Shown here one piece after another: positions 1-64,000 of a DNA stretch of 64,000 nt. Within the stretch, counting starts at the first letter, position 1. Every line of letters begins with the position of its first letter. Origin of the DNA: an uncultured Lachnospiraceae bacterium (GTDB lineage: Bacteria > Bacillota > Clostridia > Lachnospirales > Lachnospiraceae); the NCBI GenBank assembly GCA_947567595.1, contig CANOMQ010000005.1:62001-126000 (forward strand), written 5' to 3'. The notes below the pieces were generated by a model. It was not told where the DNA came from, did no database searches, and saw nothing but the letters and a program-made list of their open reading frames with translations. The position numbers were made by a program, and so were the translations under genes.

Positions 1-25
1 GAAATGTAATAAGGATGATATTGAA

Positions 26-1225
26 ATGACAGACGAAGATTTGATAGCAATAATTATTCCGGTGTACAATGCAGAGCAATATTTAGAGGAATGCATTCAA
101 AGTATATTGCAGCAGACTTATAGTAAATTAGATGTAGTAATAGTGGATGATGGTTCGACGGATAATTCATATAACCTATGTTTGCAATTAGCGAAGCGTG
201 ATATTCGAATAAAAGTATTACACAAGGAAAATGGTGGTCCACTTAGTGCTAAAAAAATGGGAATAGAAAATACTTTGGCAAAATATATTATGTTTGTTGA
301 TGCAGATGACTGGATCAAACCAGAGATGTGTGAAGCGCTATATAAGAGGATAACATTAGAAAATGTTGACTTAGTTACATCGGGAATTATTCGTTATTTT
401 GCAGATTATAAATGCATTTATGATACGGATAACATTGCGTCAGGTAAATATTGTGCTGATGAGTATAAAAAGGTAATCATACCTCATATGCTGTGCAATG
501 GGGTATTTCCGAGAAGAGGAATTGATGCAAGTCTGGCAATAAAAATCTTTAAAAAAGAATTATTGTATCCTGTTGTTCAGAGGGCAGATGAACAGTATGG
601 ATATTTATTTGCGGAAGACACGGCGGTTTTGTATCCTTATATGCTAAGCGCTAAATCGATCTATATCATGCATGAGTGCTTTTATTATCATAGACAGTAT
701 CCTGATCATTCAAATAAGTATTACGAGGATGAAGATTATCAATATAAATTGAATAAGCTTTACACCTATATGTCAGATATCTTTAAAACATCTGATGACA
801 GAATAATATTAATGAAGCAATTGGATTATTTCATTTGTGGTTTATTTATGGCAAAGTATGAGTTGCAGGCATCAAAAATTGTGAAAGATTTTCCTAAACT
901 GCAACAATATTTATTTCCTTTTAATAAAGTAAAAAGTAATAGCAGGTTATTATTGTATGGTGCTGGAAATGTTGGAAAGTCTTTTTATGCACAGTTAATT
1001 AAAGCAGAGTATTGTAAAGAGATAATATGGCAAGATGAGGCGTATGAGAAATACCAAAAAGAGAATTTGCCAGTAACATCTGTGGATATGAAAGTTGATG
1101 CAGATATATGTGTAATAGCTGTTGAAAACAAAAAAACGGCAATGGACATAAAACGGAAAATAGCAGGATTGGGAATGGCAGAAGATAAAATCATTTGGGA
1201 TAACCCTTTGTTGAGTATGTGGTAA
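26..1225 (+). CDS. GT2 glycosyltransferase with C-terminal Rossmann-like domain
   Basis: Family 2 (GT-A fold) glycosyltransferase, expected to move a sugar from an NDP-sugar to a surface glycan on the cytoplasmic face of the membrane. The N-terminus has the family signature IIIPVYNAEQYL, then VDDGSTDNS near residue 40 and the metal-binding stretch FVDADDW near residue 92. From about residue 308 a second module begins with LLLYGAGNVGKS, a glycine-rich nucleotide-binding loop, followed by alternating strands and helices to the end. The ATG at 26 has AAGGA 10 bases upstream. It is the first gene of a plus-strand glycan cluster that probably starts before the window. The donor and acceptor cannot be told from sequence. 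Confidence 0.85.
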   Translation: MTDEDLIAIIIPVYNAEQYLEECIQSILQQTYSKLDVVIVDDGSTDNSYNLCLQLAKRDIRIKVLHKENGGPLSAKKMGIENTLAKYIMFVDADDWIKPEMCEALYKRITLENVDLVTSGIIRYFADYKCIYDTDNIASGKYCADEYKKVIIPHMLCNGVFPRRGIDASLAIKIFKKELLYPVVQRADEQYGYLFAEDTAVLYPYMLSAKSIYIMHECFYYHRQYPDHSNKYYEDEDYQYKLNKLYTYMSDIFKTSDDRIILMKQLDYFICGLFMAKYELQASKIVKDFPKLQQYLFPFNKVKSNSRLLLYGAGNVGKSFYAQLIKAEYCKEIIWQDEAYEKYQKENLPVTSVDMKVDADICVIAVENKKTAMDIKRKIAGLGMAEDKIIWDNPLLSMW

Positions 1226-1318
1226 GGGGAAACAAATCATGATGTGAAAAAAACGTTTATTAGAAATGGTTAAAGGTTTCGTGACTGTGACAAATTACAT
1301 GTATCAGGAGGAATTATC

Positions 1319-2419
1319 TTGAAGAAGATATTGTTTATTATATGGTCATATACATATGGAGGTGGGGCAGAAGCGCTGCTTACAATGATTGTAAATAATC
1401 TTAATCCAAAAAAATATGATATCAGCATCATAGAATACAAGCATGCAGATGTAAAGGTTGAGAAAGTGAATGATAATATCCATGTATTGCCGTCTATAGA
1501 AAAGATAGATACACCTGAAGGAACAAGCAAAGGATATCAGGTATATCATACCCCGGAGATACTTATAGATAGATATATTAAAGCAGATTATGATTTATAT
1601 ATTTCTTTTAATTATCAAATACCTACATTTTTGCTACCTAAAGATACAAAAAATATTGCATGGATTCATGGAGATGTTTATGATTTGGGAATTCCGGAAG
1701 CGCAGCGTGAATGGCGCTTACAGGATGAGGCATTTGATAAGGTAAAAAAGATTGTAGCTATCAGTGATAATACGATGAGGTCGTTAGAGAAAGTGTTTCC
1801 TCGTCATAAGGAGAAGATGGTTAAGATCTATAATGGGATTGATATTGAAAAGGTTCGTAGGCAGTCGGCGGAAATACCGTCGGTAATTTTACAGCGTCCG
1901 GCAATTCTTTATAGTGGAAGGTTGGATATAAATAAGAATCCAGAAAGAATGTTAGAGGTGTTTTCTCTTCTTTATAAAAAAGATAAGAATGTGCATCTTT
2001 ATTATTTAGGAAAAGGGGAACTAGAAAATAGAATTAGAAAAAGGATAGTGGAATTAGAGATACAGAAGAATGTGCATTTGTTGGGGTATCATGATAATCC
2101 ATTTCCGATTGTCAGGCAATCAGATATAGTGTGTTTATTATCCCATTCAGAGGGATTTAGCGTATCCTTATTAGAGGCATTGGCGCTTGGAAAGCCAATT
2201 GTCTCAACAAGGGTCGGAGCAGCGGAAACTGTGGTAAACCATGGAATGTGTGGGGAAGTAATAGACACAAATGAAGAGGCAGTAGAAGCAATATTACACT
2301 ATATTGATGCTGATAAAGGAAAAATTAAAAAAAATTGTGATGTATTTGTCCAACGATTTGAACTGAAATATTATATACAGCAGATAGAAAATTTAATAGA
2401 TAAAGTAATAGAAGCATAA
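1319..2419 (+). CDS. GT4-type glycosyltransferase (GT-B fold)
   Basis: Retaining glycosyltransferase of the GT4 group (366 aa, usual length). The N-terminal domain opens with a hydrophobic strand and the glycine-rich loop YGGGAEALL. The C-terminal domain has SGRLDINKNPERML near residue 200 and the donor-site motif SHSEGFSVSLLEALALGKPI, which carries the two glutamates (E-x7-E) typical of this family. Translation appears to start at TTG 1319, preceded by AGGAGG about 7 bases upstream; no better start is in frame. It lies between two GT2 genes with short gaps and is probably co-transcribed. Substrate unknown. Confidence 0.87.
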   Translation: MKKILFIIWSYTYGGGAEALLTMIVNNLNPKKYDISIIEYKHADVKVEKVNDNIHVLPSIEKIDTPEGTSKGYQVYHTPEILIDRYIKADYDLYISFNYQIPTFLLPKDTKNIAWIHGDVYDLGIPEAQREWRLQDEAFDKVKKIVAISDNTMRSLEKVFPRHKEKMVKIYNGIDIEKVRRQSAEIPSVILQRPAILYSGRLDINKNPERMLEVFSLLYKKDKNVHLYYLGKGELENRIRKRIVELEIQKNVHLLGYHDNPFPIVRQSDIVCLLSHSEGFSVSLLEALALGKPIVSTRVGAAETVVNHGMCGEVIDTNEEAVEAILHYIDADKGKIKKNCDVFVQRFELKYYIQQIENLIDKVIEA

Positions 2420-2512
2420 GGCAGGGGAGGAATAAATAAAAAAATTTAAAGGGCTATGGATTTAGAAATATCATTCAGTTAAATTTGGATTAGTATGGTA
2501 AAGGAGGCAAAG

Positions 2513-3694
2513 ATGCCGCTGATAAGTGTAATCGTTCCGGTTTATAATATAGAGCAATATCTTCCGAAATGTATCGAAAGCATTATAAACCAAAGTTATG
2601 AAAACCTGCAGATCATACTGGTAGACGACGGATCAACAGATTCTTCCGGATGTATTTGTGATGAATATAGCAAAAAAGATAAAAGAATAGTAACAATACA
2701 TAAAAAAAATGGCGGATTAGTGTCTGCCAGAAAAGCAGGCATTGATGCTGCTGACGGTGAATATGTAGGCTTTGTGGATGGAGATGACTATATAGAACAG
2801 GATATGTATAAAGTACTGTTGGATAATTTGCTGAGCCAGAATGTTGATTTCGTTCATTCTGGCTTTATGAAAAACAATAGGAAGAGCATTTATGGAACAG
2901 GCGGCACCTGTAAATATTGTATTTCCGGTGATACGATTGATAATATTTTAACGGGTATAGTTGTTGATATAGAAAGCGATTTACGGATATCACCAAGCAT
3001 ATGGTCGAAGCTTTTTAAAAAGAAGTTGATTGCAGACGCATATCGAAATGTGCCTGATACACAGTCGTATGGGGAGGATTTATTGTGTTTATGCAGGTGC
3101 GTTTTATCATGCAAACAGTTTTTGGTAATCAATCAGGCATATTACCATTATGTAATCAGGGATAATTCCATCAGCCACGAACGGGACATGCAGTTCGTGG
3201 CACGGCAGTATGAGCTATATCATTGCCTGTGTGATTTGTTTAAAAGGAATAATCTTTACACAAAGATGCAAGGGATAATAGAAAAGTACTTTATTACGGA
3301 TCTGTCAATGGGATTACAGCATATGAAAGGACTTTCCCCTCAAAACTATCAATATCCGGACATGCAGGATCTGCTGGATAAAAGAATTGTCATATATGGG
3401 GCTGGTGATATAGGACAGGATTATTATGCATGGATCAGCAGATATGAGAGATGCAGCATAGCGGCATGGGTGGATTCCAATGCAGAAAATATTACATTCG
3501 ATTATTGCAAGGTATTGAATCCCGAAGAATTAAGGGACTGTATCTTTGATGTAATTGTGATTGCTGTCATGACAAAAAACGCTGCGGATGCGATAAAAAA
3601 CGCCCTTATTATACAGGGAGTAAGTGAAACGAAAATAATTTGGAGAAAACCGGCATTAATTTTTGGGGCACGAAAAGACATAGTGGAAGGGTAA
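2513..3694 (+). CDS. GT2 glycosyltransferase with C-terminal Rossmann-like domain
   Basis: Second GT2 enzyme of the cluster, 393 aa. I chose ATG 2513 (MPLISVIVPVYN) because AAGGAGG sits 6 bases before it; an in-frame ATG at 2495 would add six residues but has no ribosome binding site. It shows VDDGSTDSSG, GGLVSARKAG and FVDGDDYIEQ, the usual GT2 nucleotide and metal sites, then SIWSKLFKK and SYGEDLLC in the acceptor half. Near residue 284 a Rossmann-like loop IVIYGAGDIGQD begins a C-terminal module like that of the first gene. Very similar in plan to the GT2 genes at 26 and 5454, so duplication within the cluster is likely. Confidence 0.87.
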   Translation: MPLISVIVPVYNIEQYLPKCIESIINQSYENLQIILVDDGSTDSSGCICDEYSKKDKRIVTIHKKNGGLVSARKAGIDAADGEYVGFVDGDDYIEQDMYKVLLDNLLSQNVDFVHSGFMKNNRKSIYGTGGTCKYCISGDTIDNILTGIVVDIESDLRISPSIWSKLFKKKLIADAYRNVPDTQSYGEDLLCLCRCVLSCKQFLVINQAYYHYVIRDNSISHERDMQFVARQYELYHCLCDLFKRNNLYTKMQGIIEKYFITDLSMGLQHMKGLSPQNYQYPDMQDLLDKRIVIYGAGDIGQDYYAWISRYERCSIAAWVDSNAENITFDYCKVLNPEELRDCIFDVIVIAVMTKNAADAIKNALIIQGVSETKIIWRKPALIFGARKDIVEG

Positions 3695-3699
3695 AGCAG

Positions 3700-5463
3700 A
3701 TGAAGGAAACGTTGGAACACGTTTATAGAATGTTGATGGACAAGTATGGATTTGAGAGCAGTACAAGCTGTGAGAATTTAAATCGCACGATTAAAAATTT
3801 GCTTAGTGAATTTTTACATGAGTGTAAGACACCCGCTATTTGGTGCTATGGCAGACATACCAAAATGATGATGGCGGATTTTATGTTTGAAATGAAACAG
3901 GTAAAAACCGTTATTGATGATAAATTTGCCGGTGCGAAGGAAAGCGGCTTTTCCATTATTACAGAAGAAGAAATAGAGAATAATCGGATTGACGCAGTTA
4001 TTATTTCGTCATTTATTTATCGGGAAGAAATCAAGGCGAAGATCAGGAGTAAATATCCAGACATCAAATACCTTGATATTTATGAAAAGCTTAGTCAGAG
4101 AGGCATAGATATGGGGTGTGAATATTATTCACGTTCTCATCCATACGGACATTATACGGAAATCAATAAGCTCAGAAGAATGCTGCCGGATGCTGTTTCT
4201 CAGAGAGAAAAGGAATCCATTGTCGAAGAGCTGATTGGGGAATATCTGGCGATGAAAGATTTTAAGACTGCAGCTGCCTGTTTAAAAGAACAACTGAATA
4301 TCCATGCTTCTCCAAAATTTCAGGAGATGCTAAAAGACATACAGTCTTTATATAGACTTGAGATAGATAGTATTAACAAGATATCTGAAAATAATGTTGT
4401 AATGCTATGTATAGATGGGGTGAGGAGACGGGATATTTTAGACGGATTAATGCCGCAGATAAGGAAATTGATTGAAGATAAAATGTATTTTTATCAAAAT
4501 GCGTATTCCGTATCAACCTCAACTTATGAGAGCCTGCTGCCTGCTTATAGTGAAAATAGTGATTTGAGGACGAAATATTATGAAAACGTTAGCGTTTCGG
4601 AAGAGCAGTGCAGGTTTGCTAAAGAGGCAGTCAGACAGAAAAGAAATATTTTTTTTTATACGGATTCAACCAAATATGTGGATAGTAAAAACATAAAGGT
4701 TACGGACAATGCGCAGACCGTGACTGAAAAAATGTGGGACTTTATATTGGATTCGTTAGATGAGTGGAATGGATTGTTTTATATTCATATACTTTTTGAA
4801 AGCCATTTTTCTTATCCGAACCCATATACAATTGAGCCAATTATCGCAGATGGTTCCAGCATTCTATTTGATTATCTGTCAAGGAATGGGGGAGCTTTAA
4901 GGGCAGATTATGTAAAACAGCATAAAGACGCACTGGCTTATATTGATGATGTCCTATATCCGCTGCTTACACCCTTGAAGTGCAGCATGGTTCTGTACGC
5001 GGACCACGGAAATATTTTGCCGGGGAAAAAAACACCTTTAGAAGACATTGAAGCCGTGAAATATACATTTGGCGAAGAACTGATTCAGGTTCCTTTGGCT
5101 GTAAAATCAGATAAAAATGGCATAGGGAGCAGCAATGCCTTATGCTCTATCATGGAGCTGAATGCGATCATTATTGCTTTATTGAACCAGAAGAAAGTTG
5201 AACTACCGACCCGTAAGTATATCAAAGTCCAGCGTTCCCAAATATATAATCCGGATTTTAAGTATTTATATCATAAAACAGGGAATGACAGAGGCTTGAT
5301 GGCTTTTGAGGCTTTTATTTTCAGGGATGGATATAAGCTTGCCGTCTATGCAGATGGCGAGAGTGAATTATATAATTTGGCTTCTGATAAAATAATTGAA
5401 GATGAAGTGTTAAAAGCAGAGCTTATGGAACTGGTGAAAGGGGAAATTACAGTATGCGGCTGA
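3700..5463 (+). CDS. Sulfatase/alkaline-phosphatase-superfamily protein with N-terminal Rossmann-like module
   Basis: 587 aa. The N-terminal third contains a Rossmann-like stretch (WCYGRHTKMMMADF) like the modules in neighbouring transferases. The C-terminal half has alkaline-phosphatase-superfamily hallmarks: VVMLCIDGVRRRD (metal aspartate), a Ser/Thr-rich nucleophile region STSTYESLLPAYS, ILFESHFSYP, and YADHGN (metal Asp-His). This superfamily includes phosphoglycerol and phosphoethanolamine transferases and sulfatases; no membrane segments are seen, so a cytoplasmic modification role is inferred. ATG 3700 follows GGAAGGG and the stop of the previous gene by five bases; an in-frame ATG at 3640 would overlap that gene by 55 bases and is less likely. 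It overlaps the next gene by 10 bases. Confidence 0.68.
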   Translation: MKETLEHVYRMLMDKYGFESSTSCENLNRTIKNLLSEFLHECKTPAIWCYGRHTKMMMADFMFEMKQVKTVIDDKFAGAKESGFSIITEEEIENNRIDAVIISSFIYREEIKAKIRSKYPDIKYLDIYEKLSQRGIDMGCEYYSRSHPYGHYTEINKLRRMLPDAVSQREKESIVEELIGEYLAMKDFKTAAACLKEQLNIHASPKFQEMLKDIQSLYRLEIDSINKISENNVVMLCIDGVRRRDILDGLMPQIRKLIEDKMYFYQNAYSVSTSTYESLLPAYSENSDLRTKYYENVSVSEEQCRFAKEAVRQKRNIFFYTDSTKYVDSKNIKVTDNAQTVTEKMWDFILDSLDEWNGLFYIHILFESHFSYPNPYTIEPIIADGSSILFDYLSRNGGALRADYVKQHKDALAYIDDVLYPLLTPLKCSMVLYADHGNILPGKKTPLEDIEAVKYTFGEELIQVPLAVKSDKNGIGSSNALCSIMELNAIIIALLNQKKVELPTRKYIKVQRSQIYNPDFKYLYHKTGNDRGLMAFEAFIFRDGYKLAVYADGESELYNLASDKIIEDEVLKAELMELVKGEITVCG

Positions 5464-6638
5464 TCAGTGTGATTGTTCCGGTTTATAATGTTGAAGATTA
5501 TTTGGAACAATGTATTGAAAGTATAACCAACCAGACATATTCCGAGCTTCAGATTATTCTTATAGATGATGGTTCTACGGATGAAAGCGGGGAAATTTGC
5601 GACAGATATGCATTGATTGACGACAGAATAGAAGTTATCCATAAGAAAAATGAAGGTTTGGTAAGTGCACGCAAGAGCGGTGCTGCTGTGGCAAGGGGAG
5701 AATATGTCGCGTTTGTGGATGGAGATGATTGGATTGATTGTGATACCTTTCAAAGATTGATGGAGGTTGGTCAGGGAGCAGATATCATTACGTTTGCGTG
5801 CATAGAGGAATATGAAACATATCAGTTAGTGGAAACAAATACGATAGAGGAAGGATTATATGATTCCAAGGATAAGCGGATAGTACTATATGAGTCAATG
5901 CTGCTCAATCATCATTTTTTTGAGTTTGGAATTATGCCGCATTTGTGCGATAAGTTAATCAAACGCCATATTTGGAAGGAGAACCAATTGAATGTAAGTG
6001 ATAGCGTTAGCTATGGCGAAGACGCGGCATGTGTGTATCCCTGTTTGATTGACGCTTCAGCGGTATATGTTACAAAGCTTCCAATGTACCATTATCGTCA
6101 ACGGACAGGTTCCATTGTCAAAAGCGGTATTAAGATAGCGAAAAAAAACTTTGCGGATATATATAATCTGTTGGAAACAAAGTTTAATTTGGCGCCACTT
6201 GGCAGGGAGAAGCTGCAGGAACATTTGGAATATTATATGTGGTTTATTTTGTTAGTAAAAGCGTATGATGTTTTGAATAAAGATGCACTGCTCTTTCCTT
6301 TTAAAAAGGTTTCTCCTAACATGAGGTTAATTATATATGGAGCGGGCGGATTTGGAAAGACCATAAAAAGTTATTGTGACAATTCGGATAGCATTAGTGT
6401 TTCGGGTTGGGTTGATTTACATTATGCGAACTATCGACAACAGGGATTGGATGTAACCAGCATTGAGCAAATTCAGCACATGGAATATGACTGCGTCGTC
6501 ATTGCAATATTGAATGAGCGCGTTGCTGAAACAATAAAAGATGAACTGATTCAACGAGGCGTTGCAGAAGAACGGATTGACTGGGTGAAAAAAGAAATAT
6601 TAAAGCATGAAAAAATACCAGAGTGGATTAAGGAGTAG
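5454..6638 (+). CDS. GT2 glycosyltransferase with C-terminal Rossmann-like domain
   Basis: Third GT2 enzyme of the cluster, 394 aa. It starts with LISVIVPVYNVEDYL, followed by LIDDGSTDESG, EGLVSARKSG and FVDGDDWIDCD, the standard GT2 donor-binding features. The acceptor half has DKLIKRHIW and SYGEDAACVYP. A C-terminal Rossmann-like module starts near residue 295 with LIIYGAGGFGKT. The start overlaps the stop of the preceding gene by 10 bases, which points to translational coupling, and the next gene begins five bases after the stop. Sugar specificity unknown. Confidence 0.87.
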   Translation: MRLISVIVPVYNVEDYLEQCIESITNQTYSELQIILIDDGSTDESGEICDRYALIDDRIEVIHKKNEGLVSARKSGAAVARGEYVAFVDGDDWIDCDTFQRLMEVGQGADIITFACIEEYETYQLVETNTIEEGLYDSKDKRIVLYESMLLNHHFFEFGIMPHLCDKLIKRHIWKENQLNVSDSVSYGEDAACVYPCLIDASAVYVTKLPMYHYRQRTGSIVKSGIKIAKKNFADIYNLLETKFNLAPLGREKLQEHLEYYMWFILLVKAYDVLNKDALLFPFKKVSPNMRLIIYGAGGFGKTIKSYCDNSDSISVSGWVDLHYANYRQQGLDVTSIEQIQHMEYDCVVIAILNERVAETIKDELIQRGVAEERIDWVKKEILKHEKIPEWIKE

Positions 6639-6643
6639 GTTAA

Positions 6644-7540
6644 ATGGAGAAAGTAATTATTTTTGGAGTAGGGGCACAATTGATGAAGGCAAAACTTCGG
6701 GCTGAGTATTTATCCGATATGGAAATTATTGCATATAGTGATAATAATAAAAGTGAATGGGGAAAAAAGATTGATAACATAGAGGTTATTCCGCCTATGT
6801 GTATTAGTGAAAAGAAATATGATTGTATATATATTACATCCGAGAAATATTTCGAAGAAATAAAAAATGGTTTGATAAATACATATCATGTACCTCATGA
6901 AAAAATAAAAAAATACATGATGGAGACTAATAAATATGATGGAGAGTTAGGTTTTTGGAAAAAAATATTTGTGGATAATGGGGGGCATTTTGATAATCAG
7001 GATTATAAGCAGAAAATGCTTAATATAATAGACGAACCAAATGATGACTTTTGGAAAGATAAAGTAGTGGTGGATTTTGGGTGCGGTCCATGTGGAAGTT
7101 TGAAATGGACATCAACCCCTAAGGTTAAAATAGGTGTTGATGTATTGTCACTACGATATCTTGAAGAATTTGGGGAAGAGATGCTGACACATGACATGAT
7201 TTATGTTGCCTGCAACGAAAAATTTATTCCGCTTCCGGCGAATTGTGCAGATTATGTTTTAACAATTAACTCATTGGATCATGTCAATGAGTTAGAGAGT
7301 ATGACACAGGAGCTTCTAAGAATTCTAAAACCGGAGGGAATGTTATTTGGAAGCTTTAATTTGAATGAACCAAGTTCGGAATGTGAACCGCAGTGTCTGA
7401 CAGAAAATCTTTTACAGGAGAAGTTGTTATGTCATCTTGATGTTTTGGGCTATAAAACAATGTATTTTGAAGGTGACAAAAACAACAGAGAGAACCCAGA
7501 TCGCCTTTTAATAAAGGCAAGGAAAAGAATAGAATATTAA
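6644..7540 (+). CDS. SAM-dependent methyltransferase with N-terminal Rossmann-like module
   Basis: 298 aa, two-part protein. Residues 1-90 begin with EKVIIFGVGAQLMK and contain YSDNNKSEWG, a small Rossmann-like module also found in neighbouring proteins. The second part is a class I methyltransferase: VVVDFGCGPCGSL is motif I that binds S-adenosylmethionine, and TINSLDHVNELE with LLRILKPEGMLFGSF matches the later motifs. Probably methylates a sugar or sugar intermediate of the glycan made by this cluster; that is inference from context. AGGAGTAGG overlaps the end of the preceding gene and serves as its ribosome binding site. Confidence 0.78.
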   Translation: MEKVIIFGVGAQLMKAKLRAEYLSDMEIIAYSDNNKSEWGKKIDNIEVIPPMCISEKKYDCIYITSEKYFEEIKNGLINTYHVPHEKIKKYMMETNKYDGELGFWKKIFVDNGGHFDNQDYKQKMLNIIDEPNDDFWKDKVVVDFGCGPCGSLKWTSTPKVKIGVDVLSLRYLEEFGEEMLTHDMIYVACNEKFIPLPANCADYVLTINSLDHVNELESMTQELLRILKPEGMLFGSFNLNEPSSECEPQCLTENLLQEKLLCHLDVLGYKTMYFEGDKNNRENPDRLLIKARKRIEY

Positions 7541-7569
7541 AATATAGTATAAATTAGGGAGTCAATAAA

Positions 7570-8568
7570 GTGGAAAGACTGTTATACACACATGACAAAA
7601 ATATAATTTGTTTCGGTTCAGGCAGTTATTTTCAGATTATGTATCATGATTTTAAGATGGAAAATCCTGACTTTAAGGTGGCTGGAGTTATAGATAATAA
7701 TAAGGAAAAAAATGGGAAAGCACTTCATATTTTAACAGATGATATACCGATTTTGTCTGTTGAAGATGTCTGTAAACAGTATAATCCCAATGATATTATC
7801 ATAGTGATAACGACCGCGTTTCATCAGGAGGTGTTATCGCAATTGCGGCAGATGGAGTATTTTAGGGATGTGGAGCTGTATTCGTATTATGAATTAAAAA
7901 AGAATGCTTTACCTGAGTACAATGTTATTGATACAAGTCTTAATTTTGCAGCAATACCTAAGAAGATTCATTATTGTTGGTTTGGCGGGAAAACGATGCC
8001 GTCTCATTTACAAAGAGAGGTAGAGAACTGGCGCAGGCTTTGCCCGGATTATGAAATTATCTGCTGGAATGAAGATAACTACGATGTTTATAAGAATACA
8101 TATACCGCGGAGGCTTATAAAAATAAAAGGTGGGCGCATTTACCGGATTATGTACGGCTGGATGTCGTATATAACCACGGGGGCATCTATATGGACACGG
8201 ATGTGGAATTGCTGCAGCCTCTTGATGTTTTACGATATAATGAAGCCTTTTTTGGAACAGAGGTTTGTGGAGGTATCAATGAAGGTTCGGGATTTGGTGC
8301 GGTTGCAGGGCATCAATTTGTGCGTAAGTTGATGCGGATTTATGAAGAACTGGACGTTGGAAATCCACTACTTCTGACCACGAGTCTTGGAAAAGAGATT
8401 GAAACTTTCCATAAAGCAGGATATGTGAATAATGGAAAATTTCAGGTCGTTGACAATGCCGCGATATATCCATATCAGGTACTTGCACCAATGATTAAGG
8501 AAACGGGTGAATGTATGAAAACAGTAGCAACAGTTGGAATCCATCATTTTGAGGGCTCATGGTGCTAA
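7570..8568 (+). CDS. GT32-like (DXD) glycosyltransferase with N-terminal Rossmann-like module
   Basis: 332 aa. The N-terminal 110 residues form a Rossmann-like module (ICFGSGSYFQIM, GVIDNNKEKNGK). The catalytic part resembles the GT32/capsular transferase group: IPKKIHYCWFGGKTMP, WRRLCPDYEIICWNEDN, then YVRLDVVYNHGGIYMDTD, where the DTD metal motif and preceding glycines are characteristic. Starts at GTG 7570 with AGGGAG about 8 bases upstream. Likely adds a hexose or N-acetyl sugar to the cluster glycan; exact donor unknown. It shares the module-plus-catalytic-domain plan of its neighbours. Confidence 0.8.
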   Translation: MERLLYTHDKNIICFGSGSYFQIMYHDFKMENPDFKVAGVIDNNKEKNGKALHILTDDIPILSVEDVCKQYNPNDIIIVITTAFHQEVLSQLRQMEYFRDVELYSYYELKKNALPEYNVIDTSLNFAAIPKKIHYCWFGGKTMPSHLQREVENWRRLCPDYEIICWNEDNYDVYKNTYTAEAYKNKRWAHLPDYVRLDVVYNHGGIYMDTDVELLQPLDVLRYNEAFFGTEVCGGINEGSGFGAVAGHQFVRKLMRIYEELDVGNPLLLTTSLGKEIETFHKAGYVNNGKFQVVDNAAIYPYQVLAPMIKETGECMKTVATVGIHHFEGSWC

Positions 8569-8619
8569 CTGGCACATTGGTGATTTGCAGGAATGCAAAT
8601 AATATAGGAGGTAGGCGGA

Positions 8620-9696
8620 GTGGCGTATTCTGTTTTAGAAAATAAAATCTATCAGTCTGACATAACGGATGCAGCGATGCTTCCCATAGATTGGGAAAAA
8701 CTGCAGAACTGCAGAATTCTTCTGACAGGTGCTACAGGAATGATAGCATCAGTCATTGTAGATATCATAATGTATCGCAATGATTATTGTGGACAAAAGA
8801 CCGAAATAATTGCAGTGAGCAGGAATGAAGAACGTGCAAAAGCACGATTTGCAGCCTACTGGGACAGTGAACATTTTACGTGGTTTTCGCATGATATTAC
8901 AAAGCCACTCCCAGAGCTTGGAAGGATAGATTACATTCTTCATGCGGCAAGCAACACGCATCCTTTGGCATATGCTTCAGATCCAATAGGAACAATTACT
9001 GCAAATGTAATAGGAACTTATCAATTGCTGGAATATGCTTCTATGCATTGCTGCAAACGTTTTTTGTTTTTTTCATCGGTTGAGGTATATGGAGAGAACA
9101 AGCGGGATGTGGACAAGTTTGACGAATCGTATCTTGGGTACATTGACTGTAATACATTAAGGGCAGGTTATCCGGAGAGCAAGCGTATTGGCGAAACGCT
9201 CTGTAATGCTTTTGCGGCACAAAAAGAACAGGAATTTGTGATTGGCAGATTTTCCCGGGTCTATGGTCCCACGATGCTATCAAATGATTCAAAAGCAATT
9301 GCTCAATTTATACGCAAGGCGGTTGCAGGAGAAGATATTGTGCTCAAAAGCGAAGGAAATCAATTATATTCCTATACATATGTGGTAGATGCTGCAGTTG
9401 CAGCTTGTTATCTACTGATGTATGCAGAAGCTGGCAGCGCTATTAACGTAGCAGACAGCAATTCGGACATTTATTTGAAAGATTTGGCTGGCTTGTTGGC
9501 AAGAATAGCAGGTACCAAAGTGATATATGAGCTGCCAGACAGCAGAGAGCAGGCAGGATATTCAACAGCAACTAAGGCGGTCTTAAGCACATCTAAAGTG
9601 CGGCAATTAGGCTGGCTGCCCAAGACATCAATTGAAAAAGGGCTGGAGAAGACAGTGCAGGTATTAAAAGGATGCAATGAAATGATTAGTGCATAG
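8620..9696 (+). CDS. NAD-dependent epimerase/dehydratase (extended SDR)
   Basis: 358 aa extended short-chain dehydrogenase acting on NDP-sugars. ILLTGATGMIASVI is the NAD-binding loop, HAASNTHP follows the second strand, SSVEVYG holds the catalytic serine region and YPESKR is the YxxxK catalytic pair. These place it with dTDP-glucose dehydratases and UDP-glucuronate decarboxylase-type enzymes, but the product is not certain. It starts at GTG 8620 with AGGAGGT upstream. It sits directly before two cytidylyltransferase-like genes, so it may make or modify the precursor they activate, or supply a different donor to the GT genes upstream. Confidence 0.82.
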   Translation: MAYSVLENKIYQSDITDAAMLPIDWEKLQNCRILLTGATGMIASVIVDIIMYRNDYCGQKTEIIAVSRNEERAKARFAAYWDSEHFTWFSHDITKPLPELGRIDYILHAASNTHPLAYASDPIGTITANVIGTYQLLEYASMHCCKRFLFFSSVEVYGENKRDVDKFDESYLGYIDCNTLRAGYPESKRIGETLCNAFAAQKEQEFVIGRFSRVYGPTMLSNDSKAIAQFIRKAVAGEDIVLKSEGNQLYSYTYVVDAAVAACYLLMYAEAGSAINVADSNSDIYLKDLAGLLARIAGTKVIYELPDSREQAGYSTATKAVLSTSKVRQLGWLPKTSIEKGLEKTVQVLKGCNEMISA

Positions 9697-9708
9697 AGAG
9701 GTATTGAT

Positions 9709-10416
9709 ATGAATATAGCGGTATTGCTGGCAGGAGGTATTGACCCATCGTTTCGGATGGACATTCCGAAACAATTTGTGAATATATATAATCGTCCAAT
9801 TATTGTTTATACTATGGAAAAGTTCCAAAAACATCCCAAGATAGATGCCATTATGATTGCATGTATAAAGGGCTGGGAAAATATGGTGTGGGCATATGCG
9901 AAACAGTTTGGTATAGACAAATTAAAGTGGGTGATCATAGGGGGAACGACCGGACAGGAAACCTCACGGCTTGCTGTGGAAGAATTGATGCATAGCTGTA
10001 ATGGGGATGATATTGTGATTATTCATGATACAATTCGCCCGCTCGTTTCGGATGAAATTATTTCGGATAGTATCTATTCCTGCGAAAAAAAGGGAATGGG
10101 GATAGCTGCAACGGTTTCAATGGATAATGTTATGTTAACCGATGATGGTATTAGCGGAAGCCGTTCTATTTCAAGATATGCATTTCGGAAAATACAGACG
10201 CCACAGACATATCGCTTAGGAAAATTAAAGATGTATCATGAGGAGGCAGAAAGAAAAGGAATTTTGGGCGAGAATGATACAAACAACATGGTTTCTAAAC
10301 TGGGCGAGAAGGTTTATTTATCAAAGGGCTCTGACCTGAACATAAAGATTAATACGGTGGAAGATATGGAAATTTTTAAGTCTTTGTACAATTTGCAGAA
10401 TGGAGAAATTCTGTAG
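9709..10416 (+). CDS. IspD/TarI-like cytidylyltransferase paralogue with altered nucleotide-binding loop
   Basis: 235 aa, IspD-family nucleotidyltransferase, which couples CTP to a polyol or sugar phosphate. It keeps the PKQF lysine motif, GGTTGQETSRLAVE, VIIHDTIRPLVS and IQTPQTYRL. However, the N-terminal loop reads LAGGIDPSFRMDIPKQF where the next gene has LAGGSGTRTEQSIPKQF, so the usual G-x-G-T-R signature is lost. Either the enzyme binds CTP differently or it is a partner or regulatory subunit of its downstream paralogue. The stop of the SDR gene is 12 bases upstream. In walls with teichoic-type polymers such enzymes make CDP-ribitol; here the product is unknown. Confidence 0.78.
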   Translation: MNIAVLLAGGIDPSFRMDIPKQFVNIYNRPIIVYTMEKFQKHPKIDAIMIACIKGWENMVWAYAKQFGIDKLKWVIIGGTTGQETSRLAVEELMHSCNGDDIVIIHDTIRPLVSDEIISDSIYSCEKKGMGIAATVSMDNVMLTDDGISGSRSISRYAFRKIQTPQTYRLGKLKMYHEEAERKGILGENDTNNMVSKLGEKVYLSKGSDLNIKINTVEDMEIFKSLYNLQNGEIL

Positions 10417-10451
10417 GTAAAAATATAAAGGATAGGAAATGGAGAATACAT

Positions 10452-11192
10452 ATGAATGTGGCATTAATTTTAGCAGGCGGAAGCGGTACAAGGACGGAAC
10501 AATCGATACCAAAACAGTTTTTGCCGATTAATGATAATCCAATTATTATTTATACCTTGAAGGCCTTTCAAAAGCATCCAGAGGTAGACGCAATTATTGT
10601 ATCATGTATCAGTGGCTGGCATGATGTCTTAAAAGGCTACGCAGCGGCAGCCGGAATTACAAAGCTTCGCTGGGTAGTGGATGGTGGCGATAATGGACAG
10701 TCGTCAGCCCGCAATGCGCTTCTGACATTAGAAGATATTTGTGATAGTGAGGATATTGTGATTATTCATGATGCTGTAAGACCAATGATTTCACAGGAAA
10801 TCATAACAGACTGTATTGCAAAAGCAAGAGAATTTGGTTCGGGTTTATCCGCAATCAGATGTCAGGAAACTATTATGTGGACGAATGATGGAGAGACCGG
10901 ACGCACTGGGATTGACAGGAATGATATTATGCGTGTGCAGACACCACAGGCATACAAATATGGGAAGGTACTGTGGGCACATAAAGAGGCTCTTAAGAGG
11001 GGAATTACAAATTCGGTATATACGAATACACTTATGATGGAATTAGGGGAGGAACTTCATTTTTCAATTGGTTCCAATAAGAACATTAAAATTACGACAT
11101 TGGAAGACATAGATATGTTTAAGGCATTGTATGTAACACGTAGGGATAAATGGTTGAGACAAAAGAAGCGAGGCGCTGCCAAAAAGATATAA
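10452..11192 (+). CDS. IspD/TarI-like cytidylyltransferase
   Basis: 246 aa, with all family motifs in place: LILAGGSGTRTEQSIPKQF for CTP binding, GGDNGQSSARNAL, VIIHDAVRPMIS and RVQTPQAYKYG, followed by a lysine- and arginine-rich tail. The family either makes CDP-methylerythritol for isoprenoids (IspD) or CDP-ribitol and similar alditol donors (TarI and capsule enzymes). Its position at the end of a glycan operon favours the second role. It is the last gene before a terminator. It is roughly 40 percent alike to the preceding gene by eye, so the two are tandem duplicates that have diverged. Confidence 0.83.
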   Translation: MNVALILAGGSGTRTEQSIPKQFLPINDNPIIIYTLKAFQKHPEVDAIIVSCISGWHDVLKGYAAAAGITKLRWVVDGGDNGQSSARNALLTLEDICDSEDIVIIHDAVRPMISQEIITDCIAKAREFGSGLSAIRCQETIMWTNDGETGRTGIDRNDIMRVQTPQAYKYGKVLWAHKEALKRGITNSVYTNTLMMELGEELHFSIGSNKNIKITTLEDIDMFKALYVTRRDKWLRQKKRGAAKKI

Positions 11193-11193
11193 A

Positions 11194-11233
11194 AAAACAG
11201 GAAGTGGAGAACCGTTCTTCACTCCTGTTTTTT
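11194..11233 (+). terminator. Terminator between convergent operons
   Basis: AAAACAGGA pairs with TCCTGTTTT across an imperfect inner stem, with A-runs on the left and a T-run on the right, so it can work in both directions. It lies between the end of the glycan operon and the end of the minus-strand GGDEF-EAL gene. Confidence 0.7.
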
Positions 11234-11258
11234 AAACGGAAATAATTACTTGCTATTC

Positions 11259-14168
11259 CTACGAATAAAGCCCAACCGAAGGCTTCGCCAGATAAAACCC
11301 TTGCCCAAAATCCGCCCCCAGCGCTTTCGCCGTCTCATACTCCTCCGCCGTCTCAATCCCTTCCGCAATCACCATAATATAATTCTCATGACAATACCCA
11401 ATCATACCTCCCACAAGCGACTGCGTAGACGGATTTTTGTGAATATCCCGAATAAGCGCCATATCCAGCTTGACAAAATGAAAATCAAACGAAACAAGCA
11501 TATCACTATTGCTATACCCCGAACCATAATCATCAAGCGCAATCGGAATATTCCACTTCGCGCAAAACGCCCGCTTGATACTGTCAATCTCAAGCTCGCT
11601 CTTCGTGTTCTCCGTAATCTCCATCACAACCCGCCCAAGCTTATCCTCATACATCTTCTCAATCAGCGCCCACTCGTCAGCGGACAAAAGCTGATTGGGA
11701 ATGGAGTTGATAAAAACGCGCGCATTGTCGTCCGGGCGCACTTGGTTAAAGAAGTCCTTCAGCGCATGAAACCACGTAATCCGCTCAATCTTGTCAAGCT
11801 TCCCCTGCGCCTGTGCCACGCGCAAAAGCTCCTCCGGCTTGCGCAGCAAATCGGAAATCGGACGCATCAGTGCCTCGTACGCAAAAACCGAACCGTTTTT
11901 CAGCGAGAAAATAGGCTGGAACACATACTTAATCGACTCATATTTAATCAGCCTGTTCAACTCGCCCACACCCTGAACCAAAATATAATCCTTGAGATAG
12001 CGCTCCTTATTGTAAGACTTGATACTGCCCTTGGACGATTTTTTCACCTCGTACATCGCAAAGTCGGCATACTTTAAAAGGTCGGGATAACTGGTACCGT
12101 CCTCGGCGTAAAAAGACATTCCGGCAGAGGCGCTCATGTTCAGCTCAAGACCGTCAGGAAGCGTCAGGCTCTCCTTCATCAGCTCGCCGTGAATGGCTTT
12201 GAGAGTGGCAATCATCGCCTCCTTTGGCTCATCATATAAAAACATCGTAAACTCGTCGCCCGCAAGACGCGCCGAAACGCTCTTCTCGGGCATTCTGCGC
12301 TTGAGGAGGTTTGCAAGTGTGCAGATATAGCGGTCGCCGACCTCGTGCCCATACGTGTCGTTCGTGTATTTCAGGCTGTCAAGGTCCCAAATCGAGAGCA
12401 GACCGTTCGTGCAGTGCCCCTCGTCAATCAGATACTTCATTTCGCGCGCAAACGCACCACGGTTGTACAAGCCTGTGAGCGCGTCATAGTCGCGGTCATG
12501 AAGGATTTTCTGCTTCTCTAAAATGCTTGCCGTAATGTCTGAAATAATCACAAGCGTATTATTTCCCGTAGAGTGTTGCTTAATGTCAAGCCATTTATCC
12601 TCATAGTCGGGACGATGGTAGCGGTACAAATCCGCGCTCTCACGGTTCGGCTCCAAAAATTCCTCCAGCTTTTTGAGCTTCCCTTTCAGAATGGGCTTTA
12701 AGATATGGTTTAACTCCCAGCCCTCGTCAGAAATTTCAAGGATTTCAAACAACTGGTGCGTGCAGTAACTCATCTCGCCCGCCTCGTCAAACTCGCAGAC
12801 CGCAAGCGAAATGTCCGCAACGTCAATAATCTCGGACATTTTATTTCCGACACGGTAAATATAATCGTTCTGCTTTTCAATCGCCTCCGAAAGCGCGTCA
12901 AACTCGGAAATCCTCGTGCGCGGCAGGTGTGCATTTCCCGGTGAAAGCTTCGGGATACTGCGGCCAAGCATACGAATAGGACGCATGAAAAAATGCGTGA
13001 TAAAAAACGTGCCGATACCCGCAAGCAAAAGGGAGACAATCACCGCCCCGCCAAGCACAAGCTTTAAATGGTCTGACGGCGCGTAAAGCGTGTCCGTGCC
13101 AACCACGCCGCACAGCACCCACTGCTGCTTATAATAAGGCGACTGCTCCGTATAGAGCCGCAGCGGCTTCATGCACACACTGGAAGGATTGGGAAGGGCT
13201 TTGTTATTCACGTCATAAATCCCGTATTTTGCGTCATGCACGGACAAAGAAACATGCTCCCCGCTTTTGAGCGCAGAATAGTAATCATCATTTCCCACAT
13301 AAATACTGGTAATTCTTGACATATTTTCCGTGACGCCAAGCAGATACGTCCCGTACGGGTCAATCAGCAGGTTTTGATCAGGCAGCAGGGATTTTAGGTA
13401 GTTAAAACTAACTCCAAATCCAATCACACCATAAGGCTTACGGTTCTCATCAAGCAACGGAACTGCATAGAAAAGACAATTCTTATCCATTCCATGGATT
13501 TCCTCCTCATGAATCGCACCGGAAACCGAAAAATAGCCAAGGTCATAAGACGAACACTCGGGATTTTCCGCCACGCTGTCAATGACTGTCTGATAAAACG
13601 GACAGGAAACCTGCGTGTCAAGCGTCTGACTCCAAAGGGAATCGAGCGTAAGCTCATAATCATACAAAAGCTGCGTCGGGCCGACTGCCACATAAATATC
13701 AGAGTTATTCTTCGGCGTATTGTACGGGTTTTGATCCGTGAGATAAACGGCGTCATGCGAGGATGAGCTGCCATTTTCAAGGATCACAAAGCATGCACTT
13801 GTGGAAGAAGCGCGCATTGCAGTCAGAATATCCGGCGTAATATCCACCAAAAGCTGGTTGCGGTTTTCACTGCTTCCAAGATACGCCGGGACACTCAGTT
13901 CCATGGAAGAAGCATTCTCCTTCGCCCGGTCAGTAACCGCGGTATAAAAATCCGACAAGTCCACAAAGCTTCCAAAATAGGACTCCAGCGAAAAAGCGCT
14001 CGTGGTGACAATGCGGTCAAGTGTCTTAAAGGTATTTTCATTCATGTCCTCCGGCATACCGCTCGTGACAAGAAACCCCGCGAATACAGAGGTCTGAATG
14101 ATGATGATTAGAACGAGCGACAGCATGACATAATACTTCAAGCTTCTGCTTATGATAAAATTTCTCAA
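11259..14168 (-). CDS. Membrane-bound GGDEF-EAL cyclic-di-GMP enzyme with extracytoplasmic sensor
   Basis: 969 aa. A membrane segment at about 12-33, a large external sensor region to about 365, and a second membrane segment at about 369-395 are followed by HAMP- and PAS-like regions. The GGDEF domain (about 555-700) has DALTGLYNR and the signature LAGDEF in place of GGDEF; some AGDEF proteins are active, so cyclase activity is possible. The EAL domain (about 735-969) keeps YEALMRP, MEITENT, ALDDYGSGYS, VKLDMALI, AEGIETAEE and QGFYLAKP, so phosphodiesterase activity is likely. Together they would set cyclic-di-GMP levels that switch motility and attachment. The solute-binding lipoprotein gene ends 13 bases upstream, in the same operon. 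Confidence 0.9.
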   Translation of the reverse strand: MRNFIISRSLKYYVMLSLVLIIIIQTSVFAGFLVTSGMPEDMNENTFKTLDRIVTTSAFSLESYFGSFVDLSDFYTAVTDRAKENASSMELSVPAYLGSSENRNQLLVDITPDILTAMRASSTSACFVILENGSSSSHDAVYLTDQNPYNTPKNNSDIYVAVGPTQLLYDYELTLDSLWSQTLDTQVSCPFYQTVIDSVAENPECSSYDLGYFSVSGAIHEEEIHGMDKNCLFYAVPLLDENRKPYGVIGFGVSFNYLKSLLPDQNLLIDPYGTYLLGVTENMSRITSIYVGNDDYYSALKSGEHVSLSVHDAKYGIYDVNNKALPNPSSVCMKPLRLYTEQSPYYKQQWVLCGVVGTDTLYAPSDHLKLVLGGAVIVSLLLAGIGTFFITHFFMRPIRMLGRSIPKLSPGNAHLPRTRISEFDALSEAIEKQNDYIYRVGNKMSEIIDVADISLAVCEFDEAGEMSYCTHQLFEILEISDEGWELNHILKPILKGKLKKLEEFLEPNRESADLYRYHRPDYEDKWLDIKQHSTGNNTLVIISDITASILEKQKILHDRDYDALTGLYNRGAFAREMKYLIDEGHCTNGLLSIWDLDSLKYTNDTYGHEVGDRYICTLANLLKRRMPEKSVSARLAGDEFTMFLYDEPKEAMIATLKAIHGELMKESLTLPDGLELNMSASAGMSFYAEDGTSYPDLLKYADFAMYEVKKSSKGSIKSYNKERYLKDYILVQGVGELNRLIKYESIKYVFQPIFSLKNGSVFAYEALMRPISDLLRKPEELLRVAQAQGKLDKIERITWFHALKDFFNQVRPDDNARVFINSIPNQLLSADEWALIEKMYEDKLGRVVMEITENTKSELEIDSIKRAFCAKWNIPIALDDYGSGYSNSDMLVSFDFHFVKLDMALIRDIHKNPSTQSLVGGMIGYCHENYIMVIAEGIETAEEYETAKALGADFGQGFYLAKPSVGLYS

Positions 14169-14181
14169 GGAAAAACGCCTC

Positions 14182-15579
14182 CTAGTTGCAGTATTGTTTT
14201 AATTCGGAAAGGGTGTCCGCATACCATTTCTGAAAATGTTCATCGGAAAGAAATTCGTCGGACAGCGCGCCGTCCGCGATGGCAGCACGGTTCGCGATGG
14301 CAAGCGCGGGCATTGTCCGCTCCAAAACCTCCTTCGCCTGTGAACCGCCTGTAAACCCTGTGGGGATATACATAATATATTTTTCTGTCTGCGAGAGCGA
14401 CATCATAATCGACTCGCGGATGACAGCGTTTGCCGAATGCTCCTTCAAATAAGCAGCCATCACATCTGCCTTTGCCGCCTCAAGCGAGACCGGCATATAT
14501 CCGCTGTTCATGGAAAAGCGAAGGTTCTGTTCTTTTTCGGTAAACCACTTTAGAAACAAAACGCTTGCATATTCCTGCGCCTCGCCGGACTTTGTGACAG
14601 CCATTCCCGCGCCCTGCAGCACGGCATACGGTGCCGTATCCTCAAAATTGGGAAGCGGCAGCACGACACGCTCAATCGGGTAGGAGGTGCCGTCAGGCAG
14701 CACGACCTCGTTCGGAAAATAGGAGGCACGGGAGGACGAGCACACCAAAGCGACAATCTCCCCGATACGCACATCGTCACAGCGGGACTTTCCGACCTGA
14801 CTGTAATATCCATTCACATAAGGAACATAAAAGTTATCCCAGACCCTCCGCATGACCGCCTTGTCAAAGTCAAGCGTGACAGACTCCCCGGAGCCCTTAA
14901 AAAGCTCATGCCCAAGCTGGGAGCCGGCAAGAATGGGATAGTTCGCAAAGGAATCGCGCCCGAAAAAAGCCTTCCCCCCAGACCATTCATAGTAGTCCTT
15001 CGCAGTCTGCGCAAGCCCCTCCCACGTCAGAAGCGCGTCAAGCTGCGCACCCGTGTCCTTCGCAAATTTGTCCCAGTCCGTCTTGTTCAACATCAAAACC
15101 TCGGTTGACTTTGCCACAGGAAAAATTTTCCATGCATTGTCCGCCCCGATACAGCCCGAATCCAAAAACTGGCGCACATAAGTAAGCTTTTCGTCCTCGG
15201 TGATATAATCATTAAAATCAACAAGCGCAACCTTTTGCTCCAGTGACAATGCAGTGTCGGGATAGCACTGGAACATATTGGGCATGGCGGGCGAACCGAT
15301 TTTTTCCGTCGCACAGTCCCAAAGCGCCTCATCAAGCTCACCCGTGGAGCTCATGCCCTGCGCCGTGACAACGACCCCGTTTTCCCGCCCGATTGTGTTG
15401 TTAAATTCCGTAACCAAGTCATCAAACTGTGACGCGGCATGACCACCGTAATAGTGCCATACGCTGATTGTGATGGGATTTTCCTTGGAAAGCCCGTGGT
15501 TATCGTCGCTGCACCCGCAAAGCGTGACCATCGTCAACAGAAAGAAGCATAGAATGGAAAACTGTTTTTTCATCTGCAT
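14182..15579 (-). CDS. Extracellular solute-binding lipoprotein (ABC family 1 type)
   Basis: About 465 aa. It starts at ATG 15579 or, less likely, 15573, with AAGGAAG just upstream; a longer in-frame reading exists but lacks a ribosome binding site. The N-terminus is a lipoprotein signal: KKQF, a hydrophobic run, then TLCGC with the lipid-anchored cysteine. The mature part opens with ITISVWHYYGGHAA, the start expected for sugar-type solute-binding proteins, and contains WEGLAQTAKDYYEW and LKWFTEKEQNLRFS. No permease genes are adjacent. Instead the next gene is a membrane GGDEF-EAL protein, so this protein may act as a ligand sensor that feeds it. Confidence 0.85.
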   Translation of the reverse strand: MQMKKQFSILCFFLLTMVTLCGCSDDNHGLSKENPITISVWHYYGGHAASQFDDLVTEFNNTIGRENGVVVTAQGMSSTGELDEALWDCATEKIGSPAMPNMFQCYPDTALSLEQKVALVDFNDYITEDEKLTYVRQFLDSGCIGADNAWKIFPVAKSTEVLMLNKTDWDKFAKDTGAQLDALLTWEGLAQTAKDYYEWSGGKAFFGRDSFANYPILAGSQLGHELFKGSGESVTLDFDKAVMRRVWDNFYVPYVNGYYSQVGKSRCDDVRIGEIVALVCSSSRASYFPNEVVLPDGTSYPIERVVLPLPNFEDTAPYAVLQGAGMAVTKSGEAQEYASVLFLKWFTEKEQNLRFSMNSGYMPVSLEAAKADVMAAYLKEHSANAVIRESIMMSLSQTEKYIMYIPTGFTGGSQAKEVLERTMPALAIANRAAIADGALSDEFLSDEHFQKWYADTLSELKQYCN

Positions 15580-15681
15580 ATTACTTCCTTTTAATATGGT
15601 GTCAATAGCAATTAAAGTTAGTATACCACATAATTCCAAGCGGAAAAACAAAAATATGAAAAATATTCCAGTATAAACCTA

Positions 15682-15711
15682 TTGCAACAGTTATTGGAAA
15701 TTTGATATAAT
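15682..15711 (+). promoter_or_regulatory. Sigma-A-type promoter
   Basis: TTGCAA at 15682, an 18-base spacer and TATAAT at 15706, placed about 30 bases before the start of the secreted protein gene at 15742. The divergent lipoprotein gene must have its own promoter in the same gap, but I could not place it well. Confidence 0.6.
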
Positions 15712-15741
15712 GCAAGGAAATGAAAATCAGGAGAAACGATT

Positions 15742-17220
15742 ATGAATCATACAAAAACAAAAAGACACCTTCGCAAAGCGGCAATATTAATAGGAGCGGT
15801 ACTGATCGGACTGCTTGTCGTAATGCGTACAAAAATAGATACAACCGTATATGCAAGTGAACTAAAAACATATGACACGTCATTTGCGGTATCCGCGTCA
15901 AGCCGTCTGCTCAATCAGACGACAATCGAATATGCGGCAGTCCTTCCCGAACTGGCATTCGGTGATGACGGAATGCTTTATCTCTTTGAATTGCAGCCAA
16001 GTGAATATGAGGTACCCTTCGGGGCAGAACCCGTTGCGTCCACACCCGTTTCCCTCACACCGTCCTTTACCCTGCCCTTCGCAGAGGAACGGCTTTACAC
16101 AAAGCTTGGACTTGCCATAAAATCATGCGGTCAGAATGTGCTGATTGCATATCCGCAGTATATTGTAAATCCAGAGCTTCTAGCCACACACACAAAGCCA
16201 AGAACCGTAAGACCGTTAAAATCGGAACAGGGAAAGGAATTTTGCAATCTAAACCTTTCAGGAAACATCAAGGGCGTCATAGCGGGGAACTATACCACGG
16301 TTCAGGTAATGAATACAGGATCCAGTCAGCTCGTGACCAACCCCTATGCAAGGGCAGAAATGGTTTCTGCGGATTCGCACCCCGTAGCGCCAAGATACTA
16401 TATGCTCAATGCCTCCGAGCCGCAGGGAATTGCCGCAATCACATCAGAGCTTAAGCTTTGTGCACAGAGTGCGACACTGGAAAATTTTATTATCGGAAAT
16501 GAAGTGAACATGCGTACGTGGAATTATATGATGTGGACAGACTGGGAGCATTATGTCAGGGAATACGCGCAGGCATTCCGCGTATCCTACAACGCGGTTA
16601 AAAGTCAGAACGCAAACGCGCGCGTGTTTATCTGTATCGACCAAAACTGGGACAGAAACCGCCGCGCAGGACATCGGGAATACTACGAATATATGGACGG
16701 AAAGGATTTTCTTGCAAAATTCAACGAAGTCATCGCAAAAGAGGGAAACATCGACTGGGGCGTGGCACAGCACCCGTATCCCGTGCCGCTGACATACGCG
16801 AAATTCTGGGACATGTCAGAATGCCGCAACGGCTCCTACATGGCAGGACAGATTGCGTCGGGAAAAATGGTAAGCTTTCAGAACCTCTCGCTTCTGACGG
16901 ATTATCTGCAAAGACCGGAGTTGCTTAGTCCCACAGGAAACGTAAGACATGTGATTTTAAGCGAGGTCGGGATTGTCAATTCGCAGGGAGCGGATATTCA
17001 GGGGGCGGCAATGTACGCTTCCTATGAGGCGGCAAAAAGGAACCCTTATGTAGACGAAATCATTTATCTGCTTGCCTACAGCGAGCCGGGAATCGACACG
17101 AGGCTGAGCGGGCAGTCGCAGGCGGCATATGATAGTATCGGGACGCCAAGCGAGCCCATATATGAAACATGGGCAAAGTCGGTAATCGGCATTAATGACT
17201 GGGCAGAAATCATCCGATAA
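15742..17220 (+). CDS. Secreted TIM-barrel-like protein (DUF5722-like)
   Basis: 492 aa. An N-terminal basic stretch and one hydrophobic segment (about 11-27) form a signal peptide or anchor. The C-terminal half looks like a glycoside-hydrolase-type barrel: FIIGNEVNMRTWNYMMWTD, with an Asn-Glu pair at a strand end, FICIDQNWDR, WGVAQHPYPVP and VILSEVGI, with a glutamate where a second catalytic acid would sit. I recall this arrangement from proteins labelled DUF5722, but the assignment is from memory. A role in handling extracellular carbohydrate is inferred. It has its own promoter and is followed at once by a TetR gene. Confidence 0.6.
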   Translation: MNHTKTKRHLRKAAILIGAVLIGLLVVMRTKIDTTVYASELKTYDTSFAVSASSRLLNQTTIEYAAVLPELAFGDDGMLYLFELQPSEYEVPFGAEPVASTPVSLTPSFTLPFAEERLYTKLGLAIKSCGQNVLIAYPQYIVNPELLATHTKPRTVRPLKSEQGKEFCNLNLSGNIKGVIAGNYTTVQVMNTGSSQLVTNPYARAEMVSADSHPVAPRYYMLNASEPQGIAAITSELKLCAQSATLENFIIGNEVNMRTWNYMMWTDWEHYVREYAQAFRVSYNAVKSQNANARVFICIDQNWDRNRRAGHREYYEYMDGKDFLAKFNEVIAKEGNIDWGVAQHPYPVPLTYAKFWDMSECRNGSYMAGQIASGKMVSFQNLSLLTDYLQRPELLSPTGNVRHVILSEVGIVNSQGADIQGAAMYASYEAAKRNPYVDEIIYLLAYSEPGIDTRLSGQSQAAYDSIGTPSEPIYETWAKSVIGINDWAEIIR

Positions 17221-17248
17221 AAAATACAGAAGAATGAAGGATTGCAGC

Positions 17249-17893
17249 ATGGGAAAAGTAGATAAAAAGAAACAGCAAAAAAGAACCTCGCTCCTTGACA
17301 CGGCATTTAACCTCTTTACAAGCCGCGGGATTCACAACACCTCCATATCGGACATTGTGGAGAACGCGGGCGTGGCGAAGGGAACGTTTTATCTTTATTT
17401 CAAGGATAAATATGACATCAGGAATAAGCTGATTGCCCACAAAGCAGCGGAGGTGTTCCGGATAGCGGACGAGGCATTGCAGAAGGAGGACTTTTCATCG
17501 TTTGGGGAAAATGCGGTTTATGAGGAAAAGGTGATTTTTCTCGCGGACAATATCATTAACCGGTTTGCGGCGGACAAGACACTGCTGCGGTTTATCTCCA
17601 AAAAGCTTGACTGGGGAATGTTCAAAAACGTATTTACGGGCACAGGCAATGACGGCGTGGACTGCTACGATATTTATGACGCAGTGTTTCAGGGAGAGCA
17701 CGACCGCTATGAAAATCCCGAAATTATGGTCTACCTCATTATTGAGCTTGTAAGCTCCACCTGCTACAACGCGATTTTGGCAGGGGAGCCAGCCCCGATA
17801 GAGGAGCTTAAGCCCTATATTTTTCGAACCGTGCGGCAGATTATGCAGTCCCATCTGATTAGAAAGAATGTTATAAATAAAGAAAAAAAATAA
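17249..17893 (+). CDS. TetR/AcrR family transcriptional regulator
   Basis: 214 aa. I prefer ATG 17249 (MGKVDKKKQQK) because GAAGG lies 8 bases upstream and the longer frame from 17195 would overlap the previous gene. Residues 12-60 are a classic TetR helix-turn-helix: LFTSRGIHNTSISDI, VENAGVAKGTFYLYF, KDKYDIRNKL. The C-terminal half is helical and should bind a ligand. It may regulate itself, the upstream secreted protein or the downstream methyltransferase gene; no operator could be recognised. Confidence 0.88.
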   Translation: MGKVDKKKQQKRTSLLDTAFNLFTSRGIHNTSISDIVENAGVAKGTFYLYFKDKYDIRNKLIAHKAAEVFRIADEALQKEDFSSFGENAVYEEKVIFLADNIINRFAADKTLLRFISKKLDWGMFKNVFTGTGNDGVDCYDIYDAVFQGEHDRYENPEIMVYLIIELVSSTCYNAILAGEPAPIEELKPYIFRTVRQIMQSHLIRKNVINKEKK

Positions 17894-17920
17894 CAGGATA
17901 AGGATGGTTTTAATATAACG

Positions 17921-19738
17921 ATGATAGAACACAGACTGACAGCTTATTTAAAAAAATACCGCTTAATCACGGACGGCTCCTTCGGGACATATTATGCGGA
18001 CAAGTATCAGACAAACGAAATGCCCGAGCTTGCAAACTGCGCAAAGGAACGGGCAGTCTGCGAGCGGGTGACGCAGATTCACGCGGAATATATCAGGGCA
18101 GGCGCGGCGCTTATCCGCACCAATACGTTTGCCGCCAACACCGTGCTTTTAGGGACAAACCGTGAGGGCGTGCGGAAAAATATCGTACAGGCGGTACGCC
18201 TTGCAAAGCTTGCCATGCAGAGCCTGCGGGACAGGGAAAAGTGCTTTCTTGCAGGAGACATCGGACCGATACCGCTTGACGCGCAGTATAAGGCGCAGGA
18301 CGCGGAAAAAGAATATTATATAATAGGAAGAAATTTTTTGGCAGAGGGAATTGACATCTTAAATTTCGAGACCTTTCCGGATCTTGCACAGATTTTACCT
18401 GCCATCAAACAGCTCAAAGCGGACGCGGCGCGCGAAAAGAGGGCGCTTTTTATTATGGTACAGTTCAGTGTGAACCAGTTTGGCTACAGTGCAGGCGGAA
18501 TGCGCGCAGGAAGGCTTTTGGAGCAGGCAGCGCAGTGCGCGGAAATTGACGCCGTAGGCTTAAACTGCGGCGTGGGACCCGTCCACATGGAACAGATTAT
18601 CCGCGCGCTTGACACAAGTAAATTGGACAAAAAGTATTTCATCGCGCTTCCGAATGCAGGCTACCCGAAGCGCGTCAGGAACCAAATCCGCTTTGGGAAC
18701 CAGCCCGATTATTTTGCGGGAAAAGTGGCAGGGTTTTGCGGGCAGTGCAGGGTGGACATTGTCGGAGGCTGCTGCGGCACGACGCCGGAATATATCAGGC
18801 TGCTGTCCGAAACGCTTGGCAGGACAAAAAAACCATGTGCAGTGCAGAAGCTGCAAAAGACAGTAAAGCCGGTATCCGTGACAAATCACGCATTTTACAA
18901 GGACAAAAAAGAGGGCAGAAAGCTCATTGCGGTAGAGCTTGCACCGCCCGCGAATGCAGATGACGAAAAGGTGCTTGACGCGGCGCATTACCTAAAGGAT
19001 TTAGGCGTTGACGTGCTGACCTTTCCCGACTCCCCGTCAGGGCGCACAAGGATTGATTCCGTGCTGATGGCGGAAAAAGTGCACCGCGAAACCGGAATGT
19101 GCGTCATGCCGCATATCTGCTGTCGTGACAAAAACGCGATTGCCATGCGCTCTTTGCTTTTGGGCGCGCACATCAATGATATCCACAATTTCCTGATGAT
19201 CACAGGCGACCCCGTCCCGACGCTGGTCAGACAGACGACAAAGGCGGTTTTCAATTTCGATTCGGTAGGGCTGATGAACATTGCGCGCGACATGAATGAG
19301 GAAAGCTTTCCGACAGCCCCAATCATCTATGGCGGGGCGATTAATCAGGGAAGAAGGAACTTTGACGTGGAGCTTTCGCGCGTACGCAAAAAAATGGAAG
19401 CAGGCGCGTCCTTTTTCCTGACACAGCCCGTCTTTACCGATGAGGCAATTGCACGTGTGCGCGACATCAAAAACAGGACAGGCGCATGTATTTTATGTGG
19501 AATCATGCCGTTTGTGAACCGGAAAAACGCGCTTTTTATGAAGAATGAAATTGCCGGGCTAGAGGTTCCCGATGAAATCATAAACCGTTACCCCGAGCAC
19601 GCCACACGCGAGGAGGGCGAAGCCGTGGGAATTGCAATTGCGGCACAACTCATTGCAAAAACAAAGGATTTTGCGGACGGATATTATTTTTCCTTTCCGT
19701 TTATCCGTGTGCATATGCTCAAACAAATTTTGCAATAG
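17921..19738 (+). CDS. Bifunctional homocysteine S-methyltransferase / methylenetetrahydrofolate reductase
   Basis: 605 aa fusion. Residues 1-300 form the homocysteine methyltransferase barrel: ITDGSFGTYY at the start, LNCGVG near 213 and GGCCGTTP near 284, whose cysteines bind zinc. Residues 320-605 match MetF-type methylenetetrahydrofolate reductase: AVELAPPANAD, VDVLTFPDSPSGRTR, FLMITGDPVP and FLTQPVFTDEA, the flavin and folate sites. The protein would make methyl-tetrahydrofolate and methionine in the cytosol, like Bacillus YitJ-type fusions. The ribosome binding site (AGGA at 17901) is rather far from the ATG. A sigma-28 promoter for the flagellar genes begins just after the stop. Confidence 0.9.
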   Translation: MIEHRLTAYLKKYRLITDGSFGTYYADKYQTNEMPELANCAKERAVCERVTQIHAEYIRAGAALIRTNTFAANTVLLGTNREGVRKNIVQAVRLAKLAMQSLRDREKCFLAGDIGPIPLDAQYKAQDAEKEYYIIGRNFLAEGIDILNFETFPDLAQILPAIKQLKADAAREKRALFIMVQFSVNQFGYSAGGMRAGRLLEQAAQCAEIDAVGLNCGVGPVHMEQIIRALDTSKLDKKYFIALPNAGYPKRVRNQIRFGNQPDYFAGKVAGFCGQCRVDIVGGCCGTTPEYIRLLSETLGRTKKPCAVQKLQKTVKPVSVTNHAFYKDKKEGRKLIAVELAPPANADDEKVLDAAHYLKDLGVDVLTFPDSPSGRTRIDSVLMAEKVHRETGMCVMPHICCRDKNAIAMRSLLLGAHINDIHNFLMITGDPVPTLVRQTTKAVFNFDSVGLMNIARDMNEESFPTAPIIYGGAINQGRRNFDVELSRVRKKMEAGASFFLTQPVFTDEAIARVRDIKNRTGACILCGIMPFVNRKNALFMKNEIAGLEVPDEIINRYPEHATREEGEAVGIAIAAQLIAKTKDFADGYYFSFPFIRVHMLKQILQ

Positions 19739-19741
19739 CTA

Positions 19742-19768
19742 TAAAGTAAATGGAAAAACAACCGATAA
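19742..19768 (+). promoter_or_regulatory. Sigma-28 promoter of the flgM operon
   Basis: TAAA at 19742, 15 bases, then ACCGATAA ending at 19768. This matches the flagellar sigma factor consensus TAAA-N15-GCCGATAA with one change. The start of flgM is about 87 bases downstream. Confidence 0.85.
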
Positions 19769-19854
19769 ACTAGATATAAAAGTAAAAAATTATTATGGAT
19801 TTTTAATAATTGATTACAATATATGTACGTTCAATAAGGAAGGAGGAGTCTTAT

Positions 19855-20136
19855 ATGCGTATAGATGCTTACAATCAGCTACAGCAGATTTATGGGACAA
19901 AAAAATTAAACAAAGTAGAGGGAAAGAAGACGACAGCGACATCCTTCCGCGATCAGTTAATTTTGTCATCAACCGCAATGGATACCGCCATAGCGAAGCA
20001 GGCAGTTGCAAACGCGCCCGACGTGCGGGAGGATTTGGTAGGTTCCTTAAAGCAGCGGATTGACAATGATACCTACGAGGTAGATGTTGACGATTTCGCA
20101 GAAAAACTGTTGGAAAAGTATAACGGATTATTTTAA
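19855..20136 (+). CDS. flgM: Anti-sigma-28 factor FlgM
   Basis: 93 aa. ATG 19855 is chosen because AAGGAGGAG lies 7 bases upstream. It opens with MRIDAYNQLQQIYG, a common FlgM start, and the C-terminal half VREDLVGSLKQRIDNDTYEVD followed by DDFAEKLLEKY matches the sigma-28 binding helices of FlgM. FlgM holds sigma-28 inactive until the hook is finished and FlgM is exported. Here the gene sits under a sigma-28 promoter and leads the late flagellar operon, giving a feedback loop. Confidence 0.9.
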   Translation: MRIDAYNQLQQIYGTKKLNKVEGKKTTATSFRDQLILSSTAMDTAIAKQAVANAPDVREDLVGSLKQRIDNDTYEVDVDDFAEKLLEKYNGLF

Positions 20137-20155
20137 GGGAGGATTTTGATAATAG

Positions 20156-20674
20156 GTGGCTAGCTTATTAGAAAATTTAATTGATGTGCTCGACAAGGAA
20201 AACACGGAGTATGAAAAGCTCATCGTCCTTGCCGAGGATAAAACTCCCACGATTGTCAAGGGAGATGTAGAGAGCCTGTCAAAGATCACGGAGGATGAAC
20301 AGGAAATCGTAGGCAGAATCCAGAAAATGGAAAAACAGAGGTTAAAAGTTCTGGCTGATGTTGCCAACGTAGTAAACAGGGATGTTGAAACATTGAAACT
20401 AATAGACCTGATTCAGATGCTCGAAAAGATGCCCGACCAGCAAAAAAAGCTGAAGGACGTACATGAATGTTTGAAAAAGACCACGGAAAAGCTTCGGGAA
20501 ATTAACGACAAAAACCAAATGCTTTTAGCGGATAAGCTTGATATGGTCGAGTTCAACTTAAACATGATAAGAGCTATGAAGTCTGCGCCGCAAACAGCCA
20601 ATTATTCAAAAGACGCATACACGAGTGGAGAAGTGCTTGGTATCTTTCATGGTGGTTTCGACGCAAAACAATAA
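20156..20674 (+). CDS. flgN: Flagellar export chaperone FlgN
   Basis: 172 aa, almost fully helical and rich in Lys and Glu, as expected for FlgN, which escorts the hook-filament junction proteins FlgK and FlgL to the export gate. Helices include LLENLIDVLDKENTEYEKLI and ITEDEQEIVGRIQKMEKQ. Starts at GTG 20156; an in-frame TAG lies just before, so no earlier start is possible, and the GGGAGG site is a rather long 13 bases away. It is 19 bases after flgM and directly before flgK, the standard order. Confidence 0.85.
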   Translation: MASLLENLIDVLDKENTEYEKLIVLAEDKTPTIVKGDVESLSKITEDEQEIVGRIQKMEKQRLKVLADVANVVNRDVETLKLIDLIQMLEKMPDQQKKLKDVHECLKKTTEKLREINDKNQMLLADKLDMVEFNLNMIRAMKSAPQTANYSKDAYTSGEVLGIFHGGFDAKQ

Positions 20675-20699
20675 CGACGAAAACACGAGGTGAGATGCC

Positions 20700-22499
20700 A
20701 TGTCTTTATTTGGGGATTTATATATTGGTGACAGCGGACTGAGAACATCGCAGAACGCGTTGAATACAGTCGCACACAACCTTTCCAATCTGAACACACC
20801 CGGTTATGTCCGCCAGCAGGTGGCAAATACCGATACCACATACACAAACACGACCGGCAACGCAAAGTTTCGGGTCGGCGACGGCGTAAAGTACGCCGAG
20901 TGCCGTCACGTCAGGGACGCATTCCTTGACGCGACCTACCGCAATGAAAAAGGCCGGTGCGATTATTATGAAAAATCTTATGCAGCAATGACGGAAATCG
21001 AAGATATTTTGGGCGAGCTTGACGGGGCAGCGTTTAAAGGCTCTTTGCAGGGGCTTTGGACCTCCATTCAAAATCTCTCGACCTCACCCAACGATAACAC
21101 GTACATTTCGCTGTTTGTATCCAAGGCAGCAGCATTCATGGAAAATGCGACATCTGTTTACAGCTCGTTTATAGAGCTTCAGACCAGTTTAAATAAGCAG
21201 GTGATACAATCCGTAAATAAGATTAATTCCATCGGAAAGCAGATTCATGAGCTGAACAAACAAATAACAAAAATAGAGGTTGCAGGCGTTGAGCATGCAA
21301 ATGACCTTCGGGACAAGAGGGATTTGCTGATTGATGAGCTTGCAGGTTACGGGAATATTGACTGTGAGGAGCAGCCAAACGGTATGGTGACAATCCGGTT
21401 CAACCATAACGATTTTGTGACACAGAATGGCGCCTTTGAGATGGGGATGCTCATTGATGAGGATACGGGCTTTGCCAGTCCTTATTGGACACAGAATGTC
21501 AGGTACACGACGGATGAAAAAGGCGTCCGGATTCCCGATTATACATCGGCACAGGTGTTTGACTTGTCAGAGGAAATTTCGACAAAGAGGGATACGGATG
21601 TAGGTTCGCTGCGTGCACTCCTTCTTGCAAGAGGAGACCATGCGGCAAATTACACGGATTTGGACGTGAACGCCTGCACGGATCAGAAGCTCAAGGCACT
21701 TGGCATTACAAAAGGACAGTATAATGAAGAATACGGCTTGAAATACTATAATGACTACGTTGCGAAATCGTCCGTTATGAACATCATGGCGGAGTTTGAC
21801 AATATCGTTCATGCTGTTACAACCGCTGTCAACGACGTTTTGTTTGACGCCGCGAAGATGAATCCCGTGAGCGGATATCTTTTAAACAACGACGGTTCCC
21901 CGATGCAGCTCTTCCTAAAGAGTGAGTCGCCCGCCTATAAGAAGGTCGTGCTCACCACGGCAGAGGAGCAGGAGCTGAGAGCCCAAGGCGTAAAACTGAT
22001 GGAGGTTTTCGACAAGGACGGGAAAAGAGTAGAGCACACGTTTTGGCAATATAATGAGGAGGATCCGAACAGTCCATACTCCCTTTATAACTGTGCGAAC
22101 CTCAAAATCAATGAAAAACTGCTTCAGATGCCGGCACTGCTTAAGTTTAAGTGGGAAGAGGATTCGGTGGATTACAACATTGGAACGGCGTTAATCGAGC
22201 AGTTCCAGAAGGGTACCTTGTACTTAAATCCGAATGCAACGCAGATGAGTACCTTTGAAAGCTGCTACGAGGATCTTATGGCACAGGTGTCCAATTCCGG
22301 CTATGTGTTCCATCAGTTGACGGAGTTCCAGCAGCTTGCGGTTGAAAATGCGGACAATGAACGGCAGACGGTAATTGGTGTTTCCTCCGACGAGGAATTG
22401 GAACATATGATTATGTATCAGAACGCTTACAATGCCGCAAGCAGATATATTACGGTGGTCAACGACATGCTTGACACACTGATTAGCGTAGGCGCATAA
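20700..22499 (+). CDS. flgK: Flagellar hook-associated protein FlgK (copy 1)
   Basis: 599 aa. The N-terminus has the FlgK D0 pattern LYIGDSGLRTSQNALNTVAHN then LSNLNTPGYVRQQV. The first coiled domain contains INSIGKQIHELNKQITKIE and ANDLRDKRDLLIDELAGYG, a conserved FlgK stretch. The end, EELEHMIMYQNAYNAASRYI and VVNDMLDTLISVGA, is the C-terminal D0 helix. FlgK forms the first ring between hook and filament. A second, diverged FlgK follows 26 bases downstream. The ribosome binding site GAGGTGAG precedes ATG 20700. Confidence 0.92.
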   Translation: MSLFGDLYIGDSGLRTSQNALNTVAHNLSNLNTPGYVRQQVANTDTTYTNTTGNAKFRVGDGVKYAECRHVRDAFLDATYRNEKGRCDYYEKSYAAMTEIEDILGELDGAAFKGSLQGLWTSIQNLSTSPNDNTYISLFVSKAAAFMENATSVYSSFIELQTSLNKQVIQSVNKINSIGKQIHELNKQITKIEVAGVEHANDLRDKRDLLIDELAGYGNIDCEEQPNGMVTIRFNHNDFVTQNGAFEMGMLIDEDTGFASPYWTQNVRYTTDEKGVRIPDYTSAQVFDLSEEISTKRDTDVGSLRALLLARGDHAANYTDLDVNACTDQKLKALGITKGQYNEEYGLKYYNDYVAKSSVMNIMAEFDNIVHAVTTAVNDVLFDAAKMNPVSGYLLNNDGSPMQLFLKSESPAYKKVVLTTAEEQELRAQGVKLMEVFDKDGKRVEHTFWQYNEEDPNSPYSLYNCANLKINEKLLQMPALLKFKWEEDSVDYNIGTALIEQFQKGTLYLNPNATQMSTFESCYEDLMAQVSNSGYVFHQLTEFQQLAVENADNERQTVIGVSSDEELEHMIMYQNAYNAASRYITVVNDMLDTLISVGA

Positions 22500-22525
22500 G
22501 GGATTCGATGAAAGGGGAAAGATAA

Positions 22526-24409
22526 ATGCCATCAACATTTTTAGGTTTAAATACTTCATATACAGGTCTGGTTGCGTCAAACGCGTCACTCAATACGACC
22601 GCCAACAATATTGCAAATATCGAGACACCGGGATATTCCAGACAGCAGGTGAACCAGACGGCGGCGGAGGCGATGCAGTTTTTTGCAACGTATGGCTGCG
22701 TGGGCGCAGGCGTTGACATTTTGGGCGCAGAGCGGGTACGCGATGTTTTCTATGACGAAAAATACTGGTCAAACAATTCCAAGCTTGGAGAGATGGATGA
22801 GAAATGGTACTACAGCAATATTATACAGGAGTACCTGCGGGATCAAAGGGGAACCAATGCGGTAGAAGGCTTTGTACAGATTTTTGAGAAATATCAGAAC
22901 ACGCTTTTGGAACTTAAGAAGGCTACGGATCAAAAGAACCATGCGCTTGATTTTATCGGCTCCGCGGGAAAGCTCTGCGAGTATTTTCGGATTATGTACA
23001 ATAATTTTCAAAAGATGCAGACCGATGTCAATGATGATATCAAGGTTAAGACGGATAAGATTAACAGTCTGTCACAGCAGATTGCATCCTTAAACAAGCA
23101 GATAAACATCGTTGAGGTCAACGGACTTGCAAAAGCAAACGATCTTCGAGACAAGAGGGATTTGCTGATTGACGAGCTTTCCGCAATTACGGACGTGAAG
23201 TGTGAGGAGACGGAAATCCTTGATGCACAGGGGCGCTTTACGGGAATGCATGACTACAGTGTGCGAATCTGCGGCGGACAGTCGTTGGTGTCCGGCTATA
23301 ATTACAGGCAGCTTGAGTGTGTGCCTAGAGCGACATGGCAGAAAGTCAACCAAAATGACGCGGATGGACTTTATGATGTGCGTTGGACGGATACAAAGGA
23401 GGATTTGGGTGTCTGCGCAAAGAACACAGGCGGCGAGCTGAAGGGGCTTTTTGAGGTAAGGGACGGAAATAATTACGAGGCGTTCAGCGGAAGGGTGACG
23501 GCAGTCGATACCTTAAAGCAAAGCGTTACGGTCAGGGTGACGGACGATTATTTAACCAGTATGTCAAAGTCAACGCTGCCGCTCACAGACGGACGCATTA
23601 TGCTTGGCGGGGAATACTATTACTATAAAGATTATGATTTTAAGCTGGACGATGACGGCAATTGCTATTACACCTTCAATTTATCGCAAGATCGGTCGAG
23701 AAACCCGGCAGGCCCCACAAAGGATTTAATCAAACAGAGCGCGTCGGTAGGACAGAAGGTTAATTATCAGGGCATTCCCTATTATATGGAGCAGATGAAT
23801 GAGTGGGTGCGCGATTACGCGTATAATTTTAACAAATATTACAGTGTGGAAGGTTCCACGGACTGCAATGAGGATTTGCTTCCGGAAGGCAGTATTTTCT
23901 ATACAGGCAAGAATGCCACAAAAGGTGAACAGTATGCAATGGACGTAAAAATCGGTGATAAAGAGTACAAGACGGGTTCACAGACGGGTTATTACAACCT
24001 TACGGCAGGAAACTTTGAGGTGTTGCAGGAGCTTCAGAATGATGCAAGCAAGATGGGAACGCATACAGTCGAGACAGACGGTACGGCAAAGTATGATGTG
24101 ATAGGAAATCTGCATGATGTGGGCAGAAACAAGGATAAAATGACATTCAGGGGCTGCTCCGCGCAGGAGTATCTGGAATGTATGCTTGGAGATTCCGCAC
24201 TGAATGCAGAGAGCGCATACAGCTTTCAGAATTTGTATGAAAACATTAAGGAATCCATTGCGAATAACCGCTATTCCATCAGCGGCGTTGACGAGGACGA
24301 GGAAGGTGCAAACATGATTAAGTTCCAGAATGCATATAACCTTGCAAGTAAGATGATATCCGTATTAAGCGAATGCTACGACAGACTGATTAATGCAACG
24401 GGTGTATAA
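22526..24409 (+). CDS. flgK: Flagellar hook-associated protein FlgK (copy 2)
   Basis: 627 aa, FlgK family. It opens with LGLNTSYTGLVASNASLNTTAN and IANIETPGYSRQQVNQ, has the same KANDLRDKRDLLIDELSAIT stretch as copy 1, and ends with GANMIKFQNAYNLASKMISV and LSECYDRLINATGV. The middle, about residues 290-460, is quite different from copy 1. The two copies may form a mixed junction ring, or one may replace the other in some conditions; that is inference. Base use resembles copy 1, so the duplication is not recent. Confidence 0.9.
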   Translation: MPSTFLGLNTSYTGLVASNASLNTTANNIANIETPGYSRQQVNQTAAEAMQFFATYGCVGAGVDILGAERVRDVFYDEKYWSNNSKLGEMDEKWYYSNIIQEYLRDQRGTNAVEGFVQIFEKYQNTLLELKKATDQKNHALDFIGSAGKLCEYFRIMYNNFQKMQTDVNDDIKVKTDKINSLSQQIASLNKQINIVEVNGLAKANDLRDKRDLLIDELSAITDVKCEETEILDAQGRFTGMHDYSVRICGGQSLVSGYNYRQLECVPRATWQKVNQNDADGLYDVRWTDTKEDLGVCAKNTGGELKGLFEVRDGNNYEAFSGRVTAVDTLKQSVTVRVTDDYLTSMSKSTLPLTDGRIMLGGEYYYYKDYDFKLDDDGNCYYTFNLSQDRSRNPAGPTKDLIKQSASVGQKVNYQGIPYYMEQMNEWVRDYAYNFNKYYSVEGSTDCNEDLLPEGSIFYTGKNATKGEQYAMDVKIGDKEYKTGSQTGYYNLTAGNFEVLQELQNDASKMGTHTVETDGTAKYDVIGNLHDVGRNKDKMTFRGCSAQEYLECMLGDSALNAESAYSFQNLYENIKESIANNRYSISGVDEDEEGANMIKFQNAYNLASKMISVLSECYDRLINATGV

Positions 24410-24472
24410 AACGTAAAAATGAAATTTTGCACACGGTAAGGAGAAGTTTATTATATTGGAGGAGAAATTGAT

Positions 24473-26209
24473 ATGGCAATGCGAATAACCACGAAAATGA
24501 TGCAGAATACATCACTTCGAAATCTGAATGTCAATAAGCAGCGTCAGGAGATGCTTACGAATCAGATGGCGACAGGCAAAAAGATTACGCGTCCTTCTGA
24601 CGATCCCGTAATCGCGATCCGTTCGCTGAAGTTAAATGCATCACTGGATAGAATAGACCAGTATTATGAGAGAAATTCGAACGACGCCCGAAGCTGGCTT
24701 GATCTGACGGATAAGGCAATTGATACGGTAGCAGCAATCCTTGGCGGCGATGACGGAATGCGTCAGATGCTGGTACAGGCATCAAACAGCTACAATGAAA
24801 ATGAGGACATTTCTGCCATTGTTGAAAAGCTTGTCAATCTTGCGTCAGAGGTTTACTCCGTAGGAAATGCGGACAGTGCGGGCAGATCCCTGTTTACAGG
24901 GTATCGGACAGACCTGCCGCTTACCTTTACCGAGGGTAAGGAAGAGCTCTACAAAATCACGGAGCAGCTTACAAATCTTGATATGGATAAGCTGACTTAT
25001 GTGGGAACGGGCTGCTTAAAGGAGCTCAATGAAGGAAACGCTGTCTCAAAGGATCCGGCAGATGCGACAAAATACCTGATGGATACCACGGAATTTGACG
25101 TGACCACAAATGATATTTACCGATTCCGCCTTGCATATCAGAATACGGATATCGTAAAGGAAAAAATGGTTCAGCAGGTGGATGGAAATGGTGTTCCTGT
25201 AGTTGATGCGGATGGAAAGCCTGTAATGGAAGTGGCAAAGGATCCCAATACAGGACAGACGCTTTATGAGCCGAACATCAAATTTGAGTTTGGTGATTTC
25301 AAATCCAAAACCGGTACAACAGTATATAGCATCAATCCGGTATATGATGAGGATGGAAATCCCGTTCCGTCGAAGAACATCCGGTTTTTCGAAAGCGGTA
25401 CGGAAGAAGCATATATGGCTGCGGTAAAGGATCCGGACGCCGTTGTATATATTGCAAGCACAGGCGAGCTTCTGCTTGGAAGCAACGTGAAGCAGACCGT
25501 GTCTGAGCTGGAGCATGATGTGGAGATCCGCATTAGCTATGAAAAGACAAACTGGCAGAAGAATGACCTCGATCCGGTTCATTATTTCTATACTGAGCGC
25601 AAGCATGAAATACAGGACCGCTGGCTGCAATATAACGAACACTTTCTTGAAGACCCTACGGCAAGCGGAAAACAGATTATCGAGTACGATATCGGAAGCA
25701 ATCAGACAATCCGTGTCAATACCACGGCAGATGAGTTGTTTTCCCATGATATCGGCAGGGACATCGAGGAATTAAAGCGGATGGTTGACGATGACAAGGT
25801 GATTGCCGCAAACATCGAAACCATTAAGGAATTAATCGATTCCAATAAATACGAGGGTGAGGATTTAAAGCAGCTTGAGCTGGAGAAGGCAGCGCTGGAG
25901 AAGGCAAAGACCTATTCCGGGAAAAAGATTATGTCTAGACTTGGCGAACTGATTACTGCGTTTGACGGATACAAAGAGGATGTCAGTACTGCAACAACGA
26001 ACTGCGGTTCAAGAGGCAGCCGTCTGACACTGATCCAGAACCGTTTATCCACATCACAGACAAACTACAAGGAGCTTGTCAGTGAGAATGAGGACGCAGA
26101 TTATGCCCAGCTTACCGTACAGCTTAGCAGCATCAAGACGTCTTACGAGGCGGCGCTTTCGTCAATCAGCTATGTAATGCAGACCTCGCTGCTTGACTAT
26201 ATCAGATAA
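24473..26209 (+). CDS. flgL: Flagellar hook-filament junction protein FlgL, enlarged
   Basis: 578 aa against about 300 for typical FlgL. The N-terminus MRITTKMMQNTSLRNLNVNK, with GKKITRPSDDPV, is the FlgL D0-D1 signature, and the C-terminus TTNCGSRGSRLTLIQNRLST through YEAALSSISYVMQTSLLDYI completes it. The extra length sits in the middle, roughly residues 160-460, which should protrude from the junction. GGAGGAGAA precedes ATG 24473. It completes the chaperone-junction block flgN-flgK-flgK-flgL. Confidence 0.9.
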   Translation: MAMRITTKMMQNTSLRNLNVNKQRQEMLTNQMATGKKITRPSDDPVIAIRSLKLNASLDRIDQYYERNSNDARSWLDLTDKAIDTVAAILGGDDGMRQMLVQASNSYNENEDISAIVEKLVNLASEVYSVGNADSAGRSLFTGYRTDLPLTFTEGKEELYKITEQLTNLDMDKLTYVGTGCLKELNEGNAVSKDPADATKYLMDTTEFDVTTNDIYRFRLAYQNTDIVKEKMVQQVDGNGVPVVDADGKPVMEVAKDPNTGQTLYEPNIKFEFGDFKSKTGTTVYSINPVYDEDGNPVPSKNIRFFESGTEEAYMAAVKDPDAVVYIASTGELLLGSNVKQTVSELEHDVEIRISYEKTNWQKNDLDPVHYFYTERKHEIQDRWLQYNEHFLEDPTASGKQIIEYDIGSNQTIRVNTTADELFSHDIGRDIEELKRMVDDDKVIAANIETIKELIDSNKYEGEDLKQLELEKAALEKAKTYSGKKIMSRLGELITAFDGYKEDVSTATTNCGSRGSRLTLIQNRLSTSQTNYKELVSENEDADYAQLTVQLSSIKTSYEAALSSISYVMQTSLLDYIR

Positions 26210-26248
26210 ATAGCATTCATTATAATTAGCAGAAATAGGGAGATTAAT

Positions 26249-26713
26249 ATGGTAGAAGTAAATACAAAAGCATTTGGAAAGATTGCCATAGAGGATGAAA
26301 AAATTATCCGCTTTGAGCATGGAATACTGGGATTTCCCGACCTAAAGGATTTTACCCTGATTTTTAACATAGAGAAGGGTGCAGAGTCAGCAATCAAATG
26401 GCTCCAGTCACTTGACGAGCCGAATTTTGCGATGCCGGTCATGGATCCGAACCTTGTGATGGATGAATACACGCCGATGTTTGACAGGGAGCTGTTAAAG
26501 CCCTTGGGCGGGGAACTCATTCCGGATAACCTGATGATGCTTGTGACCGTGACTGTTCCAAAGGACATCACACAGACGACAGTCAACCTCAAAGCGCCGA
26601 TTATTGTAAATGTAGAGGAGCGCAAGGCAGTACAGCTTATCAGTGATGATGACACATACAGCATTAAATACGCGATCTATGACAAGATCAAGGCAAAGAA
26701 GGCAGGTGATTAA
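26249..26713 (+). CDS. fliW: Flagellar assembly factor FliW
   Basis: 154 aa, typical FliW length. It shows KAFGKIAIEDEKIIRFEHG, ILGFPDLKDFTLI, LKPLGGELIPDNLMMLVTV and NLKAPIIVN, all standard FliW stretches. In Bacillus, FliW binds either flagellin or CsrA: when flagellin is exported, freed FliW takes CsrA off the flagellin mRNA. Here it is followed at once by csrA and a few genes later by flagellin genes whose leaders carry CsrA-like sites, so the same switch is expected. Confidence 0.93.
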   Translation: MVEVNTKAFGKIAIEDEKIIRFEHGILGFPDLKDFTLIFNIEKGAESAIKWLQSLDEPNFAMPVMDPNLVMDEYTPMFDRELLKPLGGELIPDNLMMLVTVTVPKDITQTTVNLKAPIIVNVEERKAVQLISDDDTYSIKYAIYDKIKAKKAGD

Positions 26714-26714
26714 T

Positions 26715-26936
26715 ATGTTGGCACTATCAAGAAAAAAAGGCGAGGCATTAATGATTAACAACGACATCGAAATAACGGTGCTCGACATAAAGGGAGAACA
26801 GGTAAAAATTGGAATTGCCGCTCCCAAACAGGTACCTGTATACCGTAAAGAAGTATACCTGCAGATACAGGAGGCAAATAAGGAAGCCACAAACAACACT
26901 GCGGCAGTGGAGCAGTTGGCAAATTTGTTTCAATAA
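26715..26936 (+). CDS. csrA: Translational regulator CsrA
   Basis: 73 aa. ATG 26715 is chosen (MLALSRKKGEALMINND, the canonical start) with AGGTGAT just upstream in the end of fliW; a longer reading from 26643 lies within fliW. VKIGIAAPKQVPVYRKEVY is the conserved RNA-binding edge strand and following region. CsrA dimers bind GGA motifs in mRNA leaders and block translation; FliW counteracts it. A terminator follows. Confidence 0.95.
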   Translation: MLALSRKKGEALMINNDIEITVLDIKGEQVKIGIAAPKQVPVYRKEVYLQIQEANKEATNNTAAVEQLANLFQ

Positions 26937-26963
26937 AGCACAAAAATACCATAAATAAAACAG

Positions 26964-26995
26964 AAAATGTTTATAGCTACTATAAACATTTTTTG
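26964..26995 (+). terminator. Rho-independent terminator after csrA
   Basis: AAAATGTTTATAG and CTATAAACATTTT form a perfect 13-base stem with a CTA loop, followed by more Ts. It ends the flgM-csrA operon. Its right arm also contains the TAAA of the next promoter. Confidence 0.85.
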
Positions 26996-27010
26996 CTTTA
27001 TAACCGATAT
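26983..27010 (+). promoter_or_regulatory. Sigma-28 promoter of the flaG-fliD operon
   Basis: TAAA at 26983 and CCGATAT at 27004, 17 bases between them, one or two more than in the other promoters here. It lies about 75 bases before flaG. Confidence 0.65.
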
Positions 27011-27086
27011 ACACTATAACTGGACTTATAAAGATATGCTCAATTTGAGCATGCGTATATGCAAAGAAACATGGAGGTGAAAAAGC

Positions 27087-27560
27087 ATGTATATAGAATC
27101 AAGGAACAGTCAGGTGGCGATGAATACAGCATCAAATGCGCCAGCAGTCGCGTCTGTAAGCGCTTCAAGACCTGTTGTGCAGGCAGATGCGGACACTGCG
27201 GTACCTGTACGTGTGGAGACCACGGATGGAGAAAACACACAGGCACAGGAAAGTTCAAGTCAGAGCTATAAGATGGGAAAAACAGGCACAAACAAGGTAA
27301 ATGCCAATGATACCCGCACCGCGGAAGAAAAGAAAGCGGCAGAGCATGAAAAGATTAAGAAAGCAATCGGAAAAATGAACGCACAGCTTCCAAACTCCGA
27401 GGTGAAATTCGGAATTCACGAGAAGACGGAACGCGTGACAATCAAGCTGATTGATAAGGAAACAAAGGAAGTCATCAAAGAGTTTCCGCCGGAAAAAACA
27501 CTTGATATGATTGCGAAATGCATGGAGCTTGCAGGAGTGCTGATGGACGAGAAGCTTTAA
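27087..27560 (+). CDS. flaG: FlaG family flagellar protein
   Basis: 157 aa. The N-terminal 85 residues are low-complexity, rich in Ala, Ser, Thr and Gln. The C-terminal 75 residues carry the FlaG domain: AIGKMNAQLPNSEVKFGIHE, then VTIKLIDKETKEVIKEFPPE and LDMIAKCMELAGVLMDEKL. FlaG proteins influence filament length and are usually next to fliD, as here. GGAGGTGAA precedes the ATG. It starts a short operon fed by a sigma-28 promoter. Confidence 0.88.
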   Translation: MYIESRNSQVAMNTASNAPAVASVSASRPVVQADADTAVPVRVETTDGENTQAQESSSQSYKMGKTGTNKVNANDTRTAEEKKAAEHEKIKKAIGKMNAQLPNSEVKFGIHEKTERVTIKLIDKETKEVIKEFPPEKTLDMIAKCMELAGVLMDEKL

Positions 27561-27605
27561 AAGCATATAAATCTATAATGAAAAAGAAAGGATTGGGATG
27601 GGATT

Positions 27606-29354
27606 ATGTCAGATAGAATGAGAATAACCGGAATGGTTTCAGGAATGGATACGGAAAGTATCGTGCAGCAGCTTGTAGCGGTAAAGCAGAAAAAGGTGGA
27701 TGACCTTAAAAATGATCAGAAGAAGCTGGAATGGAAGCAGAACGCGTGGCAGGATTTGAATACGAAGATTTATAATTTTTACAGTGGCACGCTTTCCAAA
27801 CTGCGTTTAAGCAGCGCGTTTAAAAAGCAGAAAACGACGGTTTCCGATACGACAAAGGCATCTGTAACGGCGAGCGGAAGCGCAGTAAACGGCATGCAGA
27901 CTCTTCAGATAAAGGAAATTGCGAAGCAGGGCTATTTGACGGGAGCGAAGCTGAATTCCAACATCAAATACAACAGCTCAAACAATATCATGGGTATTTC
28001 AAATGACTTAGTTGGGCAGCGAATTAAAGTTACGGCGAATACGACGCTTGAGGAAGGTACCAAATATAAGTATAATGATGCCGGCGAGATTGTCCTTGCA
28101 ACAAAAGAAGAGATTGCAATGGCAGAACAGGGTCTGATGAACCTTAGGACGGCGGACGGCAGTGAAAAGTTAAAAGTAACATCAGAAATTAAATTCACAG
28201 AGGATATGACCATACAGGATTTTGTCGGCGAGCTGAAAAATGCCGGTGTGAATGCATCGTTTGATGAGACCTACCAGCGCTTTTATATCAGTGCCAAAGA
28301 GACAGGTAAAGAGAATGATTTTACGATAGAGAACCTGCCGACTTCCTTGTCTGACGGCGCGCCGATGGGGAATGCGCTGGAGCTTTTGGGACTTGATCCT
28401 ACAAAGACCATTACATATGAGGATGGCTCTACCGCGACGGCATCAAGAATTGACGGACAGGACGCAAAGATTGTCCTTAACGGTGCTGAGTACACGTCAG
28501 CTTCAAACAGCTTTGAAATCAACGGTTTGAATATTATGGCATTAAACAAGACGGCAGATGACGAGGAAATTACAATCAATACCGTTACGGATGTTGATGC
28601 TGCATATAATGTCATTAAAGAGTTCCTGACAGAGTACAACGAGCTGATTAATGAAATGGATAAGCTCTATAATGCGGACTCCGCAAGAAAGTACAACATG
28701 CTTTCCGCAGACGACAAGGAAGCGATGACAGATGATGAGGTTGAGACATGGGAAGGCACGATTAAGGGCTCGCTTTTGAGAAAGGACACACAGCTAAGCG
28801 CTGTTATCAGTGCACTGACCAATGGAATGATGAGCGGCGCTACAATAGGTGCAAGGACAACGTATGTTAAGGGGCAAAATAAGGACAGTGATGAGCTGAT
28901 TGAAATCAAAGAAGGCGGAAAGCAGATGTACCTTTCAGACTTTGGTATTAAGACACTAGGGTACTTTAATGCGAAGGATAATGAACATCACGCTTATTAT
29001 ATTGACGGTGACCCGGATGTGGACAGTGTTTCAGGAAAGGATGATAAGCTTAGAAAAGCGCTGCAAAGAGATCCGGAGGGAACAGCAGACTTCTTTGCGG
29101 GTCTGTGTAAAAATCTGTACACCGCGCTTGATAAGACAATGAGCACGAGTACAGACTATAGCAGTATCTATAAGGTATATAATGACAAGCAGTTAAAGAA
29201 GGATTATGATAATTACAGCAAGAAGATTAAGGAAGCTGAGAAAAAACTCAGTGCTTATGAAGACAAATGGTATGATAAGTTCTCTAAGATGGAGACGGCA
29301 TTATCGAAGCTGCAGTCAAATCAGAGTATTGTGTCAAGTATGTTTGGAAATTAG
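27606..29354 (+). CDS. fliD: Flagellar filament cap protein FliD
   Basis: 582 aa. RITGMVSGMDTESIVQQLVAV is the FliD N-terminal signature; AWQDLNTKIYNFYSGTLSKL follows. The middle has FTIENLPTSLSDGAPMG and the repeated inner-domain pattern KIVLNGAEYTSASNSFEING. The end, KKIKEAEKKLSAYEDKWYDK with LQSNQSIVSSMFGN, is the C-terminal coiled coil. FliD sits at the filament tip and folds incoming flagellin. It lies between flaG and fliS, the usual order. Confidence 0.93.
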   Translation: MSDRMRITGMVSGMDTESIVQQLVAVKQKKVDDLKNDQKKLEWKQNAWQDLNTKIYNFYSGTLSKLRLSSAFKKQKTTVSDTTKASVTASGSAVNGMQTLQIKEIAKQGYLTGAKLNSNIKYNSSNNIMGISNDLVGQRIKVTANTTLEEGTKYKYNDAGEIVLATKEEIAMAEQGLMNLRTADGSEKLKVTSEIKFTEDMTIQDFVGELKNAGVNASFDETYQRFYISAKETGKENDFTIENLPTSLSDGAPMGNALELLGLDPTKTITYEDGSTATASRIDGQDAKIVLNGAEYTSASNSFEINGLNIMALNKTADDEEITINTVTDVDAAYNVIKEFLTEYNELINEMDKLYNADSARKYNMLSADDKEAMTDDEVETWEGTIKGSLLRKDTQLSAVISALTNGMMSGATIGARTTYVKGQNKDSDELIEIKEGGKQMYLSDFGIKTLGYFNAKDNEHHAYYIDGDPDVDSVSGKDDKLRKALQRDPEGTADFFAGLCKNLYTALDKTMSTSTDYSSIYKVYNDKQLKKDYDNYSKKIKEAEKKLSAYEDKWYDKFSKMETALSKLQSNQSIVSSMFGN

Positions 29355-29402
29355 GAAACAGTATCAATAAGGTGGAATATAAAGAAAAGAGGGAACTAGC
29401 GA

Positions 29403-29879
29403 ATGCTGAAACAAAACGGTTATGCACAATATCAGAACGCCAAAATCATGACTGCTTCTCCGGCAGAGCTTACGCTTATGCTTTATGAGGGCGCCATAAA
29501 GTTTGGAAATATTGCAATCGTTGCGATGGAAAACAAAAATCCGGCAAAAGCACACGAGAATATTGTAAGGGTAGAAAACATTATACAGAATTTCCGGGAT
29601 ACATTGGATAAAAAATATCCGATATGGGAAGAATTTGAGAAGATTTATGTCTATCTCCTGCGCAGATGTCATGAATGCAATATGAAGAAGGATCCTGAAA
29701 TTATGGAGGAAGTGTTAAAACACATCCGTTCGATGCGGGACAACTGGAAAGAAGTCATGAAAAAAGTAGCTGCTGACAAATCAAATCCTGCGGCGCAGGC
29801 AAGAGTGGCAAGCGGTCGGGGAAACGGGGCAGGATATACTGCATCGGCAGGAGCCGCCGCAAAACTTTCGGGAGCTTAG
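29403..29879 (+). CDS. fliS: Flagellin export chaperone FliS
   Basis: 158 aa. The N-terminal MLKQNGYAQYQNAKIMTASP followed by AELTLMLYEGAIKFGNIAI is the FliS signature, and the helical bundle continues through about residue 125. FliS binds the disordered C-terminal end of flagellin and keeps it unpolymerised. The last 30 residues, rich in Ala and Gly, are a flexible extra tail. It is directly after fliD and before a FliT-like gene. Confidence 0.93.
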   Translation: MLKQNGYAQYQNAKIMTASPAELTLMLYEGAIKFGNIAIVAMENKNPAKAHENIVRVENIIQNFRDTLDKKYPIWEEFEKIYVYLLRRCHECNMKKDPEIMEEVLKHIRSMRDNWKEVMKKVAADKSNPAAQARVASGRGNGAGYTASAGAAAKLSGA

Positions 29880-29892
29880 GAAGGGAAGGCAT

Positions 29893-30369
29893 ATGACAGA
29901 AGACTATTTACAAATCATGATAGAATGTCTCGAAAAGAAAATCGACGTGCTGGACAGGGTGCTTGAGCTTGATAAAAGGCAGCTTGCCATTGCGTTAGAG
30001 CAGCCCTTTGACATGGAAAAGTATGATCAGTCAATGGACGAAAAGGGTGTGTTGATTGACGAGCTGAATAAGCTTGACGACGGTTTTACAAGTACGTACG
30101 AGCGCGTGCGTGACGAAGTGCAGGCAGACCCGAAGGCTTATGCCGATAAAGTACAGCGAATGCAGGATTTAATTCGCATGGCAGTTGATAAGGGTGTGAC
30201 AGTGGAAGCGCAGGAACAGCGTGGAAAGCAGGCAATGCAGTCCGCCATGAAAGCAAAACGTAAAGAAATCAAGACCGTTAAAGTCAGCAATGAGGCTGCG
30301 ACGAAGTATTATAAAGCGATGAGCCGGGTTAATAACATAGACCCGCAGCTAATGGATAGAAAGAAGTGA
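29893..30369 (+). CDS. FliT/FlgN-like helical flagellar protein
   Basis: 158 aa, all helical with high charge: YLQIMIECLEKKIDVLDRVL, LDKRQLAIALEQPFDMEKYD and LIDELNKLDDGFTSTYERVR. The pattern, size and place after fliS fit the FliT/FlgN chaperone class, which serves FliD or junction proteins, but sequence alone does not show which. GGGAAGG precedes ATG 29893. Its stop codon lies inside the terminator stem. Confidence 0.6.
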   Translation: MTEDYLQIMIECLEKKIDVLDRVLELDKRQLAIALEQPFDMEKYDQSMDEKGVLIDELNKLDDGFTSTYERVRDEVQADPKAYADKVQRMQDLIRMAVDKGVTVEAQEQRGKQAMQSAMKAKRKEIKTVKVSNEAATKYYKAMSRVNNIDPQLMDRKK

Positions 30370-30394
30370 ACCGTTTATCGGTTCATTTCTTTCG
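30360..30394 (+). terminator. Terminator of the flaG-fliD-fliS operon
   Basis: GAAAGAAGTGAACCG pairs with CGGTTCATTTCTTTC (one G-U pair) around a TTTAT loop. The stem includes the last codons and stop of the FliT-like gene. The T-run is interrupted. Confidence 0.75.
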
Positions 30395-30440
30395 TTTGGG
30401 AAGGAAATACATAAATTGTAGATACAATTGCAAAAATATG

Positions 30441-30469
30441 TTGACATTTTCTGTCAACTGGAATATACT
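30441..30469 (+). promoter_or_regulatory. Sigma-A promoter with overlapping palindrome
   Basis: TTGACA at 30441, 17 bases, TATACT at 30464: a near-perfect sigma-A promoter. TTGACA-TTTTC-TGTCAA is a perfect inverted repeat starting on the -35, which could be an operator. Confidence 0.8.
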
Positions 30470-30544
30470 TAACTTGTAAAAACAATACATGGAAGTAGCT
30501 GCTGATTGGTAACAATGAACAGCAGAGTCGAAGGGAGTATGCTT

Positions 30545-30859
30545 ATGATAGTAAGAAATCATTTGGAAACAGGAAACGCGGCTTACGACAAACAGATAAC
30601 TTCTGTTAGTGAACGCAAGGAAGCCCTATCGGAGCAGAAGGCTAATGAACCGGAAAAAGCGGCAGAGCTGACCTTATCCGGCTATACGAAGCAGGCTGCG
30701 CAGGAGAACGGGCTGTCGGCGGAAAGTGACATTTTCGATGTTTCAAAGGCAGATGAAATGATACGTCAGGCAAATCTGAATATCTTAAATCAGGCAGATG
30801 ACGCATTCAAGGTTCAGTCAGGACAGACGATAGCAAAAGCAATCGAATTATTGAAGTAA
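30545..30859 (+). CDS. Small protein with flagellin-like ends (mini-flagellin-like)
   Basis: 104 aa. ATG 30545 has GGGAG 7 bases upstream; in-frame starts at 30506 and 30539 lack this spacing. The C-terminal 36 residues (ADEMIRQANLNILNQADDAF, VQSGQTIAKAIELL) line up without gaps with flagellin C-terminal D0 (AEEMVKYSNLQILQQAGQSM), about 13 of 36 identical to the flagellin at 39864. The start MIVRNHLETGNAAYDKQI also resembles [18 protein letters not shown]. The middle is short, charged and unlike flagellin D1-D3. It cannot build a normal filament; it could bind FliS or FliW, which recognise flagellin ends. Unlike the flagellins it is driven by sigma-A. Function not known; the homology is by eye. 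Confidence 0.7.
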   Translation: MIVRNHLETGNAAYDKQITSVSERKEALSEQKANEPEKAAELTLSGYTKQAAQENGLSAESDIFDVSKADEMIRQANLNILNQADDAFKVQSGQTIAKAIELLK

Positions 30860-30886
30860 TCAAAATAATGGAGTGCATTAAAAATC

Positions 30887-30916
30887 AAGAGACTGGTTTG
30901 GAAGCCAGTCTCTTTT
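30887..30916 (+). terminator. Terminator of the mini-flagellin-like gene
   Basis: AGAGACTGG and CCAGTCTCT form a 9-base stem, followed by TTTTT. It makes the small gene a separate transcription unit. Confidence 0.85.
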
Positions 30917-30973
30917 TGCATATAGAAAATTGTACGAATTAAATAATATATATATATTTTTCCAACTAAATAT

Positions 30974-31000
30974 TAAATTTACATAATAATTTGACGATAT
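30974..31000 (+). promoter_or_regulatory. Sigma-28 promoter of flagellin locus 1
   Basis: TAAA at 30974, 15 bases, GACGATAT ending at 31000; one mismatch in the -10 core. Located 52 bases before the GTG start of the first flagellin. Confidence 0.75.
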
Positions 31001-31051
31001 ACCTTATAGAGTTTGTATAATCATTAAAATTATGTCAACGGAGGACTACAC

Positions 31052-32719
31052 GTGGTTATCACACATAATACAGCGGCTATGAACGCAAACAGACAATTAG
31101 GGATTGCAGGCAGACAGGGGGCAGGCAGCACGGAAAAGCTGTCATCAGGCTACCGGGTCAACCGTGCCGCCGACGATGCGGCAGGACTGTCCATATCCGA
31201 GAAAATGAGAAAGCAGATTAGAGGATTGAACAGAGCCTCCGAAAATGCACAGGATGGAATATCACTGGTACAGACTGCGGAAGGAGCGTTAGACGAGGTT
31301 CATGATATGCTGCAGCGTATGAACGAGCTTGCGATACAGTCCGCAAACGGAACAAATTCCGAGACAGACCGTAGATACATACAGGATGAGATAGACCAAC
31401 TAAACAACGGAAATTGTGCCGCAGGCAGTAAAGGCACTGCTTACGACATATCCGGAGGCATATGGTTACTTGTCCAATTCCTCCATCGGAATCGGATTGG
31501 ATGTGTATCGGGACAATTCGTCAACATTGGCATCTGTTACACTCGGGGCGCAGGTATGGCCTGACGGTACAGCAACGCCCAAAGCGGAGCTTACCTATAA
31601 GCTTAGTGTCAATGTCAATACGCTGCTTGACAGTAACAATGCAGTCAATCTGACACCGCAGATGACGAGGCGACGATTGCAAATAGATTAAAAGCAGGCG
31701 GGAGTAATCTGGCGTCCGATACAGTGCTTTCCCAATACGGTACAGGGTATCTTGCCTGTATGTATTTGGGCTATCTTGCTAATGGCGGCGGCAATGTGAC
31801 GCAGGAAGGGATACGAAAAGGTGTTGACAAGGTCTTAAGTGAACTAAAAGGAAACAGTACGACAAAGGGAAAAAGTCTTAATGATGTGATAAAAGACTGT
31901 TCAGGCGGCACTTATAATGGCATTCAGGATTTCCAAAACAAGTTTGGTGATGCGGATTCGGCTGCATTTGTAAAGAAACTTGTAACGCTTGCCGGAAGCA
32001 ATGGAACGGGCGGACTTGCCGCAGGCTTTGCATCTGAAAACGGGATACTGCCCGATACGCCACTATCGCCTCAGATTGGATTGTTTGAGCTTGACACAGA
32101 TCACAGTGATGTGACAAATCAGTATCCCACGGATTATCCGGTTATGTCGGGAGGAGGCGCATTGACGGCTGGAACCGGTATTGACGGCAATGCAGTCGGT
32201 GGAACAGGAACACCGGGAACCGGAGGCGGCGGAACCGGAGGAGGCGGCGGAACTGGCGGCGGACCGGGAGCACCGGGAACTGGCGATAAACCCACAGGAC
32301 CTGCTTGGAAAGAGGTCACGTATTTTGGTGGGCTAAAGCTTCAGGTCAGTGCGGAAAGCGACGAACGAATGGAGATATACATCGAAGGCATAAGCTGCCA
32401 TCAGATTGGCATACAGGACGTGGATGTCACGACACAGGATGACGCGACGCGTGCCATTGACATGATTGTCTTTGCGCTAAACAGGGTATCCTCACAGCGC
32501 GCCACGCTTGGCGCATATCAGAACCGCTTAGAGCACACAATCAAAAATCTTGATAATGTTGTGGAAAATACACAGGCGGCGGAGTCTCAAATTCGAGATA
32601 CGGATATGGCACAGGAAATGGTGAAGTATTCCAACAATCAGATTTTGCAGCAGGCAGGACAGTCAATGCTTGCACAGACCACGCAGGCGGCGGACGGCGT
32701 TATGCGTCTGCTGCAATAA
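31052..32719 (+). pseudogene. Broken flagellin with remains of a flagellinolysin-type domain
   Basis: Three pieces in two frames. Piece one (31052 to about 31408) is an intact D0-D1 start from GTG 31052, through [20 protein letters not shown] to QDEIDQLNN. Piece two, shifted +1 (about 31410-31658), reads [40 protein letters not shown] and SVNVNTLL. Piece three, back in the first frame (about 31660-32719), reads GTGYLACMYLGYLANGGG, a Gly-Thr-Pro-rich linker near 32210-32290, and a complete flagellin C-terminus RDTDMAQEMVKYSNNQILQQ. From memory, pieces two and three flank the HExxH core in flagellinolysins; that core is absent here, so both junctions look like deletions. No full-length product is possible. 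It shares a transcript with the next two genes. Confidence 0.78.
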
Positions 32720-32740
32720 ATAAAACATAGGAGAAGAAGG

Positions 32741-33820
32741 ATGATGACAGCATTACCGATTTCCGTTTGCATGATTGCAAAAAATGAGGAAAAATACATC
32801 GGGCAATGCCTGCAAAGCATCTCGCGGTTCGGATTGGAAATCGTGGTTGCGGATACAGGCTCGACAGATCGGACAAAAGAAATCGCAAAGCAGTATACCG
32901 ATAAGGTATTTGATTTCGAATGGTGCTCTGATTTTAGCAAGGCAAGGAATTTTTGTGCGGACAAGGCGTCTAATAACCGGATTTTGGCGATTGACTGTGA
33001 CGAGAAAATTCAAGCCTTGGATACAAAACGCTTAGCAGAGCAGATAAAGCAGTTTCCGCACTTTGTTGGAAAAATAACAATCAAAAATTTGCGTAAAAAT
33101 GACAATGAAAGCGAAGCTCCCGCAGACTATTCCACAGACGAAATCGTGCGTCTTTACCCAAAAAATGAGTATGAATTTGTGTTTCCGGTTCATGAGCAGC
33201 TTAGAAAAATCGGCGCGTCCGATGACAAGGAACCGCTTTCGTGCTTTGATGTCCCGATAGAACTGGTCCATTATGGCTATGCGCTCTCAAAAGAAGAGAT
33301 GTACGCAAAACAACAGCGGAACTTGGCTCTTTTATACCACATGGCAGAGGACGAGCCAAAGAATGCGTATGTACAGTTTCAGATAGGGCAGTCGCAGGCG
33401 ATTATCGGAAACCATACCGAGGCGGTTGGGGCATATGAAAAAGCGCTTTCGCTTGACGCAGATGTGACAAAGCCCTATGTACAGCTTCTTTTGGTATCCC
33501 TTGCAAGGACATACCGCAATGCCGGATACCCCGAAAAAGCGTTGTCTTTTATGGAACAATATGCACCGCTTTGCAAAACGGCAAAATTTACGGAGCTGCA
33601 TGCGGAACTGCTTTGGGGCAGCGGACAGCGCCTGAAATCAATGGCACTTTATCTGAAAGCGACACTGCTGCCAGACGCGGATACCTTAGGTGAGGGGCTG
33701 CTCCGGTGCTATGCGCATTTAATTCAGGGTTACTACGATACGGGTGATACAAAAATGGCAGAGATGTTCAAAATAAAATTCGCGGAGTGTAAGGAATCAC
33801 AGGAAAAAGGGCTTTCATGA
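32741..33820 (+). CDS. GT2 glycosyltransferase with TPR repeats, likely flagellin-modifying
   Basis: 359 aa. It begins SVCMIAKNEEKYIGQCLQSI, VVADTGSTDRTKEIA and LAIDCDEKIQ, the compact GT2 domain common in flagellin-linked transferases. The C-terminal half has tetratricopeptide-like helices: NAYVQFQIGQSQAIIGNHTE, AVGAYEKALSLDADV and YPEKALSFMEQYAPL. It sits between two flagellin loci with no terminator between, and its end overlaps an alternative start of the next flagellin. O-glycosylation of flagellin in the cytoplasm before export is the likely role. Same family as the genes at 42558 and 48497. Confidence 0.85.
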   Translation: MMTALPISVCMIAKNEEKYIGQCLQSISRFGLEIVVADTGSTDRTKEIAKQYTDKVFDFEWCSDFSKARNFCADKASNNRILAIDCDEKIQALDTKRLAEQIKQFPHFVGKITIKNLRKNDNESEAPADYSTDEIVRLYPKNEYEFVFPVHEQLRKIGASDDKEPLSCFDVPIELVHYGYALSKEEMYAKQQRNLALLYHMAEDEPKNAYVQFQIGQSQAIIGNHTEAVGAYEKALSLDADVTKPYVQLLLVSLARTYRNAGYPEKALSFMEQYAPLCKTAKFTELHAELLWGSGQRLKSMALYLKATLLPDADTLGEGLLRCYAHLIQGYYDTGDTKMAEMFKIKFAECKESQEKGLS

Positions 33821-33846
33821 TACACACCGCAAAAGGTGAGATATCA

Positions 33847-35849
33847 ATGGTTATTGCACATAATATGAAGGCAATGAATGCCGACAGACAGCTCAATATT
33901 GTAACATCCGACAAGGCAAAAAGCTCGGAAAAGCTATCGTCAGGCTACCGGATTAACCGCGCTGCCGATGACGCGGCGGGATTGTCCATTTCGGAGAAGA
34001 TGCGCCATCAGATCAGAGGTCTATACAGAGGTGCCAACAATATTGAAGAAGGCGTTGGCTATTGTCAGGTGGCAGATGGAGCATTAAATGAGATGCATGA
34101 CATGCTGCAGCGCATGAATGAGCTGTGCATACAGGCGGCGAATGGGACGCTTTCTGATACGGATAGAGGGTATATTGATGAAGAAGTTCAGCTTTTGAAG
34201 GCAGAGGTAGACCGTACTTGCCGCACGACAAGGTTTAATGAGGAATATATTTTCCGGTGTGAAGATGTGGAGGAAGAGAAGCCGCATGATGTATATAAAC
34301 TGTCTTTTACAGGGACTCCAAAAGATTTGTTTATATATAATTCTTCTTATGATGCGGATGATGCGTATGAAGGGGTTGTATTTCGGGGGAGACGTTATAC
34401 GTGGGATGAAATCAATCCTTTAATGTATGACAAGACAACACATGAGTTTCGGGAAGGAGAATACTCAATTCGGGCAGATGACGATACCGTATTGACGCTT
34501 ATATGCGAAAAAGGCGCAAAACTGCCGCAGGTGTCGAGAAAGTTCAGAACGAGCGCTGACGGAAGAGGCATTTATGTCAATGATGATCTTGTAAGCTGGA
34601 ATAATGTGAAGGTGGCAGGGGATCAGTACAGCTTAGAAAATATGTCCTTCATGCGGAGGATATCAATAACGGAGGGAAAATCCCGTATCATGGTCCGAAT
34701 GGCGTGGAATATATACCGTTTGACGGTATATGGCTTGAGGCGACAGATCAGGAGTGGAACCTTGAAAACAGGGCGCTTTGGAAGATGACATGGGGGGAGT
34801 TTCAAGGAAATACGGTGGAGGACAGGGCTAAGCTTGACACAATTCCCGGTAAAGAGAATTTTGGATTTACCTGTGATGAAGATCATGGAAAATACGATTG
34901 GGGAAATTTGTCTACGGATATCTGGAAGGGCGACAAGACAGATGATCCCAACCCCTATCCGCCGGATGTGACGGATCCGACAAAGGATCCAAATAAAACA
35001 GATTTTGCGACGTATGATGAGTACACTGAGTTTACTTTTGTAAATCCTGAGGATAACGGGGAGCTTGTAGACTTTGTGTTCAGCGTCATTTATGAAATCA
35101 GCAAAGAGCAGGCAATAAAGGCATTGGATAATCTTGATATTTGTTATGGTCCGATAGAAGTCGATAATGGCGGGGAGATACAGGAGACTTCCACGCGGAT
35201 TACGGCTTCGGATGTCAAGGTATCGCTGGCTTTAGCGGATGAGTTTTATCTGGGAAGGGACTATGAGAACGGGCAGAAGGAATATGAGCTGAAAGCCCCC
35301 GCACAGCTTGTGTATACAGGCGGCGCCTTTTCCATTCAATATGCATATGACAGCAGCAGAAAAGGCGGTAATCTGACTTATACAATGGACAGAGGGGCGG
35401 TTGATGCCGAGATTGACTATCGGGTACAGTATTTGCTGGATCAGGCTGTATTTGGAAGCCCAGAGGTTTCGACAGGAATAGAGCTGTCATTGGGAACTAC
35501 GGGGGAAGGCTCGGCAATGGTCATTACGGATACGTATGACTTGAAGGTTGTCGGCACACTCTCCGAAATGCAGGCAACAGGCTGCATTGATATGGTTGGC
35601 GCGGCACTCTCCAAATTAAGCTCTGTCAGAAGCTTGTTTGGCGCGGAACAAAACAGGCTGGAACATGCCTATGCAATTAATCAGAATACACATGAGAATA
35701 CACAGAGTGCGGAATCGGCAATTCGGGATACGGACATGGCAAAGGAAATGGTCCGTTTCAGCAATGCGAATATTTTGGAGCAGTCAGGTAATTCCATGTT
35801 GGTGCAGGCAAATCAGGCAAATAATATTGTACTGTCGCTGTTACAATAG
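33847..35849 (+). pseudogene. Flagellin with a single frameshift
   Basis: ATG 33847 follows AGGTGAG by 6 bases and starts MVIAHNMKAMNADRQLNIVT, with [20 protein letters not shown]. The frame is open to about 34640, where it breaks; the other frame continues as VLHAEDINNGGKIPYHGPNG and DGIWLEATDQEWNLENRALW to a full C-terminal end RDTDMAKEMVRFSNANILEQ. Adding one A to the AAAA run at 34637-34640 would restore one protein of about 667 aa. No slippery heptamer is in frame. The D1 start departs from the others (QIRGLYRGANNIEEG). It may be a mutation or a sequencing slip. Confidence 0.75.
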
Positions 35850-35902
35850 GAACAAATAATTTTACTAATTTTGTAAAAAATACATAAATTACACAAAATG
35901 AC

Positions 35903-35930
35903 TAAAAATTTTCAGAAAATGCACCGATAA
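35903..35930 (+). promoter_or_regulatory. Sigma-28 promoter of flagellin locus 3
   Basis: TAAA at 35903, 16 bases, ACCGATAA ending at 35930. A leader of about 140 bases follows, holding two direct copies of AGCCGCT just before the AAGGAGG ribosome binding site. Confidence 0.8.
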
Positions 35931-36073
35931 ATATAATATATATTGTAAAGGGAGTTACAGAATATATTAACAATAATAAAAACCCAGATGAAAGGGGAAC
36001 GATAAAAAAATAATAAATATGGGATAGCCGCTTAGCGAAATGGATGTCATGAGCCGCTGAAGGAGGAAAAAAT

Positions 36074-37735
36074 ATGGTAGTAAAACACAATCTTCAGGCA
36101 ATGAATGCGAACAGGATGCTTAGTCTGAACACGAAGGCAAACGCAAGCTCGACAGAGAAGCTGTCAAGCGGTTACAGGGTAAACCGTGCGGCAGATGATG
36201 CGGCAGGACTTGCGATTTCGGAGAAGATGAGAAAGCAGATCAGGGGTCTCACACAGGCTTCCAGCAACGCGGAGGACGGTATCAGTGCAGTGCAGACGGC
36301 AGAAGGCGCACTTGGGGAAGTACAGGATATGCTTCAGAGAATGAATGAGCTTTGCGTACAGGCAGCAAACGGCACAAATTCTTTGACGGACCGTCAGTAT
36401 ATTCAGGATGAGATTGACCAGCTTGTAACGGAGATTGACCGCGTTTCAGAGACGACAAAGTTTAATGAGCTCTATCTTTTGAAGGGCGACGAGGAAGCGG
36501 AGAAGCAGTTTGCCCATACGTATAATTATATTACGGATGACGAGGTGGTTGATGCATCAAAATCGTTGGCTACAAATAAAGAGAACAATAATGTTAAAGT
36601 AAAATATGACGGTACGGAAAATGTATATGTCGTATCGACCGCAATAAAGACTTCCAATGCAAGCAGCCCGATGAGTGCAGACGTGATTACGAAAGGCAGC
36701 GATTATTCGGCATACCTTAGTGCTGCAACGAAAGTAGGAGAAAGCTCTTCCGTAACAGCAGTTGGATTTAAGACAGATCACGTGGCATTCAAGAATACGG
36801 AGCTTGATCCGGATCGTGCTAATAGTGGTTTGGAAGTGGATGATAAGGGAAAGCTGTTCCATGCTGATAAAGATACATACATCTATGATACAGATACAAA
36901 AAATATTATCCATTTGGCGGCAACGGAGGATTTGTCAAAATACATTCAGTTAAATGCAGATCAAACATGTACCGTAAAAGACCGCTACAGACTGCTTCAG
37001 GTAGCGGATGGCAATACAACGGTACCGGCTGATGATACATTGGGTGAGAAAATTACCGGCGACAAAGTGCTTACAAATAAAGATTTCGTGGGTTCTAAGA
37101 CAGAGCGGAAGCTCTATGATGCGGACGGAAAGCTTGTAGCGGGCATGGCGCTTTATAAGTATTTTGATGAGGACGGAAAATATAAAGGCGGATTATTCAG
37201 CGATGAACAGGCAACAAAGCAAGTGACCTATGGCGATGACCCTGTTAAGGATATTAATGATAAGACAAAGGTTCAATTTTATGTCGGTGACCTTACAGAG
37301 AAGATTACAGCCGCATTGGAATTTTCGGTTCATGCAGGCGCTGATTCCGACCTTGAAAATAAGATTGGTTTGAAGATTGATACAATGTCAGCAGCCGGAG
37401 TCGGCGTAAAGAAGCTCCACAGCGATAAAATCGGTATTGTTGATGAGACAGGCGACAATGCTACGGCGGCAATTGACGTTGTTGCAGAGGCATTGCAGGT
37501 TGTATCCACACAGCGTTCTGTTCTCGGTGCAATCCAGAACCGCTTAGAGCACACTATCAAGAACTTGGACAATGTTGTCGAGAACACGACATCAGCAGAG
37601 TCGAACATCCGTGATACCGACATGGCGGAAGAGATGGTTTCATACTCAAACAACAACGTACTCTTACAGGCAGGCCAGTCAATGCTCGCACAGGCAAATC
37701 AGGCAAATCAGGGCGTACTTTCACTGCTTGGCTAA
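36074..37735 (+). CDS. Flagellin (intact)
   Basis: 553 aa filament protein. The D0-D1 start is [20 protein letters not shown] with [20 protein letters not shown], and D1 runs to [15 protein letters not shown] at about residue 140. The middle (about 145-415) is the variable, surface-exposed part. The D1-D0 end contains [40 protein letters not shown] and [19 protein letters not shown] precedes the ATG. It is a single-gene unit between a sigma-28 promoter and a terminator, and one of only two undamaged flagellin genes here. Confidence 0.95.
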
Positions 37736-37766
37736 TTGTAAGACAAATACAACACAATATCAATAT

Positions 37767-37800
37767 AAAATGCAGAGGCATGAAAATGTCTCTGCATTTT
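37767..37800 (+). terminator. Terminator after flagellin 3
   Basis: AAAATGCAGAGGCAT pairs with ATGTCTCTGCATTTT with one G-U pair and a GAAA loop. The A-run and T-run make it useful from both sides; the AAA ATPase gene converges on it. Confidence 0.85.
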
Positions 37801-37844
37801 ATATTTCTTAATCATCTTTAAGCTTCATAATGTCCTTTGCATGA

Positions 37845-39437
37845 TTACACAACCGCTTCAACAATCGTTTTCGTCCCGACCTGAATTTCTTTTACTCCTG
37901 TGACCTTATTCTTATTAAAATTAAAACTTAGCATATACCCCTTATCCTTATGATAATAATCCAAATAATCCGTGAGCTGCTCCTCACCCCGTTCGTTATA
38001 TTCGCTGCCATGCCAGATTTTAAGTTCAATGATAAACTGCTCCCCGAGGTAATCCACAATCACATCCGTCCGCCGCGCGTCCCGTGTCTGCGCCTCAAGA
38101 TAATAATTTCCGGTTCCGTTGATAATCGGTTTCAGATAAAGCAGGAAAAATTTGCGTCCGAACTTTTCGATAAAATTCGCGTCCCGTTCACTGTAAATTT
38201 CCTCAAAATATTCCACAAACTTTTTCAAAACCAAATCCATGTCAAGCCGGTTGTTTTTGATAAACTGAATCCGGTCGCTCTCACCCTTGGAGAACACCTC
38301 GCTGGTAATTGCTTCCTTCGCCATAAACATATTTAACAGGCACATCTCAAACATCCGGTTTGCAATGGCAACATGACCATTTTCTTCCTTTAAAAAGCCA
38401 AACATCACACCAAGATTGATGGATTTTTCCACTGGACTATACGGTATCCGCTTTCCGCAGTATAGAATATCTTCCACGATTTTGTACAAATCAGGGTACG
38501 TGTCAAGCTGTTTTGCCATACTTTCGAATAAAAGAGGATTTTCCTTTAAAATCATGGATACTGCTTGTTCCACACCTTTTTGGGACCACGCGGCTTTTGG
38601 GGAATCAAATCCGTCACTTCCAATAATCTTCTCGTCAATGCGCTTGCATATCATGGATACAAGCACAGGATAGCCCGCCGTATAAGCATAAATTTCTTTT
38701 GCAACAGCGGGTATTTCCATCTCTGTCTGATGATCCGATTCATATTCTTTCAGCATTTCTGAAATCTGTGCTGCTGAAAAATTCATGTTAATATCAAAAT
38801 CAGCCGCAATATTCCATGGACTATTGTATTGATGCTCCGACTCAGGACGCAGCTTTAACTTTAAGTTTTTAATGCTGTACACTCCTGCAAGGACTACGGA
38901 TTGGAAAATTGGTACTCTGTCCCGGTTCAGGTAGTAACTGCGAAGCTGTGCCAAAAAGTCAATAAAAACCTGATTGTTGCCTGCACTATCCACTTCATCA
39001 ATTATTAGTACGATTGGACGGGAGCTATTTGCGCACAGCTCGCTCAGACATTCAAGTAAATCATTCATTCCAGCGTTTGGACTGCTATTTGCAAAATCTA
39101 AAAGTATTTTCCGTAAATTTTCCTTATCGGTAGCTGCGACATAACGAAGTGCTGCAAGCAATTTTTTGACAAAAACACACACAAATGTCGGTCCATCTGA
39201 AAAATCTTCCGTACCAATCTGCCGGAAATCAAGTGACAAAACGATATAATCCTCTTTTAAATATTTTTCCAATTCAAACAGCGTCGTCGTCTTCCCATAC
39301 TGCCGCCCTCGGTTAATTACAAAATAACTGCCATACTCAATATAATCTTCCTTAATCTTTTTTAACCTGTCATCCAAACGGACCATATAATGTCTCTGCG
39401 GGCTGCACGTGCCCGTTATATTAAATCTGCGTTTCAC
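37845..39437 (-). CDS. AAA-like ATPase with C-terminal PD-(D/E)XK nuclease-like domain
   Basis: 530 aa. Walker A NRGRQYGKTTT near residue 45 and Walker B PIVLIIDEVDSA near 145 show an AAA-like ATPase. The C-terminal part has DVIVDYLGEQFIIELKIWHG, the D-x-ELK core of PD-(D/E)XK nucleases (PDDEXK_9-type proteins share this plan). Starts at GTG 39437 with GGAGG upstream. It is the only gene pointing left within the flagellin array proper, and it separates flagellins 3 and 4. Such proteins are often multi-copy and scattered in gut Firmicutes and Bacteroidetes; role unknown, possibly DNA handling or defence. No insertion-sequence ends were seen. Confidence 0.8.
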   Translation of the reverse strand: MKRRFNITGTCSPQRHYMVRLDDRLKKIKEDYIEYGSYFVINRGRQYGKTTTLFELEKYLKEDYIVLSLDFRQIGTEDFSDGPTFVCVFVKKLLAALRYVAATDKENLRKILLDFANSSPNAGMNDLLECLSELCANSSRPIVLIIDEVDSAGNNQVFIDFLAQLRSYYLNRDRVPIFQSVVLAGVYSIKNLKLKLRPESEHQYNSPWNIAADFDINMNFSAAQISEMLKEYESDHQTEMEIPAVAKEIYAYTAGYPVLVSMICKRIDEKIIGSDGFDSPKAAWSQKGVEQAVSMILKENPLLFESMAKQLDTYPDLYKIVEDILYCGKRIPYSPVEKSINLGVMFGFLKEENGHVAIANRMFEMCLLNMFMAKEAITSEVFSKGESDRIQFIKNNRLDMDLVLKKFVEYFEEIYSERDANFIEKFGRKFFLLYLKPIINGTGNYYLEAQTRDARRTDVIVDYLGEQFIIELKIWHGSEYNERGEEQLTDYLDYYHKDKGYMLSFNFNKNKVTGVKEIQVGTKTIVEAVV

Positions 39438-39863
39438 GGTAATCCTCCATTCCTGCCATCGTCTTAGTATGCCTATTTACAATACTTTCACCCTTATTCT
39501 AACATTGTCCGCTGGGTGTGTAAATAAAAGAAATTGCAAAAACATAATCAAGCAACATAAAATAAAAATGCATGAGTGCATAAAAAACGCCTGCATTTTT
39601 ATGTATACAGGCACATAAGCTAACACAATGAAAAGGAAGGAAAAAGAATTGGAAATGACTATAAATTATGTAAAATTCCGTTAATTTACAGAATAAAACA
39701 TAAAATATTAACAAAATATCAGAAAATATATAAAGTTGTGCGAAAATATACCGATATAATTATTGAATAAATCAAAACTACTTTCATAAAAATACGGGGG
39801 AAAGTAAAAGTTTATAATTAAAATGTAAGGGACGAAAGGAGGAAGCGCCGGGAGGGAGCCGGC
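39438..39863 (+). other. Intergenic region between AAA ATPase and flagellin 4
   Basis: 426 bases without a gene. It holds a weak hairpin at 39564-39600 (AAAAATGCA with TGCATTTTT, 19-base loop), possibly a terminator left from earlier gene order, then the sigma-28 promoter at 39731, a small stem TACTTTC/GAAAGTA near 39780-39805, and the start-site hairpin at 39845. Nothing else was recognised. Confidence 0.6.
39731..39757 (+). promoter_or_regulatory. Sigma-28 promoter of flagellin locus 4
   Basis: TAAA at 39731, 15 bases, ACCGATAT ending at 39757; near-perfect match to the consensus. The leader is about 100 bases long. Confidence 0.85.
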
Positions 39864-39865
39864 GT
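39845..39865 (+). promoter_or_regulatory. GC-rich hairpin presenting the ribosome binding site of flagellin 4
   Basis: CGCCGG at 39846-39851 and CCGGCG at 39859-39864 pair around the loop GAGGGAG, which contains the GGAGGG-type ribosome binding site; the GTG start begins on the last stem base. GGGA in a stable loop also fits CsrA binding. A second AAGGAGG lies at 39836. Confidence 0.6.
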
Positions 39866-41477
39866 GGAAAAAGGTATGGTAGTACAACACAATATGCAGG
39901 CGATGAACGCCAACAGAATGTTAGGAATTACAACAGGTCAGGCAACACACGCTACAGAAAAGCTTTCATCAGGTTACAAGATTAACCGTGCGGCGGATAA
40001 CGCGGCAGGACTTGCGATTTCCGAGAAGATGAGAAAGCAGATCAGAGGTCTGACACAGGCTTCGACAAACGCAGAGGACGGTGTATCCTGCGTGCAGACA
40101 GCAGAAGGTGCGCTGGCAGAAATTCAGGATATGCTTCAGAGAATGAACGAGCTTTGCGTACAGGCAGCAAACGGAACAAACTCACAGACAGACCGCCAGT
40201 ACATTCAGGACGAGATTGATGAGCTGATCGTGGAAATTGACCGTATTTCAGAGACAACGAAGTTCAACGAGCTTTACCTCTTAAAGGGAGATGCGGAGAA
40301 CAAGGGATATACCAACAAGTATGTGGAGAATTATCTCGTGCTTCCGACAGCAAACACATTGACATCAGCAAGCATCGGCTCGCCGAAATACAAGTTTAAC
40401 TACATAGGCGATGCGAATGTATATGTAACAAGCAGCTCGGTTTTAAAATCAAACGTAAACCAGCCGGGTTCTGCATTTGTTATCAGACATGGAGATGACA
40501 TGACGCAGTATTTGAAACCCGAAGCAGACAACGTAGCTCATGCAGTAACCTATCCGGCAGGCATCAATACGGCATCTTATGCAGCATTTACAAATGCGAA
40601 TTTGGATCCTGCGACCATGATTGAAAAGGATAATAACGGGGCAGACATTGCCGCAGAAGAAATGTTTATATTTGATACGGAGACGGAAGTCATTTACCGT
40701 TTGGTGAAAGGCGATGCGCTTGCGGAATATCTGAATGATGACAAGCAGATGGAGGACAGATACAGATATGTTAAGAAATATGAACTGCCTACTGATGATA
40801 CGGTTGAAAAGGATCTCGAAATTGACCGTTCAAGAGCAGTCCTTTACGATGCAGATGGTAACGCAGTATCCGGCGTGGCATTAAATTCATATTTTGACAA
40901 GAACGGAAACTACACAGGCGGACTCTTCCTGACATCACAGGCAAGGGTAGACGATGCAGTCATGTCAGCAGAGGATGCGAAAGATAAAGGTTTACCAGAC
41001 AAGTACAGCATTGATTACTGGATTTCTCAGGTATCCACAAAGGTTCCGAGAGAACTGGAGTTTGACCTTCATGTAGGTTCTGACAGTAACCTTGAAAACA
41101 AGATTACGACAACAATCGAAACGATTTCCGCTGCAGGTATCGGAATTGACAAGCTCCATAGCAAGAGTGTAGGTATCGTAGACGTAAACGGAGCAAACGC
41201 AACATCCGCAGTTGATGTCGTAGGAGAGTCCTTAGTTCAAGTATCAAGACAGCGTTCTGCTCTCGGTGCCGTACAGAACCGTTTGGAGCACACCATCAAG
41301 AACTTAGACAACGTTGTTGAGAACACGACAGAGGCAGAAGCAACCATCCGTGATACAGACATGGCAGAGGAAATGGTAAAATATTCAAATCTTCAGATTT
41401 TGCAGCAGGCAGGGCAGTCAATGCTCGCACAGGCGAACCAGTCAAATCAGGGTGTAATGACATTGTTAAACGGCTAA
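39864..41477 (+). CDS. Flagellin (intact)
   Basis: 537 aa from GTG 39864 (MEKGMVVQHN) or 533 from ATG 39876, which would match the usual flagellin start; the ribosome binding site position favours GTG but is unusual. D0-D1: [40 protein letters not shown], ending [15 protein letters not shown]. The middle (about 145-400) is variable. The end has [40 protein letters not shown] and NQSNQGVMTLLNG. It is closest to flagellin 3 in overall plan. A terminator and the sigma-28-driven fucosyltransferase-like gene follow. Confidence 0.94.
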   Translation: MEKGMVVQHNMQAMNANRMLGITTGQATHATEKLSSGYKINRAADNAAGLAISEKMRKQIRGLTQASTNAEDGVSCVQTAEGALAEIQDMLQRMNELCVQAANGTNSQTDRQYIQDEIDELIVEIDRISETTKFNELYLLKGDAENKGYTNKYVENYLVLPTANTLTSASIGSPKYKFNYIGDANVYVTSSSVLKSNVNQPGSAFVIRHGDDMTQYLKPEADNVAHAVTYPAGINTASYAAFTNANLDPATMIEKDNNGADIAAEEMFIFDTETEVIYRLVKGDALAEYLNDDKQMEDRYRYVKKYELPTDDTVEKDLEIDRSRAVLYDADGNAVSGVALNSYFDKNGNYTGGLFLTSQARVDDAVMSAEDAKDKGLPDKYSIDYWISQVSTKVPRELEFDLHVGSDSNLENKITTTIETISAAGIGIDKLHSKSVGIVDVNGANATSAVDVVGESLVQVSRQRSALGAVQNRLEHTIKNLDNVVENTTEAEATIRDTDMAEEMVKYSNLQILQQAGQSMLAQANQSNQGVMTLLNG

Positions 41478-41493
41478 TCATACATAATTTCAT

Positions 41494-41533
41494 AAAAAAG
41501 CGCCAATCACGTCCAGCGTGGCTGGCGCTTTTC
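41494..41533 (+). terminator. Terminator after flagellin 4
   Basis: AAAAGCGCCA pairs with TGGCGCTTTT over a 16-base loop that itself can form ACG/CGT pairs; a T-run follows. Confidence 0.85.
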
Positions 41534-41561
41534 TAAATAAAATCGTATGTTACGCCGATAT
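41534..41561 (+). promoter_or_regulatory. Sigma-28 promoter of two glycosyltransferase genes
   Basis: TAAA at 41534, 16 bases, GCCGATAT ending at 41561, an exact -10 consensus. It begins right after the flagellin 4 terminator and points at the GT11-like and GT2 genes. Confidence 0.8.
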
Positions 41562-41609
41562 ATAAAACGGTGTTGCCATATCAATGCAAATGAGAGGGGA
41601 AATTTAAAA

Positions 41610-42500
41610 ATGCTGAAAATAGAATTTTTAAACGGAGGCCTTGCAAATCAGGCGTTCCAGTATATTTTTGCAAGACATTTTGAACTTTCCCACCCCGGTG
41701 AAATCATGTATATGGACGATTCATATTTTGCGCTCAATACGGTTCACAATGGTTATGAGCTGGAAAAGGTATTCGGAATAAAACCGCATATGCTCAGCGA
41801 AGCGTTTGACACAGATGTTTGGGAATACATGCTTTCCATGAGAAAAGATGGTTTCAGCATACCGCAGATGTTAAAAGATAGCGGTATCGATATTGATATG
41901 ATTACAGAGTACGGAAACGGATTTGAAGAGTATAATCCTTTTGACGGAAACATCTATTTAGGGAAAACAAGAATGTATGACCCACAGGTGCAGGAGTTTG
42001 AGCGCAATACCTATTTTCACGGGTACTGGTTAAACTGTGGCTGGTTTAAAAAATTCAGGAAACAGTTTTTGGAGGAATTTACATTTCCAAAACTGACAGA
42101 TGGCGCAAACAGACGGTTAATGGACAGGATACTGAATGAAAAATCGGTATCCATCCACATACGCAGAGGAGATTATGTTGACAGAAATGCGGCATATGAG
42201 GCGGAAGTATATGAAAAAATGATCACCTCCTATATGGAACACTGCAACGGTAATGCCGTTTTGTATGTATTTTCTGATGATATGGCATGGTGCAGGAAAA
42301 ACAGGGAAAGTATGGCTTTGGACAAGTTCCGTGACGTGGTTTTTGTGGAAGGGAATACAGGCTCGGACAGCTATATTGATATGCAGCTTATGAGCAATTG
42401 TGAGGACATGATTGTAGGGAACAGTGCATTTGTCTTTCTCGCTGCCTTGCTGAACAGGAGAAAGCGTGTCGTAATCAATTTTTCTGATAGGGAGATTTAA
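41610..42500 (+). CDS. GT11-like glycosyltransferase (alpha-1,2-fucosyltransferase family)
   Basis: 296 aa. ATG 41610 is chosen (MLKIEFLNGGLANQAFQYIF, a typical GT11 start) with GAGAGGGGA 9 bases upstream; a longer reading from 41547 lacks a site. VSIHIRRGDYV near residue 180 is the HxRRGDY donor-binding motif of the family, and SNCEDMIVGNSAFVFLAALL matches the C-terminal motif. Members mostly transfer fucose from GDP-fucose. Under a sigma-28 promoter inside the flagellin array, a role in flagellin glycan synthesis is likely. The GT2 gene follows 57 bases later. Confidence 0.85.
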   Translation: MLKIEFLNGGLANQAFQYIFARHFELSHPGEIMYMDDSYFALNTVHNGYELEKVFGIKPHMLSEAFDTDVWEYMLSMRKDGFSIPQMLKDSGIDIDMITEYGNGFEEYNPFDGNIYLGKTRMYDPQVQEFERNTYFHGYWLNCGWFKKFRKQFLEEFTFPKLTDGANRRLMDRILNEKSVSIHIRRGDYVDRNAAYEAEVYEKMITSYMEHCNGNAVLYVFSDDMAWCRKNRESMALDKFRDVVFVEGNTGSDSYIDMQLMSNCEDMIVGNSAFVFLAALLNRRKRVVINFSDREI

Positions 42501-42557
42501 GGAGAAGGCATTCGAAATAAAGGATAGAAAGCTTAATGAATTATAAGGAGGACAACT

Positions 42558-43625
42558 ATGTCAAAGATACCAATTTCAGTATGTATTATAGCAAAAAATG
42601 AGGAAAAATATATTGAGGGATGCTTACAGCATTTAAAACCCTTCGGATTTGAGATTATTGTGACAGATACAGGTTCAACTGACCGTACGAAAGAAATCGC
42701 AGAAAAATATGCAGACAAGGTTGTTGATTTTGAATGGATTGATGACTTTGCGGCAGCAAGAAATTTCTGCGCAGAGCATGCGACAAACAATTGGATTTTG
42801 GCGCTTGACTGTGACGAATACATGAATACCTTCGATTATAAGAATATCCGTATTCTGACGCAGAAGCTGCCAAGATGTGTGGGAAGATTTCCGCTGAAAA
42901 ATCTGGTTATGGGAAATGACGGGGTACAGCGGTATTCCGTTGATGATGTTACAAGATTTTATAATAAGAAGCGTTTCTTTTGGATCAATCCGATTCACGA
43001 GCAGCTTGTTTTTATAGACGACCCCACGAACATTACGTTTCCCTGTTTTGACATGCCAACGGAGATTATTCACCACGGCTATAATATTTCGGGTGATGAG
43101 ATGGCGGAAAAGCAGCTTAGGAACTTAAGGCTGCTTGGAAAACAGCTCGAAAAAAACCCGGAAGATGCTTATACATGGTTTCAGATAGGGCAGTCGCAGT
43201 TCGTGCTGATGAATTATGACAGGGCAGTTTCCGCATATGAGATGGCGCTTTCTTTGGAGTCAAATGCCGAACGGTATTTTGTGGAAATCCTGATAGAGTC
43301 GTTGAGCAAGGCGTATCTCCATGTCCATAGGGAGCAGGACGCAGTCAATGTATTGCTGAAGTATGCGGATAAGTTTAAAACAGCAAAATACACGTATGCC
43401 CTTGCGGGAGCTTATTATGAAAATCATCAGACACTGCAGGCACTGATGGCATTTATTAAGGCAACGTCAATGAAGGACAGGGATACACTGGGCGAAAGCC
43501 TGTTTGTGTGCTACAATAACATCATTGCCATATACCGGGAGATGGGCGAGAACGAAATGGCTGATATGTATATGGACTTGTATGAAAAAAGCAGACAGGA
43601 GAGGGATCGCGTACTCAATTCCTGA
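42558..43625 (+). CDS. GT2 glycosyltransferase with TPR repeats, likely flagellin-modifying
   Basis: 355 aa, close relative of the gene at 32741. Starts ISVCIIAKNEEKYIEGCLQH with VTDTGSTDRTKEIAEKYADK and ALDCDEYMNT, then INPIHEQLVFIDDP. The C-terminal half carries TPR-like helices: DAYTWFQIGQSQFVLMNYDR, AVSAYEMALSLESN and a final ENEMADMYMDLYEKS. AAGGAGG precedes ATG 42558. It follows the GT11-like gene under the same sigma-28 promoter and ends before the leader of flagellin 5. Confidence 0.87.
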   Translation: MSKIPISVCIIAKNEEKYIEGCLQHLKPFGFEIIVTDTGSTDRTKEIAEKYADKVVDFEWIDDFAAARNFCAEHATNNWILALDCDEYMNTFDYKNIRILTQKLPRCVGRFPLKNLVMGNDGVQRYSVDDVTRFYNKKRFFWINPIHEQLVFIDDPTNITFPCFDMPTEIIHHGYNISGDEMAEKQLRNLRLLGKQLEKNPEDAYTWFQIGQSQFVLMNYDRAVSAYEMALSLESNAERYFVEILIESLSKAYLHVHREQDAVNVLLKYADKFKTAKYTYALAGAYYENHQTLQALMAFIKATSMKDRDTLGESLFVCYNNIIAIYREMGENEMADMYMDLYEKSRQERDRVLNS

Positions 43626-43659
43626 CAAATGAAAATTAAAAAAATTTTGTGAAAAGGTA

Positions 43660-43687
43660 TAAAGTATTTTAAAGACCGGTTCGATAT
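43660..43687 (+). promoter_or_regulatory. Sigma-28 promoter of flagellin locus 5
   Basis: TAAA at 43660, 16 bases, TTCGATAT ending at 43687. The -10 has one core change (TCGATAT for CCGATAT). A leader of about 245 bases follows. Confidence 0.7.
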
Positions 43688-43729
43688 ATAATGCAGAAAG
43701 AAAATTAATTATTTTCAGATAATAACTGT

Positions 43730-43930
43730 TTCAGTCGGTTGGGTTTGGGCGCGCCACCCGGTAGAGCCGACTGAAGCGGATATTATAAATGGATTGGCTA
43801 ATATATTAATCAATCTGATTAAACCGGAAACAGAGTTCACTGTTTCCAAAAGCTGGCAACAGCTTTCTACAACTAAATAAAGAACAAAAAGGTGGAAGAA
43901 AGGATTCTTCTACGACAATCACAAGGAGGT
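43730..43930 (+). promoter_or_regulatory. Structured flagellin leader with two CsrA-like sites
   Basis: Four hairpins: TTCAGTCGG/CCGACTGAA (43730-43775), GGAAACAG/CTGTTTCC (43826-43847), AAAGCTG-GCAA-CAGCTTT (43849-43866) and GAAGAA-AGGA-TTCTTC (43895-43910). The last shows GGA in its loop. 23 bases on, ACAAGGAGGT (43921-43930), which is both the ribosome binding site and a match to the CsrA consensus ACARGGANGU, holds a second GGA. This is the two-site plan known from the Bacillus hag leader. The upstream stems may stabilise the mRNA. Confidence 0.7.
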
Positions 43931-43936
43931 ATTATT

Positions 43937-45436
43937 ATGGTAGTACAGCACAATTTACAGGCAATGAACTCTAACAGAATGTTAGGAATTACACAGGCAG
44001 CAGCAAAGAAGTCTACAGAGAAGTTATCTTCAGGTTATAAGATTAACCGTGCGGCAGATAACGCAGCAGGTCTTGCGATTTCTGAAAAAATGAGAAAGCA
44101 GATCAGAGGTCTTACACAGGCATCTGCAAACGCTGAGGACGGCATCAGCTCTGTACAGACAGCATAAGGTGCGTTGACGGAAGTACATGATATGCTTCAG
44201 AGAATGAATGAGTTAGCAATCCAGTCAGCAAACGGCACAAACTCAGAAGACGACCGTTCATACATCCAGGACGAGATTGATCAGTTGACACAGGAAATCG
44301 ACCGTGTTGCTGAGACAACCAAGTTCAATGAGACATATCTCTTAAAGGGTGACACAAAGAACGTTGACGCTATGAAGTATACTTATACTTATAAGTCAGT
44401 TGATGCAAATACGGCTGTAACGGCATCTGCTCAGGTAGTAGCAGCATCTTACACGGCTACAGGTATGTCAGTAAGTATTTCATTTGCAGAGTGCAATGGT
44501 ACAAAGGTTACATCTGCTGATTCTAACAACCTTGCAAAGGCAATCAGAGATCAGGGATTCACAATCAGTACAGCAACCATGGACGGAAAGGTTGTATTCG
44601 CACTTGAGCTGAACGGCAGTGACGCGAAGTCAAACTATCACGTAGTGGCAGTAAGCATGGGTGCAGGTACATTCAAGATCCAGAATGCGAATGGTCAGAC
44701 AGTTGCATCTGTAACAGTAACAAAGGCAACTTCTTCGATGACATTTGCGGCAGGTTTATCACAGGTTGTTACAGCTTACTCTGTATCAGCAGCTTATGCT
44801 AAGGGTGATGTATATGCGCTTTATGATGCTGATGGAAACCGTATTGCGGCGAATAAGCTGGATACATATTTCACGGCAGGCGGCGCTACAACAGCAGGCG
44901 GAAAGGCAGTTACGATTTCTGCAAACTCTGGTGTGCCTAAGGTATATGATGCACTTGGAAAAGAGATTTCAGCAGTAAGCGTTGCTAAGGATCTTAAGAT
45001 GGTATCAGCAGTTAAGGATCAGACTGCAGACTTGAAGATGAGCTTCCACGTAGGTGCTGATGGTACGTCTAACAACAAGATTAACATCAATCTCCAGTCT
45101 ATGTCAGCTAAGAGTCTTGGTGTAAATGGCTTGAAGGTTAACGGTGCAAACGGTACAAAGGCTACAGATGCGATCGAGACAATTGCTGCAGCTATCAAGA
45201 AGGTTTCTACACAGAGATCTGCTCTCGGTGCTGTTCAGAACAGATTAGAGCACACAATCAACAACTTGGATAACATTGTTGAGAACACGACAGCAGCTGA
45301 GTCAGCTATCCGTGATACAGATATGGCTACAGAGATGGTTAAGTACTCTAACGCGAACATCCTTTCACAGGCAGGTCAGTCTATGCTTGCACAGTCTAAC
45401 CAGTCTAACCAGGGCGTACTTTCTATCTTAGGATAA
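43937..45436 (+). pseudogene. Flagellin, probably the main filament gene, with one in-frame TAA
   Basis: ATG 43937 sits 6 bases after AAGGAGGT. The frame reads MVVQHNLQAMNSNRMLGITQ, EKLSSGYKINRAADNAAGLA and GISSVQTA, then TAA at 44165-44167 where all relatives have GAA, and then continues [20 protein letters not shown] to a perfect C-terminal end NQSNQGVLSILG. Without the stop it would be 499 aa. Codon choice (many GCT, TCT, AAG) is like the ribosomal genes in this window and suggests very high expression, unlike the other flagellins. The stop leaves a 76-residue fragment; a single G-to-T change, a sequencing error or recoding would each explain it. Confidence 0.75.
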
Positions 45437-45552
45437 TTGAAATAAATTATTTGAAAGTTAGTTAGATAGCGTATGAAAGAGGCTGAACCAATCAGCTAAT
45501 ATGTCCAAACAGTTTATAAGATGTTAGAGATTCGTTTCTACCATTATAATGG

Positions 45553-45583
45553 AACAGGGGCTTCGTTTAGAAGCCCCTGTTTT
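45553..45583 (+). terminator. Terminator after flagellin 5
   Basis: AACAGGGGCTTC and GAAGCCCCTGTT form a 12-base perfect stem with GTTTA loop, followed by Ts. Confidence 0.9.
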
Positions 45584-45646
45584 AGTGTTACAATGGTGTA
45601 CCTTTTTTATATTCTTCATAATATCTGACAATTTAGACACATTATA

Positions 45647-45673
45647 CAAATTTCCTGACAATTATACCGATAT
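45647..45673 (+). promoter_or_regulatory. Sigma-28 promoter of the relic flagellin
   Basis: CAAA at 45647, 15 bases, ACCGATAT ending at 45673. The -35 differs from TAAA by its first base; the -10 is intact. Confidence 0.7.
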
Positions 45674-45839
45674 AATTATTAGTAGAGACAAATTATGTTA
45701 TCCGGTAACTTTTCTGACAGGGTTTTGCCCAAACAGTACCGGTAATAGCATTATTTCTGCGAGGGAACAGCGTTATGAGCAGTAACACTGTGTCCCGAAG
45801 TGACAACTGAATATAGAGTAGAAGATATTAATAAGTGCG

Positions 45840-45875
45840 ACGAATGGATTCGTTTAAGAAGAAATACAGGGAGGT
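45840..45875 (+). promoter_or_regulatory. CsrA-like hairpin plus ribosome binding site of the relic flagellin
   Basis: ACGAA-TGGA-TTCGT (45840-45853) places GGA in a hairpin loop, and ACAGGGAGGT (45866-45875) places a second GGA in the ribosome binding site 24 bases later. Same layout as the leader of flagellin 5 though the surrounding sequence differs. Confidence 0.6.
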
Positions 45876-45881
45876 ATCACT

Positions 45882-46378
45882 ATGATAATACAACACAATT
45901 TGCAGGCAATGAATTCTAACAGGATGTTGGGCGTTTCAACGCGAAAGGAATCCAAATCTGTGGAAGATAACGCAAATAAGTTTCAGATTACGAATATGTC
46001 AGGATTTGTAGTGGCAGATATTGAACTGACGCAGGATAAGAGCATGGAACTCCAAGGCGGGCTCTGTGAAAATCTGACAGCCTGTATCATTTCCGCGGCA
46101 GATCTACCAACCGCATTGACGTAAATATTCAGGCAATCGAGAAAATCGCATCACAGAGGGCAATCCTTGGCGCTACGCAGAACAGATTGGAGTATACTTC
46201 GAAAAACCTTGGCAATATTGTGGAGAACGCGACCGCTTCAGAAAGCCGGCTTCGCGATGCGGATATGGCAAAAGAGATGGTGAGCTACTCCAATGCAAAT
46301 ATTTTATGCCAGGCGGGACAGTCTATGCTCTCACAATCGAACCAGTCAAATGAAGGTGTATTAGCACTGTTAGGATAA
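45882..46378 (+). pseudogene. Shrunken flagellin relic
   Basis: The ATG at 45882 starts MIIQHNLQAMNSNRMLGVST, a true flagellin D0, but the D1 start is missing and about 55 unrelated-looking residues follow before a stop at 46122. In another frame the C-terminal part is present: IDVNIQAIEKIASQRAILGA, EYTSKNLGNIVENATASESR and AKEMVSYSNANILCQ, ending EGVLALLG at 46378. One missing base near 46095-46105 would join the parts into about 165 aa. Promoter, leader and terminator are all intact, so it is probably transcribed. Confidence 0.8.
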
Positions 46379-46400
46379 ACTGTGGATTATTCTACTCGAC

Positions 46401-46435
46401 AAAAAGCGCCTGAATGTTGCGTTCAGGCGCTTTTT
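46401..46435 (+). terminator. Bidirectional terminator
   Basis: AAAAAGCGCCTGAA and TTCAGGCGCTTTTT form a 14-base perfect stem with a 7-base loop. It ends the relic flagellin on one strand and the helical flagellar gene on the other. Confidence 0.9.
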
Positions 46436-46440
46436 CCTTC

Positions 46441-46914
46441 TTATTTTTTCTTGTCCGGTATAAACATAAAAAATTGTTTTTTATGTTTTGGCACTTTGCT
46501 AATCATCAAATCCAGTTCCATGGATTCCTTACACCGAGTCAGCTTTTCAATGACCTGCGGTGTTTCGACCGTCTCATCGTCCATAATTTCATGAATGCGG
46601 TAGTACGATAAAAGCTGTAAATTTTCCATGTATTGGTACCATGGAAGCGTTGCGATTTCCTGACAGACTGACATCATGTTTTCCAGCTTTACATGATGCT
46701 CCTCCACTTCAATGGAAATGCGGTCAAGCTGTTCAATGAGACACTCTTTTTGGGTGGCAATGGCGTAAACATATTTTGCGTCAGGTCTGCGTTCCTTTGA
46801 GACATCACCTAAAAGCTTGTTAAAACCGTCAATCTTGTCCAATATATTTAACATTTTTTGATAGGCGCTGCACATTTTATTGATTAAAGCTTCGTATGTC
46901 TTTCTGTAATCCAT
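46441..46914 (-). CDS. Helical protein of the sigma-28 regulon, unknown function
   Basis: 157 aa, mostly helical and charged: YEALINKMCSAYQKMLNILD, QKECLIEQLDRISIEVEEHH and VIEKLTRCKESMELDLMISK. I do not recognise the family; size and helix pattern recall FlgN/FliT-type chaperones. GGGAGGAAG lies 7 bases before ATG 46914, and a sigma-28 promoter lies about 47 bases upstream on the same strand, so it belongs to the flagellar regulon. It could serve a special flagellin or the FliD-like protein at 49660. Confidence 0.7.
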   Translation of the reverse strand: MDYRKTYEALINKMCSAYQKMLNILDKIDGFNKLLGDVSKERRPDAKYVYAIATQKECLIEQLDRISIEVEEHHVKLENMMSVCQEIATLPWYQYMENLQLLSYYRIHEIMDDETVETPQVIEKLTRCKESMELDLMISKVPKHKKQFFMFIPDKKK

Positions 46915-46960
46915 GTCAAACTTCCTCCCTGATACGGTTCCTGTTGGGGTATCATTTATT

Positions 46961-46988
46961 ATATCGGAGAAATTGTCAGAAAAGTTTA
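46961..46988 (-). promoter_or_regulatory. Sigma-28 promoter, minus strand
   Basis: Read on the minus strand: TAAA (46988-46985), 16 bases, TCCGATAT (46968-46961). It drives the helical protein gene whose start is 47 bases downstream. Confidence 0.75.
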
Positions 46989-47010
46989 CATAAATAGCAC
47001 AATTCGACGA

Positions 47011-48288
47011 TTAAAACTCAATCCTGCGCGTCTCGCTAATCCGCCGGAGAATGGCGGGCTGCATTGCGTACAGGAACAATTGAAGGCTTGTTTCATAATC
47101 GGACACAAGCTTCGCGTCCTCGCGTGTTGCCAGCATACGGTAGCTTTTGTCAATGTAGACTACCTCGTCGCTGAAATCAAGCTTGTAATGGAAGTCCTTA
47201 ATTTCAAGAATGGATTTACAGCGCACGATTGTCACGGCACTTTTGGAGGGAAGCTGTAAGAACTGAATGTCAGGGTTAATCTGCCGGATAACCTGCTCCA
47301 AAAACGGATCATCGTGCTCCATATAAACAGCCTCATGCTCCTCAAAAAAATTCACAAAACCCAGTCCGCTCTCGTCATTTTCCAGAATACGGCTTGCGGG
47401 CGCAATGCCGCGCAGTCCATAAATCGCGTCGTTCATTGCCGTAAGGTCTGACTGCGCCATGTTGTGGGCGTGCCCCATGCGGTGCAGGTAAAAGGACTCG
47501 AAGATGGAGCGCAAAAGCACGATACTCATTTTCATGCATTTTTCAGGACGCGTGTATTTCATGAAAAAGTTCAGGCAGTTGCGTGTTGAATAGTAATTCA
47601 CTTTTGTATTGTCGCACCGCCGCATCGGATTTGCCGAGTGGTATATTTTTGCATCGGCAAGCGCGGCGACCTCAAAGCCCGCCTGCTTCATCAGAAATCC
47701 CCATTCCGTGTCGTCCCAGTAAAGGAAATTGTCCTCCGGGATGAGTCCGGCTTTTTCAATTGCAGTGGCAGACACCAGCACTGCGCAGGCACTCACCGCA
47801 TCGCAGTAGACAATATTGGGCAGCTCCGGGGAGTCCGCACAATCGGCATAGAGTGTCTTTGCCCTGAAATTTTTAAAATCAATGGAAATACCAAACTGTT
47901 GTATGTAATGGGGCATATGCTTGTGGTAAATTTTTCCGCCTACCATGCCTACATTGGGATTTGCCTGCATAAAGCGCATCATTTTTTGAAGGGCAGGAGG
48001 TTCTACGGTAACGGCTTCTCCCAGACAACAGATATAATCGCAGCCTGCCGCAAGCGACTGCCGTATTCCGATATTTAGACCAACGCAGTTTCCCAAATCC
48101 TCTTCGCAGCAGGTCAGCCTGATTTGTCTGCCAAAATGTTCTTTGATAATAGAAACAGAGTCGTCGGAAGATGCCATATCTACAACAAAAATCTGAAAGG
48201 ATTCCATATCCGAATCAAAAACCGAAGAAATGCATTCCACCGTTTTGTGTCCCATATTGTGATTTGATATAACAATTCCAAGTGGCAT
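47011..48288 (-). CDS. GT2 glycosyltransferase (rhamnosyltransferase-like)
   Basis: 425 aa. ATG 48288 (MPLGIVISNHNMGHKTVECI) is chosen because GGAGGG lies 6 bases upstream; the longer reading from 48369 has no site. VVDMASSDDSVSIIKEHFG, LGNCVGLNIGIRQSL, CLGEAVTVEP and LYWDDTEWGFLMKQAGFEVA place it with the large GT2 group that includes rhamnosyl- and galactofuranosyl-transferases. The last 140 residues lack a clear domain. Different subfamily from the TPR-type transferases around it. Donor unknown; position in the flagellin island suggests flagellin glycan extension. Confidence 0.83.
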   Translation of the reverse strand: MPLGIVISNHNMGHKTVECISSVFDSDMESFQIFVVDMASSDDSVSIIKEHFGRQIRLTCCEEDLGNCVGLNIGIRQSLAAGCDYICCLGEAVTVEPPALQKMMRFMQANPNVGMVGGKIYHKHMPHYIQQFGISIDFKNFRAKTLYADCADSPELPNIVYCDAVSACAVLVSATAIEKAGLIPEDNFLYWDDTEWGFLMKQAGFEVAALADAKIYHSANPMRRCDNTKVNYYSTRNCLNFFMKYTRPEKCMKMSIVLLRSIFESFYLHRMGHAHNMAQSDLTAMNDAIYGLRGIAPASRILENDESGLGFVNFFEEHEAVYMEHDDPFLEQVIRQINPDIQFLQLPSKSAVTIVRCKSILEIKDFHYKLDFSDEVVYIDKSYRMLATREDAKLVSDYETSLQLFLYAMQPAILRRISETRRIEF

Positions 48289-48320
48289 AATAACCCTCCG
48301 TTCGGTAAAAATGATAGATG

Positions 48321-48356
48321 CTATTTCATTATAGCATTTAAATTGAATAAAAACAG
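48321..48356 (-). promoter_or_regulatory. Extended -10 promoter with inverted repeat
   Basis: On the minus strand TGCTATAAT (-10 at 48333-48328) is an extended -10, with a weak -35. It lies within the perfect inverted repeat ATGCTAT-TTCATT-ATAGCAT (about 48319-48338), which could be an operator. Confidence 0.5.
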
Positions 48357-48408
48357 CAAAAAATTTCATAAATTTTCAATAAATTATGTGTTGAGTTATT
48401 ATGTAAAG

Positions 48409-48416
48409 ACCGATAT
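48409..48416 (+). promoter_or_regulatory. Possible sigma-28 -10 element
   Basis: ACCGATAT at 48409-48416 matches the -10 of the other flagellar promoters, but no TAAA lies at the right distance (GTTG is found there). Placed 81 bases before the GT2 gene at 48497. Confidence 0.45.
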
Positions 48417-48496
48417 AATATGTAAAGGTATCCATTACTGCACAGAGTAAGGATTTTCACGTTAAGGAATTGAGGAAGTAAGGACGGAGATAAAGT

Positions 48497-49594
48497 ATGA
48501 AATTCAGTTTATGCATGATTGTGAAAAATGAGGCATCGATTTTAAGGGATTGTTTGGAGTCCTTGAAGGATATTATGGATGAAATTATTATTGTGGACAC
48601 AGGCTCCATAGATGGTACAAAAAAGCTTGCAGAAAGCTACACGCCGTATGTCTATGACTATGAGTGGCATGATGATTTTGCGGCGGCAAGGAACTTTGCG
48701 TTTTCCAAGGCGACAGGCGACTATATTTATTCCGCGGACGCTGACGAAATTCTTGACAAGGAAAACCGCACAAAGCTTAAGGCGCTCAAGCGCGTGCTTC
48801 TTCCGGAGGTGGAGATTGTGCAGATGATTTATGTCACGGAGCAGATTAACCACCCGACGGAGAATTTCGCGCGCGACATGCGGCCGAAGCTTTTTAAGCG
48901 TCTGCGCGAGTTCACGTGGATTGAGCCCATTCATGAGACAATCAATACATCGCCCGTGGTTTATGACAGCGACATTGAAATCATTCACCGTCCGCAGGGG
49001 AGCCACAGCAGCAGGGATTTTAGCGTGTTTGAAAAAGTGATAAAGGAAAAGAGCTTCCTGTCGGACAGGCTGCTTGGCATGTATTTAAGGGAGCTGTACA
49101 AGGCGGGGACGGAAAAGGATTTGGAGAATGCAAAGCAGTTCCTTGAGAAGTCCCTGACGGAAAAACGGCAAAAACACAATGAGCTTTTGAGCCGCCAAAT
49201 CATAGCGGTGCTGATGAAAATCTATCGTCAGATGGACGAGCCTGTGGGAATGCTAAAGGTGTCGTTAAGCAGCGAGGCGACAGTGCCCTCGGCGGAGATG
49301 TGCATGGAGCTTGGATACTTTTTCATGAAAAAGGAAGACTATGAGGAAGCAGCACAGTGGTTTGACCGGGCAGCGTTTCACTGCGAGAGCGAGATTGACA
49401 TTGCAAGCAGCGGTACGTCCGCGCTCATGGCGCTTGCGCTGTGCTACAGGAAGCTGGCAAAATCGCCAAAGCTTAAGGCACTGCCGAAAAAGGAATATGA
49501 GCTCGAGCACGCAAGGCTGACGGAAAAAGCGACAGAGTACGAGTCGATGGCAAGGAACTGGAAGCCGGCTGAGCTGCCGCTAAATATAGACTAA
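48497..49594 (+). CDS. GT2 glycosyltransferase with TPR-like repeats
   Basis: 365 aa, third member of the TPR-type GT2 group here. It opens FSLCMIVKNEASILRDCLES, IIVDTGSIDGTKKLAESY and YSADADEILDKENRTK, then FTWIEPIHETINTSPVV. The C-terminal half has helical repeats, for example ENAKQFLEKSLTEKRQKHNE and YEEAAQWFDRAAFHCESEID. Starts at ATG 48497 after AAGGACGGAG. A sigma-28-like -10 upstream and its place in the island point to flagellin modification. It ends at a two-way terminator shared with the FliD-like gene. Confidence 0.85.
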   Translation: MKFSLCMIVKNEASILRDCLESLKDIMDEIIIVDTGSIDGTKKLAESYTPYVYDYEWHDDFAAARNFAFSKATGDYIYSADADEILDKENRTKLKALKRVLLPEVEIVQMIYVTEQINHPTENFARDMRPKLFKRLREFTWIEPIHETINTSPVVYDSDIEIIHRPQGSHSSRDFSVFEKVIKEKSFLSDRLLGMYLRELYKAGTEKDLENAKQFLEKSLTEKRQKHNELLSRQIIAVLMKIYRQMDEPVGMLKVSLSSEATVPSAEMCMELGYFFMKKEDYEEAAQWFDRAAFHCESEIDIASSGTSALMALALCYRKLAKSPKLKALPKKEYELEHARLTEKATEYESMARNWKPAELPLNID

Positions 49595-49616
49595 AATATT
49601 AAATTAATGAAACAAT

Positions 49617-49647
49617 AAAAAATGCAGGCGTTTTATCCTGCATTTTT
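49617..49647 (+). terminator. Bidirectional terminator
   Basis: AAAAATGCAGG pairs with CCTGCATTTTT around CGTTTTAT. It ends the GT2 gene and the convergent FliD-like gene. Confidence 0.88.
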
Positions 49648-49659
49648 ATTGTTTCATTT

Positions 49660-50985
49660 TTACGTATATGTATTGAATAACATTCCGGTATAAATACTTG
49701 TCATATAAGGGTTAATGTAATTTGTGAATGGATTGGGATACGCACAAATCCGCCTGTCGATGTATTCCATCGGATCCAGTGAAATGGAGGTCAGCTTGCG
49801 TATCATATGATTTCCAAAGCCCTTTAGCGCGTCCGTGTCCATAACCGTCTCATCGGGCTTTTCATAGTCAAGGCTCGCGTCCTCATTCACCGTAATCCCA
49901 TATTTTTCAAGGTTTTGCCGGTGAACGTCAAGGAATTTTGTCATATCCTTTGATAAAAGCCTTGTGAGTGCAAGGTCGTCTTCCTTCTCCTTGTCTTCCG
50001 GAAGGTCGGTGAGGACACCGTCCAAAAAGTGGTTATAGCCATCTACAAAGGTTTCGATATTATGCGAAAGGGACTCCGTGTCCGCATAAAGCCCGATTTC
50101 CGCGTTTCCCACACCATTTTCAGGGTGCAGCGTCACACGGTAAGCGCCATGCACGTTGAACGCATTGGAATAAGAGGACTCCTCATTTCCGTTAATGCTG
50201 TAAATGGCATTGGACGCTTCCTTGACATTGTCATTCAGTCCCAGATAATCCACCACGCCATTGTGGTAGCTGGTGTTGTCATCGTTGATGATAAAATGCC
50301 TTGCGCTTTGATATGGAAGACCAAACGCATCAGAGGTAATCTCAAGCGCAGAAAGTCCGTCCTGCTCCACAACCTTTGCGGATACGCCGATATCCGAGCT
50401 GTTAATCAGGCGGGAAAGCTTGCTTTGAAGCTCTTTGTTGGTCTCTCCCTCATTGATATTGAACTGCAGCTCATAATGCAGCTTATTTGAGAGGATATCA
50501 AAAGAGTAGCTGTCAGGCTTTAACTGCGTGGTGTGGCTGGCATCAACAAATTTTCCGGTATTGACCTGCGGGGACGCAAAGCTTTCAACCTCAAGTGAAA
50601 AATTTGCGGGAACATCATCGTCCGCCTCCTCGGGAACGTATTCCGCCGTTGCAAGGTCTTCATTGTCGCTGTATGCTGTTTTCATGGAAAACAAATCATT
50701 ATTATCACCACTCAGGGAATTGATTGTCTGCTTCAAATTCTGCGCACTTTCCTTTAAGTGAACCGCAAATGCGATGGACTTTGGGGAAGGCTCAGTCAGG
50801 TAAAGCGGAGCAAAACGGTTTTTCCATTGAATGGCGCTGTATACATTTTGCAGCTCGCTCTGATCGTGCGTGTCATACCGTGAACTGCGTCTTGTTACTT
50901 TTCGGTTGCTGCTGTCATAATCGCGGCTGCGGTAAGTCGTCAGGTATTGGTCATAGATTTGTAGTGTCGTAAAAGAAACCGCCAT
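49660..50985 (-). CDS. FliD-like flagellar protein paralogue
   Basis: 441 aa. The core resembles filament cap proteins: ANFSLEVESFASPQVNTGKF, YELQFNINEGETNKELQSKL, then SRLINSSDIGVSAKVVEQDG, and TESLSHNIETFVDGYNHFLD, as in FliD inner domains. It lacks the usual FliD start (SGMDTESIV) and the C-terminal coiled coil. The N-terminus is Arg- and Ser-rich (MAVSFTTLQIYDQYLTTYRS). GGGAGGGG precedes ATG 50985. It may be an alternative cap, a filament-associated protein or a minor hook-associated protein. It faces the sigma-28 genes across a two-way terminator. Confidence 0.65.
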   Translation of the reverse strand: MAVSFTTLQIYDQYLTTYRSRDYDSSNRKVTRRSSRYDTHDQSELQNVYSAIQWKNRFAPLYLTEPSPKSIAFAVHLKESAQNLKQTINSLSGDNNDLFSMKTAYSDNEDLATAEYVPEEADDDVPANFSLEVESFASPQVNTGKFVDASHTTQLKPDSYSFDILSNKLHYELQFNINEGETNKELQSKLSRLINSSDIGVSAKVVEQDGLSALEITSDAFGLPYQSARHFIINDDNTSYHNGVVDYLGLNDNVKEASNAIYSINGNEESSYSNAFNVHGAYRVTLHPENGVGNAEIGLYADTESLSHNIETFVDGYNHFLDGVLTDLPEDKEKEDDLALTRLLSKDMTKFLDVHRQNLEKYGITVNEDASLDYEKPDETVMDTDALKGFGNHMIRKLTSISLDPMEYIDRRICAYPNPFTNYINPYMTSIYTGMLFNTYT

Positions 50986-51485
50986 GTATGCCCCTCCCTT
51001 CTATAAAAAATAAAATGATTTTTGTTTATGTAAACTTATTCAAGAAAACGGAACAAAACCCGAAAAGCATTGCCGCTTCTCAAGTTTCTGAGGGTAGAAT
51101 TGATAGGAAATGTCAGAAAATTCAGACAACTTATGTCTACATACCCTTATATTCAAGTTACCATGAAAAGCGCGAAAAATCAAGTGTTTTTCCACATAAA
51201 TCCATAAAAAAATGGTGTTATTATATAATATTAATTTGGAGAAATTATGTTAATATAAAAAGAATAAATAATAATTGACAGAAAATTCCGCCTTTGGGTA
51301 TGCAGCATATCGTATATCGTATATATGGAAAAAATGCTTGACGCTAGCGCCCGCATATGGTATGCTTGTAAAGCAAGATACGTCTCAGGTCTTTTTTTAT
51401 GCTGTAAAAAACTGCGGCGGTATCTGCATGATTAGAACAAGTTGAATGAAAACAAGTTGATTAGAACGTTAGCGGAGGTGGAATT
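50986..51485 (+). other. Intergenic region before rpmG
   Basis: 500 bases without a gene. The left part holds the upstream region of the FliD-like gene, where I could not place a promoter. The right part has TTGACA (51275) with TATGCA 18 bases later, a repeat of ATATCGT near 51307-51325, and the better promoter at 51338. No tRNA was found. Confidence 0.6.
51338..51366 (+). promoter_or_regulatory. Sigma-A promoter of rpmG-secE-nusG
   Basis: TTGACG at 51338, 17 bases, TATGCT at 51361. A second, weaker promoter (TTGACA-N18-TATGCA) lies at 51275-51304. Confidence 0.7.
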
Positions 51486-51635
51486 ATGCGTACAAAGATT
51501 ACATTGGCTTGTACGGAGTGCAAGCAGCGTAACTACAATACCACGAAGGAAAAGAAAAACCATCCTGACAGAATGGAAATCAAGAAGTATTGTAGATTTT
51601 GTAAGACTCACACATTGCACAAAGAAACAAAATAA
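51486..51635 (+). CDS. rpmG: 50S ribosomal protein L33
   Basis: 49 aa, the normal L33 length. [20 protein letters not shown] and [20 protein letters not shown] give two CxxC pairs (residues 9/12 and 36/39), so this is the zinc-binding form. AGCGGAGG lies about 9 bases before the ATG. It is the first gene of the rpmG-secE-nusG unit, the usual Firmicute order. Confidence 0.95.
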
Positions 51636-51675
51636 CAGAAACAAAATAACAGTTTAAAAGCATAGGAGGCAAACG

Positions 51676-51888
51676 ATGGCGCAAACAGCTAAGAAGGATG
51701 CGAAAAAGGACAGCTTCTGGAAAAGCATGAAAACCGAATTCAATAAAATTACATGGTCGGACAAGACGGAGACCGTTAAGGAATCGGTCGCGGTGCTTTG
51801 TGTTTCTGTTGTGTTGGGGCTTGTGATTACCTTACTGGATACAATTATGCAGTATGGTATTAATTTCCTGACAAGTATCGGAATGTAA
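51676..51888 (+). CDS. secE: Preprotein translocase subunit SecE
   Basis: 70 aa. The N-terminus is a lysine-rich cytoplasmic amphipathic part (WKSMKTEFNKITWSDKTETV, with the conserved ITWSDK), followed by one membrane segment at about 40-60 (VAVLCVSVVLGLVITLL). SecE clamps SecY in the protein-export channel. AGGAGG precedes the ATG. It lies 17 bases before nusG. Confidence 0.95.
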   Translation: MAQTAKKDAKKDSFWKSMKTEFNKITWSDKTETVKESVAVLCVSVVLGLVITLLDTIMQYGINFLTSIGM

Positions 51889-51905
51889 CAGTGAGGATGA
51901 ATCGT

Positions 51906-52646
51906 ATGGGAGAGAAGAAGGAAGCCAAAGCGGTAGCCAAAAAGCTGATTACTCCTACAACAAAGGAATGGCTCCCCGCATCACCAAAGATGCCCGAAAA
52001 ACCTGTGACACAGGAGACTGAGGAAAAGGCAGAGGAAGTCGTTACGAAGGCAAAAAAGCCCGTTATAGAGGAACCGGAAGTGGAAGAAGTGCACAGCAAG
52101 GTGGCGCTGAGCGACAACAAGAGCGGCTTGGGAATGGGCTGGTATGTGGTTCATACGTATTCCGGCTACGAAAACAAAGTAAAGGCAAATATTGAAAAGG
52201 CAATTGAAAACAGGCATCTTGAGAAAGAAATCCTTGAGGTGCGCGTGCCCCTGCAGGACGTGACGGAGATGAAGGACGGCGTGGAGAAAAGTTCGCGCAA
52301 GAAGCTCTTTCCGGGTTATGTGCTGCTGCATATGGACGCGGACAACAACGACGCATGGTACGTGGTGCGAAACACAAGGGGCGTTACCGGATTTGTGGGA
52401 CCGGGAAGCAAGCCTGTGCCGCTCACGGAGGAGGAGCTTGCGGCGCTTGATTTTGGCGGCGAGGTCAACCTTGAATTTGCGGAGGGCGATGTAATCAGCG
52501 TTACGGCGGGTGTCTGGAAGGATACGGTCGGGACGGTGCAGAAGATTGACGAGGCGCGGCGGACGCTTACCATCACGGTTGAAATGTTCGGACGCGAGAC
52601 GCCTGTTGAGATTAATTTCTCAGACGTGAAGAAGATGTGGGATTAG
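51906..52646 (+). CDS. nusG: Transcription factor NusG with N-terminal extension
   Basis: 246 aa from ATG 51906, chosen because GTGAGG lies 9 bases upstream; GTG 51891 and ATG 51897 are alternatives. The NusG core starts at MGWYVVHTYSGYENKVKANI near residue 78 and has SRKKLFPGYVLLHM and NTRGVTGFVGPG; the C-terminal KOW part is GDVISVTAGVWKDTVGTVQK. The first 75 residues are a charged Lys/Glu/Pro-rich extension not found in typical NusG (about 180 aa). NusG binds RNA polymerase and links it to ribosomes or Rho. Confidence 0.95.
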   Translation: MGEKKEAKAVAKKLITPTTKEWLPASPKMPEKPVTQETEEKAEEVVTKAKKPVIEEPEVEEVHSKVALSDNKSGLGMGWYVVHTYSGYENKVKANIEKAIENRHLEKEILEVRVPLQDVTEMKDGVEKSSRKKLFPGYVLLHMDADNNDAWYVVRNTRGVTGFVGPGSKPVPLTEEELAALDFGGEVNLEFAEGDVISVTAGVWKDTVGTVQKIDEARRTLTITVEMFGRETPVEINFSDVKKMWD

Positions 52647-52674
52647 ATTCGATTATGTGTTTAATCGGGAAGTC

Positions 52675-52703
52675 TTGACATTGCAGTAAGGTTATATTAC
52701 AAT
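52675..52703 (+). promoter_or_regulatory. Sigma-A promoter of rplK-rplA
   Basis: TTGACA at 52675, 17 bases, TACAAT at 52698; strong match. Confidence 0.85.
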
Positions 52704-52720
52704 ATGATACGGAATTTTCC

Positions 52721-52752
52721 GTGTGGGAGGGTTATCCGCCCAAGCAACCACA
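52721..52752 (+). promoter_or_regulatory. rplK leader hairpin
   Basis: TGTGG and CCACA close a stem with an inner GGG/CCC pairing just after the predicted transcript start. This is where L1-type autoregulation sites are usually found, but the exact motif was not confirmed. Confidence 0.5.
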
Positions 52753-52795
52753 AAACAGTTTCCAAAAACTGAGAATAAAATAGGAGGTGCCAAAC

Positions 52796-53221
52796 ATGGC
52801 AAAGAAAGTAGAAGGATATATTAAATTACAAATTCCTGCCGGCAAAGCAACACCGGCTCCACCAGTTGGTCCTGCACTTGGACAGCATGGTGTAAACATT
52901 GTAGAGTTCACAAAGCAGTTTAACGCTAGGACAGCAGATCAGGGCGACCTGATTATCCCTGTTGTCATCACGGTTTATGCAGACAGAAGCTTCAGCTTCA
53001 TCACAAAGACTCCGCCTGCGGCAGTTTTGTTAAAGAAGGCTTGCAACTTAAAGACTGCGTCGGCAGCGCCGAACAAGACGAAGGTTGCTAAGATTTCAAA
53101 GGCTAAGGTACAGGAGATTGCTGAGTTAAAGATGCCTGACTTAAATGCGGCAAGCCTTGAGGCTGCCATGAGCATGATTGCAGGTACGGCAAGATCTATG
53201 GGTATCGAAGTAGAAGAGTAA
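52796..53221 (+). CDS. rplK: 50S ribosomal protein L11
   Basis: 141 aa, full length. [40 protein letters not shown], then [15 protein letters not shown] and [16 protein letters not shown] are the L11 signatures for the GTPase-centre rRNA-binding protein. ATG 52796 follows AGGAGGTG by 6 bases; a GTG/ATG start nine bases earlier is not needed. rplA follows 32 bases later. Confidence 0.97.
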
Positions 53222-53253
53222 GCGCAGTTTTGTGAAAGGAGCATGGATAAAGA

Positions 53254-53943
53254 ATGAAGCATGGAAAGAAATATAATGAATCCGCGAAGTTAGTAGATCG
53301 CGCAAATTTTTATGAGCTTGAAGAAGCTGTTGCACTGGCAAAGAAGACGGCAACCGCAAAGTTTGATGAGACCGTAGAGGTTCACATCAGGACAGGCTGC
53401 GACGGTCGTCACGCAGACCAGCAGATCAGAGGCGCAGTTGTGCTTCCGAACGGAACAGGTAAGACTGTAAGGGTTTTGGTATTTGCAAAGGGCGACAAGG
53501 TAAACGAGGCAGAGGCAGCAGGCGCTGACTATGTTGGCGGCGAGGAGCTGATTCCGAAAATTCAGAATGACGGCTGGCTTGACTTTGATGTTGTTGTAGC
53601 AACGCCTGACATGATGGGTGTTGTCGGACGTCTTGGTAAGATTTTGGGACCGAAAGGCTTAATGCCGAACCCCAAGGCGGGCACTGTAACAATGGACGTT
53701 ACAAAGGCAATTAACGACATCAAGGCTGGTAAGATTGAGTACAGACTTGATAAGACAAACATCGTTCACTGCCCGATTGGAAAGGCGTCTTTTACAGAGG
53801 AGCAGCTTTTGCAGAATGTCAACGCGCTTTTGGACGCGATTGTAAAGGCAAGACCGTCCGCATTGAAGGGACAGTATCTCAAGAGCATTACATTGACATC
53901 TACAATGGGACCGGGTGTAAAGGTTAGTGTTGCAAAGTTCTAA
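53254..53943 (+). CDS. rplA: 50S ribosomal protein L1
   Basis: 229 aa, full length. [40 protein letters not shown] and [20 protein letters not shown] are standard L1 stretches; it ends with the [12 protein letters not shown] strand. L1 binds the L1 stalk of 23S rRNA and represses its own mRNA in many bacteria. A GAAAGGAG site precedes the ATG, and a terminator follows the gene. Confidence 0.97.
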
Positions 53944-53974
53944 TCATAACAATAAGAGATATGGATACATTCAG

Positions 53975-54001
53975 AATGCAAGTCGCAAGACTTGCATTTT
54001 G
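53975..54001 (+). terminator. Terminator after rplA
   Basis: AATGCAAGTC and GACTTGCATT form a 10-base perfect stem with a GCAA tetraloop, then Ts. It separates rplKA from the CapA-like gene. Confidence 0.85.
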
Positions 54002-54046
54002 TGTATGCGAAGAGGGAGTTTTATTGATTTTTAAGTAAGAGGGATT

Positions 54047-55297
54047 ATGAGAAAGCAGTTTAAACTTTTTATCACGATATTGTCTGCGGTGCTTGTCGTC
54101 GGCATGTCTTTGATGTTGCTTTATGTGGAGCAGTTAAAGGCGCAGGCGGGAAGCGGGAGCGGCGGTGTGCTTGTGGATTTTCCGTTTCATCTGCCGCAGA
54201 CAGGCTCTGAACCGCAGCCGGACGAGCCGGAGAATGCCGCGGGTGGGGAGCTGGCAGAGGGCGGTGTGCTTGAGGAGAGTCTTGCGCTTTATGAGGAGGC
54301 GGTTTCCTTGGGGCAGAAGGCGGTGCTTGTCGAGTGCGCGGATAGCAGTCAGGTGACGTTTGCGTTTGCGGGGGACATTCTCTTTGATGAGGCGTATACC
54401 ATTATGTATCAGTTTGTTGCGCGGGGCAGTAGCGTTGAGGACACATTTCAGGCAGGGCTTTTGGAGCGGATGCGCGGGGCAGATGTGTTTATGCTCAACA
54501 ATGAGTTTCCGTATTCGAACAGGGGGACGCCGACAGAGGGGAAACAGTTTACGTTTCGCGCCAAACCGCAGCATGTGGGGATTTTACAGGAGCTTGGCGT
54601 GGACTTGGTGTCGCTTGCCAACAACCATGCATATGATTACGGCAACGAGGCGCTGCTTGATACCTTTGACACCTTGGAAGCGGTTGACATGCCATATGTG
54701 GGCGCCGGACGGAATTTGGAGGAGGCGCTAAAGCCAGTTTATCTGATTGCGAACGGCATGAAAATCGCGGTGGTGAGCGCGACGCAGATTGAGCGCAATG
54801 CCAATCCCGACACGAAGGAGGCGACTGCGACGAGCGCGGGCGTGCTGCGGTGCCTTGACCCGTCGGCACTTCTGCGGGTGATTGCGGAGGCGAAGGAAAA
54901 CAGTGATTTTGTGATTTTATACATTCACTGGGGGACGGAAAGTCAGGAAGCGATTGACTGGCTGCAGGAGGAGCAGTCGGCGACGTACGCGCGCGCGGGT
55001 GTTGACTTGATTATCGGCGACCACCCGCACTGCCTGCAAAAAATTGACGTGGTGGAGGGCATGCCGGTGGTGTACAGTCTCGGCAATTTTTGGTTCAATT
55101 CCAAGACGCAGGACACGTGTCTTGTGGAGGTGGCGGTCAATCGTGAGGGGATTGCAGGTATGCGGTTTGTCCCATGCAGGGGCGAGGGGTGCCGCACAAG
55201 GCTTCTTGAGGGAGCGGAGGCGGACGGCGTTCTGAATTATATGCGCGGCATTTCCCCCAATGTGCAGATTGACGGTGACGGAGTGGTGACGTGGTAA
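54047..55297 (+). CDS. CapA-family membrane-anchored metallophosphatase-like protein
   Basis: 416 aa. One N-terminal membrane segment (about 7-27) anchors it outside; a Pro/Glu-rich linker follows to about residue 100. The CapA domain has TFAFAGDILFDE, NNEFPYSNRGTP, LANNHAYDYG, ILYIHWGTE and GDHPHCLQK with YSLGNFWFNS. CapA proteins take part in poly-gamma-glutamate or capsule export, but many are of unknown role. GC content and GCG/GGG codons are higher than in the ribosomal genes on either side, and it sits between rplA and rplJ where no gene is normally found, so it was probably inserted. Confidence 0.87.
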   Translation: MRKQFKLFITILSAVLVVGMSLMLLYVEQLKAQAGSGSGGVLVDFPFHLPQTGSEPQPDEPENAAGGELAEGGVLEESLALYEEAVSLGQKAVLVECADSSQVTFAFAGDILFDEAYTIMYQFVARGSSVEDTFQAGLLERMRGADVFMLNNEFPYSNRGTPTEGKQFTFRAKPQHVGILQELGVDLVSLANNHAYDYGNEALLDTFDTLEAVDMPYVGAGRNLEEALKPVYLIANGMKIAVVSATQIERNANPDTKEATATSAGVLRCLDPSALLRVIAEAKENSDFVILYIHWGTESQEAIDWLQEEQSATYARAGVDLIIGDHPHCLQKIDVVEGMPVVYSLGNFWFNSKTQDTCLVEVAVNREGIAGMRFVPCRGEGCRTRLLEGAEADGVLNYMRGISPNVQIDGDGVVTW

Positions 55298-55315
55298 AAA
55301 TTTTTTGCGAAATCA

Positions 55316-55344
55316 TTGACAGTATCAGGCAGATGTGATATGGT
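55316..55344 (+). promoter_or_regulatory. Sigma-A promoter of rplJ-rplL
   Basis: TTGACA at 55316, 17 bases, TATGGT at 55339, about 20 bases after the CapA-like stop codon. Confidence 0.75.
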
Positions 55345-55351
55345 ATTAGAG

Positions 55352-55500
55352 GTTGTAAGACCATGCCGAAGACAGTAGGTGCGAAATGGTACCGCAGATG
55401 GTATCTTTTGCGTAAGTGTATCGCCTACCGAGGAGAAGCGTTTTTATGATAAAATTCTTACCTCTCTTTTTGTGTCGCGGCATAAAACAGAGAGGTTTTT
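55352..55500 (+). promoter_or_regulatory. L10 leader with attenuator-type terminator
   Basis: CCGAAGACAGTAGGTGCG and CGCCTACCGAGG are the conserved arms of the ribosomal protein L10 leader, where the L10-L12 complex binds its own mRNA. ACCTCTC (55460) pairs with GAGAGGT (55490), followed by TTTTT, which would be an attenuator or terminator at the end of the leader. Confidence 0.85.
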
Positions 55501-55572
55501 CATTGATATATCATATTCCTTCTTTCGGCGGGATTTGGGGACAAATCCATAAATCTATAAGGAGGTAAGAAA

Positions 55573-56163
55573 ATGGCAAAGATTGAATTAAAACAGCCTA
55601 TCGTTGACGAGATTGCAGCAGCAGTCAAGGACGCGGCTTCCGTAGTAATCGTAAAGTATAGCGGAATTACGGTTGCACAGGATACCGTTCTTCGTAAGCA
55701 GCTTCGTGAGGCGGGCGTTACCTACAAGGTTTACAAGAACACCTTGATGAGCCGTGCGTTTCAGGGTACGGAATTTGAAGGTCTGGTAGACAGCCTTAAG
55801 GGAACAAACGCGATTGCAGTCAGCAAGGACGACGCGACGGCTCCGGCAAGAATTATCAGCAATTTTGCGAAGACCTGTCCCGCGCTTGAGTTAAGAGCAG
55901 GCGTTGTGGAGGGCATCGTCTATGACGCGGACGGAATGAAGACGATTGCAAGCATTCCTTCAAGGGAAGAGTTGCTTTCAAAGTTCCTCGGAAGCATCAA
56001 GTCGCCGATTACGAACTTCGCACGTGTGCTTAATCAGATTGCGGAGAAGGGCGGTCCGGACGCATGTGAGCCTGCACCCGCGGCAGAGGAAGCGACAGCA
56101 GAGGCTCCGGCAGAAGCAGAAGCTCCCGCAGAGGAAGCAGTTGCAGCAGAGACGGCAGAATAA
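55573..56163 (+). CDS. rplJ: 50S ribosomal protein L10
   Basis: 196 aa. AAVKDAASVVIVKYSGITVA, QLREAGVTYKVYKNTLMSRA and the C-terminal L12-binding helix ELLSKFLGSIKSPITNFARV are typical of L10. The final 30 residues are an Ala/Glu-rich tail, longer than in E. coli. AAGGAGGTAAG precedes ATG 55573. It carries the L7/L12 stalk on the ribosome and regulates its own leader. Confidence 0.97.
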   Translation: MAKIELKQPIVDEIAAAVKDAASVVIVKYSGITVAQDTVLRKQLREAGVTYKVYKNTLMSRAFQGTEFEGLVDSLKGTNAIAVSKDDATAPARIISNFAKTCPALELRAGVVEGIVYDADGMKTIASIPSREELLSKFLGSIKSPITNFARVLNQIAEKGGPDACEPAPAAEEATAEAPAEAEAPAEEAVAAETAE

Positions 56164-56257
56164 TCGGAAACTGCCAAGTGCAGCGTAATACGAGTGAAAT
56201 CGTAGAAACAAATGATGGATAATAAAAAAATGAAAATGATTATGGAGGGAAACAATA

Positions 56258-56632
56258 ATGGCAAAGTTGACAACAGCAGAATTTATTGAAGCGATTAAAG
56301 AGCTTACAGTTTTAGAGTTAAACGACTTAGTAAAGGCTTGTGAGGAAGAGTTTGGCGTATCTGCAGCAGCAGGCGCAGTTGTTATGGCAGCAGGCGGCGC
56401 AGCACCGGCAGAGGAAGAGAAGGACGACTTCGATGTAGAGCTTACAGAGGTAGGTCCGAACAAGGTTAAGGTTATTAAGGTTGTTCGTGAAGTGACAGGT
56501 CTTGGCTTGAAGGAAGCGAAGGACTTAGTTGACAACGCTCCTAAGGTATTAAAGGAAGCAGCAGCAAAGGCAGAGGCTGAGGAGATTAAGACAAAGCTTG
56601 AGGCTGAGGGCGCTAAGGTTACTTTGAAGTAA
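56258..56632 (+). CDS. rplL: 50S ribosomal protein L7/L12
   Basis: 124 aa. The N-terminal dimer part is [20 protein letters not shown], followed by an Ala/Gly-rich hinge ([20 protein letters not shown]) and the C-terminal factor-binding domain [20 protein letters not shown] with [20 protein letters not shown]. Usual length. It is 94 bases after rplJ and is followed by a GC-rich hairpin. Confidence 0.98.
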
Positions 56633-56666
56633 TTTCATAAGTGATTTACATTTTCTGATACTTTCA

Positions 56667-56692
56667 CAGGGCGGGACGAAATCCCCGCCCTG
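56667..56692 (+). terminator. GC-rich hairpin after rplL
   Basis: CAGGGCGGG pairs with CCCGCCCTG. The T-run after it is weak (AATTGTTT), so it may be a partial terminator or processing site that sets rplJL above rpoBC levels. Confidence 0.65.
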
Positions 56693-56763
56693 AATTGTTT
56701 CTGATTATCAATTTTATTCTTTTTTCTTGGGAAAAGTTCTTTCCAACTTCTGTAAAAATAAGG

Positions 56764-56792
56764 TTGACTTTCCAAATGACTTGTGATAACAT
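56764..56792 (+). promoter_or_regulatory. Possible promoter of rpoB
   Basis: TTGACT at 56764, 17 bases, TAACAT at 56787. About 130 bases of leader precede rpoB. Confidence 0.5.
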
Positions 56793-56920
56793 GTAATGTG
56801 CGCTATTGTGAAAAATTAGCTTATTTATAATGCTTAAAATAACAGGTGTTTCTTAACACCGGACAGCGTATGGCGCATTAAATATAGATCTTGAATGATG
56901 AAGAACGGGGTGAAAATGTC

Positions 56921-59900
56921 ATGGAAAAGAACAGAATACGTCCAGTTGTCTCCGGAAAGACGATGCGTATGAGCTACCAAAGACAAGAAGAGGTTTTGCA
57001 AATGCCGGATTTGATCGAGGTGCAGAAGGATTCCTACAAATGGTTCCTCGAAGAAGGCTTCCGAGAAGCTTTGGCAGACATCTCGCCGATTACGGATTAC
57101 AGCGGACGCTTAAGTCTGGAATTTGTTGACTATGTTCTCGCAGAGGACGAAATCAAGCACACGATTGAGGAGTGCAAGGAACGTGATTTAACGTACGAAG
57201 CCCCTGTGAAAATCAAGGTTCGCCTTCACAATAAGGAGAAGGAAGAAATCAGCGAGCATGAGATTTTTATGGGTAATTTTCCATTGATGACAGAGACAGG
57301 TACGTTTGTCATTAATGGCGCGGAGCGTGTTATCGTCAGTCAGCTTGTTCGTTCACCGGGCATTTATTATGGCATTGCACATGATAAAATCGGTAAGCGC
57401 CTGTTTTCATGTACGGTTATCCCCAACAGAGGAGCATGGCTGGAGTATGAGACGGACTCCAATGATGTTTTCTATGTCCGTGTAGATAGAACAAGAAAGG
57501 TGCCAATTACGGTGTTTGTCCGTGCGCTTGGTGTTGGTACGAATGAGGAGATTTTGGAGCTGTTCGGCGATGAGCCCAAAATTCACGCCAGCTTTACAAA
57601 GGATACGGCGGAGAATTATCAGGAGGGCTTGAAGGAGCTTTACAGCAAGATTCGTCCGGGTGAGCCGTTCAGCTTGGACAGTGCAGAAAACCTTGTGACA
57701 GCGATGTTCTTTGACCCGAGAAGATATGACCTTGCGAAGGTTGGTCGTTATAAATTTAACAAAAAGCTTGCGCTGAAAAACAGGATTAAAAATCAGATAC
57801 TGGCGGAGGACGTTGTTGACCCGTTCAGCGGTGAGGTTCTTGGCGCAAAGGGCGAAAAAGTTACGATGGAAATGGCGGAGGCAATTCAGAATGCCGCAGT
57901 TCCCTTTGTCTGGATACAGACGGAGGAGCGGCTTGTGAAGGTGCTCTCCAATATGATGGTGGATATTACGAACTTTGTTGACTGTGAGCCGAGAAGTCTT
58001 GGTATCACGGAGCAGGTTTATTTTCCTGTGCTTCGCCAAATCCTTGAGGAGTATTCCGAAAATCCGGAGGAGCTGGCGGACGCGATTACGAGAAATGTGC
58101 ATGAATTAATTCCAAAGCACATCACAAAGGAAGATATTTTGGCGTCAATCAATTACAATATGCACCTTGAGTATGGCTTGGGCAACAGTGATGATATTGA
58201 CCATTTGGGCAACAGGCGAATCAGGGCGGTCGGCGAGCTGTTACAGAACCAGTACCGTATTGGTTTGTCAAGAATGGAGCGTGTGGTTCGCGAGCGAATG
58301 ACGACACACGACTCTGATGATGTGTCGCCTCAGGCTTTGATTAACATAAAACCTGTACAGGCTGCTATTAAAGAGTTCTTTGGCTCTTCACAGTTATCAC
58401 AGTTTATGGATCAGAATAATCCACTCGGTGAGCTGACGCATAAGCGCCGTCTGTCGGCATTAGGTCCCGGCGGTCTGTCGCGTGACCGTGCCGGATTTGA
58501 GGTGCGTGACGTGCACTATTCCCACTACGGAAGAATGTGCCCGATTGAGACGCCGGAAGGTCCGAATATCGGTTTGATTAACTCCCTTGCGTCGTATGCA
58601 AGGATTAATGAATATGGTTTTATTGAAGCACCTTATCGAAAGATTGACCGAAGCGATCCGAAAAATCCGCGTGTCACGAACGAGGTTGTGTACATGACGG
58701 CGGACGAGGAGGATAATTACCACGTGGCACAGGCGAACGAGCAGCTTGATGAGAACGGATATTTTGTGCGTAATTCCGTGTCAGGTCGTTATCTTGACGA
58801 GACGCAGGAGTACCCGAAGGCAATGTTTGAGTACATGGACGTGTCTCCGAAGATGGTGTTCTCGGTGGCTACGGCGCTCATTCCGTTCTTGCAGAATGAC
58901 GACGCAAACCGTGCGTTGATGGGCTCGAACATGCAGCGTCAGGCGGTGCCTTTGCTGTTTACGGAAGCGCCTGTTGTCGGTACGGGTATGGAAGTCAAGA
59001 CGGCGGTGGATTCGGGCGTGTGCGTTGTTGCGAAGAAGGCAGGAACGATTACGTATGTCGATTCCAAGGTGATTAAAATTGCCTATGACGATGGTGAGAA
59101 GGCGGCGTTTAAGCTGCATAAGTTTGAGCGAAGCAACCAGTCAAACTGCTATAATCAGAAGCCTATTGTGTTTAAGGGCGATCATGTGGCGGCAGGTCAG
59201 GTCATTGCGGACGGCGCTTCGACAAGCGGCGGTGAGCTTGGACTTGGCAAAAATCCGTTGATTGGATTTATGACATGGGAAGGCTATAACTATGAGGACG
59301 CCGTACTCTTGAGTGAACGGCTTGTGATGGAGGACGTGTATACCTCTATCCATATTGAAGAATATGAGACGGATGCACGTGACACGAAGCTTGGCCCTGA
59401 GGAGATTACGAGGGATGTGCCGGGTGTCGGTGACGATGCGTTGAAGGATTTGGATGACAGGGGAATTATCCGTGTGGGCGCGGAGGTGCGCGCAGGTGAT
59501 ATTCTTGTCGGCAAGGTTACACCTAAGGGTGAGACGGAGCTTACGGCGGAGGAGCGTCTACTGCGTGCCATCTTTGGTGAGAAGGCAAGAGAGGTGCGTG
59601 ATACGTCGCTTAAGGTGCCGCATGGTGAGTATGGCGTTGTCGTGGACGCGAAGGTGTTCTCGAGGGCGGCGGGTGACACGGAGCTTGCGCCCGGTGTCAA
59701 CCAGTCGGTGCGTATCTACATTGCGCAGAAGAGGAAGATTTCCGTTGGTGATAAGATGGCGGGACGTCACGGTAACAAGGGTGTTGTTTCGCGTGTGCTT
59801 CCGGTTGAGGATATGCCGTATCTGCCAAACGGACGGCCGCTTGACATTGTGTTAAATCCGCTTGGTGTGCCTTCGCGTATGAACATCGGGCAGGTGCTTG

Positions 59901-60793
59901 AAATCCACCTTTCGCTTGCGGCAAAGGCTCTTGGCTTTAATGTGGCGACACCCGTGTTTGACGGTGCAAACGAGGCGGATATCATGGATACGCTGGAACT
60001 TGCGAATGATTATGTAAACTTGGAATGGGAAGAATTTGAGGCAAAGCACAAGGCTGAGCTTTTGCCGGAGGTTTTGGAATATTTATCGGAGAACAGAGAG
60101 CACAGGAAGTATTGGAAGGGCGTGCCGATTTCAAGGGACGGCAAAGTCAGGCTTCGTGACGGAAGGACAGGCGAGTATTTCGATAGTCCGGTTACTATCG
60201 GACACATGCATTATTTGAAGCTCCACCACCTTGTAGATGATAAAATCCATGCGCGTTCTACCGGACCGTACGGAATGGTTACGCAGCAGCCGCTTGGCGG
60301 TAAGGCACAGTTTGGCGGACAGCGTTTCGGCGAGATGGAGGTTTGGGCGCTTGAGGCGTACGGCGCTTCCCACACGCTTCAGGAAATTCTGACTGTGAAA
60401 TCCGATGATGTTGTCGGACGTGTAAAGACATACGAGGCGATTATCAAGGGCGAGAATATCCCGGAGCCGGGTATTCCCGAGTCGTTCAAGGTATTGCTTA
60501 AGGAATTGCAGTCACTTGGTCTTGACGTGAAGGTTTACGACGAGAACCGCAACGAGGTTGAGCTCAAGGAGTCTGTTGATTACACCGAGTCCGATTTCCG
60601 TGTGGAGATGGAGGGCGACAATAAGTATGACAACAGGGAAAGCCTTGAGGGATACCAGCAGAAGGAATTTGACGTGGAAAGCGGCGATTTGATTGACGCT
60701 GAGGACGACGATGATTTTGCCGATGATGATGAAGATTATTCAGATGACGAGTTTGACGGTGACGGCGACTTTGATGATGATTTTGATGAATAA
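56921..60793 (+). CDS. rpoB: DNA-directed RNA polymerase subunit beta
   Basis: 1290 aa from ATG 56921, chosen because GGGGTG lies 8 bases upstream; an in-frame TTG at 56891 would add ten residues. Landmarks include [20 protein letters not shown], the rifampicin region [20 protein letters not shown] with [20 protein letters not shown], then [20 protein letters not shown] and [20 protein letters not shown]. The last 40 residues form a strongly acidic Asp/Glu tail not present in E. coli RpoB. No frameshift occurs over 3.9 kb, which argues that base quality in the window is good. Confidence 0.98.
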
Positions 60794-60837
60794 GGAATAA
60801 TGAGCAATCAATCGAATTATTTGGAAGGAGTGCCAAA

Positions 60838-63800
60838 ATGTCTGAAATAAAAAATGAACAGAGTCAGTCTATTTCATTTGATGCCATAAAAATAGGTCTT
60901 GCCTCTCCCGAGAAAATCAGGGAGTGGTCAAAGGGCGAGGTGACAAAGCCCGAGACAATCAATTACAGAACCTTGAAGCCGGAGCGCGATGGTCTGTATT
61001 GTGAGAAAATCTTTGGCCCGAGCAAGGACTGGGAGTGTCACTGCGGTAAGTACAAGAAAATCCGTTACAAGGGTGTTATCTGTGACCGCTGCGGCGTTGA
61101 GGTTACCAAGTCAAGCGTGCGCAGGGAGCGTATGGGACATATTGAGCTTGCGGCTCCGGTGTCACACATTTGGTATTTTAAAGGGATTCCCAGCCGCATG
61201 GGGTTAATCCTTGACCTGACGCCGAGAGTGCTTGAGAAGGTTTTGTATTTTGCGTCGTATATCGTGCTTGACCCGTTATCGACGGATTTGGAATATAAAC
61301 AGGTGTTATCCGAGAAGGAATATCAGGATAATGTGGAGAAGTATGGCAGGAATACGTTCCGTGTAGGCATGGGTGCGGAGGCGATTAAGGAGCTTTTGTG
61401 CGCGATTGACCTTGAGAAGGAGTGTGAGGAGCTTTCCGCGGAGCTTCGAAATGACAACACAAAGGGGCAGAAGCGTGCGAAAATCGTAAAGCGTCTTGAG
61501 GTTGTGGAGTCGTTCCGTGCGTCGGGCAACAGACCGGAGTGGATGATTATGGACACCATTCCCGTGCTTCCGCCTGATTTGCGTCCGATGGTACAGTTGG
61601 ACGGCGGTCGTTTTGCAACGTCGGATTTAAATGATTTATATAGAAGGATTATCAACCGCAACAATCGTTTGAAGAGGCTTTTGGAGCTTGGCGCCCCCGA
61701 TATTATCGTGCGCAACGAAAAGAGAATGCTTCAGGAGGCGGTTGACGCGCTGATTGACAACGGCAGACGCGGGCGTCCGGTTACAGGACCGGGCAACCGG
61801 GCGTTGAAGTCGCTTTCGGATATGCTGAAAGGAAAATCAGGACGTTTCCGTCAGAACCTGCTTGGTAAGCGTGTTGACTATTCGGGACGTTCCGTTATTG
61901 TCGTGGGACCGGAGTTAAAGATTTATCAGTGTGGTCTGCCAAAGGAGATGGCGATTGAGCTGTTTAAGCCGTTCGTTATGAAGGAGCTTGTTTCAAGGCA
62001 GATTTCGCAGAACATCAAACATGCAAAGAAGCTTGTGGAGAAGCTCGATCAGGCGGTTTGGGACGTGCTTGAGGACGTGATTAAGGAGCACCCTGTAATG
62101 TTAAATCGTGCACCGACACTTCACAGACTTGGTATTCAGGCGTTTGAGCCTATTCTTGTCGAGGGTAAGGCGATTAAGCTCCACCCGCTTGTTTGTACGG
62201 CATTTAATGCCGATTTCGACGGGGATCAGATGGCGGTACATCTTCCGCTTTCCGTGGAGGCGCAGGCGGAGTGCAGATTTTTGCTGCTCTCACCAAACAA
62301 CCTGTTAAAGCCGTCGGACGGTGGTCCGGTTGCCGTTCCGTCACAGGATATGGTGCTTGGGATTTATTATCTGACGCAGGAGCGCCCGGGCGCAGTGGGT
62401 GAAGGAAAATATTTTAAGAATGTAAATGAGGCAATTCTTGCTTATGAGAATGGCGCATGTACGCTTCATTCAAGGATTAAGGTAAGGGTAACAAAGACTT
62501 TGGAGAACGGCGAAGTGATTTCGGCGAATGTGGAGTCAACGCTTGGACGTTTTATCTTTAATGAAATTCTTCCGCAGGATTTGGAATTTGTAGAGCGCAA
62601 TACGCCGGAGGACGATTTGCTGCTTGAGGTGGATTTCCATGTAGGAAAGAAGCAGTTGAAGCAGATTTTGGAGAAGGTTATCAATATCCACGGCGCGACA
62701 AAGACCGCGGAGGTGCTTGACAGCATTAAGGCAATGGGCTACAAGTATTCGACAAGGGCGGCGATGACCGTTTCCATTTCGGATATGACAGTGCCTGCTG
62801 AAAAGGCGGAAATGCTTGAGGAGGCGCAGAAGACGGTTGACCGCATTACGCTCAATTTCCGTCGTGGTCTGATGACGGACGAGGAGCGTTATAAGGCGGT
62901 TGTCGAGACGTGGAAGGAAACCGATGATAAGCTGACGGATAAGCTGATTAACGGTCTTGACAAATATAATAATATTTTCATGATGGCAGACTCCGGCGCC
63001 CGTGGTTCCAACCAGCAGATTAAGCAGCTTGCGGGTATGCGTGGACTGATGGCGGATACGACGGGACGTACGATTGAGCTCCCGATTAAGTCAAACTTCC
63101 GTGAGGGACTTGACGTTTTGGAGTATTTCATGTCGGCGCACGGCGCTAGAAAGGGTATGTCGGATACGGCGCTTCGTACGGCGGACTCCGGTTATCTGAC
63201 GCGCCGAATGGTTGATGTGTGTCAGGAGCTGATTATCCGTGAGGTGGATTGCTGCGAGGGCAAGGATTACATTCCGGGTATGGAGGTTGCCGCGTTTATG
63301 GACGGCAGAGAGACCATCGAGGGATTAAAGGACAGAATTACAGGAAGATATTCCTGTGAAGATATTATGGACAGGGACGGCAATGTCATTGTAAAGAAGA
63401 ACCATATGATTACGCCAAGCCGTGCTTCCAAGATTATGAGCAAGGGCGTGAATGAGAAGGGTGAGCCGATTGAGAAGGTGAAAATCCGAAATATTCTTTG
63501 CTGTAAGTCGCGTATCGGTATCTGCTCAAAGTGCTATGGCGCAAACATGGCGACGGGTGAGCCTGTTCAGATTGGTGAGGCAGTCGGTATCATTGCAGCG
63601 CAGTCGATTGGTGAGCCGGGTACTCAGCTTACGATGAGAACTTTCCACAGCGGCGGCGTTGCCGGTGATGACATTACACAGGGTCTTCCGCGTGTAGAGG
63701 AGCTTTTTGAGGCGAGAAAGCCGAAGGGACTTGCGATTATCGCGGAAATTGGCGGTACGGCGACGATTAAGGATACAAAGAAGAAGCGTGAGATTATTGT

Positions 63801-64000
63801 TTCTGACGGTATCAATGAGAAGACGTACTTAATTCCATACGGTTCGCGTATCAAGATTACGGACGGCGCGGAGATTGAGGCGGGCGACGAGCTGACAGAG
63901 GGTAGCGTTAATCCGCATGACTTGCTTGAAATTAAGAAGATTGACGCGGTTCAGAATTACCTGCTGCGTGAGGTTCAGAGGGTTTACCGTTTACAGGGCG
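60838..64000 (+). CDS. rpoC: DNA-directed RNA polymerase subunit beta-prime (partial)
   Basis: Starts at ATG 60838 after GGAAGGAG and runs past the end of the window; 1054 codons of about 1200 are seen. The N-terminus has [20 protein letters not shown] and the zinc site [20 protein letters not shown]. The catalytic NADFDGDQM, whose aspartates hold the active-site magnesium, is at about 62208-62233, and [20 protein letters not shown] marks the trigger-loop region. 44 bases separate it from rpoB, with which it is co-transcribed. Confidence 0.98.

Follow-up and report, generated by a model that had tools for sequence, protein, structure and literature searches.

What is the short protein encoded between fliS and the flagellin genes of an uncultured gut bacterium of the Lachnospiraceae, and what might it do for the flagellum? 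The gene lies in a window of 64,000 nucleotides (the whole stretch of DNA analyzed), whose plus strand carries, in order, fliW, csrA, flaG, fliD, fliS, ORF158, the short gene, and the flagellin genes (Table 1). The first-pass annotation had described the product as a 104-residue protein built from the two ends of flagellin, and translation of the open reading frame indeed gives 104 residues. The analysis below confirms that observation, which is stronger than first stated, and partly supports the interpretation then attached to it. The identity of the gene product as a flagellin reduced to its ends, here called mini-flagellin, is well supported. That name is already in print, one such use, judged by its title, being for engineered flagellin chimeras. 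Among the titles and passages found in literature that covered few subscription papers, none described a D0-only flagellin gene.

Table 1. Features of the mini-flagellin locus (positions in the window)
Feature	Position	Strand	Remark
FlgM	~19855-20136		PF04316 match, E 3.4e-16
fliW, proposed partner	26249..26713	+	PF02623, E 5.2e-36
csrA	26715..26936	+	PF02599, E 2.8e-14; start by reading, scan covered 26769-26933
flaG	27087 (start)	+
fliD	27606 (start)	+	named from position and length
fliS, proposed partner	29403..29879	+	PF02561, E 2.5e-36
ORF158	29893 (start)	+	FlgN match at E 0.048 only
Hairpin 3' of upstream gene	~30367-30385
Palindrome AATTGTAGATACAATT	30414..30429	.	possible operator
Palindrome TTGACATTTTCTGTCAA	30441..30457	.	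covers -35 element; possible operator
Sigma-A-type promoter, TTGACA-17-TATACT	30441..30469	+	11/12 match
Predicted leader	30476..30544	+	two GGA motifs; start site by prediction
Mini-flagellin ORF (flagellin N-end joined to flagellin C-end)	30545..30859	+	104 aa, translation
N-half of mini-flagellin	30545..30694	+	related to flagellin residues ~1-52; diverged in window copy
C-half of mini-flagellin	30695..30856	+	flagellin CD1/CD0 end; invariant Glu54-Asn55
Hairpin with short T tail	30887..30919	+	10-pair hairpin 30887-30914; plausible terminator

Relation of the short protein to flagellin

At the C terminus, the last 36 residues align without gaps to the flagellin at 39864, with the 13 identities that had been estimated by eye (the final residue of the flagellin being omitted), and the last 54 residues share 19 identities with it. 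A single-protein search of the source genome recovered five flagellin C-ends, including an isolated fragment, with E values between 7.4e-5 and 7.4e-4. The window protein matches the NCBIfam flagellin model Hag at E 1.4e-6 and Pfam Flagellin_C (PF00700) at E 0.059 (14.1 bits, under the cut-off of 23), a cut-off passed by 7 of the 10 relatives scanned; at E<=1, Flagellin_C was found in 18 and Flagellin_N in 7 of the 21 family members. The profile search set beforehand as the test of a flagellin relation found one: the family profile matched flagellin C-ends among solved structures (best E 1.9e-12, through the C-half), and the C-half compared profile to profile with flagellin gave 98% probability (E 1.2e-14). 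The C-terminal D0/D1 end of flagellin (PF00700) is present in the family, and the C-half is conserved above the N-half (mean majority share, 0.76 versus 0.58).

The N terminus had been likened to the start of flagellin over its first 18 residues. The 5 identities to the flagellin at 39864 in that segment show nothing by themselves; the relation is clearer in the relatives, at about residues 25 to 52. The Pfam cut-off for Flagellin_N (PF00669) was passed by none of 10 relatives. Four of the five structure alignments printed also run from Met1 (two of these four being to variants of one B. subtilis flagellin), and the fifth puts residue 23 on residue 23, with N-end scores of 1.5 to 7.8 bits that are insignificant alone. 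Compared profile to profile, the N-half of all 21 members gave 12% probability (E 0.0026), residue 25 falling on residue 25, and a score of 18.98 against a best of 17.34 among 100 column-shuffled decoys. The larger branch, with 15 members, gave 44% HH probability (E 0.00024) in the right register and a score of 23.9, above all 200 of 200 decoys (best, 18.5). A 22-residue block starting at KLATG in these 15 members, at residues 24 to 32 of the mini-flagellins themselves, had a mean score of 38 when placed on flagellin residue 29, against -10 (SD 6.6) for other starts. Since the window protein and the three relatives closest to it have a diverged version of this block, the description of the N-end holds mainly via the relatives, and the predicted match of the N-half to flagellin residues ~25-52 is clear in 15 of them and weak in the window protein.

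Judged from these comparisons, mini-flagellin would correspond to flagellin residues ~1-52 fused to roughly the last 55 residues: both terminal D0 segments plus short D1 stubs. It shares with flagellin (PF00669, PF00700) both ends, the N-end in register in relatives and the C-end to the last residues, together with an invariant Glu-Asn, Asp, Ala, Met, Leu, and Gln common to the family. Unlike flagellin, it has its ends joined directly within 104 to 114 residues, so that D1 proper and the outer domains are missing, as had been proposed; several positions that are near invariant in 37 flagellins are changed, and 18 of the 21 copies have a sigma-A-type promoter. AlphaFold2 models of the window protein (pLDDT 60, pTM 0.26) and of the relative L065 (pLDDT 68, pTM 0.29) consist of helices in an unreliable fold, the latter with helix 7-33, a loop, and helix 43-112. 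Both low-confidence models lack a D1-like helical bundle, and Foldseek with the L065 model gave zero matches in the PDB.

Family, ancestry, and selection

We searched 38 genomes of the genus for short relatives; 20 stretches were read and aligned with the window protein, and the resulting 21 sequences share 12 invariant columns. Members of 104 to 114 residues are present in 21 of the 38 genomes, with an open frame in 21/21 copies. The family profile recovered the 21 genomes at E < 1e-35 and a second copy in G399 at 5.8e-20, after which no match exceeds 57 bits and long frames account for most of the matches. Since the 21 sequences built the profile, their own scores arise partly by construction, and it is the gap that matters. 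The search proposed for small homologues next to fliS found them within the genus: of 21 copies, 15 share their stretch with fliS and ORF158, 16 with a flagellin gene, and 18 with one or the other. The copies away from these genes are L060, which has glycosyltransferase neighbors, L061, and L064. The window's flagellar queries gave no match on the stretches of the last two (copies at L061:7583-7912 and L064:7072-7401), and no flagellar gene was found near either; their mutual dN/dS is 0.10. The second, more diverged copy of G399 (L108:2580-2900) lies inside a flagellin array and has, by eye, a TTGACA-type promoter.

Among the matches listed for 397 genomes of the bacterial family (to E ~1.5e-12) and for 398 genomes of the phylum (E<=1e-13), the window's genome was the only carrier; because the lists reach these E values, a diverged copy in another genus may be missed. 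The short-frame matches of the former list (G094, G240, G212, G389, G206 C27, G200, and G041) start at profile positions of at least 21, and several lie near a contig end. Single-protein searches gave for the most part two close relatives or full flagellin ends, the latter in 141/397 family genomes at E<=0.01.

Seventeen of the 38 genus genomes show no copy. Sixteen of these have flagellin-type matches and the seventeenth, G408, shows a flagellin N-end at the edge of a contig; thus, flagella seem to manage without mini-flagellin, several of the copyless genomes being incomplete. On a tree of FliS and ORF158, with 20 of 35 rows carrying mini-flagellin, its presence needs 6 changes, so losses or transfers occurred, subject to the same incompleteness.

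A tree of the last 54 residues parts the 22 mini-flagellin copies from 37 flagellins by a branch with 99/93 support, although columns are few and the second G399 copy sits on a long branch. Because the pattern used to choose the flagellins (39 found, 37 used) requires [EQ][ST].[IL]RD, conservation at -45 to -40 is circular and was left unused. In 13 of 15 chosen pairs dN/dS is 0.04 to 0.16, and in 2 it is undefined (the 15 were picked from 210 possible pairs, and dS is saturated in some). The family is under purifying selection.

Promoter, leader, and flanking elements

The gene had been credited with its own sigma-A promoter, and this claim extends to most of the family: a sigma-A-type match of 11 to 12 of 12 precedes 18 of the 21 copies, its second hexamer 81 to 96 nt from the start, while L060, L061, and L064 have just 8 to 9 of 12. 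The best sigma-28-type matches before family copies reach 7 to 9 of 12. At the four flagellin starts in the window, the second of which is possibly wrong, the best sigma-28-type matches are 10, 7, 11, and 10 and the best sigma-A-type matches 9, 7, 10, and 9 (all scores are best matches within 220 bases). A sigma-A-type promoter alone is not distinctive: in Roseburia and Eubacterium, some full-length flagellin genes too have predicted housekeeping promoters of this type (PMC3720852).

The start codon of mini-flagellin is preceded by GAAGGGAG. Each of the 18 predicted leaders contains two or three GGA motifs, and in 14 leaders two of the motifs are spaced 19 to 21 nt; the mean of 2.4 per leader, one being the ribosome site, compares with 1.5 expected from letter shuffles. 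These motifs are compatible with binding by CsrA.

Both palindromes upstream are perfect. The TTGACATTTTCTGTCAA site is kept in the three nearest relatives; of these, two have an exact copy of the more distal one and the third an altered one. Genome wide, AATTGTAGATACAATT occurs once exactly and three more times with a single mismatch, and TTGACATNNTCTGNCAA occurs once; no regulon emerged from this search. The two palindromes are possible operators of a regulator. As for the terminator also claimed for the gene, the 10-pair hairpin exists, and the terminator scan reported it, like the hairpin after the upstream gene, on the minus strand alone. The plus-strand tail TTTGC, with a stem ending in TT, was read by eye, so termination here is plausible and unconfirmed by the tool. 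With a hairpin and a promoter before it and a hairpin with a T tail after it, the gene is plausibly its own transcription unit.

Candidate roles of mini-flagellin

The regions by which flagellin is handled are mapped in B. subtilis. Flagellin D0-C wraps FliS there, FliW protects Hag residues 11-34, 50-72, and 240-260, and constructs of the first 60 or 72 residues bind FliW (PMC6070490). In Campylobacter jejuni, FliS binding is abolished by loss of the last 10 residues (PMC5466977). A C-terminal conserved Asn was reported crucial to FliW binding (Titz 2006, told in PMC5466977). Counted from the C-end, Glu -51, Asn -50, Asp -40, Ala -36, Met -33, Ile -32, Ile -25, Leu -24, Gln -14, Gln -11, and Leu -3 are kept in all 21 mini-flagellins and Leu -2 in 19; position -32 is Val in 37/37 flagellins. 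Asn55 of the family (-50) aligns with Hag 255, within the FliW-protected 240-260 stretch. Parts of the footprint are missing, namely Hag ~53-72 and 240 to ~249. Mini-flagellin thus appears to retain the segment that FliS is reported to grip and some of the FliW footprint, and the mapped regions of the B. subtilis FliS/flagellin/FliW complex are partly shared, the ligand there being full flagellin (PMC6070490). Assembly may be a further reason for keeping such flagellin-end residues.

Other positions kept in 35 to 37 of 37 flagellins are changed: Gly -20 is retained in 1 of 21 copies, and Gln -19, Gln -8, Gly -7, and Leu -5 in none. Positions -8 and -5 are Hag Q297 and L300, where 37 and 36 of 37 flagellins have Gln and Leu, and B. 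subtilis mutants at these positions are described as having stable flagellin and filaments that are short or nearly absent (PMC6070490). A third secretion position, V299, whose mutant has almost no filaments (PMC6070490), corresponds to -6, which is Val in 19 of 21 copies and Ala in the window copy; at this position the evidence is mixed. Because the grips are kept and some export or assembly positions are changed, we consider mini-flagellin more likely to be a ligand that binds FliS and FliW in the cytoplasm than a building block, and it probably does not polymerize like flagellin.

We propose, with a probability of roughly 40%, that mini-flagellin is a stand-alone ligand of FliS or FliW that tunes flagellin output. 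It would be made from its sigma-A promoter, and so independently of sigma-28, and would stay in the cytoplasm as a ligand of the flagellin handlers: the C-end would occupy FliS, and the N-end together with the invariant Glu-Asn would bind FliW. With FliW occupied, CsrA would be free to hold back flagellin translation until flagellin is needed; alternatively, occupation of FliS would buffer the chaperone until that time. The sequence data are consistent with FliS/FliW binding, an effect on CsrA, and expression before the sigma-28 genes, all of which the first-pass annotation had suggested; its further idea of a filament cap or seed drew no observation in favor. Speaking for the ligand role are the homology of both ends, the 99/93 clade, dN/dS, the conservation of the C-half, the promoter type, and the neighborhood of fliS and flagellin genes. 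Against it stand the diverged N-half of the window protein, the missing part of the FliW footprint, the C. jejuni FlaC-FliW result described below, V299 kept in 19/21 copies, the 17/38 copyless genomes, the three off-locus copies without a strong promoter, and the low confidence of the models.

A more specific version, which we consider rather unlikely, is a D0-only decoy made early from sigma-A that would bind FliW (and FliS), so that CsrA would block flagellin synthesis before the hook is built, with the decoy itself under CsrA control. We know of no described flagellum in which such a decoy adds a layer to the flagellin checkpoint; if this version were true, this genus would have gained one.

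Two flagellin-like proteins offer comparisons. HP1076 of Helicobacter pylori (171 residues, with a D1-like fold) binds FliS in competition with flagellin, and its null mutant retains flagella and motility (PMC7248283). Like mini-flagellin, for which the retained C-end suggests FliS binding, it is a small, stand-alone, lineage-restricted flagellin-like protein; as described, it is D1-like by fold, whereas mini-flagellin keeps D0 ends by sequence. FlaC of C. jejuni also largely lacks outer domains and is bound by FliS, secreted, and unassembled; unlike mini-flagellin it keeps D0 and D1, and C. jejuni FliW does not bind it despite its conserved Asn, the site having been mapped to the N-end (PMC5466977).

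The rivals to a FliS/FliW ligand include several other fates for flagellin ends. One, which we hold to be unlikely, is a structural part that is exported: a subunit consisting of D0 alone, secreted by way of the hook and built into the core of the filament or the junction between hook and filament, much as the small protein FliE is built into the rod. Flagellin carries its export signal at the N-end, and the N-end of mini-flagellin is in register with that region; both D0 segments are present, a flagellin gene shares the stretch in 16/21 copies, and the low-confidence relative model of two helices and a loop would suit such a subunit. Yet the near-invariant flagellin positions from Gly -20 to Leu -5 listed above are changed, there is no D1 to hold subunits, and the promoter type would make the protein early. 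Quite improbable is a secreted effector or decoy that leaves via the flagellum and acts outside the cell: FlaC, secreted and unassembled, is a precedent (PMC5466977), but FlaC itself keeps D0 and D1, mini-flagellin gives no sign of export, and two B. subtilis flagellin-secretion positions are changed in it. A functionless remnant of internal deletion, like the broken copy near 46 kb, would fit a genome with broken and partial flagellin copies and is nevertheless very improbable, contradicted for the family by the dN/dS values, 21/21 open frames, a single clade, and a promoter shared by 18/21. Small size and a helical C-end would also suit an anti-sigma-28 factor like FlgM or another small flagellar regulator resembling flagellin by chance, a reading just as hard to credit given the significant flagellin match and the separate FlgM in the window.

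FlgM (PF04316) was rejected as the identity of the protein, being absent from the Pfam matches of the 21 members at E<=1; these matches include no co-chaperone family either, for which Pfam may hold no model.

As a FliS/FliW ligand or otherwise, mini-flagellin is a natural minimal flagellin that separates the handling regions (the FliS and FliW grips) from those that build the filament. Should it bind FliW, it would provide a small natural ligand for probing the FliW-CsrA partner switch, and a case of a checkpoint that arose by internal deletion of the regulated protein.

The surrounding flagellin genes show irregularities of their own. The one directly 3' of mini-flagellin (31052-32719) is broken over frames (31052-31564, 31416-31691, and 31724-32719) and is either a pseudogene or an assembly error. 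Another, at 33817-35849, is split into 33817-34788 and 34704-35849, and a degenerate flagellin, shortened in the middle and with a change of frame, lies at ~45900-46372. Elsewhere in the source genome there is an isolated flagellin C-end (G000 C1:227580). The stretch 32741-33820 encodes a family-2 glycosyltransferase with weak TPR matches, of a type that recurs among the flagellin genes of relatives and is perhaps a flagellin glycosyltransferase.
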